In this document: one piece after another, positions 1 to 64,000 of the stretch
How the letters are laid out: every line of letters starts with the position of its first letter
How positions within the stretch are numbered: the first letter of the stretch is position 1
Source of the DNA: an uncultured Flavobacteriaceae bacterium
Lineage (GTDB): Bacteria; Bacteroidota; Bacteroidia; Flavobacteriales; Flavobacteriaceae
Direction of reading: 5' to 3'
Assembly: GCA_937923515.1 (NCBI GenBank)
Contig: CALDUF010000026.1
Location: forward strand, 1-64,000
DNA length: 64,000 bases
Made by a program: the position numbers and the translations under genes
Notes under the pieces: model-generated
What the model saw: only the letters and a program-made list of their open reading frames with translations
Told to the model about the DNA's origin: nothing
The model's database searches: none

Positions 1-1171
1 GAAACTAGCTATTGTTACCGCATATCCACCAAGTAAAGTTACGTTAAATGAGTACGCATATCATTTAGCAAAAAGTTTTAGACAACATGAAAAAGTAACT
101 GAATTAATTTTATTGACAGATGTTACTCCAGAAGGAAAAGATATTAATTTTACAGAAAATGGTTGTAAAATAACTGTAAAAGAGTGCTGGAAGTTTAACA
201 GCTATACTAATATTATAAACGTTACCAAAGCAATTAACAAATTGCAGCCAAATGCAATACTGTTTAACTTACAGTTTATGAAATTTGGTGATAAAAAAAT
301 TGCTGCGGCTTTAGGGCTAATGCTTCCTTTTGTATGTAAGCTTAAAAAGATACCAAATATTGTACTGTTGCATAATATTTTAGAAGAAGTAGATTTAGGT
401 AGTGCTGGTTTTACATCTAACAAGTTACTTACCAAATTGTATGGTTTTATTGGAACAACTTTAACTAAATTGATTTTAAAAGCGGATGTTGTAGCAGTAA
501 CGATGCAAAAGTACGTAGTTATTTTAGAAAATAAATATAAGGTGGATAATGTAAAATTGATTCCTCATGGTACGTTTGAAATTCCTGAAGAACCTAATTA
601 CGTTACGCCATCTAACCCTATGCAAATAATGACTTTTGGCAAGTTTGGCACTTACAAAAAGGTTGAAGCAATGATTGAAGCTGTTGAAAAAGTGCGACAA
701 TCCACCCATTTAAATTTAGAGGTTGTTATTGCAGGTACAGATAACCCCAATGTACCTGGATATTTAGCACAAGTAAAGGACGCTTATAAACATGTGCCTC
801 AAATTCGTTTTACTGGCTATGTGGAAGAAGCAGAAGTACCCGTTTTATTTAACGAAAGCACAGTAGTTGTGTTTCCTTATACGTCTACTACAGGTAGCTC
901 TGGCGTATTGCACCAAGCAGGTAGTTATGGTAAGGCGGTAATAATGCCAGATTTAGGCGATTTAGCTTTATTAGTTAAAGACGAAGGTTATCAAGGTGAG
1001 TTTTTTGATCCAAAATCTGTAGATAGTTTAGCTAAAGCAATAGAAAGTATTGTTACAGACAATGCATATAAAGTAAAATTAGGACAAATTAATTATAAAG
1101 CAGCAACGGCACACCCCATGTCTGATATTGTTGAAATGTATCTTAATACCTTTAAAACCGTTGGAGCTTAG
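1..1171 (+). CDS. Glycosyltransferase family 4-like protein; start codon cut by the window edge (base 1 is the G of the ATG)
   Basis: Reading frame is open from base 2 (KLAIVTAYPPSKVTLNEYAYHL...), matching the N-terminus of the paralog at 3027; GT-B type C-terminus (GKFGTYKKVE, TSTTGSSGVLHQAGSYGKAVIMPDLGDLALLV). The ORF track starts at internal M 113. Confidence 0.85.
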   Translation, partial: KLAIVTAYPPSKVTLNEYAYHLAKSFRQHEKVTELILLTDVTPEGKDINFTENGCKITVKECWKFNSYTNIINVTKAINKLQPNAILFNLQFMKFGDKKIAAALGLMLPFVCKLKKIPNIVLLHNILEEVDLGSAGFTSNKLLTKLYGFIGTTLTKLILKADVVAVTMQKYVVILENKYKVDNVKLIPHGTFEIPEEPNYVTPSNPMQIMTFGKFGTYKKVEAMIEAVEKVRQSTHLNLEVVIAGTDNPNVPGYLAQVKDAYKHVPQIRFTGYVEEAEVPVLFNESTVVVFPYTSTTGSSGVLHQAGSYGKAVIMPDLGDLALLVKDEGYQGEFFDPKSVDSLAKAIESIVTDNAYKVKLGQINYKAATAHPMSDIVEMYLNTFKTVGA

Positions 1172-1173
1172 TC

Positions 1174-1255
1174 TCTACATTCTTAACATTCATCTACAGT
1201 AAAATACAGCTGAACGAAATTCAAGAGGCGCTCATTGTATTTTCTTAGACATTTA
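1174..1255 (+). promoter_or_regulatory. Candidate promoter/operator of the STAS gene: CATCTACAGTAAAAT (1191) and GACATTTA -7-like element (1248)
   Basis: Same motif and same 57-bp spacing to a -7-like element as at 2937/2994 and 10124/10181; an additional TCTCTACA lies at 1172. Confidence 0.5.
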
Positions 1256-1311
1256 CTCAAAAATTAAGCATTACCTTAAAACATATATTAACCTACTTAA
1301 ACTTAAAACTT

Positions 1312-1590
1312 ATGGCACTTAAAATTACACAAAACAAAGAAACCTTTTCAGTATTCGGAATTATTAATGCGATTACAGCTTCAAACTTTAAAAAGCACAT
1401 TAGCGTTGCTATGAAGGATGTTAAAGAATTAGTTATTGATATAGAACATGTAACAGAAATTGATACTAGCGGTATGAAAGCAATGCGATCTTTATATGCA
1501 GATTGTATGGCAATGCATAAAAGAATTTACATAGTTGGCACAGGGTGTAAGGAAGTGTATGACGATTTGTATGTAAGTAATGTAGCCTAA
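1312..1590 (+). CDS. STAS-domain protein (anti-sigma-factor-antagonist-like)
   Basis: 92 aa; ELVIDIEHVTEIDTSGMKAMRSLYADC resembles the STAS core with the DTSGM serine motif. Confidence 0.75.
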   Translation: MALKITQNKETFSVFGIINAITASNFKKHISVAMKDVKELVIDIEHVTEIDTSGMKAMRSLYADCMAMHKRIYIVGTGCKEVYDDLYVSNVA

Positions 1591-1656
1591 TTGCATCATC
1601 CTAAATTTATAGTATAAAGGATTTTATAATAGTAAATAATACAGGTGTTTTAAGAA

Positions 1657-2907
1657 ATGATTATGACTGCTAAAGCCTTACTAAAAAAAATTACACCAGA
1701 ACAGCTATTCATGTTAAGTGTTTTAGCTGTTAATGGCGGTAATTATTTGTATAATCTTATTTTAGGAAGATTATTAGGTCCAGCTGAATTTGCCGATGCA
1801 GCAGTACTTATTACGTTTTTATTAGTATTATCATTTGCAGCTATGACGTTTCAGTTAGTAACTGCAAAATTCTCGGTACTTTTTGAGCATCACATCTTTA
1901 AAAGCTTTATAGCAAAAGTGTATAAAAATGCATTTTTAGTTGGGATTTTAATGGGATTACTCATTGTTATTTTTGCTTCAGAATTACAAACCGTTTTTAA
2001 TACATCGTCTTCAAATATGTTTATTGTATTTGGTTTTGGTGTGCCTTTATATTTTTTAATGAGTGTAAACAGAGGTGTTTTTCAAGGCAAAAAAGCATTT
2101 AAACAGTTATCGATTACGTACCAATCTGAAATGTTAAGCCGATTAATTATCACTTTAGGATTGATTTTAATTTTTAATATCCAATCCTCGGTAGTTATTG
2201 CTATTGGTATTTTGGCATCGTTTGTATTTGGCCTATTTCCTTTTAAAACGGAACACGTATCATTTAAAAAAACGCTGGCACTTCCAAAAGTTGAAGCAAA
2301 ACGTATTAAGCACTTTTTTATAATCACTGCGTTTTATGAACTAACACAAATCATCATCAATAACAGTGATATTCTGTTAGTAAAGCATTATTTTGAATCG
2401 TATGACGCAGGATTATACGCCTCTTTAGCCTTAATAGGGCGTATTGTATATTTTATAGCGTGGATGTTTGTAATGTTATTATTGCCAACCGTGGTGCAGT
2501 TAAAAAAGGATGGTAAAGAAACAGCACCTATACTTTTTAAATACATTGGGTATATTGCTGCACTATCTATCACAATTATTTTGGTGTGCTTAAGTTTTCC
2601 AGAGCTTATTATCAATATGTTATTTGGTAAAAGCTACATAGCTATGGCGCCTTTATTGTGGCAGTATGCAATTGCTACTTCTATGTTCGCGATATCAAAT
2701 ATTTTCGCCTACTATTACCTGTCTTTAGATAAATATGTGCCAGTTGTTATTTCTGGTGTATTTGGTATGTTACAAGTGGCTCTTGTTATCTTTTTTCACG
2801 ATAGTTTAGCCCAAGTAGTACACGTGCAAATTGTTGCTATGGTGCTGCTTTTAGTAATTCAAGTTGCGTTTTTTAAGCTGGATGCTATGTCTGCAAAAAA
2901 AACTTAA
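1657..2907 (+). CDS. Oligosaccharide flippase / polysaccharide biosynthesis membrane protein (MOP superfamily)
   Basis: 416 aa, many TM segments, NYLYNLILGRLLGPAEFADAAVL N-terminus typical of Wzx-like flippases. Confidence 0.8.
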   Translation: MIMTAKALLKKITPEQLFMLSVLAVNGGNYLYNLILGRLLGPAEFADAAVLITFLLVLSFAAMTFQLVTAKFSVLFEHHIFKSFIAKVYKNAFLVGILMGLLIVIFASELQTVFNTSSSNMFIVFGFGVPLYFLMSVNRGVFQGKKAFKQLSITYQSEMLSRLIITLGLILIFNIQSSVVIAIGILASFVFGLFPFKTEHVSFKKTLALPKVEAKRIKHFFIITAFYELTQIIINNSDILLVKHYFESYDAGLYASLALIGRIVYFIAWMFVMLLLPTVVQLKKDGKETAPILFKYIGYIAALSITIILVCLSFPELIINMLFGKSYIAMAPLLWQYAIATSMFAISNIFAYYYLSLDKYVPVVISGVFGMLQVALVIFFHDSLAQVVHVQIVAMVLLLVIQVAFFKLDAMSAKKT

Positions 2908-2936
2908 TCTAAAGTAATTTACCGCTCGTCTACAGT

Positions 2937-3001
2937 AAAATTACAACCGCCGAAGAATACCGTTTTTACATTTAAAAAACGTGCACATTTGTAGTGTAAA
3001 T
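2937..3001 (+). promoter_or_regulatory. Candidate promoter/operator of glycosyltransferase 3027: CGTCTACAGTAAAATTAC (2937) and CACATTTG -7-like element (2994)
   Basis: Motif shared with 1191 and 10103/10124, at identical 57-bp spacing to the -7-like element. Confidence 0.55.
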
Positions 3002-3026
3002 CACAAGACATTAAAAAACATAAATT

Positions 3027-4244
3027 ATGAAATTAGCCATAGTCACAGCATATCCACCTAGCAAGGTAACATTAAATGAGTATGCTTATCATTTAGTAAA
3101 ACACTTTAGACAAAACGATGACATTACAGAATTGGTTTTGTTAACCGATAAAACTGAAGGTGATAAAAACATTAATTTCACAGAAAGTGGATGTAAAATC
3201 ACAGTAAAAGAATGCTGGACATTTAATAGCTATTTAAACCTAGTACATGTAACGAAAGCTATCAGTAAAGTAAAACCAGATGCGGTATTATTCAATTTAC
3301 AATTTATGAAGTTTGGCGATAAAAAGATTGCCGCAGCACTAGGCTTAATGTTACCATTGGTATGTAAATTAAAAAAGATACCAAACATAGTTTTACTTCA
3401 TAATATACTAGAAGAAGTAGATTTAGGAAGTGCTGGGTTTACAAGTAATAAACTGATGCAAAAACTATATGGATATATTGGTAGTAGTTTAACGCGATTG
3501 ATTTTACAAGCTGATACTGTTGCCGTAACCATGCAAAAATATGTGGATATTTTAGCTAAAAAGTACGATGCTACAAATGTAAAATTAATACCCCATGGTA
3601 CGTTTGAAATTTTAGAAGAACCCAATTACGAAACACCTGTAGCACCTTTTAAAATAATGACTTTCGGGAAATTTGGAACCTATAAAAAAGTAGAAGGGAT
3701 GATTGAAGCTGTGGAAATGCTAAGAGACGTATCTGATTTAAATATGGAAATAGTAATTGCAGGAACCGATAACCCAAATACTCCTGGATATTTAGAAAGT
3801 GTGCAACGTAAATATAGCCATGTTACAGGCATAACATTTACAGGGTATGTTGCAGAAAATGATGTGCCAAAACTATTTAAGGACAGTGCTGTTGTGGTAT
3901 TTCCATACACATCAACCACAGGAAGCTCTGGAGTGTTACACCAAGCAGGAAGTTACGGTAAAGCAGTAGTGATGCCAGATTTGGGCGATTTAGCGTTGCT
4001 GGTTCAAGATGAAGGTTATAGAGGTGAATTTTTTGATGCTGAAAGCCCTAGTAGTTTAGCTATCGCTTTACAGAAAATTTTAGAAGATAATGCGTACCGT
4101 GTGGTATTGGAAAAAGCAAATTATAAAGCAGCAACTGCGTATCCAATGTCTAGAATTGCAGAGATGTACATCAATAGCTTTCAAACGATAATTGATAAAA
4201 AATCTTCAGTTAAAATGATGCAATCTCAAGAGGTTATACTTTAG
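3027..4244 (+). CDS. Glycosyltransferase family 4-like protein, close paralog of the gene at 1-1171
   Basis: 405 aa; collinear along its whole length with the 1-1171 product (FNLQFMKFGDKKIAAALGLMLP, NIVLLHNILEEVDLGSAGFTSNKL, TSTTGSSGVLHQAGSYGKAV). Confidence 0.88.
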   Translation: MKLAIVTAYPPSKVTLNEYAYHLVKHFRQNDDITELVLLTDKTEGDKNINFTESGCKITVKECWTFNSYLNLVHVTKAISKVKPDAVLFNLQFMKFGDKKIAAALGLMLPLVCKLKKIPNIVLLHNILEEVDLGSAGFTSNKLMQKLYGYIGSSLTRLILQADTVAVTMQKYVDILAKKYDATNVKLIPHGTFEILEEPNYETPVAPFKIMTFGKFGTYKKVEGMIEAVEMLRDVSDLNMEIVIAGTDNPNTPGYLESVQRKYSHVTGITFTGYVAENDVPKLFKDSAVVVFPYTSTTGSSGVLHQAGSYGKAVVMPDLGDLALLVQDEGYRGEFFDAESPSSLAIALQKILEDNAYRVVLEKANYKAATAYPMSRIAEMYINSFQTIIDKKSSVKMMQSQEVIL

Positions 4245-5748
4245 AAATATACTTAAAAGCAGGCTTAGTCTCTCCGTTTTGGTTAATAAAACCAAAATGC
4301 TCTTGAGTCTGTTTTCTCCAAGGAAGTCGTCCAACGACTTCCTTTGGTATTTTAGTAAAGTCGTAAAGTGTCCAAGACATGTACGGAATGTTATACAATT
4401 TAAACAGTGTTTGTGCCTGCTTGTAATACGCTGCTTGATCGTCTTCAGAATTTCCAAACGGATGCCACAACCCTCTGTTTGATGACATTCCAAACTCGGT
4501 AATGGCAATAGTAGTATCTGGTAATTCTGCTTTAAGTGTTTTGTAAGTTGTATCTAAATCGCCTAAATCTTCGTAGTAATGAAAGCTTACAAAATCCAGC
4601 GTATCCTGCAACAATGTAGCACTTGCTGCGTTAGACCATCCAATAGTTACAGGGTGTACTTTATCGACCGATTTTACAGTGGCTATCATTGCTGTTAACC
4701 AAGCTGTTACCAAGGTTTTTCCACGAGATTCAAAATCTAAATTAGGTTCGTTTTTAATATCCCAAGCCACTAAGGCATTATGATGTTGTAATGCTGAAAC
4801 AATACTTAGTGCATGATGCTGATTAAGCGACCAATTAATCACACTATAATCGCCATAAAAATCAAATAGTGTTACCATAACTTTTAGTTGATGTGCTTCT
4901 GCTAAATCTAGTACAATTTTAAGCTTTTCTAATTTTTTAGGATTAATGTTAGCGTTTCCAAAATCGGCATAAGGCACAAAAATTCTAATGGTATTTAAGC
5001 CTGCGTTTTTTATAATATTAAAATCTTTAGTGATACTACTAGTGTCAAAATTTTCGCCATACATATCCCACGGTGTATCTTGCGGATAATAATTAATGCC
5101 TTTAATATCTAATACATGCTGTGATGCCTTTATATTCTGGTAGTTATAAGGTTTAGTGTGTTGTTTTATAATATGCCTAATGCGCCAAAACCCATCTTCT
5201 AAAAGCATGATAATTTTGTAGCTAGATTGTTCTGTAGTTTCTAAAACTAAAGTGTTATTGTGGTACACACGTTTATATGCTACAACATCACTGTCTGTAA
5301 GTACTGCTAGTTGGCCATCTTCACTAAAAAAGTCTAAATTTAAATTGTGTTCAAGCGTAGTGCCGTCAACATAAATACTGTTTGTTTTATTGTTCGAAAT
5401 AATATCAAAAATCGATTGTCGCGCATTTTCAGTGTAATAATCGTCAATACCTTTGGTGGTATTGGTTTTATAGGCTACGTGTTTTACATACCACGCATCT
5501 AAATAATCGGTTTCAATAGCGGTTAGCGTTTGTAAATCTATAGTGCGCCCTTCGTTGCGTAAAGGTGCCCACTCAATTTTAGGAAGATATTGTTCTATTT
5601 TTTTTATTTCAGTATGAAGCATATTACTTCTATCTGCACCTGTGTTGAGGTATGAAAATACACTGCTAATACCCAAAATTAGTACTGCAATAATGGCGAT
5701 GTAAGATAGTACTAAAGCGCTTCGTAAAATATTTATATTAATACCCAT
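4234..5748 (-). CDS. Membrane-anchored glycoside hydrolase-like TIM-barrel protein (GH5/cellulase-like) with an N-terminal domain that may be NTF2-like
   Basis: 504 aa; N-terminal TM; GINYYPQDTPWDMYGE, NAGLNTIRIFVPY, VAWDIKNEPNLDF (acid/base region), IAITEFGMSS (nucleophile region). Confidence 0.75.
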   Translation of the reverse strand: MGININILRSALVLSYIAIIAVLILGISSVFSYLNTGADRSNMLHTEIKKIEQYLPKIEWAPLRNEGRTIDLQTLTAIETDYLDAWYVKHVAYKTNTTKGIDDYYTENARQSIFDIISNNKTNSIYVDGTTLEHNLNLDFFSEDGQLAVLTDSDVVAYKRVYHNNTLVLETTEQSSYKIIMLLEDGFWRIRHIIKQHTKPYNYQNIKASQHVLDIKGINYYPQDTPWDMYGENFDTSSITKDFNIIKNAGLNTIRIFVPYADFGNANINPKKLEKLKIVLDLAEAHQLKVMVTLFDFYGDYSVINWSLNQHHALSIVSALQHHNALVAWDIKNEPNLDFESRGKTLVTAWLTAMIATVKSVDKVHPVTIGWSNAASATLLQDTLDFVSFHYYEDLGDLDTTYKTLKAELPDTTIAITEFGMSSNRGLWHPFGNSEDDQAAYYKQAQTLFKLYNIPYMSWTLYDFTKIPKEVVGRLPWRKQTQEHFGFINQNGETKPAFKYISKV

Positions 5749-6953
5749 TATAGCGTGATGTTTTTAACAGATTTACTAATGCCCGCAGCAGTTACTGTTA
5801 TAGTATAATTACCCTTTGGAAATTGGTTGGGTTTTAATGTAAAGTGCACATACCCTTCAGCACTTGTTTTTTGTAGTATTTCTCTAATTTTAGTAGTGTT
5901 ATTATAAATTTCAAGTGTTACTTGTAATCCATCAGGAATCATTTGTTGCATAAAACTTTTTAAAGGGCCTACTGTGATGTCACTATACTTATTAGCAAAT
6001 ACAATATCAAAGTCTGAAATTACTGCGCTGTAATCTATAGCAATGTTGTTGCTACTAGCCATACCTTCAATAAATGCTTGGACTGACCAACTATCAGCAT
6101 GGTCTGGATGGATTATTCTTGCCGTAGCAACTCCATTTAAAGTTGTTCCTGATGTTTTTAAAATAGAGGTGTTTGCTGTGGTGATAAAAAATGCTACGTA
6201 AGTGCCATCGCTTACTATATTTTGAAATTCGTCTGTGATTACTGAAGTTTCAAAAGTGGTAATTTGATTGCCATCTGCATACTTATGATACTGTTTATAA
6301 TTGATAGTGAAATTAGTAGGTGTAGATGGCATGACGTCTATACTAAACTCTTTAGAGTTGAAGCCTAAACACGATGTGCTTAATGCGATGCGACCTGTTT
6401 TTTTTGGTGAAAATATGTTTTTGTAACTAATGCTATTTTTTATGGTGACTGTATCTACCTGTTGCTTATTTAGAAATTGGTGCTTTATAGCTAGTTTGGT
6501 GTTTTCAGCTAACGGATTATCATAAGCATCAGTTGGGATAGTAACAAGCATACTAAAATCTTTACCGCCAGCAACAATACTTGGCGGCCCCAAATAGCTT
6601 TGAATACTGCTAACCTTTTGTTGTGGCATAATGTTGAATTCACCCTGTAATTGTTTAGAGGTTGCTAACAAACGCCAATGCACAACTCCAGATTTGTCAG
6701 CTATTATTTTAGGAATTGTGTACCTTAATACGGTTTTGGTTTTTGTTGGTGTAACTACTGTAGATCCAAAGCTGTTACTAACATAAAGCAAAGGTGCTTT
6801 ATTAGTGGTTGTTGTAAATTCTATAATTATTGTGCTACCTGCAACATATTGGGTAGTTGTAGTTATAAGAGTGAAATTATCTGCAGGGAGACTTGGCGCT
6901 ATCGTGTGTAGCATTACTATAAAACTAATAATATGTATATTTAATAAATTCAT
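5748..6953 (-). CDS. Secreted protein of unknown function, probable Ig-like/beta-sandwich domains
   Basis: 401 aa, signal peptide, repetitive beta-rich composition; TAATG overlap with the downstream GH-like gene. Confidence 0.6.
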   Translation of the reverse strand: MNLLNIHIISFIVMLHTIAPSLPADNFTLITTTTQYVAGSTIIIEFTTTTNKAPLLYVSNSFGSTVVTPTKTKTVLRYTIPKIIADKSGVVHWRLLATSKQLQGEFNIMPQQKVSSIQSYLGPPSIVAGGKDFSMLVTIPTDAYDNPLAENTKLAIKHQFLNKQQVDTVTIKNSISYKNIFSPKKTGRIALSTSCLGFNSKEFSIDVMPSTPTNFTINYKQYHKYADGNQITTFETSVITDEFQNIVSDGTYVAFFITTANTSILKTSGTTLNGVATARIIHPDHADSWSVQAFIEGMASSNNIAIDYSAVISDFDIVFANKYSDITVGPLKSFMQQMIPDGLQVTLEIYNNTTKIREILQKTSAEGYVHFTLKPNQFPKGNYTITVTAAGISKSVKNITL

Positions 6954-9900
6954 TAATTAGGGTTGCCTAAATAAGCATTGGTTTCAATTTTAATAAAACT
7001 GTAATACGGATGTTCTATAGCTTGTAATTGCGATGCCGTTTGGTTTTTAATTCTGTTGGGTAATATTTTATTAGCAATTGCTTTGTTTGGTAATCCGTTT
7101 ACGTAGCAGTTTTTCATATCATCATTTATAATTAAAGCTTTTTGTGTATCAAATGTATAAGTAAATTGCTGCTTGCGTTCTTGCCTAATACCTTCTTCTA
7201 TAAATGTATGTTCTACCCATAATAGGGTTTTGTTTGCATCATAATAACTAATAAGTAATTGCGGTATGGTAATTTCTTTAATACCGCCGTTAAATAATGT
7301 GCCAGAAATAGCATTTTTCGATAGGTTTAAATCACTTAAAACAGTTTGTTTATACAAATCAGACCCCGATACATTGCCTGCAACCTGCAAATTAAAATTG
7401 GTGGGTTGTTCTTCAAACTCAACAGGCGTAAATTCATCTGGATTAAAAGTTTTAGGAATAGAATCTTGAGTTTTAGACCAAGCAATACCTTCAAAATTAA
7501 TTCTAAATGCGCTTACTTCCTTAGGCATTAATTTGTGTTTTACTTGATGTTTTGCATTGTATGTTGCAAGTGCTTTATTAGCATCGTTATACAACGTGCC
7601 TTTTAACACCACGTCTGCAGGAACATTGTCAATATTTTGAATTTCTCCAATTAAGGCGTAGCTTTTGTTGTGTTTTACAAGTTTAGCTTGTAGAATTTCT
7701 AAAACGGGCTGTTTTAAAATATCTTCATGGTGGGTTTGTTCTGTAGTTATACGACGTCTACCTTGGTTAAAATAGTCGGTTGTATTATTGCTATAAAATT
7801 GATCTGGTGGTAAATCTAAATCCACAGCATCAGGTTCAATAAACCATTTACCATCTATTTTAACTAATGCTTTGTAAAATGTTTTCTCTATGTTTTCTAG
7901 AGATGTAATCCATTTTGTGGTTACAACAGCAGAGGCCAATGTATCAGTTTGTGATGTTATTTGAGTATCAATAGCGTCTAATTTCGCATAAGAACTTAAA
8001 AGGCCATCAGTAACTGAAATTTCTAACATGTACTGCGCAATAGTTAAATCGCTTTTAGGATTTATAAGGCTATGTGCTTTTTCAAATCGTTTAAAATCTA
8101 GGGCGTCGTAGTAGGCAAGCAGTGCATTTTCTGGCGTATGGTGGCTGTTGTTTTTTAAATAGAAGTGGTACATGCCAAATCCAATAATAATTGCTAAAAT
8201 TACAGACCATATGTGCGTTAGTTTTAAAACACCGCTAGAAAACTTTTTGTAGTTTATTTTGAAGTTTAAATACTCTGGTATATGCTTTGTTTTTGTTTTT
8301 AGTGCGCGTTTAAATAGCATGTGAATATTTAAAAAAAACGCAATAAGTACTGTTAAAAATGGCATAACACCCCAAAGTATTTTTTGCCATCTACTTACAT
8401 CATCTTTTGGTAGAATAGACGATAATGGAGGTACATTTAATTTTTCCCAAACCTGTATACCATTTTCTAATTGTCGTAGGCGTTGCCATCCGCAGAAATA
8501 CAAAATAGGATCATAAAATTTATCGTTTGAAAAAATATACTTAAAGTTATACTTTTCTGGAGTTGTTAAAAACTGTTGTAAGGAGCCAATACCTTCAACA
8601 CCTTTAAATTTTGAATTTTCTAAGCGTTCAATAGGGCGTGTAGTAAGTTCTGGTAAACGTCTTGCTGAATGGTAATTACCATCAACACTCATTGCCTTAG
8701 TTTGTGCAGATAACCATGCCATTTGGTCTCCAAACCCCAAGGTCATATAGCGCCATTGGTCATGTTGGTCTTGGTTTAAAAAATTCACAATGGGTAACAT
8801 CTTTATTTTTTGGGGTTGTGCAGGTCTAAAATACCCAAGACTCATGGTAAAGATGGTCATAAAAATGAATAAACCAGCAAGTATGCCTCCAATAATTCGA
8901 TGATAGATAGCACCAAATTTTTGTTGAATAAGAGTTTTTAAATCACCTTCAGAAAAACGGTATGCAAATTCTCCAAAAAGCGGAATAGACATTATTGAAG
9001 CCCAAAGTGTAAACCTATCTAAGGTTAAAATATTAAAAGCAGTTTCGCCTAAAAACAATCTAGGAATTGGCGTAGTACCACCTGTTCCTAAAACGGTGAG
9101 TATGCTTATAGAAAACCCAAAAAAGAGGTAACGCTTGCTGTAGTAGCGGTAAAAAATATACGGCAGTAAAATTAGTAAAATACCCCACGGAATGAGAAAA
9201 AACACCAACCCTGATGATGTAATTTCTAAAAAATTATCGCGAGACCCATGCGGTATGGGTACCTGGGTAATAGGGTTGTTTTTAGAATTAATCCAGTAAG
9301 GTAAAATACAACCAACAATAATAACTAAGGATAATAACCCAAAACTTATGATGCGTTTAAACAGTTTAAAAAAACTATTTAAAAACACCTTAAAAGTAAC
9401 GGCTTTCATGTTGCCAACTTTATCTTTTGAGGTGTCCATGATTACCATGCCAATTAATGGAAATATAAAAAATATCATTCCAAAAATAGGTGTAACATGA
9501 TGCGAGGTAACCGTAACAGCAATTAAAGATAAACACGTACATAAATACCGTAGTTTTCCCGTTTTAAGCCACAAGTAAATTTCTGGTAATGCATGCATTA
9601 ATATAGAAATACCAATAATACTAGGTAACTGCCCAAACACATGCAAGGTTTCAACAAAAGATGATGATAACACTGCTAGAATTGCGGCATAACCCGCTAC
9701 TGTTCTATTGCCTGTAATAAGCAACGAAAACCGATATGCTCCCGTAATAAACAGCATAATACTTAGCAATGCCACTGTAAATAAGCCAAATTTTAAACCG
9801 CCTATATAAGACAGTGCTGCTATAGATTGATGTACTAGTGGTGGGTAACTCATTACCGTAAAGCCTGTGTACCATTTGTAGTTCCAAGGCTCAAACCAGC

Positions 9901-10042
9901 TACCAGCATAATGTTCTGCAAAAAATAAATGTATTAACGCATCATAGGTACTTTCTAAAGTAAAGAAAATAGATGTGCCATGAAACGCAATGCCAATTAG
10001 CAATGCAATAATTAAATGTTTATTTGTCGCTTTAGGACTCAA
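6953..10042 (-). CDS. Large polytopic membrane protein, GT-C / 6-pyruvoyl-tetrahydropterin-synthase-related type, with extracytoplasmic C-terminal domains
   Basis: 1029 aa; ~12 N-terminal hydrophobic segments, MSYPPLVHQ motif, then a soluble region and further TM; C-terminal ENALLAYYDALDFKRFEKAHSLI (NTF2-like appearance). Confidence 0.6.
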   Translation of the reverse strand: MSPKATNKHLIIALLIGIAFHGTSIFFTLESTYDALIHLFFAEHYAGSWFEPWNYKWYTGFTVMSYPPLVHQSIAALSYIGGLKFGLFTVALLSIMLFITGAYRFSLLITGNRTVAGYAAILAVLSSSFVETLHVFGQLPSIIGISILMHALPEIYLWLKTGKLRYLCTCLSLIAVTVTSHHVTPIFGMIFFIFPLIGMVIMDTSKDKVGNMKAVTFKVFLNSFFKLFKRIISFGLLSLVIIVGCILPYWINSKNNPITQVPIPHGSRDNFLEITSSGLVFFLIPWGILLILLPYIFYRYYSKRYLFFGFSISILTVLGTGGTTPIPRLFLGETAFNILTLDRFTLWASIMSIPLFGEFAYRFSEGDLKTLIQQKFGAIYHRIIGGILAGLFIFMTIFTMSLGYFRPAQPQKIKMLPIVNFLNQDQHDQWRYMTLGFGDQMAWLSAQTKAMSVDGNYHSARRLPELTTRPIERLENSKFKGVEGIGSLQQFLTTPEKYNFKYIFSNDKFYDPILYFCGWQRLRQLENGIQVWEKLNVPPLSSILPKDDVSRWQKILWGVMPFLTVLIAFFLNIHMLFKRALKTKTKHIPEYLNFKINYKKFSSGVLKLTHIWSVILAIIIGFGMYHFYLKNNSHHTPENALLAYYDALDFKRFEKAHSLINPKSDLTIAQYMLEISVTDGLLSSYAKLDAIDTQITSQTDTLASAVVTTKWITSLENIEKTFYKALVKIDGKWFIEPDAVDLDLPPDQFYSNNTTDYFNQGRRRITTEQTHHEDILKQPVLEILQAKLVKHNKSYALIGEIQNIDNVPADVVLKGTLYNDANKALATYNAKHQVKHKLMPKEVSAFRINFEGIAWSKTQDSIPKTFNPDEFTPVEFEEQPTNFNLQVAGNVSGSDLYKQTVLSDLNLSKNAISGTLFNGGIKEITIPQLLISYYDANKTLLWVEHTFIEEGIRQERKQQFTYTFDTQKALIINDDMKNCYVNGLPNKAIANKILPNRIKNQTASQLQAIEHPYYSFIKIETNAYLGNPN

Positions 10043-10100
10043 TTAGTTGTTGTTTTCAATATTGTAAAAATATAGAATGCCTTTGGTTGCTTCAATATTA

Positions 10101-10188
10101 ATCGTCTACAGCAAATTACCATTCGTCTACACAAAACATCGTATCAAGCTAAAATAAACTTTTTCTTACGGCAATCATAATACTTTTG
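10101..10188 (+). promoter_or_regulatory. Direct repeat CGTCTACA-N13-CGTCTACA (10103, 10124; 21-bp period) and -7 element TACTTTTG (10181)
   Basis: Two exact 8-bp copies 21 bp apart; second copy is 57 bp upstream of a perfect TAnnTTTG element; lies in the divergent 6953/10219 intergenic region. Confidence 0.65.
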
Positions 10189-10218
10189 TCTTATAAATAA
10201 TCACAAAAACTATTTATC

Positions 10219-11409
10219 ATGAAAATTTTAGCCATAGATGACCAACAATTAGTATTGCTGCCACTACAAAAACGATTAGTTGCATTAGGTTATGACGTTA
10301 TTGTAGAGACAGATGCTAATGACGGTATTTCAAAATACAACAGTTTTACCCCAGATTTAGTTATCGTAGACATTAATATGCCAATTGTTTCGGGTTTAGA
10401 TATTGTAAAATATATTAGAAATTCTAAAAACGCAAATACGCCTATTATGGTATTGTCTGGCAATACGCAAGACGATATAATTACTACTGGTTTTGATTTA
10501 GGTATTAATGATTATATGAAAAAGCCATTAAGCCTAAATGAAATTTGTGCCAGAGTAAAGCGTTTGATTGGCGCTCCAGAAACAAAAGCAATTAGTATAT
10601 CAAAAAACATAATGATACAGCAACGCTGTGTTGGGGCGGTTATTCCTTGTTATAATGAAGAAGATAGATTGTTAAGTAACGAATTCCTTCAATTTATTGA
10701 TAAAAATACAGGTTACCATTTATGTTTTGTTAATGATGGTAGTAAAGATAGAACTCTAGAAGTTTTAAAAACATTACAAAAGGGGCGTGAAGATTTTATA
10801 ACGGTTTATGATTGTGAAAAAAATGGAGGTAAAGCCGAGGCGGTACGTTTAGGTATGTTGCATTTGGCTAAAAAACAAGACTTAGATTATATAGGTTTTT
10901 TAGATGCTGATTTATCAACAGATTTAGCAGATTTTGACGACTTAGTAAACACCATAGAAACCTCTAATTTTAAAATAGTAAGTGGTTCTCGTATGGCAAG
11001 AATGGGGGCAAATATTACCAAAGAGTCTGCCCGAAAAATAATTAGTTTAACCATTAACTTTATTATAAGAACCATTTTAAAAATGGATTTTAAAGACACC
11101 CAATGTGGAGCTAAAATTTTTCGTAAAGAGGTTATAAATATCGCTTTTAAAGAAAAATTTGTAACACAGTGGATTTTTGATGTTGAAATATTTAAAAGAA
11201 TGGCACAACATTATGGTTTAAAGCAAGCAAAAGCTATGCTTTGTGAGCAACCTTTAAAGCGATGGATACATGCTGATGGCTCTAAATTGTCTATGAAAGA
11301 TTCGGTAAAAATAGTTGGTCAATTAGCTCAAATTGCTTGGGTGTATAAACAGAAAAAAACAAATACGGAAAAAGCGGTTGCAGTAAATGAAATAGAGGTA
11401 GTTATTTAA
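10219..11409 (+). CDS. Response regulator receiver domain fused to a GT2 (dolichyl-phosphate-sugar-synthase-like) glycosyltransferase
   Basis: 396 aa; receiver residues (IDD, IVDINMP, LSG, KKP) followed by GT2 motifs (VIPCYNEEDR, FVNDGSKDRT, YIGFLDADLSTD, DTQCGAKIFRKE). Confidence 0.88.
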   Translation: MKILAIDDQQLVLLPLQKRLVALGYDVIVETDANDGISKYNSFTPDLVIVDINMPIVSGLDIVKYIRNSKNANTPIMVLSGNTQDDIITTGFDLGINDYMKKPLSLNEICARVKRLIGAPETKAISISKNIMIQQRCVGAVIPCYNEEDRLLSNEFLQFIDKNTGYHLCFVNDGSKDRTLEVLKTLQKGREDFITVYDCEKNGGKAEAVRLGMLHLAKKQDLDYIGFLDADLSTDLADFDDLVNTIETSNFKIVSGSRMARMGANITKESARKIISLTINFIIRTILKMDFKDTQCGAKIFRKEVINIAFKEKFVTQWIFDVEIFKRMAQHYGLKQAKAMLCEQPLKRWIHADGSKLSMKDSVKIVGQLAQIAWVYKQKKTNTEKAVAVNEIEVVI

Positions 11410-11414
11410 TTTAA

Positions 11415-11918
11415 TTGAGAATGAGAATTGGAGTTATTATAGTGTTTCATAACAGTGAGAAGCATATTGATGTAGATTTTTTTGTAAACTATTTAGATAA
11501 AGCTAAAAACTTAGAATTCTGCTTAGTGAACAATGCAAGTAAAGATAATACCTATAAAGTACTAAAGGAGATAAAGATATATGCCACAACTTCGGTTGCT
11601 TTGGTAGATATAAAAAAATTTAAATCTGATATTTCTGCCGTAAGATCGGGTGCTAGATTTATGTTTAATCAATTCGATTTAGACCATATAGGTTTTATAA
11701 GTACTAATTTAATAAATATTAAAAAATACAGCATCAATAGTTTAATATATGCCATGAGTAAGCATCAAGATGCTATTTTAAAGTATGATAAAAATGAAAT
11801 AGAAAAAAAGCATATAAGGCAAACCTTATTTCAAAAAGTGTTTTCTATAATAGAGTATTTAGAAATAATAAAATATGGTGCAAATCCTAATAACTTAATA
11901 CCTGAACTAAAACGATAA
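11415..11918 (+). CDS. Short GT2-like protein lacking the DxD motif (probable pseudoenzyme)
   Basis: 167 aa; GVIIVFHNSEKHID, CLVNNASKDNTYKVL, HIGFISTNL align to the REC-GT2 motifs, with DAD replaced by STN. Confidence 0.7.
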   Translation: MRMRIGVIIVFHNSEKHIDVDFFVNYLDKAKNLEFCLVNNASKDNTYKVLKEIKIYATTSVALVDIKKFKSDISAVRSGARFMFNQFDLDHIGFISTNLINIKKYSINSLIYAMSKHQDAILKYDKNEIEKKHIRQTLFQKVFSIIEYLEIIKYGANPNNLIPELKR

Positions 11919-12061
11919 CACAAAAAATTTTAATAATCATTTTAAAACTTGATGATTATTAGTAGTGAAGTAAAGAAACAATGTGATTGATTGTAGCATG
12001 ATTAAACTAAGATTAGTAAAATCACATCTAATTACGTTTAATTTGTTTATGTTTTTGTGAT

Positions 12062-12094
12062 AAAAAGCTGGTACAAAATAGTACTGGCTTTTTT
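12062..12094 (+). terminator. Rho-independent terminator, probably for the REC-GT2 transcript
   Basis: AGCTGGTAC-N6-GTACTGGCT (two G:U pairs) followed by TTTTT. Confidence 0.7.
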
Positions 12095-12807
12095 AATGTA
12101 GTTATAGAGTACGCTTTGTAACATACGAGCGCCACCCAATAATTGCCATTTGGAATTTGTTTGCCTTAGTTAAATCTAATTTTCTTTTGGAATAACTAGG
12201 AAGCAACGTTTTATTTAACCGCGCTAAAAATTTAAAAAACTGCTTTTTCACATGTAACGTATTTATAACAAAAATAGTAAAACTTATTCTAGACTAAGTT
12301 TTACATTTTTTTTAGACTAAATACTTGATATAATTACGATAATTAAATCAACTAAAAATTTTGCAAGAGTTATCATGTGTTTTGGTTTTAAGGTTAATAT
12401 TATTGCTGAGTTTTCAATATATATATTAGCCAATGTGCTTACCAAATGTTTTTATAGAATTCGATGAATTTGAATATTGATTTGTAAGTAAAAAAATCAA
12501 AATGATTTCGATATTTACGTGACTTTCTTGTATGAAGTAATAAAATGAAACGTTAAAGCTTTAAATTGTTTCATTACGTAATAATTGTAGGTGTTTTTTG
12601 AATTGATTTTTAAAAACCAAGGCGCATTTTATTCTAAAACTTTAGTATTTGGAATATTTTATCTTTTTAAACTTTTAATATTATCCGTATTTCAAAAAAA
12701 GTTTCCAATACCAAGACGCAATCACTATTCTAACCTAATTACGTGTCTAAAACATGTATTTCATCGATAATATGCATTATATCGACGATATTTGTTAAAA
12801 ATATATG

Positions 12808-12865
12808 CATTTCATCGATTTATTATGTTTTTTATCGTCGTATTTCAATTCGGTTTCTATATTTG
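12808..12865 (+). promoter_or_regulatory. Candidate activator-dependent promoter: CATTTCATCG / TTTTTATCG direct repeat (20-bp period) and -7 element TATATTTG (12858)
   Basis: Same geometry as 55111-55168; further ATCGA copies upstream at 12763 and 12781. Confidence 0.55.
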
Positions 12866-12871
12866 AAGTGT

Positions 12872-13011
12872 ACTAAATAACATACTTTTTAGTTCAATGG
12901 ATTAATTAATTAATATTTGCATTATGATGTTGATGTGGAGACCCCAAATCTAGCACATAATATAAAAAGCAAATTAAGAAAGAACCGAGTTTGAGGGAAC
13001 TCGGTTTTTTT
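12872..13011 (+). ncRNA. Candidate ~140-nt small RNA or short-peptide mRNA between a putative promoter and a terminator
   Basis: Starts about 7 nt after TATATTTG and ends at a strong hairpin plus T tract; only a 9-codon ORF (12924-12953, MMLMWRPQI) is inside. Confidence 0.4.
12985..13011 (+). terminator. Rho-independent terminator
   Basis: CCGAGTT-TGAGGG-AACTCGG followed by TTTTTTT. Confidence 0.8.
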
Positions 13012-13603
13012 ATGGAATAATGCGAAATGTTAAGTTAATTCTAGGTGCTATTACTCGTTTTGTTTTAGGAATTTGATGTAACCAGTTTTCTTGCGTGGCA
13101 CCTTGCATTAAAAGTAAACTGCCGTGATTTAGAATTATTTTTTCTTTTAAAGACGCATCGTTTTTGTGTTTTAGATGGAACGGACGCTCTTCTCCAAAGG
13201 TAACCGACGCAATTATCGGGTGCTTACCCAACACCTTTTCATCATCCGCATGCCAACCATTACTATCTTTACCATCTCTATAAAAATTCGCTAGGCAACT
13301 CGTAAATTTTATATTTAAAGCTGTTTCAATAGCTGTTTTTATAATTTGCATATGGCCTTCAAAAGGTTTAGGATGCATTGTTATATTACTGTAAGAATAT
13401 GGTGTGGTATTGTTTGCGAAAAATGCGGTTAATCTGGGTTGATCATAAATTTTTCCAAATACTTTTATTTTGTCTTGCTGCCAAGGTATTTCGTTATGTA
13501 AAGCCTTTAAGTATTTGTCGGCTTCAGCGTTATTAAAAAAATTAGGGTAGTAAATAACATCAGCATCTTTTAAGTTTAAATCTTTAGCATTTATTAAGCG
13601 CAT
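13010..13603 (-). CDS. AlkB-family 2-oxoglutarate/Fe(II)-dependent dioxygenase
   Basis: 197 aa; NGWHADDEKVLGKHPIIASVTFGEERPFHLKHK and C-terminal RINLTFR, typical of AlkB-like proteins. Confidence 0.88.
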   Translation of the reverse strand: MRLINAKDLNLKDADVIYYPNFFNNAEADKYLKALHNEIPWQQDKIKVFGKIYDQPRLTAFFANNTTPYSYSNITMHPKPFEGHMQIIKTAIETALNIKFTSCLANFYRDGKDSNGWHADDEKVLGKHPIIASVTFGEERPFHLKHKNDASLKEKIILNHGSLLLMQGATQENWLHQIPKTKRVIAPRINLTFRIIP

Positions 13604-13641
13604 AGTTTTTATTTTCTAAATTAGCATAAATCGTTTTTTTA

Positions 13642-14307
13642 ATGAAGTATTGTTTTGCTTTTTTATGTTTTTTTATTTCTTACTTTGGGTTTTCTCAACT
13701 CCCAAAAACATTTGTTTATGCTAAAAATATAATCCCCGATTTACATGTAGAATTGCGTTATTACAGCCAAAATAATTTTGTTGGCGATACTATTGATGGG
13801 TATAACAACAACTGCTTAATTTTAACTAAAGCTACAGTAGATGCTTTGCAAAAAGTACAAACAGCGCTAAATAAAAACAACTATGCGCTTAAAATATATG
13901 ATGGCTATCGTCCGCAACGCGCTGTAAACCATTTTATACAATGGGCTAAACATTTAAATGATACCATAAATAAATCTCGATTCTACCCAGATGTTAAAAA
14001 AGCAAATTTATTTAAAGAAGAATACATCGCATCACGATCTGGACATTCTAAGGGCAGTACGGTAGATTTAACCATAATAGATTTAACCACTAAAGCGGAA
14101 ATAGATATGGGTAGTATCTACGACTTTTTTGGAGTACAATCTTGGGTTAATTATGATGGTATTTCTGAAACACAAAAACAGAATAGACGCTTGCTACAAC
14201 AAATAATGCTAAAGCATGGTTTTAGAAACTATGCTAAAGAATGGTGGCATTTTACGTTGCGTGATGAACCGTACCCAAATACTTATTTTGATTTTCCTAT
14301 TGAATAA
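13642..14307 (+). CDS. D-alanyl-D-alanine dipeptidase (VanX/DdpX-like, M15D), secreted
   Basis: 221 aa, signal peptide; YDGYRPQRAVNHF, SRSGHSKGSTVDLTI, EWWHFTL zinc-ligand motifs. Confidence 0.88.
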   Translation: MKYCFAFLCFFISYFGFSQLPKTFVYAKNIIPDLHVELRYYSQNNFVGDTIDGYNNNCLILTKATVDALQKVQTALNKNNYALKIYDGYRPQRAVNHFIQWAKHLNDTINKSRFYPDVKKANLFKEEYIASRSGHSKGSTVDLTIIDLTTKAEIDMGSIYDFFGVQSWVNYDGISETQKQNRRLLQQIMLKHGFRNYAKEWWHFTLRDEPYPNTYFDFPIE

Positions 14308-14345
14308 ATAGTCTTACACTTTTTTAGGTAGTCACAAGCAATACA

Positions 14346-15524
14346 TTACTCATCTATTCTATTCTCATCAAAGGCAGAGGGTAATAGTTTTGGAATAAAC
14401 TTTACCACAATAGGCAGCAATAATGCGCCGCCAGGTAGTAAAAAAATGGCTAAACTAGGGATGGACTTAAAAATATCTAAAAGCTGTTCTTGTACTTTTT
14501 GTTGCTCTTCTGTATTTAAATCTCTAATTGTAGATTGTGTTAATAATACCATTAATTCTTTACTATCCTTCAGCTCTTGGTATAAACGTTTGCTGTTTCT
14601 ATTTACAAGTTTACTTACAATTGCAGTAGAGTTGTTATAAAAATTATGTACTGCGTTTTTTGAGTTGAATAGTGCAATGCTATCTTTGTTTTCAGAATAA
14701 AAATTGTTTATAGCGCGAACAGATGTGTTAATTGTAGCAATATTTAAATTTAAATCTTTGCCTAGTTTTTCTAAGAATAATTCCTCGTCGGCATCAATCA
14801 TTTGGTCGCTCCAAGTCGCCATACATGCTAAATCTAGCATATAAAATTTTTCTTCGAGAGACGAAATGTAGGTGATGGCTGTTTTATAATCCAAATCTTT
14901 GTTTTTGTGGTATCTAAGCGAAGACCCAAAGAGCTCAATTAAACGCTCGTCATAATCATTTTTTATGGTTTTAGAGCGAAGCAAATCTAAACAGACAGTT
15001 ACTATGGCTGCTTCAAGGTTTTTAATGTAAGATATGGATAGCTTTCCTTGAGTTAAAAATTTTTTATAAGCCAATACATCAAGGTATAAGAGTGCATTAA
15101 CCAAAAAGTAGTTAAAGTTTTTAGTAAATACGTTATCATCAATTTGTATGCGCTTATGTATAATATTCTCTAGTTGCTCCTGTGGTGTGCTAGTATTTAG
15201 AATTGATGACAAAAATGTTGTGTTATTGGCATTAATTTCAGAATAAAAAGCAACAACGCTATTTGTAAATGTAGAATTGGTGTTAGCGTTTTTGTGGGTG
15301 TAAAACAAAGCCAAACAAAGATTTATTTTACAAACTTCGCTTTCAGAAAGTTTAAACCTCTTGGGTTGTATTACCTGTGCTGCAACATTGCGATTGCTAC
15401 CATAAATAAAACCACAATCACGAAGTGTTCGGTAAAATAGGTCTTCGCTGTAATCTAAAAAAAGCGTGTTTAAAGCGATTTCGCTTTCAAGTTTTTTTAT
15501 CCAGCCAGTTGCAGATGGGTTCAT
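14346..15524 (-). CDS. LETM1-related protein (LETM1-related biofilm-associated type)
   Basis: 392 aa; C-terminal FLLPGGALLLPIVVKFIPKLLPSAF resembles the LETM1 signature. Confidence 0.65.
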   Translation of the reverse strand: MNPSATGWIKKLESEIALNTLFLDYSEDLFYRTLRDCGFIYGSNRNVAAQVIQPKRFKLSESEVCKINLCLALFYTHKNANTNSTFTNSVVAFYSEINANNTTFLSSILNTSTPQEQLENIIHKRIQIDDNVFTKNFNYFLVNALLYLDVLAYKKFLTQGKLSISYIKNLEAAIVTVCLDLLRSKTIKNDYDERLIELFGSSLRYHKNKDLDYKTAITYISSLEEKFYMLDLACMATWSDQMIDADEELFLEKLGKDLNLNIATINTSVRAINNFYSENKDSIALFNSKNAVHNFYNNSTAIVSKLVNRNSKRLYQELKDSKELMVLLTQSTIRDLNTEEQQKVQEQLLDIFKSIPSLAIFLLPGGALLLPIVVKFIPKLLPSAFDENRIDE

Positions 15525-15671
15525 AGTATTGGTTAAAGAGTTATAAAAATAAGCTTTTACTATAAAATAGCCGTGAATTTTGTTTTAACATATTTTTAAC
15601 AAAACCACTAAAACCTTTTTTTCGTAAGTATCACTGAGAGTCAAAATTAATAAAAACAAAATCTCAAAAAC

Positions 15672-16322
15672 ATGAAAAATTTAAAAACAATTTTAGGCGT
15701 TGGCGTATTAGCAGTTGCTGGTTTCTTCGCAATTGCAGCAGATCACATTGATGCACCTGCCGTAAGTGGTGGCACAAGTGACATTACTGATTTTTACGCC
15801 TTTGAAGGTGAAGACACTGATAATATAGTGTTTGTAGCAAATTTACAAGGGTTAATTAGTCCTGCAAACACAGCTAGTGCAGCTTTTGACGAAGGTGTAT
15901 TAGTAGAAATTAACATTGACACTACAGGCGACAATGTTGAAGATTTGGTTATTCAAGCCATACCAAGAGATGGTAGAATGTACTTTTTTGGACCAACAGC
16001 ACCTTCTCAAACAGGTTTAGCTAGTGTTATTGAAACATCTGCAAGTGTAAGTGGTATAGTTGATATAAGCCAGTACGGTCAAACTCCAGTTATTGAAACA
16101 AGTGGTGGCATGAGTTTTTTCGCTGGTCCAAGAGACGATCCATTCTTTATGGATTTTGCGCGTTATTCAGAAATTATAGCAGGTAATGCACCAGGTTTTA
16201 ACGATCCAGGAGCAGATACGTTTGCTGGAACCAACGTAATGTCTATTGTAGTAGAATTACCAAAATCTATGGTAGGTGGTTCAGGAACTATAAACACTTG
16301 GGTAGAAACCAAAACAAAATAA
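15672..16322 (+). CDS. DUF4331 family secreted protein
   Basis: 216 aa; ADHIDAPAVSGGTSDITDFYAFEGEDTDNIVFVANLQGL is typical of DUF4331. Confidence 0.8.
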   Translation: MKNLKTILGVGVLAVAGFFAIAADHIDAPAVSGGTSDITDFYAFEGEDTDNIVFVANLQGLISPANTASAAFDEGVLVEINIDTTGDNVEDLVIQAIPRDGRMYFFGPTAPSQTGLASVIETSASVSGIVDISQYGQTPVIETSGGMSFFAGPRDDPFFMDFARYSEIIAGNAPGFNDPGADTFAGTNVMSIVVELPKSMVGGSGTINTWVETKTK

Positions 16323-16349
16323 TAAGTAACCTTAATTAATATTGAAATT

Positions 16350-16901
16350 ATGAAAACTTTAAAAATATATACACTAGCAGTACTATTTTCGTTTTTAGCA
16401 TTTAATTGCTCAAACGATGACGACGCTACACCAGAACCTGCGGGTCCTGATTTTTCGGGAACTTTTACGCAAGAAGATCAAATGGGGCGACCAGCAGTTA
16501 ACACTGTATTTGTGTCTTCTACAAGTAAAGACATGTTTAACACTACTATACCTTCAGAACAAAATGCAGCATTTCAAGGTATGTTCGAATCTAATTTATT
16601 AGCCTTAAGTCCAGCTTATGCTGATGGTGGTAGAAATGCACTTATGTTAGATGCACCTACATTTACAGGACTTTTAGCTACAGATGTTTTAAATGTATCT
16701 TTAGATGGTACAACTACATTTTTTGATGGTACTAACGTACTTACTGGTCGTGCTTTAGCCGATGATGTAATTACTGTAGAATTATTGTTAATTTTTGGTG
16801 GAGAAGACTTTACTGAAAACCCAACGCTATCAGATGATAATGTTAGTGCTAATGATAAAACCTTTTTGGACTCTTTCCCTTACTTAGCTTCACCTTGGTA
16901 G
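16350..16901 (+). CDS. Small lipoprotein, DUF4331-associated (may match the C-terminal DUF4331 region)
   Basis: 183 aa; lipobox FLAFNCSNDDD; GRPAVNTVFV and LTGRALADDVITVEL resemble the C-terminal segment of DUF4331 proteins. Confidence 0.6.
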   Translation: MKTLKIYTLAVLFSFLAFNCSNDDDATPEPAGPDFSGTFTQEDQMGRPAVNTVFVSSTSKDMFNTTIPSEQNAAFQGMFESNLLALSPAYADGGRNALMLDAPTFTGLLATDVLNVSLDGTTTFFDGTNVLTGRALADDVITVELLLIFGGEDFTENPTLSDDNVSANDKTFLDSFPYLASPW

Positions 16902-16975
16902 AATTAAATTCTGGGTATACTTTTTTTAGTATACCCAGTTAATTTTAGGTACTTCAAACATAAAAAAGCATTACA

Positions 16976-18274
16976 ATGAAAACGTTAAACCTCATAATAT
17001 TCACCCTTATTTTATGTGCTTATGGGTGTAAAAACGATACTAATATTCCTAATGTAGTGTCTAATGTTCAAGATTACGACGCGTATCTACAATCAGATAA
17101 AAATCTTGCTTTAACCACAATACTGCAGGATTATAATTTCTGGGAAGAAAAACTCAAAAAAGCACCTAATCAATATCCATATCTAGCAAAAGCAGCAGGA
17201 GCTCAGTCACTACTATTTAGTAAAACTGGCAATATTGAGCATTTAATAAATGCTGAACAACAGTTAATTAAAGCTAATGAAGCCACTAATTATAACAGTG
17301 CTGGCTATTTAAGAGCTTTATCAAGAAATTATATTTCGCAACACAAATTTAAAGAAGCCCTAGCATTATTAGAAAAAGCCGAAGTTAATGGCGATAAGTT
17401 AAATGCTACCCAAAAAATGTTATTTGATGTGCATTTAGAATTGGGAAATATAAAAGAGGCAAAGTCTTATTTATCTAAAATCGAAAATTTTGATGATTTT
17501 GATTTTTTAATTAGAATTTCTAAATGGAGTGATCATGAAGGCAATTTAGATAATGCAATTCTGTATTTAGAAAAAGCGACTGAAAAAGTTGAAGCTACAA
17601 AAAACAAAGGCTTAATGCAGTGGGCATATACAAACCTTGCGGATTATTATGGACATGCAGGACGCATACAAAAATCTTATAATCATTATCTGAAAGCATT
17701 AGCATTAGATCCTAATGATGCATATGCAAAAAAAGGCATAGCGTGGATAGTGTATTCACATGAAAAAAATGCTGATGAAGCAATACGTATACTAAATAGC
17801 ACTATGAACGCTTACAATGCGCCAGATTATCATTTATTAAAAGCTGAAATAGCTGAATATAAAGGTGATAACGCTTTAAAACAAGCCGAAATAAAGGCAT
17901 ATAAAAATGCAGTTCAAAATCCACTATACGGTGATATGTACAATAAATACAATGCGATACTTTTTGCCGAAGACAAAGCAACCACAGCACAAGCATTAAA
18001 AATTGCAAATATTGAAATTAGCAATAGGCCAACAGCACAATCATACGATTTATTAGCGTGGACATATTATAACCACGGTAATGTTAAAGGCGCTTTAGAG
18101 GTTGTTGAAGCACACGTAGCTGGAAAAACATTTGAGCCAGAAGCATTGTACCACATGGCCGAAATTTATAAAGCAAATGGAAATATAGAATTTGCTAAAA
18201 ATATTAAAAGTGAACTGTTAGAAAGTAGTTTTGAATTAGGACCACTACTAACCCAAAATATTAAGAATATGTAA
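16976..18274 (+). CDS. Tetratricopeptide-repeat lipoprotein
   Basis: 432 aa; lipobox LILCAYGCKND; multiple TPR-like helical repeats (YNHYLKALALDPNDAYAKKGIAWI). Confidence 0.75.
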   Translation: MKTLNLIIFTLILCAYGCKNDTNIPNVVSNVQDYDAYLQSDKNLALTTILQDYNFWEEKLKKAPNQYPYLAKAAGAQSLLFSKTGNIEHLINAEQQLIKANEATNYNSAGYLRALSRNYISQHKFKEALALLEKAEVNGDKLNATQKMLFDVHLELGNIKEAKSYLSKIENFDDFDFLIRISKWSDHEGNLDNAILYLEKATEKVEATKNKGLMQWAYTNLADYYGHAGRIQKSYNHYLKALALDPNDAYAKKGIAWIVYSHEKNADEAIRILNSTMNAYNAPDYHLLKAEIAEYKGDNALKQAEIKAYKNAVQNPLYGDMYNKYNAILFAEDKATTAQALKIANIEISNRPTAQSYDLLAWTYYNHGNVKGALEVVEAHVAGKTFEPEALYHMAEIYKANGNIEFAKNIKSELLESSFELGPLLTQNIKNM

Positions 18275-18370
18275 CGCTCTTTTAGAAACGCTACTATTTT
18301 GAGGGGATTAGTCGCGATTTGTTGAAACCTCCAATGTTTTTATTGGTTTTTAGGTTTTTTTGTTTGATAG

Positions 18371-18407
18371 AAAGCTCCCGGTTGCAGTAATGTAACTGGG
18401 AGCTTTT
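18371..18407 (+). terminator. Rho-independent terminator
   Basis: AAAGCTCCCGGTT-N10-AACTGGGAGCTTTT hairpin. Confidence 0.8.
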
Positions 18408-18693
18408 ATTTTTTATTATTACTATTTGTAGTATTTAAAACTATAATATTTACACACAAGTTACAGTGTTATAGTCTTATAAGTAGTAAGAGATTGTGCC
18501 TATGCGGGCATTATATAAACTTAAGTTGATGCTTTATATTAATCGCAAAATCTGTTTTAAATAAATAAGTCGCTTTATATAGTTGCAGCAACTGTAGCGT
18601 TGTTAGTAAATACTATTTTAAATACTGTAAACGTAGTTATAGAAGTATTTCTATCTATTCAAACTTAAAAATTCTGGAAGCGTTACTAAAATA

Positions 18694-19497
18694 TTAACTA
18701 GTTACCACACCTAATGTATAGAGCTGCTCCATAGTTGGAGTTGCGCTACCGCCTTTGGGTTCTAAAGTGATACCGAAAGCTTCGCTTGTATTGGTGTTCT
18801 GTATTTCAAATATTTTATTGCTATCTGTAGCAAAATCATCAATAGTTCCTAAACTTGTTGGCGTAAGCGGATTAAGTGTTAGAGACCATACTTGATACAC
18901 CTTGCCTTTTGGAGGTTCTGGTAAGCCTTCAGCATCTAAGAAAATACGTTCGGTAGCTTTATCCCAGTATACTTTGGCATACGTATCTGTAAAACTACCT
19001 TGACCCGCAAGCGGAATTTTATAAATAGAATCGTCTCGTAAAACCGAAATCAAAGTATTAGCTTCAGTTAAACTATTTTTAGATGTTTCAATTTGAGTTT
19101 CTAATAACGATTGATGCGTTTTAGTTATACGCATGTCGTTTTCAAGCTTTTTATTTTGGTTTAAAGTCCAAAATAACCCTACGGCCAATAATATTGAAGC
19201 TGCCCAACCAGTGTAAGTAATCCAGTTATACTTGGGTTTGTTTATAGAAACTACTTTAGTTTTAGTGTTTTCGTTAAGTTTTAGCTCTTGCTTTACAATG
19301 TCTAAGATATGAGTATTTGTACGTTGTGATGTAGCTGCGGTTAATTTTACAACAGCAGCTTCAATCTCTAAAACTTCTTGCAAAACTTCAGGGTGCTTTT
19401 GCATTAGCTCGTATACTTCTTCATTTTCTTTTTCAGAAAGTACACCAGCCACATAAAGCTCTAAAATCCCCGATGTTATATACGCATTAATGTCCAT
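18694..19497 (-). CDS. Anti-sigma factor (RskA-like)
   Basis: 267 aa; ITSGILELYVAGVLSEKENEEVYELMQKHPEV, one TM, C-terminal PPKGKVYQVWSL domain; adjacent to an ECF sigma gene. Confidence 0.85.
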   Translation of the reverse strand: MDINAYITSGILELYVAGVLSEKENEEVYELMQKHPEVLQEVLEIEAAVVKLTAATSQRTNTHILDIVKQELKLNENTKTKVVSINKPKYNWITYTGWAASILLAVGLFWTLNQNKKLENDMRITKTHQSLLETQIETSKNSLTEANTLISVLRDDSIYKIPLAGQGSFTDTYAKVYWDKATERIFLDAEGLPEPPKGKVYQVWSLTLNPLTPTSLGTIDDFATDSNKIFEIQNTNTSEAFGITLEPKGGSATPTMEQLYTLGVVTS

Positions 19498-19503
19498 AAT
19501 AAT

Positions 19504-20034
19504 TTAGTTTAAAACTAAACCTCTCAATATTTTAATACAATTTCTATTTCTAGTTTTAATAGTACCAATAGGTATATTTAAAGTTTCAGATGCTTCACTT
19601 TGAGTGTAACCTTTAAAGTAAAGCAAATCTATAACTATTTTGCATTTTTCGTCTAATTTATCCACAAATGCTTTAATTCCTATCGCATTGGTTTTATCAT
19701 CAAGACTTTCAGAGGTCTGTATAATATCTACGAAAAAATCAGCATTAAGGTTTTGTTTTACTTTCTTAAAAGATTTAGATCGGGTTTTATCAATGGCTGC
19801 GTTTCGTGCAATATTTAAAATCCATGTAAAAAAACGTCCCTTTTGTTTAGAGTAGCTTTCAGATTTTTGCCATACTTTAACAAACACATCTTGCATTACT
19901 TCCTCCGCTACGTTGTGATCTCTTACAATATTATAAATTACACCATGCATGCTATCGCTATACATCGCATATAATTTTTCAAAAGCCTTTACGTCTTTAT
20001 TTTGAAATTTTTTAACCAATTCTTCCATTTCCAT
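19504..20034 (-). CDS. ECF sigma factor (sigma-70 family)
   Basis: 176 aa; region 2 (AMYSDSMHGVIYNIVRDHNVAEEVMQDVFVKVW) and region 4 (GYTQSEASETLNIPIGTIKTR). Confidence 0.92.
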   Translation of the reverse strand: MEMEELVKKFQNKDVKAFEKLYAMYSDSMHGVIYNIVRDHNVAEEVMQDVFVKVWQKSESYSKQKGRFFTWILNIARNAAIDKTRSKSFKKVKQNLNADFFVDIIQTSESLDDKTNAIGIKAFVDKLDEKCKIVIDLLYFKGYTQSEASETLNIPIGTIKTRNRNCIKILRGLVLN

Positions 20035-20128
20035 ATATGCAATTACTATTTCTGAAAAATACTAAATAAAATTGTATGGTCTGTTATAATGTGCTGTTGT
20101 TTATCAATTAAATTATTAACGTTAACAA

Positions 20129-20368
20129 TTATGGCTCATAAATTTGTCCACGATGTGGTTTTAAAGCATCGCGTATAGGTTTCATTTGGTGTTCTACTAC
20201 TACCATAAACGCTACTGTGTGCATATCGTTTATAACTTCTACGCCAGTAATATTTAATTCTAGTTTTTTAATTTTTATGTATTCTTTTAAATGGATTTCG
20301 TGGTGTGCTGCAATTTTTGTGGCATCCGGCCCTCGAAAATCCCAGATTAATTTTAGTTTTCGCATCAA
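20129..20368 (-). CDS. Small conserved hypothetical protein
   Basis: 79 aa ORF with coding-like composition in a gap between genes; no family recognised. Confidence 0.5.
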   Translation of the reverse strand: MMRKLKLIWDFRGPDATKIAAHHEIHLKEYIKIKKLELNITGVEVINDMHTVAFMVVVEHQMKPIRDALKPHRGQIYEP

Positions 20369-20448
20369 GCAGTATTTGCATGTAAAGATCTAAAAATAGG
20401 CTATTTTATTCAAAATAAAACACCTTTATTTGCGTTTGTAGACACAAC

Positions 20449-20478
20449 TTGTTTTAAAGCCATATATTAGTATTTTTG
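20449..20478 (+). promoter_or_regulatory. Canonical Bacteroidota promoter TTG-N19-TATTTTTG upstream of the PPIase operon
   Basis: TTG (20449-20451), 19-nt spacer, TAnnTTTG (20471-20478), 27 nt before the ATG. Confidence 0.65.
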
Positions 20479-20504
20479 TATCCGTTGAAAATTAATATGT
20501 TATT

Positions 20505-22454
20505 ATGAAATTGAAGTTTTTTACCAAAGCATTCTTGTTGTTTTTTTCTGTTTTTGCCATGGCACAAACATCAAAAAAAGAAGTTTTATTTACTGTTGAT
20601 GATGCCCCAGTTTACGTTTCTGAGTTTTTAAGAGTGTACAATAAAAACCTAAATTTGGTACAAGATGAATCTCAAAAAGATGTTGAAGAATACTTAAAGT
20701 TATTTACCAACTATAAATTAAAATTAAAGGAAGCCAAGGCAAAGGGTTTACATGAAAAACCAGCATATAAAAGAGAATTAGAGAGTTACAAAAAGCAATT
20801 GGCTAAAAACTACATGACCGATGCTAAGGTTAACGATGCTTTGGTTGAAGAGGCCTATAATAACATTACCAACGAGGTTAAAGCTACCCATATTTTAGTG
20901 CGAATTGCAGAAGGTGCAAACCCGCAGGATACTTTGGCAGCGTATAATAAAATTAAAAGTTTAAGAGAACGCGCTACAAAGGAAGGTTTTGAAGCGGTTA
21001 GAAAAGAAGTACACAATGGTAAAACCTTATTTGGAGAAGAGTTAGGTTGGTTCTCTGGATTTAGAATGGTGTATGCTTTTGAAAAAGTAGCCTTTAATAC
21101 AGCTGTAGGCGATATATCTCAACCGTTTAGAACCCGTTTTGGATATCATATAGTAAATGTTTTAGATAAAAGAAAAGCTAGAGGTGAGCGTACAGTAAAG
21201 CATATTATGATATTGGAAAAGGCAGGAGACACTTCATCAAATGCAGAAGCACGAATAAAAGATATCTACAAAAAAATACAACAAGGTGAAGCATTCGAAG
21301 ATTTAGCAAAAGAGTTTTCAGATGATAAAAATTCTGCCTCTAGTGGCGGACTGTTAAAACCTTTTTCTAGCGGACAATTAAGTGTCCCAAAATTTGAAGA
21401 AACTGCTTTTGCTTTAGAGACGGAAGGTGATATTTCTTCTCCAATAAAAACAAACTTTGGTTGGCACGTTATAAAATTAGAAGCTAAAAACCCAATAGGT
21501 ACTTTTGAAGAGTTAAAACCAGAATTAGAGAATAAGGTAAAGCGCGATTCCCGTTCGCAATTAATTGAAGAAGCTTTAATTGCTAAACTTAAAGATAAAT
21601 ACGGTGTCGCTAATAAAACACCAGATTTAAGCTATTTTACTTCTATTTTGAATGCTGATTTTTTCGCCCGTAAATGGAAGCTTCCTGAAGGATTTAATAA
21701 GGACGAAACATTTTTAAAAATTGGAAATAAAATACTAACTAATGCCGATTTTGGTGATTTTTTAGTAGCACAACAAAAGCGAAACAGAGGCACTCAAAGT
21801 TTTGATAAAATTGTTGCTGACAGTTATACCTCATTTTTAAATGCTAACTTAAAACAATATCACGAAGAAAATTTAGAGCTTGAAAATGAAGATTATGCTA
21901 ATATTTTAAGCGAATATAGAGATGGATTATTGCTGTTTGATTTAATGGAAAGCACTATTTGGGAATCTGCAAAAACCGACACAGTAGAGGTTAAAGCATT
22001 TTATGAAAACCATAAAGAAAACTACTTTTTACCTAAACGTATTGATGCAGAAGTAGCCTCTTCAACCAATAAAAAAGTAATTAAAAAAGTAGCAAAACTT
22101 ATGAGTGAGGATATGACTGCTAATGCTATAAAAAAACTGGTGAATACTAATGGTGCTATTAATGTAATTTTCACTAAAGATACCATGAATAGTAAGCACC
22201 AAGCTTTACCAAAAGCTTTCGAGTTTAAAAAAGGAGTATCAAAAGTATATAAACACAACAATGGATTTATTGTAGCTAAAGTTAATGAGGTATTGCCAAA
22301 ACAATTAAAGGATTATGATGAGGTAAAAGGGCTTGTAATAAGCGATTACCAAACCCAGAAAGAAAATTTATGGCTAGAAACGCTCAGAGAAAAATATAAA
22401 GTTGTGGTTAACACCGCTGTTCTAAAAAAGGTTAAAGCTAAAATTAAAGGTTAA
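20505..22454 (+). CDS. Peptidylprolyl isomerase, SurA/parvulin-like with two PPIC domains
   Basis: 649 aa; ATHILVRIAEG..., VKHIMILEKAG..., GLLKPFSSGQLSVPKFEETAFALETEGDISSPIKTNFGWHVIKLE. Confidence 0.88.
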   Translation: MKLKFFTKAFLLFFSVFAMAQTSKKEVLFTVDDAPVYVSEFLRVYNKNLNLVQDESQKDVEEYLKLFTNYKLKLKEAKAKGLHEKPAYKRELESYKKQLAKNYMTDAKVNDALVEEAYNNITNEVKATHILVRIAEGANPQDTLAAYNKIKSLRERATKEGFEAVRKEVHNGKTLFGEELGWFSGFRMVYAFEKVAFNTAVGDISQPFRTRFGYHIVNVLDKRKARGERTVKHIMILEKAGDTSSNAEARIKDIYKKIQQGEAFEDLAKEFSDDKNSASSGGLLKPFSSGQLSVPKFEETAFALETEGDISSPIKTNFGWHVIKLEAKNPIGTFEELKPELENKVKRDSRSQLIEEALIAKLKDKYGVANKTPDLSYFTSILNADFFARKWKLPEGFNKDETFLKIGNKILTNADFGDFLVAQQKRNRGTQSFDKIVADSYTSFLNANLKQYHEENLELENEDYANILSEYRDGLLLFDLMESTIWESAKTDTVEVKAFYENHKENYFLPKRIDAEVASSTNKKVIKKVAKLMSEDMTANAIKKLVNTNGAINVIFTKDTMNSKHQALPKAFEFKKGVSKVYKHNNGFIVAKVNEVLPKQLKDYDEVKGLVISDYQTQKENLWLETLREKYKVVVNTAVLKKVKAKIKG

Positions 22455-22456
22455 TT

Positions 22457-23314
22457 GTGCAAATAAAATCCCTCTTAATACTTGGTTTATTAGCAGTTGT
22501 AATTACTGCCTGTGATGTTTTCAAAAAAAACGACACACGTAATGCTATTGCTCGTGTAAATAACAAATACCTTTATATAGATGATTTGGCAGGTATTGTT
22601 TCAGAAGGTGTTACTGGGCAAGACAGTGCATTAATAGTGCAAAACTTTATAAATGAGTGGGCCACAGAGCAACTACTGGTAGATGGTGCGCAAATAAATT
22701 TAAGCGAAACAAAACAACAAAACTTCAATAAATTAGTTGAACAGTATAAGAGCGATTTATTTAGTAAAGCCTATTTAGAAGCTTTAGTAAAAAAGAATTT
22801 AGATACTGTAGTAAGTACAGACGAAGCTAGAATGTACTATGAAGCTAATAAAGATGTGTTCAAATTAAATGAAGAGCTTTTAAAATTCAGATACATTCAT
22901 GTAGATGAAAATATTATTGATTTCAATACGATAAAAAAACGTTTAAAACAGTTTGAAGAAGAAGATAAAGCAGCTTTAGATTCAATTGCGATTCAATTTA
23001 AATCGTACTCCTTAAACGATTCCATTTGGGTTAAAATGAGTCAGGTAATATCCAAAATACCAGGAGTGAATTCTGAAAATAAAAGCCAACTGTTAAAAAA
23101 ATCTAATTTTGTGCAACTCAAAGATTCATTAGGAGTATATTTGATGCAAGTTAATGAGGTATTGTTGCGCAATGATACTGCACCGTTAGAATATGTAAAG
23201 CCAACAATCAACCAAATTGTAATCAATAAACGCAAGTTAGAGCTCATTAAAAAATTAGAAAAAGATATTACAAAAGATGCTATTAAAAACAAGGAATTTG
23301 AAATCTACAATTAG
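22457..23314 (+). CDS. Lipoprotein related to the SurA/PpiC chaperone family (GTG start)
   Basis: 285 aa; lipobox VITACDVFKK; located between two PPIases with 2-nt spacing. Confidence 0.65.
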   Translation: MQIKSLLILGLLAVVITACDVFKKNDTRNAIARVNNKYLYIDDLAGIVSEGVTGQDSALIVQNFINEWATEQLLVDGAQINLSETKQQNFNKLVEQYKSDLFSKAYLEALVKKNLDTVVSTDEARMYYEANKDVFKLNEELLKFRYIHVDENIIDFNTIKKRLKQFEEEDKAALDSIAIQFKSYSLNDSIWVKMSQVISKIPGVNSENKSQLLKKSNFVQLKDSLGVYLMQVNEVLLRNDTAPLEYVKPTINQIVINKRKLELIKKLEKDITKDAIKNKEFEIYN

Positions 23315-24734
23315 TAAAAAATTACTATTCCTATTTCTATTTTCGGTTGTGTGTGTTACACAAGCGCAAGAAATTATAGAAGATACTCCAAAAGAAACTG
23401 AAACAGATGCCAACAAAGCGGTGGATACTACCGAAGCATTTAAACCCATTAAGGTTGATGGTGTGGCAGGTGTTGTTGGAGATTATATTGTTTTGAATTC
23501 TGATATTGATAAGGAGTTCTTGCAATTACAAGCCTCTGGTGTTGACACTAAAGAAATTACACGTTGCCAGCTTTTTGGTAAGTTGCTTGAAAATAAGTTG
23601 TATGCACACCATGCCATTCAAGACAGTATTTTGGTATCAGATGCCGAGGTAAGAAATAATGTAGACTATCAAATGCAGCAATTTCTTAGTCAGGTAAATG
23701 GTGATTTAGATCGTTTATTAAGCATTTATAATAAGGAAGATGAAGAAAGCCTTAGAGAAGAAATGTTTAAAACAAATAAGGATATGATGCTATCGCAACG
23801 TATGCAAGCTAGCGTTATTAGAGATATTGAAATTACACCAGAAGAAGTACGACAGTTTTTTAATAAAATTCCTAAAGAAGAAAGGCCAAGTTTTGGAACA
23901 GAATTAAAAGTGGCGCAAATAGTAGTTGAACCAAAAGTTTCAGAAAAAGAAAAAACACGCATACTAAATCAGTTAAAACAATTTAAAGCTGATGTAGAAG
24001 AGAACGGTGCTAGTTTTAGATCTAAAGTTATTTTATATGGGCAAGATCCAGGCATCAAACAATCAGGTTACAAGTACACATTAAATAGAAAAAAGCCAAG
24101 AATGGTAAAGGAGTTTAGAGAAGCTGCATTTTCATTACAAGAAGGTGAAGTTTCAGAACCTTTTCAAACAGATTTCGGGTTTCATATTGTGTATTGCGAA
24201 AAGATAAGAGGGCAAGAGTATGATGTAAGTCATGTGCTTTTAATTCCAGAAGTATCAGATGCTTCAGTAATTGAAGCTAAAGAAAAACTGGAAAGCATAA
24301 GGCAAAAAATAGTAGATGGCGACATCACATTTAAAGACGCAGCCAAAGAAATAAGTGACGACGAGGTAACTAAGTTTGATGGTGGCCAATTAATAAACCC
24401 TGAAACGCAAGATTATAATTTTGAATTAACGCGAATGGATCCAGAACTGTATTCTCAAATTCAAGATTTAAAAGATGGTGAGATAAGTCAAGTAGTTGCA
24501 GAAACGGATAGATCTAATAAATTAAAATTTAAAATATTAACAGTATCCGATAGAGTAGAAGATCACGATGCAGATTATGCAAGCGATTTTCTTAAAATAA
24601 AAGAGCTAGCCTTAAATGAAAAGAAAATTAAAGCAATCGAAAATTGGCAAGCTAAAAAAATAGATGATACGTATATTAAAATTACTGGAGGTATGAGAGA
24701 TTGCGAATTTTCTAGTAATTGGTTAAAAAAATAG
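23277..24734 (+). CDS. Peptidylprolyl isomerase SurA-like
   Basis: 485 aa; two PPIC-like domains (LKVAQIVVEPKVSEKEK..., YDVSHVLLIPEVSD...); KVDGVAGVVGDYIVLNSDIDKEF N-terminus. Confidence 0.88.
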   Translation: MLLKTRNLKSTISKKLLFLFLFSVVCVTQAQEIIEDTPKETETDANKAVDTTEAFKPIKVDGVAGVVGDYIVLNSDIDKEFLQLQASGVDTKEITRCQLFGKLLENKLYAHHAIQDSILVSDAEVRNNVDYQMQQFLSQVNGDLDRLLSIYNKEDEESLREEMFKTNKDMMLSQRMQASVIRDIEITPEEVRQFFNKIPKEERPSFGTELKVAQIVVEPKVSEKEKTRILNQLKQFKADVEENGASFRSKVILYGQDPGIKQSGYKYTLNRKKPRMVKEFREAAFSLQEGEVSEPFQTDFGFHIVYCEKIRGQEYDVSHVLLIPEVSDASVIEAKEKLESIRQKIVDGDITFKDAAKEISDDEVTKFDGGQLINPETQDYNFELTRMDPELYSQIQDLKDGEISQVVAETDRSNKLKFKILTVSDRVEDHDADYASDFLKIKELALNEKKIKAIENWQAKKIDDTYIKITGGMRDCEFSSNWLKK

Positions 24735-24740
24735 TAGCTT

Positions 24741-25694
24741 ATGTCTGATGTTGCTGCCGTAAAACAGTTTGTAGAAAAATATAAAGATTTAAAACAAGAA
24801 ATAGCCAAAGTTATAGTTGGTCAAGACGATGTTGTAAATCAAATTTTAATATCCGTTTTTTCAGGTGGACACGCATTATTAATTGGTGTGCCAGGTTTGG
24901 CAAAAACCTTAATGGTAAATACAATTTCTCAAGCTTTAGGTTTAAATTTTAAGCGCATACAATTCACTCCAGATTTAATGCCTAGTGATATTTTAGGTAG
25001 TGAAATTTTAGATGAAGATCGCCAGTTTAAATTTATAAAAGGTCCCATATTTTCTAATATTGTGTTGGCTGATGAGATTAATAGAACACCACCTAAAACG
25101 CAAGCTGCACTTTTAGAAGCAATGCAAGAACGTGCTGTTACCGTAGCAGGACACCATTATAAGCTAGATTTACCTTATTTTGTATTAGCCACACAAAACC
25201 CAATTGAGCAAGAAGGGACGTATCCGTTACCAGAAGCTCAATTAGATCGATTTATGTTTGCCATTAACTTAGAATACCCTTCGTTTGCAGAAGAAGTGCA
25301 AGTAGTTAAAGCAACAACTAATGACGAAAAAGTAAACGTTAATGCGCTTTTTACTTCAAAAGAAATTTTAGAATACCAACACGTTATAAGACGCATACCT
25401 GTTGCTGATAATGTTATTGAATACGCTGTATCTATGGTAGGTAAAACCAGACCAAATAGTGATGCTGCGCCAGATATTGTAAAGCAATATATAGATTGGG
25501 GTGCAGGCCCTAGAGCATCACAAAACTTAATTTTAGCTGCAAAAACGCATGCTGTTATAAATGGTAAGTTTTCTCCAGACAACGAAGATGTTCAGGCAGT
25601 AGCCACAAGTGTGTTAAGACACCGTATTATTAAAAACTATAAAGCTGAAGCTGAAGGTGTTTCAGAAAAACAGATTATAAAGAGTCTGTTTTAG
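24741..25694 (+). CDS. MoxR family AAA ATPase
   Basis: 317 aa; Walker A GVPGLAKT, FTPDLMPSDILGSEI, LADEINRTPPKTQAALLEAMQE. Confidence 0.95.
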   Translation: MSDVAAVKQFVEKYKDLKQEIAKVIVGQDDVVNQILISVFSGGHALLIGVPGLAKTLMVNTISQALGLNFKRIQFTPDLMPSDILGSEILDEDRQFKFIKGPIFSNIVLADEINRTPPKTQAALLEAMQERAVTVAGHHYKLDLPYFVLATQNPIEQEGTYPLPEAQLDRFMFAINLEYPSFAEEVQVVKATTNDEKVNVNALFTSKEILEYQHVIRRIPVADNVIEYAVSMVGKTRPNSDAAPDIVKQYIDWGAGPRASQNLILAAKTHAVINGKFSPDNEDVQAVATSVLRHRIIKNYKAEAEGVSEKQIIKSLF

Positions 25695-25733
25695 TAGATA
25701 AGAATACTTTGGTATAGAAATTCTTAAAATATA

Positions 25734-27413
25734 TTATTCTTTTACTTTTAAAGATTTAAACCCATCCTTTATTTCGTTAGTTCTTAGTTGTGGTACATAA
25801 CGATAATATGTCTTAATATACGCAACTTGTTGTTTGTTAACGCAGGGTAAATTGCCATTTCCTGTACCCCAAAAAAATACATTTGCACCTGGTGAATTAT
25901 AACTAAAACCATGTGTTGTTTCTTTTGAAAAAGAAGTTGAGGTTTTTGTGTTTCCCTCTGGAATAACACTGTTTTTAATCTTAAAATTGCTTAAAGACAT
26001 GGCAAAATCGTTAGAGGTAAAGGTGTTTAAATTTATAGGAATAAAAACAGGAATAGCGCTTAATGCGAGTGAGACATAAATTAGAATTACACCAAATTTT
26101 CGCGATTTAAATACACTAACAAATAGGAGAAGTGAAAGTATTACAATAAAAATAAAAAAGAAACGGTATTGGGGAGAATTCAACCAAACTATTACAAACT
26201 GCAAAATAGCTAATAGGTAAATAATAAGTAGTGGTTGTTTGTTTTTGCTTTTAAAAATTAAAAGCGGAAATACTATTAATAATAACAAAAACAGTTTGTT
26301 AAATAATCCGTGAAGTTTTGGAATCTGCAACCAATATTTAAACGTTTCAATAAAGCTAAAATGCGACACATTACTATTGTTCATACCAGACTGGTAAGTG
26401 CCTGTTTGGTATAGCTTTATTAATTCTGAAGGTAATTTCCAATCTACCGACAAAACATCAAAACTTGATGTTGGATAAAGCAAATAGCCAGAAATAACGG
26501 CGTTCTTCAATAAAAATAAACCTAGCACCAAAACGCTAAGCATAATATATTGCCCAATATGTACTTTTAATATTTTAAAATTTTTGATGAAGAGTAAAAA
26601 AATCAAAAAGGCAAATACAACCATAGTAACTTTTACAAAACACAAAAAGAGCACAATACTAAAAAGAATATTAAATGTTGAAGCCGAAAGATGCGAATGG
26701 TGCAAGAGGTATTTGTAAATTACATAAGGTGCCAATAAAAAAATGATTAAATCTGGTGAAGGCGCATTTACAAATTGCATAAAAAACAGACTGAAGCTAA
26801 GTACTAGTCCTAAAAAGTAATCTTGTGAATTTGTAGCCCTACTTATTTTCTCAACAAATAAAAATCCCATCACTACAAATACAAACCCATTAATATCATT
26901 TAAAATGTTAGAAATAAAAGGAAAATTAAACCCAGCTTGAAGTGCATGCCATGAAGAATTTTGCCCCAAAAACAAATGTAAATTTGCGAGTCCTTTTACG
27001 TAACCAAAGGTGTTAATCCACTTTATGGTTTGTATGTAATACGACTCATTATCAATTAAATACGGTTTAGTGGCGCTTTGTGCTAACACTACTAAAAAAA
27101 GTAACGCGTATAAAAGTTTATAGTGAATTTTAAATGCTTTAAACGCATGTAATAGCGCATTTAAATACTGTACAATTTCTTTTTTATAAATAACAGCCAG
27201 TATACAATTCAATATTAAAATAATACTGTAAAATTCAATATGTATTCTAATAAAAAAAGCAGCTATACAGGTAATGAGTGTGTAAAGAAAAAGCCCTAAA
27301 ATTAGATGTATTGCTAAATGGCAGGTTTTAATCTTAAAAAACCGTTTAAAAACAAAACCTAAATTAAGGCAAGTTAACGCAATATATATCCAGCTTAAAG
27401 CTATTAAAAGCAT
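25734..27413 (-). CDS. Polytopic membrane protein of unknown function (GT-C-like topology)
   Basis: 559 aa, strongly hydrophobic multi-TM protein with a short soluble C-terminus. Confidence 0.55.
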   Translation of the reverse strand: MLLIALSWIYIALTCLNLGFVFKRFFKIKTCHLAIHLILGLFLYTLITCIAAFFIRIHIEFYSIILILNCILAVIYKKEIVQYLNALLHAFKAFKIHYKLLYALLFLVVLAQSATKPYLIDNESYYIQTIKWINTFGYVKGLANLHLFLGQNSSWHALQAGFNFPFISNILNDINGFVFVVMGFLFVEKISRATNSQDYFLGLVLSFSLFFMQFVNAPSPDLIIFLLAPYVIYKYLLHHSHLSASTFNILFSIVLFLCFVKVTMVVFAFLIFLLFIKNFKILKVHIGQYIMLSVLVLGLFLLKNAVISGYLLYPTSSFDVLSVDWKLPSELIKLYQTGTYQSGMNNSNVSHFSFIETFKYWLQIPKLHGLFNKLFLLLLIVFPLLIFKSKNKQPLLIIYLLAILQFVIVWLNSPQYRFFFIFIVILSLLLFVSVFKSRKFGVILIYVSLALSAIPVFIPINLNTFTSNDFAMSLSNFKIKNSVIPEGNTKTSTSFSKETTHGFSYNSPGANVFFWGTGNGNLPCVNKQQVAYIKTYYRYVPQLRTNEIKDGFKSLKVKE

Positions 27414-27649
27414 GTAGTTATTTAGGTTTGTTTCAAAGGTATTGATAAATAATAAATCTTAAATTATTAATTCGTTAGAAATAAGGCCATATATCTAAAT
27501 AAAATAAAATCATTTGTTCTATAAATGCAACAATAATAATTAGGTATAAATACCTGATTTTAAAGTGGCGTTTATTTTTAAATCTTTGCATTAATTTTGT
27601 AATTTGCAAGACTGTAAAAAAACACTAAATAAACCTTAAAAAATTTTAT

Positions 27650-29917
27650 ATGGCATTTGACATTGACATGATAAAAGGAGTGTACTCCAAAATGGCTGAG
27701 AACGTTGATAAAGCGCGCGAAGTTGTTGGAAAGCCACTTACGCTTTCTGAAAAAATATTATATAATCATTTGTGGGATGGTAATCCAACCAAGGCTTTTG
27801 CACGAGGTAAAGATTATGTTGATTTTGCTCCAGATAGAATTGCATGTCAAGATGCTACAGCACAAATGGCACTATTGCAGTTTATGCAAGCAGGCAAAAC
27901 TAAAGTTGCTGTGCCAACTACGGTGCATTGCGACCACTTAATTCAAGCTAAAGAAGGTGCTGCAACCGATTTAAAACACGCTAACAATGTAAGTAGCGAG
28001 GTATTTAATTTTTTAGAGTCAGTATCAAATAAATACGGTATTGGGTTTTGGAAACCTGGTGCAGGTATTATCCATCAGGTAGTTTTAGAAAACTATGCCT
28101 TTCCTGGAGGTATGATGATAGGTACCGATTCTCACACTGTAAATGCAGGCGGTTTAGGTATGGTTGCTATTGGTGTAGGTGGTGCAGATGCTGTTGATGT
28201 TATGGCAGGTATGGCTTGGGAATTAAAATTTCCAAAATTAATAGGCGTGAAGTTAACAGGTAAATTATCTGGTTGGACAGCGCCAAAAGATGTAATTTTA
28301 AAAGTAGCCGAAATTCTAACTGTAAAAGGCGGAACGGGTGCTATTGTAGAATATTTTGGTCCTGGTGCAACAGCAATGTCTTGTACAGGAAAAGGAACAA
28401 TTTGTAATATGGGTGCTGAAATTGGGGCAACCACATCTACATTTGGGTATGATGATTCTATGGAGCGTTATTTACGTGCTACCGATAGAGAAGATGTAGC
28501 TGAAGCTGCAAACCAAGTAAAAGCGCACTTAACTGCAGATCCTGAAGTATACCAAAATCCAGAGCAGTATTTTGATCAAGTTATTGAAATTAACTTATCA
28601 GAATTAGGGCCATTATTAAACGGACCGTTTACGCCAGATCTATCTACTGAAGTAGGCACAGATATGACCAATAAGGCAAAAGCTAATGATTGGCCAATAA
28701 AAGTAGAATGGGGTTTAATAGGGTCTTGTACCAACTCCTCTTACGAAGATTTATCGAGAGCGTCATCAATTGCGCAACAAGCCTTAGATAAAGGTTTAAA
28801 AATGAAAGCTGAATTAGGAATTAATCCAGGTTCAGAACAAGTACGTTTTACTGCAGAACGCGATGGTATTTTAGGTATTTTTGAAAACTTAGATGCTAAA
28901 ATTTTCACCAATGCTTGCGGACCATGTATTGGGCAATGGGCTCGTTATTCAGATCCTAAAAACGCACCAAAAAATAGTATTGTACACTCGTTTAATAGAA
29001 ACTTTGCAAAACGTGCCGATGGTAATCCAAACACGCACGCCTTTGTAGCATCACCAGAGTTAACTGCAGCAATTGCTATTGCAGGGCGTTTAGATTTTAA
29101 TCCGTTAAAGGATACCTTAATTAACGAAAACGGCGAAGAAGTTAAATTCGATGAACCAACAGGCTGGGAATTACCACCAAAAGGTTTCGCTGTAGACGAT
29201 AATGGTTACTTAGCACCAGAAGCAGACGGAAGTCATGTAAACGTAGTAGTAAATGACGATTCAGAGCGTTTACAACTTTTAACACCATTTACGCCGTTAG
29301 GAGAAACTATTACAGGCGCTAAACTATTAATAAAAGCCTTTGGTAAATGTACTACCGATCATATCTCTATGGCTGGCCCATGGTTACGTTATAGAGGGCA
29401 TTTAGATAATATTGCAAACAATACATTAATTGGAGCAGTAAATGCATTCAACAAAAAAACCAACTTCGTTAAAAACCAATTAACAGGAGATTATGGTGGC
29501 GTACCAGATGTACAACGCGCTTATAAAAAAGAAGGTATTAAAACTGTTGTAGTGGGCGATCATAATTATGGTGAAGGCTCATCAAGAGAGCATGCAGCAA
29601 TGCAACCACGCCATTTAGGAGTGGCCGCTGTAATTGTAAAGTCGTTTGCTCGTATCCACGAAACAAACCTTAAAAAACAAGGGATGTTAGGCTTAACTTT
29701 TGCTAACGAGGCAGATTACGATTTAATTCAAGAAGACGATACTTTTAACTTCACAGATTTAAACGAATTTGCACCAGATAAACAATTAACGCTAGAAGTG
29801 GTACATGCTGATGGTAGTAAAGATGTTATAAAGCTAAACCACACGTATAACGATGCACAAATTGCATGGTATAACGAAGGTTCTGCACTTAATTTAATTA
29901 AGAAGCAAAACGCTTAA
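27650..29917 (+). CDS. acn: Aconitate hydratase (mitochondrial-type)
   Basis: 755 aa; [58 protein letters not shown]. Confidence 0.97.
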
Positions 29918-29936
29918 ATTTAAAACATATATATTG

Positions 29937-29968
29937 AAAAAATCCAGTCTGTAAAGGCTGGATTTTTT
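29937..29968 (+). terminator. Rho-independent terminator after aconitase
   Basis: AATCCAG-N10-CTGGATT followed by TTTT. Confidence 0.8.
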
Positions 29969-30181
29969 AGTTTAAGATAATGTTACGTCCTTAACGCAGA
30001 TACGTTTGCTGATAGCGTACTAGATTATACGTTGTTTTATTTTTTAGGGAGGTGCATTAAACGGTTTAGTGTGAGATTTAGTTGTATAATTAAGCATTAA
30101 TGTTAGCAAGTAAATTACAGATAGAAAGTCCGCAAGCACTTTCGTGAGAAAGCCATTACTAGCAATGGACGATACGCAGTG

Positions 30182-30607
30182 TTAGCCACTGGCTTCTTTT
30201 CCTTTAAGATAAGACTCGGGTGTTAAAATAGCTAATTCGCTGTGTTTAAAATCTTTTATATTTCGAGTAATAATCACCTTGATATTACCGTGTTCCACTG
30301 CTGAAAAGTTCTGTAATGCATCCTCGAAATCTTTAAAGTTTGAATTTAGTGAGTTCAGCACCACATTTTTTTTCATTTCTGTTACGTCAATTATATTCAG
30401 AAGTTGATTTAATTTATCAATAACAACTTCGTGTTTAGCAACCTTTCTCAACAAATAATAGGTGTTTGCTATTATCACAGGTGTTGTAAATCCTTCAATT
30501 TTTTTTTCTTTGCATAGATGTAATACTTTGGCGATATGGTTTGAAAAAGGAACTCTATCAAAGAAGAAATCTAGTAAAACGTCTGTATTAAAAAGTACTC
30601 TGTCCAT
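30182..30607 (-). CDS. PIN-domain toxin (VapC-like)
   Basis: 141 aa; DRVLFNTDVLLDFFFDRVPF N-terminus, DFEDALQNFSAVEHGNIKVIITRNIKDFKHS C-terminus typical of PIN nucleases. Confidence 0.85.
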   Translation of the reverse strand: MDRVLFNTDVLLDFFFDRVPFSNHIAKVLHLCKEKKIEGFTTPVIIANTYYLLRKVAKHEVVIDKLNQLLNIIDVTEMKKNVVLNSLNSNFKDFEDALQNFSAVEHGNIKVIITRNIKDFKHSELAILTPESYLKGKEASG

Positions 30608-30855
30608 TACAAATACTTTTTTTCTAATCGTTTTCCAAGTTCCTTTTTGTAGTCAGAGTTTTTAGGCAATTTAAATGCTCCTTTTAGAGATTCTATCATT
30701 GGGTCTAATTCGTTTTCAGTATTTGAATCCTTATTTGTGAGATGTTTTAAATAATTTTCGATGATATCAGACAAACTACGATTTTTACTCTTGGCGTATT
30801 TCTTAGCGCTTTCTATTATATCACGCTCAATCGTTAAAGTTAATTTTGTGTTCAT
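30607..30855 (-). CDS. DUF6364-type antitoxin
   Basis: 82 aa; KLTLTIERDIIESAKKYAKSKNRSLSDIIENYLKHL (ribbon-helix-helix-like), one base overlap with the PIN gene. Confidence 0.8.
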   Translation of the reverse strand: MNTKLTLTIERDIIESAKKYAKSKNRSLSDIIENYLKHLTNKDSNTENELDPMIESLKGAFKLPKNSDYKKELGKRLEKKYL

Positions 30856-31139
30856 TCATTTTCTATTTAACATCAAAGATGAGAAATAAAACCATAATAC
30901 GTGATTTTTTAATTATTTTACACGTGTATTTGTGCTTATGGTTAATGAGTTCACTGATATGCGCCGATGTGTAATACTTCGATAAACTCAGCACAAATAG
31001 ATTATATGTGCAGTTATACGAATTTAGCCGAAGTTTTCTACGAAGTCAAGTTTTAAAAGCATAAACGCAACACCTATATTTACATAAATTACAACATTTT
31101 AAAAACATCAAAATTGTATTTTTGAAAAAACTTCACAGC

Positions 31140-31913
31140 ATGAATTCTAGAGAAAAGCAGTTAAAGGCGTTTGATAGGTTGTTAACCATTATGGATGAGC
31201 TACGCGCCCAATGCCCGTGGGACAAAAAGCAAACCATGGAAACCTTGCGACATCTTACCATTGAGGAAACTTACGAATTGGGAGACGCTATTTTAGACAA
31301 CAATTTAGAAGAGGTTAAAAAAGAGTTGGGCGACGTACTGCTGCATATTGTATTTTACTCTAAAATAGGAAGCGAAACCCAAGACTTTGATATTGCCGAT
31401 GTTTGCAACAGTATTTGCGAAAAACTTATTAATAGACACCCACATATTTATGGAGATGTAACTGTTGAAAATGAAGCTGATGTAAAGCGTAATTGGGAAA
31501 ACCTAAAGCTTAAAGAAGGTAAAACTAGTGTGCTTGAAGGTGTGCCTAAAAGCCTGCCTGCTTTGGTTAAAGCCAACAGAATTCAAGAAAAAGTTGCAGG
31601 TGTAGGTTTTGATTGGGAACACCCAGAACAAGTTTGGGAAAAAGTACAAGAAGAACTTAATGAACTTAATGATGAGATTAAAACAGGAACACCTGATAGG
31701 ATAGAAAGCGAATTTGGAGACGTTTTATTCTCTATGATAAACTATGCAAGGTTTTTAAATATTAATCCAGAAAACGCTCTAGAACGTACCAATAAAAAAT
31801 TCACCAAACGCTTTAAATACCTTGAGGAACGTGCAAAAGCCTTAAATAAACCATTGGCAGATATGACACTTGCTGAAATGGATGTGTTTTGGGAAGCAGC
31901 TAAAAAACTGTAG
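31140..31913 (+). CDS. mazG: Nucleoside triphosphate pyrophosphohydrolase MazG
   Basis: LRAQCPWDKKQTMETLRHLTIEETYELGDAI and KKELGDVLLHIVFYSKI; ATG at 31140 preferred over the TTG at 31122 used by the track. Confidence 0.93.
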   Translation: MNSREKQLKAFDRLLTIMDELRAQCPWDKKQTMETLRHLTIEETYELGDAILDNNLEEVKKELGDVLLHIVFYSKIGSETQDFDIADVCNSICEKLINRHPHIYGDVTVENEADVKRNWENLKLKEGKTSVLEGVPKSLPALVKANRIQEKVAGVGFDWEHPEQVWEKVQEELNELNDEIKTGTPDRIESEFGDVLFSMINYARFLNINPENALERTNKKFTKRFKYLEERAKALNKPLADMTLAEMDVFWEAAKKL

Positions 31914-31924
31914 CAACGGCAATT

Positions 31925-32485
31925 ATGAAATTTAAAAAAGCACATTTTAAAAACCTTATATTTTTAGCAATGGCGGCATTGTTAATAATACCGCAAACAC
32001 GTTTACCTATACAAGTATTTATCAATAAAGGGTTAGCCTTATTTGCACCAGCAACTATAGATGTTGAGGCCCAAAAAAAGTTAAATGCTATGGATTGGGT
32101 GTTACTAAGCAATACAGGAGAAACTCTAAATTTTAAAGCTACTAGAGGTAAAGTGGTTTTTGTAAACTTTTGGGCAACATGGTGCCCACCATGTATCGCA
32201 GAGTTACCAAGTATGCAGAAACTTTACGATGATTATAAGGATACTATTGAATTTGTTTTTATTTCGGATGAGCAACAAAACGCTGTAAACCAATTTTTAA
32301 CTAAAAATGGGTACACCATAAAAGTATATGCACCAACTACGCCTTACCCTGAAGTTTTTAATATCAGTAGTATTCCACGTACGTTTTTAATTGATACAAA
32401 TGGTAATGTGGTTATAGATAAAACTGGGGCTGCCAATTGGAATAGTGCTACAGTTAGAGAAACTATTGATGGTTTGCTTAAGTAA
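31925..32485 (+). CDS. TlpA-like thioredoxin-family protein
   Basis: 186 aa; N-terminal TM, VFVNFWATWCPPCIAELPSMQKLY. Confidence 0.9.
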   Translation: MKFKKAHFKNLIFLAMAALLIIPQTRLPIQVFINKGLALFAPATIDVEAQKKLNAMDWVLLSNTGETLNFKATRGKVVFVNFWATWCPPCIAELPSMQKLYDDYKDTIEFVFISDEQQNAVNQFLTKNGYTIKVYAPTTPYPEVFNISSIPRTFLIDTNGNVVIDKTGAANWNSATVRETIDGLLK

Positions 32486-32547
32486 AAACGATAGGTTTAA
32501 ACTAAGTTTGCTGTTAAACACTATAGATTGAATAGCAGTAAACGTGT

Positions 32548-33687
32548 TTATAAAGTCTTAAAAAATGCCTTTATAAAACGCCATGAAAAAAGTGAGAACA
32601 TAATTTTTAGTTCTTCAAAAAAAGTGGATTCTTCATCTAAAAATCGAAACATCGTATCGCTACTATTTTTAGCATAAAACTGCTCGAATAGCCATTCGCC
32701 TTTATCATTTTCATCTTGTAATACTTTTAAAAACACCTTGTCATAAAACTTATATTTCTTTTGAAATAACCCAGTTGATGGTATTTTACGCCGTTTGATA
32801 TTAGTAATAATTTTTGCAACCTTTTTCTCGGTATGTTTAAACGAATAGCCTGTTGAGGGTTTTACCCAACCGCCGCCAGTACCAATTTTAGTAAGGTTTT
32901 GAGAATTAAACGCATCAAAAGCAAAGGTAGTCATTGGTATATTACCTTGTTCAGATTCTAAAATTTGGTAATCGCCGATATTTAAATACGCCTTAATATA
33001 TTTTTTAATAAACGCATCATATACCGATGTTTCAACAATAGTTTCAGTAAAGTATGTAAACTCAACTAAAGCTTCATGTTTTGAAAATGGTAATACGTAT
33101 GTAAATGTAGTTTGCGCACCATCTTTTAAGCGGTAATCCATCATGGTGACAGTGTTATCGTTAAAAGCTTCAGTTTTAGTTTTTATCACAATACCTTTAA
33201 AATGCTGATTGATATTTATGCTTTTAGTATCAGAATAAAATTCGGAAGGAATTCTACTATCAAAAATATGAGTACAGGTGTAATTATTTTTAGAAGTGGT
33301 GACGCTAGGTTTATCTGTATTAATAGTTTCAACGCTGTCTATAATAAAATAGAAATTGCTGTGTTTTTTTAATTCTGATTTGGCATAATTATAAAAGTCA
33401 ATTGCTTTTACAGATTTGTAAGTATAAGGTGAAAGCTTAAGCTCTATTGTTTTTTTTGTAGTGATTACATTTGCTTTTTCCCAAGAAGCATAGGGCAAAT
33501 TTTTCCACAGTGAAGGATTTTTTTCCCAAAAGCTCCAAGTTTTATCGTTTGTGTTTTTTGAAGAAGAATCAATTAAGGCAATGTGTTTGTCTTTAAAAAA
33601 CGCATCGGCTGCCATTTTAAGTGCCAGCTGTAATCCTGCTAAACCATTTCCAATAATGATATAGTCGAAATGGAAACGCTCTGCCAT
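32548..33687 (-). CDS. crtY: Lycopene beta-cyclase (CrtY-like)
   Basis: 379 aa; FDYIIIGNGLAGLQLALKM, NDKTWSFWEK, GTGGGWVKPSTGYSF; part of the crt operon. Confidence 0.88.
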   Translation of the reverse strand: MAERFHFDYIIIGNGLAGLQLALKMAADAFFKDKHIALIDSSSKNTNDKTWSFWEKNPSLWKNLPYASWEKANVITTKKTIELKLSPYTYKSVKAIDFYNYAKSELKKHSNFYFIIDSVETINTDKPSVTTSKNNYTCTHIFDSRIPSEFYSDTKSININQHFKGIVIKTKTEAFNDNTVTMMDYRLKDGAQTTFTYVLPFSKHEALVEFTYFTETIVETSVYDAFIKKYIKAYLNIGDYQILESEQGNIPMTTFAFDAFNSQNLTKIGTGGGWVKPSTGYSFKHTEKKVAKIITNIKRRKIPSTGLFQKKYKFYDKVFLKVLQDENDKGEWLFEQFYAKNSSDTMFRFLDEESTFFEELKIMFSLFSWRFIKAFFKTL

Positions 33688-33693
33688 TCTGTA

Positions 33694-34146
33694 TTATTTC
33701 TTTTTGAAGTATTTAAAAGGTACTACTAGCATACCAAAGCATTCGCCGTCGCCTTTTCCTAAATGTTTATGGTGAATTTTATGCGCTCTTCGCACACCAT
33801 GAGCATACCAATTGTTGGCGTTTCTAAACAGTTTAAATCGCTGATGAATAAAAATATCGTGCACAAAAAAGTAAGATACACCGTAAGCGAAAATGCCTAA
33901 ACCTATAGGTAAACCTTGCCAAAAACTGGTGTTTTTCCATAGTAGAAAGAAACCAATACTTACTACAGCGTAAAAAATAAAAAACGCATCATTACGCTCA
34001 AACCAACTATCATGATCTTTATGGTGGTGGTCTTTATGTAAGCTCCATAAAAACCCGTGCATCACATATTTATGGGTAAACCATGCCATAAATTCCATAA
34101 AAAAGTAGGTGCCTAAAAATACAAGTATCCAGTAAAACGTTTGCAT
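33694..34146 (-). CDS. crtZ: Beta-carotene hydroxylase (CrtZ)
   Basis: 150 aa; histidine boxes HKYVMHGFLW..HKDHHHKDH..., RRAHKIHHKH. Confidence 0.9.
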   Translation of the reverse strand: MQTFYWILVFLGTYFFMEFMAWFTHKYVMHGFLWSLHKDHHHKDHDSWFERNDAFFIFYAVVSIGFFLLWKNTSFWQGLPIGLGIFAYGVSYFFVHDIFIHQRFKLFRNANNWYAHGVRRAHKIHHKHLGKGDGECFGMLVVPFKYFKKK

Positions 34147-34155
34147 CTTAAATAA

Positions 34156-34995
34156 TTACATTAAATTTAATTGATATTTTACATAACTGCGCATAAGTAG
34201 CTCAATCTTTTTGGGATTTGATACTCTAATACGCGTGTCTTTAATTTGTAGTGCTGGTGTTTTTTTGAGTTTCTTTAAAAGCTGGCTATAATAGCGATAC
34301 GCCATAAAAACACCAAATTTAGCTTCCATTGGTAATTTTTGAATACCAATTAAGCCTTTTTCAAAATCGTTTTCTATATCGTCAATAATTTGTTGCTTAG
34401 AATGTTCGTCTAAATTATCCAAATCTATATTAGGAAAGTAGCTTCTGTTTAACTCATTAAAATCTGCTTTTAAATCTCTCAAAAAGTTTACCTTTTGAAA
34501 TGCAGAACCTAAAGACATTGCGCTGTTTTTAAGTTCGTTATACTTTTCTTCGTCGCCTTTTACAAACACTTTTAAACACATAAGCCCAACCACATCTGCG
34601 GAGCCATAAATATAAGCTTTGTATTCCTCATCTGATAAATAATCATTTTTAGATAAATCTAATCGCATACTTTTCATAAACGCATCCACCATACTTTTAT
34701 CAATATTATATTCATGATAAGTATGTTGAAAAGCATTTAAAATAGGGTTTAAACTTATTTTGTCTTGTAATGCGTTTTCCAAATCTTGTGTAAAACGTTC
34801 AAATAATTCTTCTTTATTGAAGTCGTGAAACGAATCAACAATTTCATCTGCAAATCTTACAAATCCATAGATATTATAAATGTGCATTCGTATAGAGTTA
34901 GATAACATTTTTGTGGCTAACGAAAACGATGTGCTGTAACTTTTTGTTACTACCTTACTACAACTGTAGGAAACGGAATCGAATAATGCTTTCAT
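34156..34995 (-). CDS. crtB: Phytoene synthase (CrtB)
   Basis: 279 aa; YSTSFSLATKML, FVRFADEIVDSF, NFLRDLKADFNELNRSYFP. Confidence 0.93.
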   Translation of the reverse strand: MKALFDSVSYSCSKVVTKSYSTSFSLATKMLSNSIRMHIYNIYGFVRFADEIVDSFHDFNKEELFERFTQDLENALQDKISLNPILNAFQHTYHEYNIDKSMVDAFMKSMRLDLSKNDYLSDEEYKAYIYGSADVVGLMCLKVFVKGDEEKYNELKNSAMSLGSAFQKVNFLRDLKADFNELNRSYFPNIDLDNLDEHSKQQIIDDIENDFEKGLIGIQKLPMEAKFGVFMAYRYYSQLLKKLKKTPALQIKDTRIRVSNPKKIELLMRSYVKYQLNLM

Positions 34996-34997
34996 TT

Positions 34998-36461
34998 TTA
35001 CTTATTATGATATTTGTTGATGAGTTGCGCTACTAGTTTTCCTGATATTAACGATGGTGGCACTCCAGGTCCAGGAACGGTAAGTTGTCCAGTAAAATAT
35101 AAATTATTCACTTTTTTACTTTTTAACTTAGGTCTCAAAAAGGCAGTTTGGGAAAGGGTGTTAGCCATTCCATACGCATTACCCTTATAAGAATTATACT
35201 CTTTTATAAAATCCTTTACGCAGAAGGATTCTTTAAATATAATATTATTTATAACATCTTGCCCAGTTAATTTCTCAAAACGCGATAAAATAATATCAAA
35301 ATACTGCGCCCTGAGTGCTTCGGTATCTTCAATTCCTGGTGCTATTGGAATTAGGAAAAAACCTGTTTCACAGTCTTTTGGTGCCATTGAAGCATCTGTA
35401 ACCGAAGGGAAATTAGCGTAAAATAAAGGGTCTTTTGGCCATTTAGGATTATCGTAAATTTCTTCGGCGTGCGTTTCAAAATTAGTATCAAAAAACAAAT
35501 TGTGATGTTCTACGTTTTTTATTTTTTTATCGAACCCTACATAAAACAATAGGGAAGAGGGTGCAAATGTTTTTTTAGACCAGTAAGATTCTGAGTATTG
35601 CCTGTAATTTTTATCTAATAAAGTTTCTGAATGGTGATAATCTGCTCCGCTTAAAACAATATCAAATGATTTTTTATCACCATTTATCATTATGGACGTA
35701 GCATTTTTGCCTTCAACCACTATTTTTTCAACAGGACTGTTGGTATGTATTACAACGCCCAAACGTTCTGCTAAAGTTTTCATAGCTTTTATCACTTCGT
35801 ACATGCCACCTTTGGGGTGCCAAGTGCCTAAGCCAAAATCAGCATAATTCATAAAACTATAAAACGATGGTGTATTGCTAGGTTTTGCGCCAAGAAATAG
35901 TACCGGAAATTCTAAAGTTGATATTAGCTTTGGGTTTTTAAATTTTTTTCGAACATCGCCACTTATGGTTTTAAAAAATTGGTCTACTCTAGTAGCAGTC
36001 TCAGGAGTAACTAGCTCAAAAGGCGAAATACCAGGTTTTAGTACCACTTTATTTATAGCAATATCATAATTAGTGGCAGCCTTGTCTATAAATTGTCTTA
36101 AAGGTTTAGAGCTACCAGGTTCTATGCGCTCAAATTCGGCACAAATTTTATCCATGGTATCACCAATTGTGATGACTTCGTCTTTAAAAAAAATCTTGTA
36201 AGCTGGACTTAGTTTATCGAGTTCGTAAAAGTCTGAAGTTGAAGTACCAAAATCATTAAAGAATTTCTCAAAAATATCGGGCATCCAATACCAACTTGGA
36301 CCAATATCAAAAGTAAAACCTTCTTTTTTTAATTGTCTGGCGCGACCACCAACGGTATCGTTTTTTTCAAAGATTGAAACACTAAAACCCTGCTGTTTTA
36401 AATAGCAACTGGCAGACAGTGCTGAGAATCCTGAACCTATTATGGCTATTGTTTTTTTCAT
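34998..36461 (-). CDS. crtI: Phytoene desaturase (CrtI)
   Basis: 487 aa; IAIIGSGFSALSASCYLKQQGFSVSIFEKNDTVGGRA, FTGQLTVPGPGVPPSLISGKLVA. Confidence 0.95.
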   Translation of the reverse strand: MKKTIAIIGSGFSALSASCYLKQQGFSVSIFEKNDTVGGRARQLKKEGFTFDIGPSWYWMPDIFEKFFNDFGTSTSDFYELDKLSPAYKIFFKDEVITIGDTMDKICAEFERIEPGSSKPLRQFIDKAATNYDIAINKVVLKPGISPFELVTPETATRVDQFFKTISGDVRKKFKNPKLISTLEFPVLFLGAKPSNTPSFYSFMNYADFGLGTWHPKGGMYEVIKAMKTLAERLGVVIHTNSPVEKIVVEGKNATSIMINGDKKSFDIVLSGADYHHSETLLDKNYRQYSESYWSKKTFAPSSLLFYVGFDKKIKNVEHHNLFFDTNFETHAEEIYDNPKWPKDPLFYANFPSVTDASMAPKDCETGFFLIPIAPGIEDTEALRAQYFDIILSRFEKLTGQDVINNIIFKESFCVKDFIKEYNSYKGNAYGMANTLSQTAFLRPKLKSKKVNNLYFTGQLTVPGPGVPPSLISGKLVAQLINKYHNK

Positions 36462-36491
36462 TGTTTAACAAATATAAATAAAAGTTAAACA
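36462..36491. promoter_or_regulatory. Inverted repeat TGTTTAAC-N14-GTTAAACA between crtI and the MerR gene, candidate operator
   Basis: TGTTTAAC at 36462-36469 and its exact reverse complement at 36484-36491; a third copy GTTAAACA at 37423-37430. Confidence 0.5.
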
Positions 36492-36504
36492 AAAAAGAAA
36501 CTAA

Positions 36505-37407
36505 TTATAAATCTTTAACTAAATTTTCAATAGAGGTGTATGTTTTCACTCTTTTAGGTAGTTGAACAGTTTCCTCTAAGCCTATTAATTTAGGACCTAG
36601 TAAGAGTAAATCTGTCTTATCATTATTCAATAACAAATCATCAAAGTCATTTATGTAGTTTGGTATTTCGCTTAGTTCTGGATTAACAGTGAAGTACGAA
36701 ATAAACGTAATTTCATCAAAGAATTCTAGAACACTTACCAAGCTAGACATAGGCACGCTTTCGCCTAAGAAAATAGTGTGGTAGCCTTTGCTTCTTAATT
36801 GATAATTTATGAATAACAAACCTATATCGTGTATCTCGTTATCGGGAAGAAAAAGTATAAATGTTCTTGAAACAGGTTTAGGTTCTAATATTTGTAAACG
36901 CTCTATATTAAGCAGTATTTTTTGCTTCATATGAGACGTTAAAAAATGCTCGTGTGCGGGTGTAATTGTATCAGTTTGCCACAGCAAACCTATTTCGTTT
37001 AAAAGCGGTAAAAATACATCATAGAAAATATCGTTAAATGATTTGTTTTCTATTAGATTTTTATAGGTATTGTAAAATAATACTTGGTCGAAATTAAGCA
37101 TTGATAGCTTAAACGCGTTAATGGCGTGGTCCTCAACTTTAGCTCTCGATGCTATTTCTCTAACTTTAATAGGGATTTCACCTTCGGCTAAATCAGCTAT
37201 CTTTGATATTTTATAGCCATTATTGTTTAAAAAAGATATATTTAGCAACTTTTGGAGACTTGCTAAGCTGTAACTTCTAATGTTTGTATCGCTTCTATTA
37301 GGACTAAGTAAATTGTAGCGCTTCTCCCATATCCTAATGGTATGAGCCTTGATACCAGTAAGATTTTCTAAGTCCTTTATGCTAAAATTAACTTGTATAT
37401 TGTTCAT
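36505..37407 (-). CDS. MerR-family regulator with a B12-binding-type (CarH/LitR-like) C-terminal domain
   Basis: FSIKDLENLTGIKAHTIRIWEKRYNLLSPNR (MerR HTH); LWQTDTITPAHEHFLTSHM and DNEIHDIGLLF. ATG at 37407 preferred over the TTG at 37431. Confidence 0.85.
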   Translation of the reverse strand: MNNIQVNFSIKDLENLTGIKAHTIRIWEKRYNLLSPNRSDTNIRSYSLASLQKLLNISFLNNNGYKISKIADLAEGEIPIKVREIASRAKVEDHAINAFKLSMLNFDQVLFYNTYKNLIENKSFNDIFYDVFLPLLNEIGLLWQTDTITPAHEHFLTSHMKQKILLNIERLQILEPKPVSRTFILFLPDNEIHDIGLLFINYQLRSKGYHTIFLGESVPMSSLVSVLEFFDEITFISYFTVNPELSEIPNYINDFDDLLLNNDKTDLLLLGPKLIGLEETVQLPKRVKTYTSIENLVKDL

Positions 37408-37422
37408 CAAAAATAGATTTTC

Positions 37423-37430
37423 GTTAAACA
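37423..37430. promoter_or_regulatory. Third GTTAAACA copy, 15 bp upstream of the MerR gene start
   Basis: Exact match to the repeat at 36484-36491. Confidence 0.4.
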
Positions 37431-37663
37431 AAATTACGAATTACTTAGCAATAAACATAGTTTGAAACCAAAATATTTAAAAAATTCACTATTTATTGTA
37501 TTATTAATTTTAATTTTTGCTCAAAGCATTAGTTGTTGTTTGTTATTAAAATACAGTAACTAATGCATCTTAAGGATACTAATAAGCTTTGTTAAGGCGT
37601 TACAATTGTCTATTTTTGATTATTCTATTTGTATCACTACAAAACAGTTACAATACCCCATTT

Positions 37664-39904
37664 ATGCGTTTTATATATATAATTTTTTGTTTTTTTCTAA
37701 TAATTTCATGTGAAAAATCAAAATCTCAGTATGTTGATATTCAGAATGATAATTCTGAAGTATTTACTTCTACAGCAAAAATACCAGATAATCACTTTTT
37801 AGGCGATGATACTTGCAAATCTTGTCATGATGCACAATTTAAAGATTGGAAAGGTTCTCATCACGACAAGGCAATGGAAGTAGCAAATGCAGTTACAGTT
37901 TTAGGAGATTTTGATAATACCACTTTTAAGAGTCAGGGCATTACTTCAAAATTTTATAAAAAAGATGGTGTATTTTATGTTAATACTGAGGGTAGAGATG
38001 GGCAGTATCATGATTATAAAATTGAGTACACCTTTGGCGTAGAGCCATTACAGCAGTACATTGTAAAGTTCCCTGATGGGCATTACCAATGTTTGCGAAC
38101 TGCTTGGGATACTAAAAAAAATAAGTGGTTTGATTTATATCCAGATTTTAAAGTGGTACATTCAGAGTGGTTGCATTGGTCTCGTGGCGGTTTAAATTGG
38201 AATACCATGTGCGCCGATTGCCATTCTACAAACGTTAGAAAAAACTATGATGTTGCAACCCATAGTTATGATACGAAATACGCACTTATAAATGTAAGCT
38301 GCGAAGCATGCCATGGCCCAGGAAAAGCCCATGTTGCAGCTGTAAATGATTTAGGAGAAAATTATAAGCCTAATGGCGATTTAAAAATGACAGCAGGTAC
38401 AGCTCCTAAAGCATTGGTAGACCAGTGTGCAAGATGCCATTCTCGAAGAGAGCAATATTCTGAATTTTATAATTTTGAAGGTACTTTCTTAGATCATTAT
38501 TTCCCACAGTTAATTACAAATACAATTTATCATCCAGATGGTCAAATACTAGACGAGGTGTATGTTCATGGTTCTTTTCTGCAAAGTAAAATGTATCAAA
38601 ACAACGTAACCTGTACAAACTGCCATAACCCACATTCTTTAAAGTTGCGGTTTGAAGGTAATATGCTTTGTGCGCAATGCCATGACACCAAGGTTTACGA
38701 CACACCTAAGCATCATTTTCATGAGGTAGATACAGATGGTGCACAGTGTATTAATTGCCACATGACAGGGAAATTTTATATGGGCAATGATTATAGAAGA
38801 GATCATAGTTTTAGAATACCTAGACCAGATTTAAGCCTTACCTACGGCACCCCAAACGCTTGTACACAATGCCATACAGATAAAGACGATGCTTGGGCTT
38901 GGGAACATTATAAAAAGCGCCATGGTACACCAAAAGCCAAACATTTTTCTGAATTATTAGCACCCGCCTTAACTGGCGATCCGCATGGTTTTGAGACGTT
39001 ATTAGAACTCTCAAAAGATACCATTTATCCCGAAATTGCTAGAGCATCAGCTGTTTCGGCAATGCGTAATTATATTGACGAAACTGCTATAAATACCCTG
39101 ATTTCGTTTTTAAATGATGAATCACCCTTAGTACGTGGAGCTACTGTAGATGTTTTAAATGAAGTGAATTCTGCAAATGTGTCATCTTATATTTTACCAT
39201 TGCTAAAAGACACCAAACGCAGCGTGAGGGTTAAAGCCTTTATGGCCATTGCAGCTTTAGATGTGTCGCAAATACCAGAAGCTTACATAGAGGTTTACAA
39301 AAAAGTAGAAAAAGAATTTAACACGCATTTAGAGTCTACTTCTGATTTTGCTGGCGGTAGAGCTAAAAAAGCTTTATACTATGCCAAAAAGGGCGATACC
39401 CAAAATGCAATTGTATGGTATGAAAAGGCGATTGCAATTGATAGCTTAAATAATATGATGCGCATGAATTTGGCAAATTTGTATTATAGAAATAAACAAT
39501 ATAACGAAGCAGAAACTGCATTTCAACTCATTATAAAGCAAGAGCCAGAGTTTGCACAAACCTATTACTCTTATGCGTTATTATTAGCAGAATTAAATAA
39601 AACAAAAGCTGCCATTACGCAAATGGAACAGGCAATACGCTACACGCCAAATAATGCAAGATTTTATTATAATTTAAGTTTGCTATACGATAAGAATGGC
39701 GATTTAAACAAAGCAGAAACAACCGCAGCAAAAGGGTTAGGTAAAGCACCAAATGATGAAAGTTTACTTTACGTTTTGGCTTATATTTATCAAAAGCAAG
39801 GTAATGTAAATAAAGCGGTTAATATAGCAGCCCAATTAGTGGCATTGTATCCTAATAATCAGCAATACAAAAACTTTTATAATCAGTTACTTCAGTTACA
39901 ATAA
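37664..39904 (+). CDS. Multiheme cytochrome c lipoprotein (eight CxxCH) with HEAT-like and TPR repeats
   Basis: Motifs CKSCH, CADCH, CEACH, CARCH, CTNCH, CAQCH, CINCH, CTQCH; lipobox FFLIISCEKS after Met at 37664; C-terminal TPRs. The track starts upstream at 37589. Confidence 0.88.
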   Translation: MRFIYIIFCFFLIISCEKSKSQYVDIQNDNSEVFTSTAKIPDNHFLGDDTCKSCHDAQFKDWKGSHHDKAMEVANAVTVLGDFDNTTFKSQGITSKFYKKDGVFYVNTEGRDGQYHDYKIEYTFGVEPLQQYIVKFPDGHYQCLRTAWDTKKNKWFDLYPDFKVVHSEWLHWSRGGLNWNTMCADCHSTNVRKNYDVATHSYDTKYALINVSCEACHGPGKAHVAAVNDLGENYKPNGDLKMTAGTAPKALVDQCARCHSRREQYSEFYNFEGTFLDHYFPQLITNTIYHPDGQILDEVYVHGSFLQSKMYQNNVTCTNCHNPHSLKLRFEGNMLCAQCHDTKVYDTPKHHFHEVDTDGAQCINCHMTGKFYMGNDYRRDHSFRIPRPDLSLTYGTPNACTQCHTDKDDAWAWEHYKKRHGTPKAKHFSELLAPALTGDPHGFETLLELSKDTIYPEIARASAVSAMRNYIDETAINTLISFLNDESPLVRGATVDVLNEVNSANVSSYILPLLKDTKRSVRVKAFMAIAALDVSQIPEAYIEVYKKVEKEFNTHLESTSDFAGGRAKKALYYAKKGDTQNAIVWYEKAIAIDSLNNMMRMNLANLYYRNKQYNEAETAFQLIIKQEPEFAQTYYSYALLLAELNKTKAAITQMEQAIRYTPNNARFYYNLSLLYDKNGDLNKAETTAAKGLGKAPNDESLLYVLAYIYQKQGNVNKAVNIAAQLVALYPNNQQYKNFYNQLLQLQ

Positions 39905-39942
39905 TAAGGTGCTTGCAGTATGGTTGTGCGAGAAAGTAATTG

Positions 39943-40027
39943 TGCACACGAGAAGATTCGAACTTCCACATCCTAAACGGATACTGGCCCCTCAAGCCAG
40001 CGCGTCTACCAATTCCGCCACGTGTGC
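39943..40027 (-). tRNA. tRNA-Leu (anticodon GAG)
   Basis: Reverse complement GCACACGTGGCGGAATTGGTAGACGCGCTGGCTTGAGGGGCCAG...GTTCGAATCTTCTCGTGTGCA folds with a long variable arm; loop TTGAGGG. Confidence 0.95.
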
Positions 40028-40085
40028 TTTTATTTGAAGTGTACTAAAATAAAAAAAGTTAAGCAATAACGCTTAACTTTTTTTG

Positions 40086-40158
40086 TGACCGGGCTGGGGC
40101 TCGAACCCAGGACCCTCTCCTTAAAAGGGAGATGCTCTACCAACTGAGCTACCCGGTC
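40086..40158 (-). tRNA. tRNA-Lys (anticodon TTT)
   Basis: Reverse complement GACCGGGTAGCTCAGTTGGTAGAGCATCTCCCTTTTAAGGAGAGGGTCCTGGGTTCGAGCCCCAGCCCGGTCA. Confidence 0.97.
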
Positions 40159-40297
40159 TAAAAATAAACACTAACTTGCCGTTAGCGGGTGCAAATATAT
40201 AATGTTTAATTAATAAAACAATACTTTTTTTATATAAATTTTTGTTTTTTTGCAGCACAAATTTGTATGTTTTTAATAATCAATTACAAGCAATAAT

Positions 40298-40819
40298 ATG
40301 ATCATAGTTTTACTTGGGTATATGGGTTCTGGAAAATCTTCTGTTGGAAGAATTTTAGCTAAAAAATTAAACTATAATTTAATAGATTTAGACGATTATA
40401 TTGAAGAAAAGGAAAAATTAACCGTTAAGGAAATATTTAAAACCAAGGGTGAAATTTACTTTAGAAAAAAGGAAACAGAATATCTTAAAGAATTACTATT
40501 GCTTAAACAAAATACTGTTTTAGCCCTTGGCGGTGGTACTCCATGTTTTGCTGGTAATATGGAAGCTATTATTGCATCAGATAACGCTATTTCTATTTAC
40601 CTCAATGGCTCATTGCCATTTCTTTCTAAAAAGTTATTTAAAAAGAAAGCGAAGCGTCCATTAATTGCTCATATCGAAACAGAAGCTTTAATGACAGAAT
40701 TTATAGGTAAACACTTGTTTGAGCGTTCCTTTTTTTATAATAAGGCCGAAATAAAAATTGTAACAGACAATAAAGCTAAAGATGACATTGCAGAGGAAAT
40801 AGTAGCAAAACTATTCTAA
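40298..40819 (+). CDS. aroK: Shikimate kinase
   Basis: 173 aa; LLGYMGSGKSSVGRILAKKL, LIDLDDYIE, LALGGGTPCF, KRPLI. Confidence 0.95.
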   Translation: MIIVLLGYMGSGKSSVGRILAKKLNYNLIDLDDYIEEKEKLTVKEIFKTKGEIYFRKKETEYLKELLLLKQNTVLALGGGTPCFAGNMEAIIASDNAISIYLNGSLPFLSKKLFKKKAKRPLIAHIETEALMTEFIGKHLFERSFFYNKAEIKIVTDNKAKDDIAEEIVAKLF

Positions 40820-41317
40820 CACAACCTCATGTGTTTTACCTTCAAAATTTACCTGCACATGCTCTTGTAAGGATGTAGATAACGAAATGCCTTTAAAATC
40901 GGCTTTTACAGGATATTTTTTGTGATTTCTATTTACCAAAACAGCGGTTTTAAATTGCTTTAATGGCACATTTAAAAAATGTTTTACACCATATATTAAA
41001 GTCGTACCAGAGTTTAAAACGTCGTCTACCAATATAATAGATTTATTTGTGTAAGCTTCGGGTTGTAATGATGTTGAAATTTCAGAAAGTGGATTTTTTT
41101 TATCAATTGTAACTTTACAGAGAATAGGGGTAATTTGTGAGATACTTTCAAGCGTAGTTTTTAACTTTTTAGCAAAAATAAAACCATTAGTACCAATACC
41201 CGCAATAATTACTTCGGTTTCGTCTACATTGCTTTCATAAATTTGAAACGCAATACGTTTTATTTTATGTTGAATTTCTTTATGATTTAATATAACGTTA
41301 CCCTTTAATTCCATCAA
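40811..41317 (-). CDS. Phosphoribosyltransferase family protein (PyrR-like)
   Basis: 168 aa; SIILVDDVLNSGTTLIYGVKHF PRPP-binding motif. Confidence 0.88.
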   Translation of the reverse strand: MMELKGNVILNHKEIQHKIKRIAFQIYESNVDETEVIIAGIGTNGFIFAKKLKTTLESISQITPILCKVTIDKKNPLSEISTSLQPEAYTNKSIILVDDVLNSGTTLIYGVKHFLNVPLKQFKTAVLVNRNHKKYPVKADFKGISLSTSLQEHVQVNFEGKTHEVVLE

Positions 41318-41345
41318 GCTATAATTAATAATTTAAAGTTTAAAA

Positions 41346-41717
41346 TTAATCATTTTCGGTATTAAAATCATCAATATCTCTTCTATCTTTTTTTGTAGGA
41401 CGCCCTGTGCCTTTTTTTCTATAGTAATCTTTAGAATATTTAAGTAACTCTTGAGCTTCAAACTCCGTTTTAGGTGTTACATCCGTTCTGTAAATATCAA
41501 CAAGTTTTGCCGAAACTCTACTGGGAGGAATATCGTTAACCGTAAGTTTATAGTTAATTTGATTTTTACGTAATTCAATCGTGTCAGTAGGGTAAATTTC
41601 ACGACTAGGTTTCACCGTATCACCATTAACTTTTATCTGTCCTTTTTTGCAAGCAGTTGTGGCTAAAGTTCTTGTTTTGTAGTACCTCACACACCATAAA
41701 TATTTATCTATTCGCAT
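41346..41717 (-). CDS. S4-domain RNA-binding protein (HslR-like)
   Basis: 123 aa; MRIDKYLWCVRYYKTRTLATTACKKGQIKVNG. Confidence 0.9.
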   Translation of the reverse strand: MRIDKYLWCVRYYKTRTLATTACKKGQIKVNGDTVKPSREIYPTDTIELRKNQINYKLTVNDIPPSRVSAKLVDIYRTDVTPKTEFEAQELLKYSKDYYRKKGTGRPTKKDRRDIDDFNTEND

Positions 41718-41799
41718 ACGTTTATTCTAAAAACTTACGTTAATGTTCTTGCACAACATTGTATTAAAATTGTATCTTGTGCCTCAAAAATAAGCAATA

Positions 41800-42765
41800 A
41801 TGAGTTTAAGAAAAATAGGTTTTTTTATATTATGTGGAACATTAGGGTTTTTATCGTGTAATGACGATGATGATATTCCAGAATTCACAACAATTCCTGT
41901 TAGAGATCGTGTTGTACAACAAAATGATGACGATTTAGCTATTAGAATGTATTTAGAAAGCCATTACTATAATAAAAGCGCTTTTGTAGATAACACAAAT
42001 CCAAAAATTAGTGACTTGGTTATTACTGAAGTTACTGATGCCGATAATATTTCACCTGAGGCAGATTCCTTATTAATAAACGCCGCTGAACCTACCGAGG
42101 TTACGTTTGCAGGTACTTTATATACATATTATGTTTTACAGTTAAACAGTGGTGGCGGAAGCGAAAGCCCTAACTTTACAGATAATGTGAGAGTGACTTA
42201 CGAAGGGAGTCTTTTAGATGGTTCTGTATTTGAAAGTGTTGTGAATCCTGTAAATTTAGATTTAACAGGGAGTACTCCAGGAACAGGAACTATAGAAGGT
42301 TGGCGTAAAATATTCCCGTTGTTTAACGCAGCAGAAGAAGTTATAGTTAATAGCGATGGTACTGTAACATTTAATAATCATGGTGCCGGTGTAATGTATA
42401 TACCTTCTGGTTTAGCTTATTTTAATAATCCACCAAGTATTGATATTCCAATATATGCGCCATTAATTTTTGAATTTGAATTATTGCAGACTTTTGTTAA
42501 CGATCATGATGGTGATGGTGTACCTTCTTTTTTAGAAAAGATTGTAACTACAGGAGAATTTGCTGATCAATTTTTAGTGTTTGAAGATGAAAATGAATTA
42601 GATGATGATACCGATGGTGATGGTACTCCTGATTATGTAGATACAGATGATGATGGTGATGGCGTGCTAACTATTGATGAAGACGAAAATAATGATGGCG
42701 ACCCAACCAATGATGATACCAACGGTAATGGTATACCTAACTATTTAGATCCAGAGGATAAATAA
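41800..42765 (+). CDS. FKBP-type peptidylprolyl isomerase lipoprotein with C-terminal Asp-rich thrombospondin-3-like repeats
   Basis: 321 aa; lipobox LGFLSCNDDDD; VRVTYEGSLLDGSVFES; DHDGDGVPSFLE..DDTDGDGTPDYVDTDDDGDGV. Confidence 0.82.
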   Translation: MSLRKIGFFILCGTLGFLSCNDDDDIPEFTTIPVRDRVVQQNDDDLAIRMYLESHYYNKSAFVDNTNPKISDLVITEVTDADNISPEADSLLINAAEPTEVTFAGTLYTYYVLQLNSGGGSESPNFTDNVRVTYEGSLLDGSVFESVVNPVNLDLTGSTPGTGTIEGWRKIFPLFNAAEEVIVNSDGTVTFNNHGAGVMYIPSGLAYFNNPPSIDIPIYAPLIFEFELLQTFVNDHDGDGVPSFLEKIVTTGEFADQFLVFEDENELDDDTDGDGTPDYVDTDDDGDGVLTIDEDENNDGDPTNDDTNGNGIPNYLDPEDK

Positions 42766-42792
42766 CATTTAAACAAAGTATTAAAACAAAAA

Positions 42793-42817
42793 AACTCACC
42801 AAAAGGTGAGTTTTTTT
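42793..42817 (+). terminator. Rho-independent terminator
   Basis: ACTCACC-AAAA-GGTGAGT followed by TTTTTT; may act bidirectionally. Confidence 0.8.
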
Positions 42818-42838
42818 GTTTTATATAAAGTAATAGAT

Positions 42839-43474
42839 TTAGAGTAATAATGATAAACTCAAAATTAATTGATCGGGTCTCGTATCTATTCTACTTTCAA
42901 CGCTACCAATATTAGTGTTTATAAATGTAGCTTCGTTATCACTAAAACCTCTTTCGTATCTTAAATCTATACCTAATTTTTTAAAGTTTAAACCTATACC
43001 AAAATTTAAACCTACCGAAAAATCGTCTTCAACATTATTAATGGAGATGTTTTCAAATTCAGAATCTAAAATGTATTGAAATGAAGGGCCGCCAAATACG
43101 CTAATTGGCCCTATTACTTTAATTCCAAGTAAAACGGGTGCGTCTAGTTTTGTTAGTTGAAAACTGTCGTCTCTATAATCACTTTTAGTTCTGGTATATA
43201 CAAGTTCTGGTCTTAAATAGATGTCTTTTCCTATTTTTCCAAAAATACCAACGTGGTAACCAATATTTCTTTCAGGATTTTCAGCGTTAGAACCAATAGA
43301 TTCAAAGTAATCACCATTGCCATTATAGTTTAAACCACCTTTTAAACCAAAACCAGTTTGTGTTTGTGCAAAACTTGATGCCGATAGTAGCACTAAAGCA
43401 GCTAGAAGAAAGGCGAACTTTAATTTAGAAAACCGTGCTTTAAGTGTGTCTTGTAATTCATTTGTGTGTTTCAT
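42839..43474 (-). CDS. Outer-membrane beta-barrel protein (PorT-like)
   Basis: 211 aa; signal peptide, GFGLKGGLNYNGNGDY, C-terminal LSLSLLL. Confidence 0.82.
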   Translation of the reverse strand: MKHTNELQDTLKARFSKLKFAFLLAALVLLSASSFAQTQTGFGLKGGLNYNGNGDYFESIGSNAENPERNIGYHVGIFGKIGKDIYLRPELVYTRTKSDYRDDSFQLTKLDAPVLLGIKVIGPISVFGGPSFQYILDSEFENISINNVEDDFSVGLNFGIGLNFKKLGIDLRYERGFSDNEATFINTNIGSVESRIDTRPDQLILSLSLLL

Positions 43475-43629
43475 AATTATTCGTTTTAAGATTTGATGTC
43501 AACTATATTATCAAAAACGTTGCCAAACGTTAAATATTTTAACAAACATTAAAATAAAAAAAATGGCTCTACAAAATTATATTGTAAAACCATTTTATGT
43601 TTGCTTGCTAGAAATAAATGTTATCTCTA

Positions 43630-44583
43630 TTACTTTCTTGCAATTACTTTTTTAGATTTCTCAACTATAGAAGCACTATTTAAACCATATTTCTCCATAA
43701 GTTGTGCTGGTGTACCAGATTCTCCAAAGGTATCGTTTGTACCAACAAATTCTTGCGGTGCAGGTTGTGTGGTTGCCAAAACTCTAGCAACACTTTCGCC
43801 TAAACCACCTAAAATATTGTGCTCTTCAGCAGTTACAACACAGCCTGTTTTAGCTACAGATTTTAAAATAGCAGCATCATCAAGCGGTTTTATAGTATGA
43901 ATGTTTATTACTTCGGCAGAAATACCTTGTGCGTGTAAAACTTTAGAAGCTTCAAGCGCTTCCCAAACCAAATGGCCAGTTGCTACGATGGTTACATCTG
44001 TACCTTCTGTAAATGTAATGGCTTTACCAATTTCAAATTTTTGATCAGCAGGTGTGAAAATAGGAACCGAAGGTCTACCAAAACGCAAATATACAGGGCC
44101 ATCATAGTCTGCAATAGCTATAGTAGCCGCTTTAGTTTGGTTATAATCACAAGGGTTAATTACCGTCATACCTGGTAACATCTTCATCATACCTATATCT
44201 TCAAGAATTTGGTGTGTTGCACCATCTTCACCTAAAGTTAAACCAGCATGCGATGCACAAATTTTTACATTCTTACCAGAGTAGGCAATAGATTGACGAA
44301 TTTGATCGTAAACACGCCCTGTAGAAAAGTTGGCAAACGTTCCTGTAAAAGGTATTTTACCGCCAATAGTTAAACCAGCAGCTATACCCATCATATTAGC
44401 TTCTGCAATACCAATTTGAAAAAAGCGCTCTGGGTTTTCTTTAATAAAGTCATTCATTTTTAACGAACCTATTAAATCAGCACAAAGTGCAACCACATTA
44501 GGGTTAGTTCTTCCAAGTTCAGTTAAACCAGCACCAAAACCACTTCTTGTATCTTTCTTTTCTGTATATGTATATGTTTTCAT
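43630..44583 (-). CDS. Transketolase, C-terminal subunit
   Basis: 317 aa; [55 protein letters not shown]. Confidence 0.93.
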
Positions 44584-44601
44584 TTCTTTTTAAGTAAGTG
44601 A

Positions 44602-45447
44602 TTAATAATCTCCTAAAGTTTCAGGGTTTTGTTCTAATCCAATAGCTAATTGCTCATCATTTGGCGCTTTACCATGCCATGCGTGTGTGTGCATCATAAA
44701 ATCTACACCATTACCCATTATAGTTTTTAATAAAACACACACTGGTTTTCCTTTTCCAGTTTCTGCTTTAGCTTTAGCCATACCGTCTAAAATAGCTTCT
44801 AGGTTATTACCTTCTTCAATTTCTAAAACAGTCCATCCAAAAGCTTCAAACTTGCCCTTTATGCTTCCCATAGGTAAAACATCATCAGTAGCACCATCAA
44901 TTTGCTGACCATTTAAATCTATAGTTGCAATTAGGTTATCCACTTTTTTTCCGGCAGCATACATAATAGCTTCCCAGTTTTGGCCTTCTTGTAATTCGCC
45001 ATCACCATGTAATGTGTATACTAACTTGTCGTCGTTATTTAATTTTTTTGCTTGAGCAGCGCCTAGAGCAACCGACATGCCTTGACCTAAAGATCCTGAT
45101 GCAATACGTATACCAGGAAGTCCTTCATGAGTTGTTGGGTGTCCTTGAAGACGCGAATTAATTAATCTAAACGTATTTAATTCCTCAACAGGAAAATATC
45201 CAGCTCTTGCTAATACACTATAACATACAGGAGAAATATGTCCGTTAGATAAAAAGAATAAATCTTCTCCAATTCCATCCATTTCGAATGTATCTTTTCT
45301 ATCCATTATCTCGTTGTAAAGTGCAACGAAAAATTCTGTACAACCTAAGGAACCTCCTGGGTGCCCAGAATTTACCTTGTGAACTTGTCTTAAGATATCT
45401 CTTCTTACTTGCGTACAAATATCTTCTAAGTGTTTAATGTTTGGCAT
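44602..45447 (-). CDS. Transketolase, N-terminal subunit
   Basis: 281 aa; NSGHPGGSLGCTEFFVALY, GSLGQGMSVALGAA, HGDGELQEGQNWEAIMYA (ThDP motif). Confidence 0.93.
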   Translation of the reverse strand: MPNIKHLEDICTQVRRDILRQVHKVNSGHPGGSLGCTEFFVALYNEIMDRKDTFEMDGIGEDLFFLSNGHISPVCYSVLARAGYFPVEELNTFRLINSRLQGHPTTHEGLPGIRIASGSLGQGMSVALGAAQAKKLNNDDKLVYTLHGDGELQEGQNWEAIMYAAGKKVDNLIATIDLNGQQIDGATDDVLPMGSIKGKFEAFGWTVLEIEEGNNLEAILDGMAKAKAETGKGKPVCVLLKTIMGNGVDFMMHTHAWHGKAPNDEQLAIGLEQNPETLGDY

Positions 45448-45610
45448 GTTAAGTGATTATTTTTTGCGCCACAAAAATAGGCGATTAAGATAGTTTTACA
45501 AACTAAATAAACGCCTATTTTAAATAAATTTACTAAAGGTTTAAGTAGATATAATAAGTCTGTTTTTTTTGATTTAAAATATGTAGGTTTGCTTTCTGGT
45601 TTATTGATAT

Positions 45611-46741
45611 ATGAAATTTGAATTAAAAACAAAAGATGCCCAAAGTAAGGCGCGTGCGGGTAAAATAACTACAGATCATGGTGTTATTGAAACCCCAATT
45701 TTTATGCCTGTGGGCACTGTTGCTTCTGTAAAAGGCGTACACCAACGCGAACTTAAAAATGATATAAACCCAGATATTATTCTTGGAAACACTTATCATT
45801 TATACTTGCGTCCGCAAACTTCAATTATAGAAAAAGCTGGAGGATTGCATAAATTTATGAACTGGGATAGAAATATCTTAACAGATTCTGGCGGGTATCA
45901 AGTGTATTCACTTTCGGCAAACAGAAAGATTAAAGAGGAAGGTGTAAAATTTAAATCGCATATAGATGGTAGTTACCATACATTTACGCCCGAAAATGTA
46001 ATGGAAATTCAGCGCAGTATAGGTGCTGATATTATAATGGCTTTTGATGAATGCACACCATATCCTTGCGATTATAACTATGCCAAACGCTCTATGCACA
46101 TGACGCATCGTTGGCTAGATAGATGTATTAATCATTTAGAAAAAACACCATTAAAGTACGATTATAATCAAGCATTTTTTCCGATAGTACAAGGCAGTAC
46201 TTATAAAGATTTACGTGTGCAATCTGCAGAATACATTGCTAATGCTGATGCTGTGGGTAATGCTATAGGTGGCTTATCGGTAGGTGAACCCGCTGAAGAA
46301 ATGTATGCCATGACTGAAGTGGTTTGTAACGTATTGCCAGAAGAAAAACCAAGATATTTAATGGGTGTTGGCACACCAATCAATATTTTAGAAAATATTG
46401 CGTTAGGTATTGATATGTTTGATTGTGTAATGCCAACACGAAATGCTAGAAACGGTATGTTGTTTACAGCCCATGGTTCTATAAATATTAAAAATAAAAA
46501 GTGGGAAGACGATTTTTCTGCAATTGACGATATGGCAATTACCTTTGTAGATACAGAGTATAGTAAGGCTTATTTACGCCATTTGTTTACGGTAAATGAG
46601 TTGTTAGGAAAACAAATTGCTACCATACACAACTTAGGGTTTTACTTATGGTTGGTTCGCGAAGCAAGAAAGCATATTTTAGCAGGAGATTTTACCAAAT
46701 GGAAAAATAAAATGGTAAAACAAATGGATAAGAGGTTATAA
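45611..46741 (+). CDS. tgt: Queuine tRNA-ribosyltransferase
   Basis: 376 aa; PIFMPVGTVASVKGV, LTDSGGYQVYSL, MAFDECTPYP, IGGLSVGEP, MFDCVMPTRNARNG. Confidence 0.97.
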   Translation: MKFELKTKDAQSKARAGKITTDHGVIETPIFMPVGTVASVKGVHQRELKNDINPDIILGNTYHLYLRPQTSIIEKAGGLHKFMNWDRNILTDSGGYQVYSLSANRKIKEEGVKFKSHIDGSYHTFTPENVMEIQRSIGADIIMAFDECTPYPCDYNYAKRSMHMTHRWLDRCINHLEKTPLKYDYNQAFFPIVQGSTYKDLRVQSAEYIANADAVGNAIGGLSVGEPAEEMYAMTEVVCNVLPEEKPRYLMGVGTPINILENIALGIDMFDCVMPTRNARNGMLFTAHGSINIKNKKWEDDFSAIDDMAITFVDTEYSKAYLRHLFTVNELLGKQIATIHNLGFYLWLVREARKHILAGDFTKWKNKMVKQMDKRL

Positions 46742-46753
46742 CAATAGTAACGA

Positions 46754-47830
46754 GTGAAGATATTAGATTGGTACATATTAAAGCGGTATTTATTCACATT
46801 CTTGATGATGTTGTTACTGTTTATTCCTATTGGAATTACAGTAAATTTAGCTGAAAAAATTGGTAAAATTTTAGATAACGATGTGCCTTTTAATGAGGTA
46901 GCTTTATTTTATTTAGATTTTACAATTTACTTTGCCAACCTACTGTTTCCTTTATTTTTATTCTTATCCGTAATTTGGTTTACATCTAAACTTGCTAATA
47001 ATACAGAGATTGTTGCATTTTTAAGTTCTGGTGTCTCGTTTTCAAGATTTTTAAGACCTTATATATACGGTGCTATAATTATAGCGCTTTTTGCATTGGT
47101 TTTAGGAATGTTTTTAGCGCCAGAAGCTAGTAAGGGATTTAATGAATTCGATTATAAGTACTTTAAAAGAGGTAAAAGTGCCGTTGATAATAAAAATGTA
47201 TACCGACAAATTAATGATAACGATTTTATTTACGTAAGTAGTTACGATTCTAAAAATAAACTAGGTCAAAACTTTACTTTAGAGCATTTAGAAAACAATA
47301 AATTGGTATATAAAATCAACGCCAGAAGTATCCGCTATATAGAAAAAGATACCACATACAGATTGATAGATTACGTAAAACGTAAAATAGGGCCTGTTGG
47401 TGATACGCTAGACATAGTTCGTAAAAAGGATACATTATTTTCTTTTGATGCTGAAGATTTAACACCTGTAATTTACATTGCTGAAACCTTATCGTATCCA
47501 GAATTAGTTAAATTTATTAAGAAAGAGGAGGTGAGAGGCTCATCAAATATTGGGCGCTACAAACTAGTATTGTACCGAAAATGGAGCTTACCAGTTTCCA
47601 TATTCATATTAACTATTATCGCTGTAGCAGTGTCCTCAATAAAACGACGCGGTGGTATGGGCGTAAATCTAGCACTTGGTATTTGTATCGCTATGGTATT
47701 TGTATTTTTTGATAAAATATTTGGCGTAATGGCGCAACAATCTAACTTTCCGCCAGTAATTGCAGTGTGGTTTCCTAATTTCATTTTTGGTATTTTAGCT
47801 GTATATCTATTATACAAAGCCAAACGCTAG
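46754..47830 (+). CDS. LptF/LptG family LPS export permease (GTG start)
   Basis: 358 aa; KILDWYILKRYLFTFLMMLLLFIPIGITVNLAEKI and C-terminal TM cluster; usual tgt neighbour. Confidence 0.9.
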   Translation: MKILDWYILKRYLFTFLMMLLLFIPIGITVNLAEKIGKILDNDVPFNEVALFYLDFTIYFANLLFPLFLFLSVIWFTSKLANNTEIVAFLSSGVSFSRFLRPYIYGAIIIALFALVLGMFLAPEASKGFNEFDYKYFKRGKSAVDNKNVYRQINDNDFIYVSSYDSKNKLGQNFTLEHLENNKLVYKINARSIRYIEKDTTYRLIDYVKRKIGPVGDTLDIVRKKDTLFSFDAEDLTPVIYIAETLSYPELVKFIKKEEVRGSSNIGRYKLVLYRKWSLPVSIFILTIIAVAVSSIKRRGGMGVNLALGICIAMVFVFFDKIFGVMAQQSNFPPVIAVWFPNFIFGILAVYLLYKAKR

Positions 47831-47967
47831 CGTTTAATATTTCATTTTAATACAATATATAGAAATGCACTTGGTATGTGGTGTCCTAAAAAGGTAAATA
47901 TGTAGATAATAGTTACACCTAAATTTATGCTTTTATTACAAGTAATATAAAAAAAAGCAAATTATTA

Positions 47968-48882
47968 ATGAGCGGACTATTTAATATAAAGCCAAAGCTT
48001 AAAAATTACCTTCATTTACATCTTCTAGTTTTTATAGCTGGCTTTACAGCCATTTTAGGTAAAGAAATTTCTATTTCTGCTATTCCATTAGTTTGGTTTC
48101 GTATGTCTATGGCTGCGATTTTAATGTTGCTATTTATCTTGCTTAAAGGCGTTAATTTAAAAATTGATGGAAAATCTATCCTAAAACTAGCTACCGCAGG
48201 AGTTATTATCGCCTTGCACTGGATTACTTTTTTTGCAGCTATTGATGCTGCCAATGTTTCCATAGCGCTAGCCATGTTTTCAACAGGTGCTTTTTTCGCT
48301 TCTATTATAGAACCTATTTTTTACAAACGAAAAGTAATAGGTTACGAAATTATATTTGGCATACTCGTAATTATTGGTGTATGTATAATTACCCAAGGCG
48401 AATTACGGTATATACTGGGCATAGTATTGGGTATTTCTTCAGCATTTTTTTCATCACTATTTGCAGTATTAAATGGCGTATTTTTAAAAAAACACTCTGC
48501 TATAGTTATTTCGTTCTACGAATTTTTAAGTGGCGTTCTATTTATTTCATTATTTATTATGTGTTTTGAAGGCGGATTTTCGTTAGAATTTTTAAATATA
48601 ACAACCAGAGATTTTTGGCTTTTATTTATTTTGGCATCAATATGTACTGCCTATGCGTTTATAGCTTCAGTTCATGTTATGAAGCTTATTAGCCCTTATA
48701 CTGTGGTGTTAACCTACAATTTAGAACCTGTTTACGGTATTGTACTAGCTATGATACTGTATCCAGAGAGTGAAAAAATGAGTACATATTTTTATTATGG
48801 TGCCTCAATAATTATAGCTACAGTGGTTTTAAATGGTGTTTTAAAAAACCGACATGCATTTAAAAGGAAACAATTACAATGA
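47968..48882 (+). CDS. DMT/EamA family transporter
   Basis: 304 aa, 10 TM-like segments, PLVWFRMSMAAILMLLFILL, YNLEPVYGIVLAMILYPE. Confidence 0.9.
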   Translation: MSGLFNIKPKLKNYLHLHLLVFIAGFTAILGKEISISAIPLVWFRMSMAAILMLLFILLKGVNLKIDGKSILKLATAGVIIALHWITFFAAIDAANVSIALAMFSTGAFFASIIEPIFYKRKVIGYEIIFGILVIIGVCIITQGELRYILGIVLGISSAFFSSLFAVLNGVFLKKHSAIVISFYEFLSGVLFISLFIMCFEGGFSLEFLNITTRDFWLLFILASICTAYAFIASVHVMKLISPYTVVLTYNLEPVYGIVLAMILYPESEKMSTYFYYGASIIIATVVLNGVLKNRHAFKRKQLQ

Positions 48883-48950
48883 TTTCTAAAATCGAAACAA
48901 AATAATTTCATTAGTTTTGTATGCTAACAAAAAAACCGAATTAAATTCTT

Positions 48951-49904
48951 ATGGAATATTTAGAATTTGAATTACCTATTAAGGAACTTGAAGAACAACT
49001 TCAAAAATGTAGAGTGATTGGTGAAGAAAGTGAAGTTGATGTTACAGAAACCTGCGGACAAATTGAAGAGAAATTAAAAAGCACAACTACAGATATATAC
49101 AAAAACCTGTCGCCCTGGCAGCGTGTACAGTTATCTAGACATCCTAACAGACCCTATACTTTAGATTATATTAAGGCTATTTGTGGCGATTCTTTCTTAG
49201 AATTACATGGAGATAGAAGCTTTAAAGACGATAAAGCAATGATTGGTGGTTTGGGTAAAATAGGCAACCAAAGCTATATGTTTATTGGTCAGCAAAAGGG
49301 ATATAACACCAAAACACGCCAGTACAGAAACTTTGGTATGGCAAATCCTGAAGGCTATAGAAAAGCATTGCGTTTAATGAAATCTGCCGAAAAGTTTGGT
49401 ATTCCTGTAGTGACGTTGTTAGATACGCCTGGTGCTTATCCAGGTTTAGAAGCTGAGGAACGCGGACAAGGAGAAGCCATTGCTAGAAACATTTTGGAAA
49501 TGACACGCCTAAAAGTGCCAGTAATTACAGTAGTAATTGGTGAAGGTGCATCAGGTGGTGCCTTAGGTATTGGTGTAGGCGATAAAGTATTAATGTTAGA
49601 AAACACGTGGTATTCGGTGATTTCACCAGAATCATGTTCGTCTATTTTATGGCGTAGTTGGGAGCATAAAGAAACCGCTGCCGAGGCATTAAAGTTAACA
49701 GCGACAGATATGAAAAGGTTAAAGTTAATTGATGCTATTATAAAAGAGCCACTTGGAGGTGCGCATAGAGATCGTGAAAAAACGTTTAAAACCGTAGCAA
49801 CCGCAATTGAAAAAAATTATGGTGAATTGAAAAACTTATCACCAAAAGATTTAATTAACCAGCGTATGGAAAAATATGCAAATATGGGTGTGTATAAAGG
49901 CTAA
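48951..49904 (+). CDS. accA: Acetyl-CoA carboxylase carboxyltransferase subunit alpha
   Basis: 317 aa; [68 protein letters not shown]. Confidence 0.97.
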
Positions 49905-49926
49905 TCCCTTTAAAACCAAAACCTAA

Positions 49927-49959
49927 AAAATCTGAAGTTTATACTTCAGATTTTTTTTT
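49927..49959 (+). terminator. Rho-independent terminator after accA
   Basis: AAATCTGAAGT-TTAT-ACTTCAGATTT followed by T tract. Confidence 0.85.
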
Positions 49960-50071
49960 GGGTTATTCACAACAAAACATAGTTATTAACAGTGCTTTTG
50001 TTAATGAAGCGTGTACAACCAAAACGCTATTTTATGATTTAAAAAGGCATTATTTATGTATTTTCGTGGAT

Positions 50072-51613
50072 ATGAAACAACCTAACCAGTTATCGGGCTA
50101 CAAAGTAGACAAAAGCACACTTATCAATCTTGAAAAGGGAAAAATACCACCTCAAGCACTTGATTTAGAAGAAGTTGTGCTTGGAGCAATGATGATTGAT
50201 AAAAAAGGAGTTGATGAGGTTATTGATATTTTAAGCCCTGATGCATTCTATAAAGAAGCACACCAGCTCATCTTTGAAGCTATTTTTCAGTTGTTTGAAG
50301 GTAGTGAACCTGTAGACTTATTAACCGTTTCAACACAATTAAAGAAAAATGCAAAATTAGAAATGGTTGGTGGCGATTTTTACCTTATTTCGCTCACTCA
50401 AAAAGTATCATCTTCTGCGCATATCGAGTTTCATGCACGTATCATACTTCAAAAATTTATTCAACGTAGTTTAATCAAAATTTCAAACGAAATTATTGAA
50501 GATTCTTATGATGAAACAAAAGATGTTTTTGATTTATTAGACAAAGCAGAATCTAAACTGTATGAAGTAACACAGGGTAATATTAAAAAATCTAGTGAAA
50601 CTGCTCAAGATTTAGTAATTCAAGCTAAAAAGAAAATTGAGGAGATTTCAAACAAAGAAGGGTTAAGTGGTATTCCTACAGGGTTTCATAAGCTAGATAA
50701 ATTAACTTCGGGTTGGCAACCTTCAGATTTAATTATCGTGGCAGCAAGACCAGGTATGGGTAAAACGGCCTTAACGCTATCTATGGCGCGAAATATTGCT
50801 GTAGACCAAAATGTACCAGTAGCTTTTTTCTCGTTAGAGATGGCATCGGTGCAATTAATAACCCGTTTAATATCGAGCGAAACTGGCTTGTCCTCAGAAA
50901 AGTTAAGAACAGGTAAATTAGAAAAGCACGAATGGGAACAGCTTAATGTAAAAGTTAAAGATTTAGAAAAAGCACCGCTTTTTATTGATGATACACCATC
51001 GCTTTCTATTTTTGATTTAAGGGCAAAAGCACGCCGTTTATCTTCACAACATGGCATAAAATTAATAATGATAGATTATTTGCAGTTAATGACGGGTGGT
51101 AGCAGTCATGCAGGTAACCGTGAGCAGGAAATCTCTATGATTTCTAGAAACCTTAAAGCATTGGCTAAAGAGCTGAATGTGCCCGTAATTGCACTGTCTC
51201 AGTTATCGCGTGCTGTAGAAACACGTGGTGGAAGTAAAAGACCTTTATTATCAGATTTACGTGAATCTGGAGCTATAGAGCAAGATGCAGATATTGTAAG
51301 TTTTATTTACAGACCAGAATACTATAAGATTGATGAATGGGATGATGAAGAACGCTCTCCTACAGAAGGACAAGCAGAATTTATAATAGCCAAACATAGA
51401 AATGGTGGTTTAGAAAATATACGTTTGAAGTTTATTGGGCACTTAGGTAAGTTTGATAATTTAGACGATTTTGATTCGCCGTTTGAATTTCATAGTAAAA
51501 TGAATGCTGCAGCAAATGATGATACATTTAAAACAGATAATTTTACCGCAAGTCCAGACCAAGCCTTTGGTAGCTCATTTAATGAGGACGATGATAATGA
51601 TGTGCCTTTTTAA
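50072..51613 (+). CDS. dnaB: Replicative DNA helicase DnaB
   Basis: IPPQALDLEEVVLGAMMI, AARPGMGKTALTLSMARN, LIMIDYLQLM, LRESGAIEQDADIV. Met at 50072 preferred over the track start 49958, which lies in the terminator. Confidence 0.96.
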   Translation: MKQPNQLSGYKVDKSTLINLEKGKIPPQALDLEEVVLGAMMIDKKGVDEVIDILSPDAFYKEAHQLIFEAIFQLFEGSEPVDLLTVSTQLKKNAKLEMVGGDFYLISLTQKVSSSAHIEFHARIILQKFIQRSLIKISNEIIEDSYDETKDVFDLLDKAESKLYEVTQGNIKKSSETAQDLVIQAKKKIEEISNKEGLSGIPTGFHKLDKLTSGWQPSDLIIVAARPGMGKTALTLSMARNIAVDQNVPVAFFSLEMASVQLITRLISSETGLSSEKLRTGKLEKHEWEQLNVKVKDLEKAPLFIDDTPSLSIFDLRAKARRLSSQHGIKLIMIDYLQLMTGGSSHAGNREQEISMISRNLKALAKELNVPVIALSQLSRAVETRGGSKRPLLSDLRESGAIEQDADIVSFIYRPEYYKIDEWDDEERSPTEGQAEFIIAKHRNGGLENIRLKFIGHLGKFDNLDDFDSPFEFHSKMNAAANDDTFKTDNFTASPDQAFGSSFNEDDDNDVPF

Positions 51614-51659
51614 CATTTGATTAATTAATTAGCCTGATTTTTTCTTTATCTTTCACACA

Positions 51660-52919
51660 ATGAAAAAGGCTCTAATACTTCTAGTTTTATTATTACTTAG
51701 TGTAAATACCTATGCGTCCTATGTTCTTATTCCAATGGATGCAGATGGCCAGAAGAATCATTTAAAAGCTTATGGCATCACGTTTTGGACTTTAGATAAG
51801 CAGTTAAAAGTAAAGTGGTTGCTTAATTATAGAGGCGGTTCTTTTTTATTGCCTGACACTGAGGCAATTCAGCAAGAATGTCAAATACGAGGTGTATCTT
51901 TTGAAGTGATTTCTAATGCAAAAGCAGAACGTATTCTTGAAGATATTGCAAGTCCAAGTCAAAATATGGAAGCTGTAGTTTTAGAAAAAGCACCTAAAAT
52001 TGCTGTTTACACGCCAAAGGGTAAATTGCCATGGGATGATGCTGTAACTATGGTTTTAAAGTATGCCGAAATTCCATATGAAACCGTATACGATGAAGAA
52101 GTATTAAATGATGGCCTTTTATTGTTTGATTGGTTGCATTTACACCATGAAGATTTTACAGGACAATACGGTAAGTTTTATGCCAATTATCGCGCTTCGT
52201 CATGGTATATCGAGGAAAAAAAGGAAGCAGAAGCTTTAGCTTTAAAATTAGGCTACGGAAAAGTATCTGAAGCTAAACTTGATGTTGCTTTAAAAATACG
52301 CAATTACGTTTTGGGTGGTGGTTTTATGTTTGCCATGTGTAGTGCTACAGATAGTTTTGATATTGCGCTAGCAGCCGAAGGTATAGATATTTGCGAACCT
52401 ATGTTTGATGGCGACGGTAGTGACCCCGCGTACCAAAGCAAAATAGATTTTAATAGAACATTTGCATTCACTAATTTTTTATTAGAGCGAAGTCCAAAAA
52501 TTTATGAATTTTCGTCTATAGATACCACACGTAAACGTGCAATTTCTAGAACCGCAGATTATTTTTCTTTAATGGAGTTTTCTGCAAAATGGGATCCTAT
52601 TCCAACTATGTTATGTCAAAATCACACAGCTTTGGTGAAAGGTTTTATGGGACAAACAACTGCATTTGCTAGAGATGAAGTAAAATCTAATGTTTTGGTT
52701 TTAGGTGAAAATAAAACCAATGGCGAAGCAAAATATATTCATGGTATTAAAGGAAAAGGGTTTTTTACGTTTTACGGCGGTCATGATCCTGAAGATTATC
52801 AACACAAAGTAGGAGACCCAAAAACAGAATTAGATTTACATCCTACATCACCAGGATATCGCTTAATATTAAATAATGTATTGTTTCCTGCTGCTAAGAA
52901 GAAAAAGCAAAAAACTTAA
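51660..52919 (+). CDS. Conserved secreted protein (family often labelled asparagine synthetase B in Bacteroidota)
   Basis: 419 aa; signal peptide, YVLIPMDADGQKNHLKAYGITFWTL; no recognisable asparagine synthetase active-site motif. Confidence 0.55.
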   Translation: MKKALILLVLLLLSVNTYASYVLIPMDADGQKNHLKAYGITFWTLDKQLKVKWLLNYRGGSFLLPDTEAIQQECQIRGVSFEVISNAKAERILEDIASPSQNMEAVVLEKAPKIAVYTPKGKLPWDDAVTMVLKYAEIPYETVYDEEVLNDGLLLFDWLHLHHEDFTGQYGKFYANYRASSWYIEEKKEAEALALKLGYGKVSEAKLDVALKIRNYVLGGGFMFAMCSATDSFDIALAAEGIDICEPMFDGDGSDPAYQSKIDFNRTFAFTNFLLERSPKIYEFSSIDTTRKRAISRTADYFSLMEFSAKWDPIPTMLCQNHTALVKGFMGQTTAFARDEVKSNVLVLGENKTNGEAKYIHGIKGKGFFTFYGGHDPEDYQHKVGDPKTELDLHPTSPGYRLILNNVLFPAAKKKKQKT

Positions 52920-53380
52920 AGATCTTGCGTAATTATCTTTCGCTTAAAGGTATAAACAAAACCATCGTTACCTGTTCCTTCAGATGTAATGTTTTGGTTT
53001 ACAATTAAGTCATCTTCAGTTGGTGTTAGTAAACCTCCAAACTCATTACCATCAACAAGCAAAATGGATTGTGTATCATAAACAGGAATTGAAACAGAGT
53101 AGCTACCCGTATCTAAGCCATCCTCTGCATCAGTATCTGTATTGTTATTATCTATAATTAGTGTACCACTTCCAGCGGCGTCAATATTAAAAATCCAAAC
53201 TACAGTATCCATTTCAAAATCTAAATCTACACCTTGAAACCCACCAGACACGTTAACCAAATGCCATTGAAAAATTTGAACCACTCTGGCTTCATCCATC
53301 TCTAAGCCATCATTGTTGTCAACACTACAAGAAAACGTTAAAAACGTTATAGCAAGCACTATATAAAACTTAAGTTTCAT
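52916..53380 (-). CDS. Hypothetical lipoprotein
   Basis: 154 aa; lipobox ITFLTFSCSVDN. Confidence 0.65.
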   Translation of the reverse strand: MKLKFYIVLAITFLTFSCSVDNNDGLEMDEARVVQIFQWHLVNVSGGFQGVDLDFEMDTVVWIFNIDAAGSGTLIIDNNNTDTDAEDGLDTGSYSVSIPVYDTQSILLVDGNEFGGLLTPTEDDLIVNQNITSEGTGNDGFVYTFKRKIITQDL

Positions 53381-53459
53381 TACAGAAAAGAATAATTGTT
53401 TTAGTAATTAGATGGTAAAAATAAGCAAAGGTTGCGTAAATAGTATAAAAACTTGCGTG

Positions 53460-54275
53460 TTATGACAATAATTTTTCCTTCTCTAATACCACTTTTTCTA
53501 GTATTTTTTCTACACCATAGTCATTATTGCTCTCTGTTTCAAAACGTGCAGTAGCTTTTACCAAAGGGTGTGCGTTTGCCATAGCATAACTATGATAGGC
53601 ATTTTCTAGCATTTCTAAATCGTTGTTATAATCACCAAATGCCATAGTTTCTGCTGGCGTTATATCATACGTTTTTTGAATGTGTTTTATGGCTTCACCT
53701 TTATTAGCTTCAATCTCAGAAATATCTACCCAATGTGTTGCAGAGAGTTTTACCTTAAATTTAGTTTCTAGTTGTTTAATATGCGGATATATAAATTTTT
53801 CTGAGCTATCTTCGTGATACAAGGCTATTTTATACACCTCTTCAGTAATAGCTTTTGGGTCTTCAATCACCTCATAATTATTATAAAACTCAGAGAGTAA
53901 GTTTAATAACGGTTTAGAGTTGCTCATCACATACGCCTTGTGCCTTGTGCAAAAAACAGGATGTGCATTATCAATATTTTCTACAATAGTTATAATGTGT
54001 TGCAGATGTTTAGGTGTAATAGGGTTAGAAATAAACACCGTATCATTTTTTAGTGCTAAACCTCCATTTTCTGCAACAACTATAATATCATCTTTAATCG
54101 CTTCTAGTTTCTCTATCATACCATAATAGGGGCGTCCACTAGCAGCCACAAAAATAATATTGTGATGCATTAATTTTTTAAAAAGATTGAAAAATAACGG
54201 ACTTATATTATGCTGAGAATTTAGCAAAGTACCGTCCATATCTGTAACAATTAATTTTACTTTAGATAATTCCAT
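53460..54275 (-). CDS. Cof-type HAD family hydrolase
   Basis: LIVTDMDGTLLNSQHNISP, AASGRPYYGM, MAFGDYNNDLEML; Met at 54275 preferred over 54296. Confidence 0.93.
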   Translation of the reverse strand: MELSKVKLIVTDMDGTLLNSQHNISPLFFNLFKKLMHHNIIFVAASGRPYYGMIEKLEAIKDDIIVVAENGGLALKNDTVFISNPITPKHLQHIITIVENIDNAHPVFCTRHKAYVMSNSKPLLNLLSEFYNNYEVIEDPKAITEEVYKIALYHEDSSEKFIYPHIKQLETKFKVKLSATHWVDISEIEANKGEAIKHIQKTYDITPAETMAFGDYNNDLEMLENAYHSYAMANAHPLVKATARFETESNNDYGVEKILEKVVLEKEKLLS

Positions 54276-54478
54276 AAGCTGTAAATATAGGCACAAAATT
54301 GTACTGTATTTATAATGTTAGATGAAATTTATATTAAATTATTATCAAATATAGATAACACTATCAGTATTTGAGTAAACCTACAAATTGTAATTTTTTA
54401 TTTAAATAAAACCGATAAAATGATTGTTTTTTACGTTAAATTACATAAATTAGCATTTTAAACCTCAAAATCTAATCC

Positions 54479-54925
54479 ATGAAAACAAAATTAATCTTTC
54501 TTAGTTTTTGCTTTATGTTACTCTCTGGGATGTGTTTAGCTCAAAAACGGAAACAGCCCAAAAGCATCATTAGTGATGGTGTTTCTATTAAGAAATATCA
54601 TAGTAAAGATGAATTGGATAGAATGGCAAAAGGCGAGTTGTTAGTACTTTATGTTGAAAGAATAGAAAGTTTGGTAAAGTTGTTACCCTATATTGCTTTT
54701 GCTACAAAACCAGGCGTTACAATGTCTACTTTAGGCATTCCAAACGATAGTGATAACAGAAAATCTTTAGACAACCAATTTGATGCTACAGATGAATTTT
54801 TAGAAAAAACTTCGGAATTTCAAGACCGCATACTACCTTATTCAGATACAAATAATTTAGTATCTGCAATTATATTTTACGAAGAAACACTAAAATCTCT
54901 TCATGAATTTAGTGAGTTTCATTAA
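54479..54925 (+). CDS. Hypothetical secreted protein
   Basis: 148 aa with signal peptide; no family recognised. Confidence 0.6.
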   Translation: MKTKLIFLSFCFMLLSGMCLAQKRKQPKSIISDGVSIKKYHSKDELDRMAKGELLVLYVERIESLVKLLPYIAFATKPGVTMSTLGIPNDSDNRKSLDNQFDATDEFLEKTSEFQDRILPYSDTNNLVSAIIFYEETLKSLHEFSEFH

Positions 54926-54952
54926 TTTGCTATAACAAAAAAATCTACTTTT

Positions 54953-54983
54953 AAAACACTCAACACTATTGTTGAGTGTTTTA
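54953..54983 (+). terminator. Rho-independent terminator
   Basis: AAAACACTCAAC-N6-GTTGAGTGTTTT followed by a T-rich tract. Confidence 0.8.
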
Positions 54984-55110
54984 TTTTTTAATGTGTTTTC
55001 TTCTTAAAATTATTAATTTTAATAATGTTGATTATTCTTTCTTTTTAAAATTTAAACACGTATTTATGTATTTTATCGATTTAACACTATAAAATATTTA
55101 GAAATATTAT

Positions 55111-55168
55111 CATTTTATCGAAATAATTGGTATTTCATAGATAAATCTATTATTTTTGATTATATTGA
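55111..55168 (+). promoter_or_regulatory. Candidate activator-dependent promoter: CATTTTATCG / TATTTCATAG direct repeat (20-bp period) and -7-like TATATTGA (55161)
   Basis: Same offsets (0, +20, +44 from ATCG) as 12808-12865; further TTTTATCGAT at 55071. Confidence 0.55.
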
Positions 55169-55202
55169 ATATGTAGTATTATTTCTATTAGAAAATAACA
55201 AC

Positions 55203-56525
55203 ATGATGAAAAACTTTACGCAACTATTATTAACGTTTTTAATTACCTTGAGTTGTATTGCGCAACAAGAAAAAGGTATTGTTGGCGGTGTAAATTGGTT
55301 AAATAATTGGACTGAATTTAAAACCAATGCTATTGATTATGGGGAGCCAACTCAAATATTAGCAGGTAACATTAATGAAGATACAACCTTAAGCAAAGGA
55401 GAAGTGTACTTGTTGTTAGGTAGCGTTTTTGTAACACCCGAGGTTACATTAACTATAGAACCTGGTGCAGTAATACTCGGAGATTACAAGACAAATGGGT
55501 CTCTAACAATAGCAAGAGGAGCACATATTTTAGCAAAAGGTAAAGCAACTGATCCTGTTATCTTTACTTCAAATAGAAGCGTTAAAAAACCAGGAGATTG
55601 GGGTGGTGTTATAATTCTTGGTGATGCTCCAATAAATAGATATGGCTCTGGCTCAGTAGCTTCATACCATCCAAAATTAAAGCCAGCCGATTATTCAAAT
55701 ACAAATTACGGAGGTACTGATGCCGAAAGTTTTTCAGGAGAATTACGATATGTTCGTATTGAATATGCTGGTAAACGCGTATCTCAAGACACGTATTTTA
55801 ATGGCTTATTATTAGCTAGTGTAGGAGCTAGCACAATTTTAGAGCATGTTATGGTGAGTAATAGTGGAGAAGATGGCTTTGAGATTTGGGGCGGAAACAT
55901 CTCTTTAAATAACTTAGTATCGTATCGCTGTAAAGGCACCGATTTTAAATTTAATTACGGTACAACCGCTGTTATATTTAATTCACTTGCTGTGAGATCG
56001 CCGTATGCCTCAAATGGTAGTGGCGATAAATGTCTTGAAGCTTTATCATATAATAATAAAGAAGAAATAGATTTTGCAAAAAATAAAACTACCGTAGAAG
56101 CCAATAATTTAACGTTTTTAAATATAAGTGACGACTTAGAGTCTGCTATAAAAATGAACCTTGTACATGAAGCCATTTTTATTGGTGAAAATACTACGTT
56201 AAACATGTCTAAAAGTGTGGTGTCTGGCTTTAATCCTGCAGTTTTATTAGATGAATCTATGCATGTGAATCAAGAAAGCTTAGATAAAATTAGCTTCACC
56301 GAAATGTATTTTAATAACTGTAACGGTAACATTTTTGTTGAAAATAATTCGAATAACGACGATTTAGAAAATTACTATGGTAATCGTGCTTTTTACAATG
56401 TGTATTCGAAAAGTAATAATGAAGAAACGTTTATAGCTTCTGAAAATTTTAAGAGACCAGATTTCAGATTGAGAATAAATAAAATTATTGCATCAAATAT
56501 TGATAGAGATGCATTAGATGATTAA
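55203..56525 (+). CDS. Secreted protein, probable right-handed beta-helix / pectate-lyase-like fold, function unknown
   Basis: 440 aa, signal peptide; TLTIEPGAVILGDYKTNGSLTIARGAHILAKGKATDPVIFTSN, GDWGGVIILGDAPIN. Confidence 0.6.
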   Translation: MMKNFTQLLLTFLITLSCIAQQEKGIVGGVNWLNNWTEFKTNAIDYGEPTQILAGNINEDTTLSKGEVYLLLGSVFVTPEVTLTIEPGAVILGDYKTNGSLTIARGAHILAKGKATDPVIFTSNRSVKKPGDWGGVIILGDAPINRYGSGSVASYHPKLKPADYSNTNYGGTDAESFSGELRYVRIEYAGKRVSQDTYFNGLLLASVGASTILEHVMVSNSGEDGFEIWGGNISLNNLVSYRCKGTDFKFNYGTTAVIFNSLAVRSPYASNGSGDKCLEALSYNNKEEIDFAKNKTTVEANNLTFLNISDDLESAIKMNLVHEAIFIGENTTLNMSKSVVSGFNPAVLLDESMHVNQESLDKISFTEMYFNNCNGNIFVENNSNNDDLENYYGNRAFYNVYSKSNNEETFIASENFKRPDFRLRINKIIASNIDRDALDD

Positions 56526-56611
56526 TAATAAAAAACGCTAGGTGTGCTATTTTAGTAGTCCATTAAAAATGGTGATGTATTCCTAGAAGTTTTGTTGTGT
56601 AATAGAGCTGC

Positions 56612-58054
56612 ATGAGGAATTTTACTTGTATTTATATTCTTGTTTTTGCCTTAGCGTTGCTAACATCAACGCTTTCTGCGCAAGTTGTAATTAGCAAACC
56701 TAACTTAGGTTTTACGCAAGCTTGTGCTAGTAATAGCTTTAATAATTATGATGTAACGTTTTCTTTTTCACCTAACGGAAGTTTACAACCCGAAAATACT
56801 TTTATTGTAGAACTATCTGATGAGAGTGGTAGTTTTTCAAATGCTACAGTAGTATTTACATCAAGCGCAGGAACTATCACAACATCTCCTGCAACAATTA
56901 ATTTCTCAATTCCAACGGATACTTCAGGAGAAAATTATAAAGTAAGAATAAAGAGCACAGCACCAGCTGTAACTAGTAGTGCTTCAGATGCTTTTGCTGC
57001 GTATTATAAAGTACAGGATAGCCCATTCACCATTAATAATTTAATTGAAACTGCTGTGTTTTGTTCTGGCGGAAGTTATGTGTTAACTATCGATAATCCT
57101 GGGAGTGCCATGAACGATTCGCCGTTGCAATACCCAAACTTAACGTTTAATTGGTTTAGAGAAACCAGTGCCACAACTTCAGTTTTTGTAGCATCAGGCA
57201 ATAGTTTAGAGGTTAATAGTCCTGGAACATATTTTGTTGAAACCAACTATGGCAGTTGCACATCAAATTCGTTTTCAAATAGGGTTACAGTAAGTGAAGC
57301 AACATCAGGAACATTATCATCTTCTGTTAGTTCTAGCTTAGGTAATCCTTATTGTTCAGTAAACGGCCCTACGGTTTTAAGTGTAATTAACGGTAATAGT
57401 TATCAATGGTATAAGGATGATGTGGAAATTTATGGCGGTACAACCCAAACATACGCCACCAATGAGGCAGGAAATTATAAGGTAACCATAACTTTAGATA
57501 ATTGCGTAGCCACAGCATCTATTGATTTGGTGAATACTGATTTTACCAGCGAAATTGATGTAAACGATACCAATATGTTATCATCTGGAGACACTTTAAT
57601 GGTTAATGTTACCACTACAGCAGTTAACCCAGTATTTGAGTGGTTTAATGATAATGCGTTAATTCCAGGAGCAACAACATCTAGTCTTGAAGTAACCCAA
57701 CAAGGCAATTATAAAGTGATTATACAGCAAACTGAAGGTTGTAATGCGTCTCAAGAATTAACATTTGTAGTAAAAGAGCCATTTCCTGATGTAGCCAGCA
57801 TACCAAATCTTATTACACCAAATGGAGATGGTATTAATGATACTTGGGTTATTCCACAAGCATTTGTAAGTGGCACAAATACGCAGGTTATGTTAATAAA
57901 TACGCAAGGTAAAGTAGTTTTAAATACAACCGATTATCAAAATAATTGGCCAGAAACTGAATTGGATTTTAAAGACGTAACCCCAGTTTATTACTATATC
58001 ATAACAACATCAAATAAAAACACAACAAAAGGATCTATTACGGTTTTAAGATAG
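56612..58054 (+). CDS. T9SS type B sorting-domain (CHU_C, gliding motility-associated C-terminal) protein
   Basis: 480 aa; IPNLITPNGDGINDTWVIP...YYYIITTSNKNTTKGSITVLR. Confidence 0.9.
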   Translation: MRNFTCIYILVFALALLTSTLSAQVVISKPNLGFTQACASNSFNNYDVTFSFSPNGSLQPENTFIVELSDESGSFSNATVVFTSSAGTITTSPATINFSIPTDTSGENYKVRIKSTAPAVTSSASDAFAAYYKVQDSPFTINNLIETAVFCSGGSYVLTIDNPGSAMNDSPLQYPNLTFNWFRETSATTSVFVASGNSLEVNSPGTYFVETNYGSCTSNSFSNRVTVSEATSGTLSSSVSSSLGNPYCSVNGPTVLSVINGNSYQWYKDDVEIYGGTTQTYATNEAGNYKVTITLDNCVATASIDLVNTDFTSEIDVNDTNMLSSGDTLMVNVTTTAVNPVFEWFNDNALIPGATTSSLEVTQQGNYKVIIQQTEGCNASQELTFVVKEPFPDVASIPNLITPNGDGINDTWVIPQAFVSGTNTQVMLINTQGKVVLNTTDYQNNWPETELDFKDVTPVYYYIITTSNKNTTKGSITVLR

Positions 58055-58055
58055 A

Positions 58056-60740
58056 ATGAATAAATATCTATTATATATGTTTCTAATATTATGTACCATT
58101 CAGCAATTCCATTCTCAAGAGGATGTCGGTATTGTTGCTTTGGCACTACCAGTTAGAAACACTTTAAAATTTAATAGATATGCTGTTAACCCAACATTTA
58201 GTTTTGTGAGAGAACAACATAAATATTTAAGTTTTACAAATAAAAAACAGTGGGCACAGTTTAATGATGCTCCAAATACATATTTATTTAGTTATGCTGG
58301 CCGTTTTTCAGAAAATACGGGTGCTGGTATTAGTTTATTTCAGCAAGATTTTGGTGTATTAACAACCTTTGGAGGTATGCTTAATTTTGCCTACAATGCA
58401 AATTTAAGTAGAGAAAGTAATTTAACATTTGGTTTAAATATTGGTGCTTACCAAAGCGGATTGAATCAAGGTAAAGTTATAGTAAATACGCCAGATCCAT
58501 CACTTCAAAATACACCTTCTACATTTTTAATAACCGTAAACCCCGGAATTAATTATGGCACTGGCTTTTTAGATTTTGGTGTAGCCATACAAAATTTAGT
58601 ATCCTACAACATCACCGAATCTCAAATAATTGAAGACAATCCAGAACAAGGGCTGCAAGCGCACTTTATGTATACGGGATATGTTGAAACCAGAGGCTTT
58701 TTTGATGACAGTAAATTTTCAACACTTATTAGAAGTGAATTTAAGCAAGACCAAACAGTCATTTCTGGACTAGCGATGCTAAGTGTGCCTAAAGGTATTT
58801 GGGCGCAAGCGGGTTATAACACGCTATACGGTGCTTCTGCAGGTATTGGTATTAATATTACAAGCACTATTGCTTTTGAATATAATTACGAGCAATCCTT
58901 TAGTAATTTTTCTGAATTTGGAAGTTCTCATGAGGTCACTATAGCATATCGATTTAAAAATAAATACAGATATAATTATGGTGATGAAGATGAAGAACAA
59001 TCTGTTTTTAATACGAATAAAAGACATGCAAAGCCTAATAATTTAACCGATGCAGATAGAGAAAGAATAGCTGAAAGAAGAGCGGTATTAGCCGCAGAAC
59101 GAAAAGCAAAAGCTGAAGTAGAAAAAGCAAAAGTTAAAATTACTGATACTAACGCGCAAAATACTATTGCTCAAAATAAAACTGATGCTACGTTAGAATT
59201 AGAGGAAGAGTTAAAACTTAAGAAAGCACAAGAACAACAATTAAAAGCGGAAAACGAAAGAAAAAGAATTGAAGAAGAGGCGCGTTTAAAACAAGTGGCC
59301 ACTCAGAAAAAAATTGAGGCAGAAAAAGCAAAAGCCGAAGCAGAAGCACAACAAAAGCGTGATGCTGATATAAAAGCTGAAGAAGCACGTAAAATCGCAG
59401 AAACTAAAGCAAAAGCGGAGGCTGAAAAAGTAAAACAGTTAGCGCTTGAGGCACAACAACGTGAAAAAGAAGTCCGTGAAAAAGCTACAGCTGATAAACG
59501 TAGAGTTGAAGAAGAAAACCGTTTAAAATTATTAGAGGAAGCACAAAATAGAAAAGCGCAACAAGAAGCTAAAGCAGAACAATTAAGATTAGAAACAGAA
59601 GCAATTGCTAAAGCGCAAGAAGAAAAACGATTACAGCTGGTAGCGGCGCAAGAAAAAATTGAAGCCAAAGCTAAACAGAAAGCTGAAGCATTAGCGCGTG
59701 CAGAACGTGAAGCAGTATTAAAAGCCAAAGCTGAGAAAGAAAAGGCTCAAGCTAAAATTAAAGCGAAAGTAGAAGAAGAACGATTAAAAGAAAATGAAAT
59801 AGCAAAAAGTAATGCTGAAACGATTACAATTACCGAAGATGTTAGTGTAGAAAACCAACCTGAGGCAAACGATGACGCAGCTGTAGCACTAAAAGAAGTA
59901 TTAAAAGCTTCAAACGAAGCTACTAAAACTCAAAGTGAGTTAATAAAAAGATTAACCAGTAAAATTGTTGGAAAACAAAACGATTTAAATGATTTAAAGG
60001 AGGAAAACGATTTAAGCGAAAAAGGAATTTACCTAGCCCCAAAACCATTTAAAAGTCTATCTGCTGAAAATGCTGAAATAGAATCTTTAAAAGATGAAAT
60101 CGCTAAAATAGAAGAAGCCCAAAATATTAAAGTGGTGGAACTAGAAGCATTGATAATTAAAAGAAAAAGAAAATTCAGGAAAGATACTGAGGGTATCAAT
60201 CAATTTTATTTTGATGCATTAGCGCAAATAAAAACGGAGCAGTTAAACATTAAAAGTACTAAAGAACGATTAGTCTCTAATTTAGTTCAGATAAAAGAAA
60301 AAACTGATTTTGAAAGAAAACGTAGAATTCGTCGTGCTGCTTATGATAGTCAACAGGATAGGTTTAATAAAGATAAAGCAGCTTTAGAACGTATTAAAAA
60401 ATTCACCGAAATAGATAAAGAAGCACTAAAAGAAGAAGATTTTGATTTTGGAGAAGCGCAAACTAAAAATATTCAAATCATAAAAAATGTATTAAATGAA
60501 GCATCGGGATATTACATCGTACTAGCTGTTCATAATAGTGTTGAAAAGCGAGATGAATTCCTTACTAAAGTAGTTGCTTCAGGAGAGCAAAATGTAAACT
60601 TCTTTTTTGATGTAAGTACAAATAAATATTTTATTTACTATGAAAAATATGATACTATAAGTCAAGCAAAAAATGCCTTAGATAAAAAAGGAAACAAACC
60701 CTATAATAGCAAAATGTCACTTGTAAAAATAGATAACTAG
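58056..60740 (+). CDS. PorP/SprF-family T9SS outer-membrane protein fused to a long Ala/Glu/Lys coiled coil and a SPOR-like C-terminus
   Basis: 894 aa; N-terminal RNTLKFNRYAVNPTFSFVREQHKYLSFTNKKQW barrel region; ~residues 330-600 low-complexity EAKAKAEAE; C-terminal ASGYYIVLAVHNSVEKRDEFL. Confidence 0.8.
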   Translation: MNKYLLYMFLILCTIQQFHSQEDVGIVALALPVRNTLKFNRYAVNPTFSFVREQHKYLSFTNKKQWAQFNDAPNTYLFSYAGRFSENTGAGISLFQQDFGVLTTFGGMLNFAYNANLSRESNLTFGLNIGAYQSGLNQGKVIVNTPDPSLQNTPSTFLITVNPGINYGTGFLDFGVAIQNLVSYNITESQIIEDNPEQGLQAHFMYTGYVETRGFFDDSKFSTLIRSEFKQDQTVISGLAMLSVPKGIWAQAGYNTLYGASAGIGINITSTIAFEYNYEQSFSNFSEFGSSHEVTIAYRFKNKYRYNYGDEDEEQSVFNTNKRHAKPNNLTDADRERIAERRAVLAAERKAKAEVEKAKVKITDTNAQNTIAQNKTDATLELEEELKLKKAQEQQLKAENERKRIEEEARLKQVATQKKIEAEKAKAEAEAQQKRDADIKAEEARKIAETKAKAEAEKVKQLALEAQQREKEVREKATADKRRVEEENRLKLLEEAQNRKAQQEAKAEQLRLETEAIAKAQEEKRLQLVAAQEKIEAKAKQKAEALARAEREAVLKAKAEKEKAQAKIKAKVEEERLKENEIAKSNAETITITEDVSVENQPEANDDAAVALKEVLKASNEATKTQSELIKRLTSKIVGKQNDLNDLKEENDLSEKGIYLAPKPFKSLSAENAEIESLKDEIAKIEEAQNIKVVELEALIIKRKRKFRKDTEGINQFYFDALAQIKTEQLNIKSTKERLVSNLVQIKEKTDFERKRRIRRAAYDSQQDRFNKDKAALERIKKFTEIDKEALKEEDFDFGEAQTKNIQIIKNVLNEASGYYIVLAVHNSVEKRDEFLTKVVASGEQNVNFFFDVSTNKYFIYYEKYDTISQAKNALDKKGNKPYNSKMSLVKIDN

Positions 60741-60777
60741 AAGAAGAAAAAAGATTGCTATTTCTCTCAACCCCAAA

Positions 60778-63700
60778 ATGATTGAAATAGAAAAACAAAC
60801 ACCTATGAGAATGCCTACTTATGTTTATAACTGTATTATCGCATTAGTGCTCTTAATGAGTACGCAGTTATTTGCGCAAAATTTAGTGCCATTTGCTCCA
60901 AGATATGATGAGGCTATTAAAGGAGATATGCTTTTAATAGGTAACAGTAATGTTGGGTTACATATTACCAATCCATATAATGGCAACAATACTAACGATA
61001 GGGTAGATGCAGCTGTTTATGTAGATGTAGATAACGACCCCACAACATTTAATTCCAGTACAGCAAACTTAGATGTACCAAGTGATACAGATTGTTATCA
61101 AATTGTATATGCAGGTTTGTATTGGAGCGCTGTGGTGAACGGCGATGAACCTATATCTAATATAAAATTTAGAACTCCAGGCAACCCATATCAAGACATT
61201 ACAGGAACGGAGATATATTTTCAAAATGCAGCTAATGATCAGAATTCAAACACCTATGTTTATTTTCATGATGTAACAGATGTGTTGACGGCTTTACCAA
61301 ACCCAGAAGGTACTTATGGTGTAGCAAATATATCTTCATTAGTAGGGCCAAAGCCAAATTCTGAAGGATTATCTGCGGGTTGGTCGCTTTTTGTGATTTA
61401 TGAAGACCCTTTATTACCAAGTAAATATATTACGTCTTTTGATGGTTTTACTAAAATAACAGGTGTTGTAAATGAAACGTTTGATGTGTCTGGTTTTGAA
61501 ACTATTCCAGTAGGACCAGTGCGCGCAAAGTTTGCATTTAGTACTATTGAGGGAGACAGACGCTACACAGGAGATTACTTGGAATTAAATGGTAATATTA
61601 TTGACGCTACTGATAATACTGGAACTGTAATACGCCCTGGTAATAACTTTTTTAATAGCACAGTATCTATAATAAACCCCGCTACAAATACACCAGAGTT
61701 GTTTTTTGACAGAACGCCTGCGGGTACAAATACCTTAGGGTTTGATGCCGGTATTATAAATATTCCAAATGCAGGAAACAGTATTATTGGAAATGGCGAT
61801 ACCACTGCACAAATAAGTTTGGGGAGTAATCTAGATCTCTATTATTACTATTTTAGTGCATTTGCAATTGATATTATTGCCCCAAATATTGTATTAACTA
61901 AAGTGGTTGAAGATGAGTTTGGTAATAATATAGAGGGTCAAGAAGTAGATTTAGGTGATGAGTTAAACTATGTTATTGGCTTTGAAAATACAGGTAACGA
62001 TGATGCTACGAACCTAACCATTCGTGATATTTTACCAATAAACGTAGTTTTCAATTATCCTACAGATATTGTATCGCTACCAACAGGTGTAACGGTGCAA
62101 AGTTATGACGCTGCAACTAGAGAAATTGTATTTAGCGTAGATCGTTCAATTGTTGAGGAAAATGATCCTGTTCAATCTATACGTTTTAGAGTAACGGTAG
62201 TATCAGATTGTAGTTTACTTACCGATGCATGTTCAAACATTATAGATAACCAAGCTTTTGCAACGTATCAGGGAACTATAAATCCAGATTTCACAATTTC
62301 AGATGATCCAAGTTTTAACAGTAATACTGGGTGTTTAATTACACCAAGAGCAACAAACTTTTTAGCAGATTTAAATTGTACGTTTAATGAAAATGTAGTG
62401 CTTTGTGGTGATACTACAACATTAACTGCTGGTAACGGTTACGATTCGTACACTTGGTCTACCAATCCAAGTATGACACCAGTTATCGGAACAGGACAAT
62501 CTATTACAGTAACCGCAACGGGTACGTATTATGTGTACAACGCAGCAGTAGCACCATGCCAATCTATAACCCAACAATTTGATGTAACACTGTTTGGAGC
62601 CAATGTTACAAACCCAGTTATTCCTTTTGCTGATGAGGTTGTAGTGTGTACTAATGATGGAAAAGAATTGCCAAATATTTTCTTATGTGGTGCTAACGAT
62701 TCAAGGTTCATCCAAACAAACATTACCGATGCAACTTCTATAATATGGGAAGTTTTAAATACGACTAGTTGTGATGCCGTTTTAAATCAAGATTGTGCAA
62801 ACGAGAGTGATACCTGTACTTGGAATGAAGTTGCAACAGGACCAAATTATACTGCGGATACGGCTGGACAATACAGATTAACGTTGAATTATGATGGTGG
62901 TTGTTTCAATCAGTTTTACTTCAATGTATATGAAAACCTTTTAGTCCCAACGGTAAACTCAAGAGATATTATTTGTACCACATCAGGCGAAATTACAGTT
63001 GGTGGTGTACCAACAGGATACGAGTACAGTATTGATGGCACTAACTATCAAGGCAGTAATACATTTGCAGTTAATACAGCTGGCATCTATTCAGTGTATA
63101 TAAGACAAGTAGGTGTAACACCAAACCCATGTATTTTTACAGTACCTGATGTTCAAATTAGAGAAAGAGATTTTACGGTGCAAACTACGGTAGCACAGCC
63201 CTTGTGTTATGGTGCATTAGGCAATGTAGTTTTAGCAGCTAATGACGCGCGACCACAATATTTCTTTTCAATTTACGATGGTACAACTCTTGTAAATAGC
63301 GTTGGCCCAATAGCAGATGATAATTATACGTTCGAAAATTTAAATACTGGTACATATACTGTAAACGTATCTACCGAAGATGGTTGTACGTTTACCCGCG
63401 ATATTGAAATTATACAACCGCCATTACTAGAGGCAACATCAGCATTAACTAAACCTTTAACGTGCACCAATGGTGAAATAACTGTGTATCCTGTGGGTGG
63501 AACTGCACCCTACTATTATTTTATTAATGGCGCAACAACTTTTCAAAGTACACCAATAATTGATGTGCCAACAGCAGGAACATACACCATTAGAGTTGTA
63601 GATTTTAATAATTGTGAAGCTGAAACTACTATTGATGTAGATGCCATTCCTGCTCCAGATTTTACAGTATCACAAACTAATATTTTGTGTGCCGATGCAC

Positions 63701-64000
63701 CAGATAGCGGTTCAATTACAGTAAATGTTTCTAACCCCAACGGAAACACTTTACGTTATAGTATTAATAATGGTACTACATATCAAAATTCACCAAATTT
63801 CACAAATGTAACCGCAGGAGATTATGCCATTATTGTTGAGTATACTTTAGATGCTGATGTGTGTTATACAGCACCACAACCTATTACAATAACAACAGCT
63901 ACAGCTATTAATGGTATAGTGACACTAACTTCTCCTTATACCTGTACGAGTGATGGTATAATCACTGTTTCAAACGTTACAGGAGGAACAGCGCCTTATC
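60778..64000 (+). CDS. Large surface adhesin (SprB/CHU-like repeat protein), truncated by the window end
   Basis: Open frame from ATG 60778 to the window end without a stop (signal peptide ALVLLMSTQLFAQ; DUF11-like IVLTKVVEDEFGNNIEGQEVDLGDELNYVIGFENTGNDDATNLTIRDILP; repeats such as CTNGEITVYPVGGTAPYYYFINGATTFQSTPIIDVPTAGTYTIRVVDFNNCEAET). Confidence 0.88.
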   Translation, partial: MIEIEKQTPMRMPTYVYNCIIALVLLMSTQLFAQNLVPFAPRYDEAIKGDMLLIGNSNVGLHITNPYNGNNTNDRVDAAVYVDVDNDPTTFNSSTANLDVPSDTDCYQIVYAGLYWSAVVNGDEPISNIKFRTPGNPYQDITGTEIYFQNAANDQNSNTYVYFHDVTDVLTALPNPEGTYGVANISSLVGPKPNSEGLSAGWSLFVIYEDPLLPSKYITSFDGFTKITGVVNETFDVSGFETIPVGPVRAKFAFSTIEGDRRYTGDYLELNGNIIDATDNTGTVIRPGNNFFNSTVSIINPATNTPELFFDRTPAGTNTLGFDAGIINIPNAGNSIIGNGDTTAQISLGSNLDLYYYYFSAFAIDIIAPNIVLTKVVEDEFGNNIEGQEVDLGDELNYVIGFENTGNDDATNLTIRDILPINVVFNYPTDIVSLPTGVTVQSYDAATREIVFSVDRSIVEENDPVQSIRFRVTVVSDCSLLTDACSNIIDNQAFATYQGTINPDFTISDDPSFNSNTGCLITPRATNFLADLNCTFNENVVLCGDTTTLTAGNGYDSYTWSTNPSMTPVIGTGQSITVTATGTYYVYNAAVAPCQSITQQFDVTLFGANVTNPVIPFADEVVVCTNDGKELPNIFLCGANDSRFIQTNITDATSIIWEVLNTTSCDAVLNQDCANESDTCTWNEVATGPNYTADTAGQYRLTLNYDGGCFNQFYFNVYENLLVPTVNSRDIICTTSGEITVGGVPTGYEYSIDGTNYQGSNTFAVNTAGIYSVYIRQVGVTPNPCIFTVPDVQIRERDFTVQTTVAQPLCYGALGNVVLAANDARPQYFFSIYDGTTLVNSVGPIADDNYTFENLNTGTYTVNVSTEDGCTFTRDIEIIQPPLLEATSALTKPLTCTNGEITVYPVGGTAPYYYFINGATTFQSTPIIDVPTAGTYTIRVVDFNNCEAETTIDVDAIPAPDFTVSQTNILCADAPDSGSITVNVSNPNGNTLRYSINNGTTYQNSPNFTNVTAGDYAIIVEYTLDADVCYTAPQPITITTATAINGIVTLTSPYTCTSDGIITVSNVTGGTAPY

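Follow-up and report, generated by a model that had tools for sequence, protein, structure and literature searches.

What turns on the genes for gliding adhesins in Bacteroidota? To our knowledge, little is known about this, and the question is raised by a SprF/SprB-type adhesin operon of the type IX secretion system (T9SS) that lies in the 64,000 nucleotides of flavobacterial DNA analyzed here (the window). A preliminary description of this DNA had proposed that the operon shares its promoter geometry with a short orphan transcript, here treated as an sRNA, and that both are controlled by a common regulator with two sites spaced two helical turns apart. Sequence comparison across a large clade of marine flavobacteria indicates that the repeat pair in these promoters probably defines the regulon of a single LytTR-type regulator, which is itself very conserved. 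The features involved are listed in Table 1.

Table 1. Repeat units, promoter boxes and genes in the window (A, B and C, repeat units; B+n, n bp after unit B).
Feature	Position	Strand	Evidence or remark
Upstream repeat copy TATTTCATCG, sRNA promoter	12757..12766	+	Within R1 match 12749-12774
Unit B GCATTTCATCGA, sRNA promoter	12807..12818	+	GTTAAAA starts 13 bp upstream
Unit C, sRNA promoter	12827..12838	+	Alignment of sRNA loci
-7 box TATATTTG, sRNA promoter	12858..12865	+	B+51 or +52 in 17/17 loci
Conserved sRNA with covarying intrinsic terminator	12870..13012 (ends inferred)	+	72/200 Flavobacteriaceae genomes
Unit A, upstream repeat copy TATTTTATCGAT, operon promoter	55069..55080	+	Precedes unit B by about 41 bp in most operon orthologs
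Unit B TCATTTTATCGA, operon promoter	55110..55121	+	Mean column identity
Unit C GTATTTCATAGA, operon promoter	55130..55141	+	20 bp after unit B; mean column identity
Conserved -7 box TATTTTTG (TAnnTTTG), operon promoter	55151..55158	+	B+41 in 14/15, B+42 in 1/15 orthologs
-7 box of the preliminary description, TATATTGA	55161..55168	+	Not conserved
First operon gene, 440 aa	55203..56525	+	ORF and ortholog search
480-aa protein with T9SS type B sorting domain	56612..58054	+	CHU_C, Bac_Flav_CTERM
894-aa PorP/SprF family protein with long coiled-coil-like extension	58056..60740	+	PF11751, TIGR03519
Large adhesin-like (putative SprB-type) gene	60778..64000, runs past the window	+	ORF of at least 1074 aa

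The Repeat Element Upstream of the Adhesin Operon

The operon is recognized as a SprF/SprB-type T9SS adhesin operon by a TIGR03519 match above cut-off, followed by the adhesin-like ORF of at least 1074 aa. Its first gene does not have a match in Pfam or NCBIfam. Upstream of this gene, the repeats CATTTTATCG (55111) and TATTTCATAG (55131) are found where the preliminary description placed them, as are the strings CATTTCATCG (12808), TTTTTTATCG (12828) and TATATTTG (12858) in the sRNA promoter, and the interval of 20 bp from repeat to repeat is indeed the same in both promoters. A third copy, TATTTTATCG, is present at 55069, 42 bp upstream of the copy at 55111. In operon orthologs, unit A is typically located about 41 bp before unit B and unit C at B+20; weaker units are seen in two or three of the more distant orthologs (L057, L059, L061). 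The pair itself, GTATTTCATCGA with a second copy at +20, has been retained by 15 of the 16 operon orthologs, and the sRNA loci likewise keep it.

The string TATATTGA at 55161, which had been read as the -7 box of the operon, is present. Among the 15 operon orthologs retaining the element, a TAnnTTTG sequence occurs at B+51 in none and in a loosened form in five, and the box at 55161..55168 is probably not the promoter. In 12 orthologs from the same genus, the mean column identity amounts to 0.80, 0.88 and 0.97 for units A, B and C, respectively, and to 0.95 for the box at B+41, compared to 0.70 for the originally designated box and 0.52 further upstream. Because of these column identities and the offsets in the orthologs, the -7 box of the operon is placed at 55151-55158, and the spacing therefore differs from that of the sRNA promoter by 10 bp, i.e., one helical turn. 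The claim of an identical distance between repeats and -7 box does not hold: the box follows unit B by 41 bp in the operon and by 51-52 bp in the sRNA promoter. The first geometry is shared by the adhesin operon and the promoter of the candidate regulator itself (see below), the second by the sRNA and a 40-aa ORF, so that the repeats lie just upstream of the promoter in either case, as in LytTR-type operators. In the operon promoter, 9 bp separate the end of unit C from the -7 box.

The sRNA and Its Promoter

Each of the 12 same-genus genomes searched has retained the sRNA together with its promoter, and both are also conserved in five further genera. Unit C can be recognized at B+20 in nearly all of the 17 aligned sRNA loci, but is unclear in L030 and L032. 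The sRNA core is additionally found in at least 80 named genomes, including those of Winogradskyella, Psychroserpens, Algibacter, Lacinutrix and others; Flavobacterium species are absent among the matches listed. Judging by these records, the window comes from the same family, Flavobacteriaceae. Of the 77 loci from named genomes that were scored, 73 have TAnnTTTG at B+51 or +52; the remaining four read 102, the script having apparently taken an upstream copy. Outside these 77, two loci are without a recognized box and one has too little flanking sequence.

In the terminator, pairs including 12987-13002 and 12990-12999 vary on both sides across sequences, and the middle part of the sRNA is closed by an invariant TTTGC/GCAAA helix. 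An Rfam search of the window returned two tRNAs only, leaving the sRNA without a family at gathering score. As a separate observation, the stretch TTTTTAGTTCAATGGATTAATTAATTAATATTTGC within 12870-13010 is nearly invariant in 76 distinct sequences and is predicted to be mostly unpaired.

Conservation Versus Chance Resemblance

In AT-rich intergenic DNA, similar repeats might arise by chance. The pair occurs twice in the window and in none of the Markov-simulated windows, which places it beyond chance. When the pattern is searched with at most one mismatch throughout the assembly (2.71 Mb, 88% complete, 136 contigs), nine matches are obtained against 14 for the reversed control. Since the loose pattern is not enriched genome-wide, resemblance alone is insufficient and conservation carries the case, namely the in-register conservation over 15 operon orthologs. 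The sRNA and small-ORF promoters keep the element in register as well.

Further evidence is provided by a model, R1, which was trained only on the promoters of the sRNA and the 40-aa ORF, with those of the operon and the regulator held out. In whole-genome searches, R1 locates the operon promoter in nine related genomes (G008, G011, G002, G003, G010, G009, G005, G006 and G007) with per-genome E-values of about 1.4e-5 to 6.5e-3, which are rough according to the tool's own note. It yields 52-67 matches at E<=5 in same-genus genomes and on the order of 6-28 in genomes of other families. In the window, the two best places correspond to the sRNA promoter, a training member, and the third (55062-55084, E 0.038) and fifth (55103-55136, E 0.43) to the operon promoter, whose copy in the window is therefore weak. 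Given the held-out matches and the simulations, chance similarity is considered extremely improbable and was ruled out.

Arrays of three similar repeats, spaced about 20 bp apart, are also seen at about 1501-1550 in L001 and about 1470-1530 in L007; they immediately precede a SixA-like phosphatase gene and a GldK-like gene, the orientation being opposite at the latter. The array on contig C25 before the SixA-like gene was set aside for its limited promoter room before the start codon and its low R1 scores.

A Candidate LytTR Regulator

Six LytTR genes are present in the genome, and the repeat pair is found upstream of just one of them and not upstream of the other five. This gene (G000:C98:949-1641) encodes a response regulator of 231 aa with a receiver domain (PF00072) and a LytTR domain (PF04397), both above cut-offs. 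It is situated between the divergent rpsF-rpsR-rplI genes and priA, gene names being read from the sequence, and a kinase gene was not found in its 1.5-kb flanks. In the promoters of its clade orthologs, the pair is highly conserved and followed at B+41 by TACTATTG, one mismatch from TAnnTTTG, which matches the geometry of the adhesin operon; unit B is degenerate here, reading ACAGTTTACCGA in most orthologs. In the present genome, R1 detects the regulator promoter at an E-value of 0.0017 over 149 kb.

Within the clade, the regulator is 92-100% identical, compared to 42-63% in the outside genomes measured; for ribosomal protein L9, the corresponding ranges are 72-97% and 66-78%. The regulator (L076-L092) is more conserved than L9 and S6 inside the clade and less than both outside. 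In a survey of 200 Flavobacteriaceae, the sRNA and a regulator of at least 87% identity occur together in 71 genomes. Discordance is limited to one genome each way, both incomplete assemblies, which makes 71 of 73 concordant, and the remaining regulator matches have at most 72% identity. As this co-occurrence follows a clade, the Fisher value overstates independence, and the association may partly stem from common descent. Most genomes contain further LytTR regulators.

The Proposed Regulon

We propose, with a probability of roughly 0.7, that the element is a LytTR-type operator and that the regulator of 231 aa binds it and activates the adhesin operon, the sRNA, other genes and itself. The operator would consist of ATTTCATCGA in two direct copies, 20 bp or about two helical turns apart, upstream of a Bacteroidota TAnnTTTG promoter. 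The orphan response regulator is the most likely binder and, once bound, would activate the SprF/SprB-type operon together with the sRNA, as well as several genes for small and secreted proteins and its own gene, presumably under the control of phosphorylation. A one-turn shift between the two geometries would leave the bound activator facing the same side of the helix. Recurrent promoters with the element precede the sRNA, the 40-aa ORF and a gene for a secreted protein whose sequence resembles leucine-rich repeats; small cysteine-rich proteins, a CAP-like lipoprotein (in an inverted arrangement) and several secreted proteins are also encoded behind it. Target names outside the Pfam and NCBIfam results are a reading of the sequences. 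The 40-aa ORF, MATNLPEQPTKKESKFKETLSEQIRFVKGFLYLTKKIFML, has no match in Pfam or NCBIfam, and its conservation behind the element is observed in L138, L004, L039-L043, L139, L144 and L149. Of the regulation initially suggested, the shared regulator with two sites two turns apart, linking sRNA and adhesin operon, is well backed by phylogenetic footprinting, by the held-out model and by a plausible regulator gene, and the identical geometry had to be abandoned.

The operator could be shared and yet be served mainly by another LytTR protein, or by an unrelated binder of direct repeats, with the C98 gene merely a target. Regulators can themselves be regulated by others, and the six LytTR genes come from an incomplete genome from which more are perhaps missing. 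We nevertheless consider this unlikely, as the five other LytTR genes lack the upstream pair and the C98 regulator, the only LytTR gene compared in this way, tracks the sRNA. Somewhat less doubtful, although still improbable, is that the regulator represses its targets or has opposite effects at the two geometries. Autoregulation is often negative, and unit C of the operon lies near the -33 region or overlaps it. On the other hand, no class has its sites over the start, all of them being situated upstream of the -7 box, and a shift of one turn suits an activator acting from the same face.

Comparison with Known Systems

The proposed activator and its sites resemble known LytTR systems. LytTR sites comprise two repeats of 9-11 nt with a spacer of 11-13 nt (PMC4847170). 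This layout is found in the sRNA, small-ORF, adhesin and regulator promoters, in which core repeats of 9 nt are placed 20 bp apart, leaving a spacer of 11 nt. The E. coli regulator YpdB recognizes GGCATTTCAT in direct repeat (PMC4847170), and its yhjX operator has in common with the present one the direct repeat core CATTTCAT and a regulator with receiver and LytTR domains (PMC4847170). Here, however, the repeat is longer by CGA and recurs after 20 bp, there are many targets including an sRNA, and a kinase gene is absent from the 1.5-kb flanks of the regulator. The best NCBIfam match of the regulator is E. coli BtsR (NF008677, E 1.3e-34), but its score of 119.6 bits falls short of the cut-off of 246, and the regulator was therefore rejected as a BtsR equivalog. 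AgrA and ComE-type regulators likewise use a pair of direct repeats that are about two turns apart and precede the promoters they control, and AgrA controls an sRNA. They differ in the repeat sequence, and peptide quorum-sensing genes were not seen beside the present regulator. ComE is the relative solved at full length (4cbv).

Among adhesin operons, remFG-sprCDBF of F. psychrophilum similarly contains SprF-type and SprB-type genes (PMC9723704). The promoters reported for it are sigma-54 (SM4) and SM5 (PMC9723704), whereas the present promoter combines TAnnTTTG with LytTR-type repeats. Rfp18 of the same species, which affects proteases (PMC9723704), is by its description a conserved flavobacterial sRNA like the present one.

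A Leader Motif and a Possible RNA Layer

In the set of 35 non-sRNA elements, from which CAP-lipoprotein loci were excluded, an exact CCCAAATC is found within 120 nt downstream in eight cases and upstream in none. With one mismatch, the counts are 16 downstream and two upstream; several of the 35 elements are orthologous and therefore not independent. The motif usually follows the element by about 30 nt, near the expected transcription start, and the sRNA holds it internally at 12943-12952. Genome-wide, CCCAAATCWA alone is weakly enriched (26 versus 19 in the control). It is also observed that CCCAAATC lies near the expected mRNA 5′ end in L138, L144, L145, L297, L300 and L312, in the same sense everywhere, the sRNA included, and that the leader of the 40-aa ORF carries two CCCAAATC-like copies. 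As a speculative extension with a small chance of being right, a single clade-specific LytTR hub might control the adhesin operon, small proteins and the sRNA, with a second layer at the RNA level. Several mRNAs of the regulon would start near GUCCCAAAUC, and the sRNA, through its internal copy of the motif in the same sense, would serve as decoy for a shared factor, either a protein or an antisense RNA, that binds this motif.

Significance

Among the matches listed, at the level of titles and abstracts, we did not find an earlier report that connects LytTR regulators with gliding or with Bacteroidota, or one of the repeat motif. A candidate regulator with its putative operator, and a set of targets open to testing, can now be named for many cultured marine genera, and an unannotated, conserved sRNA is tied to surface functions.
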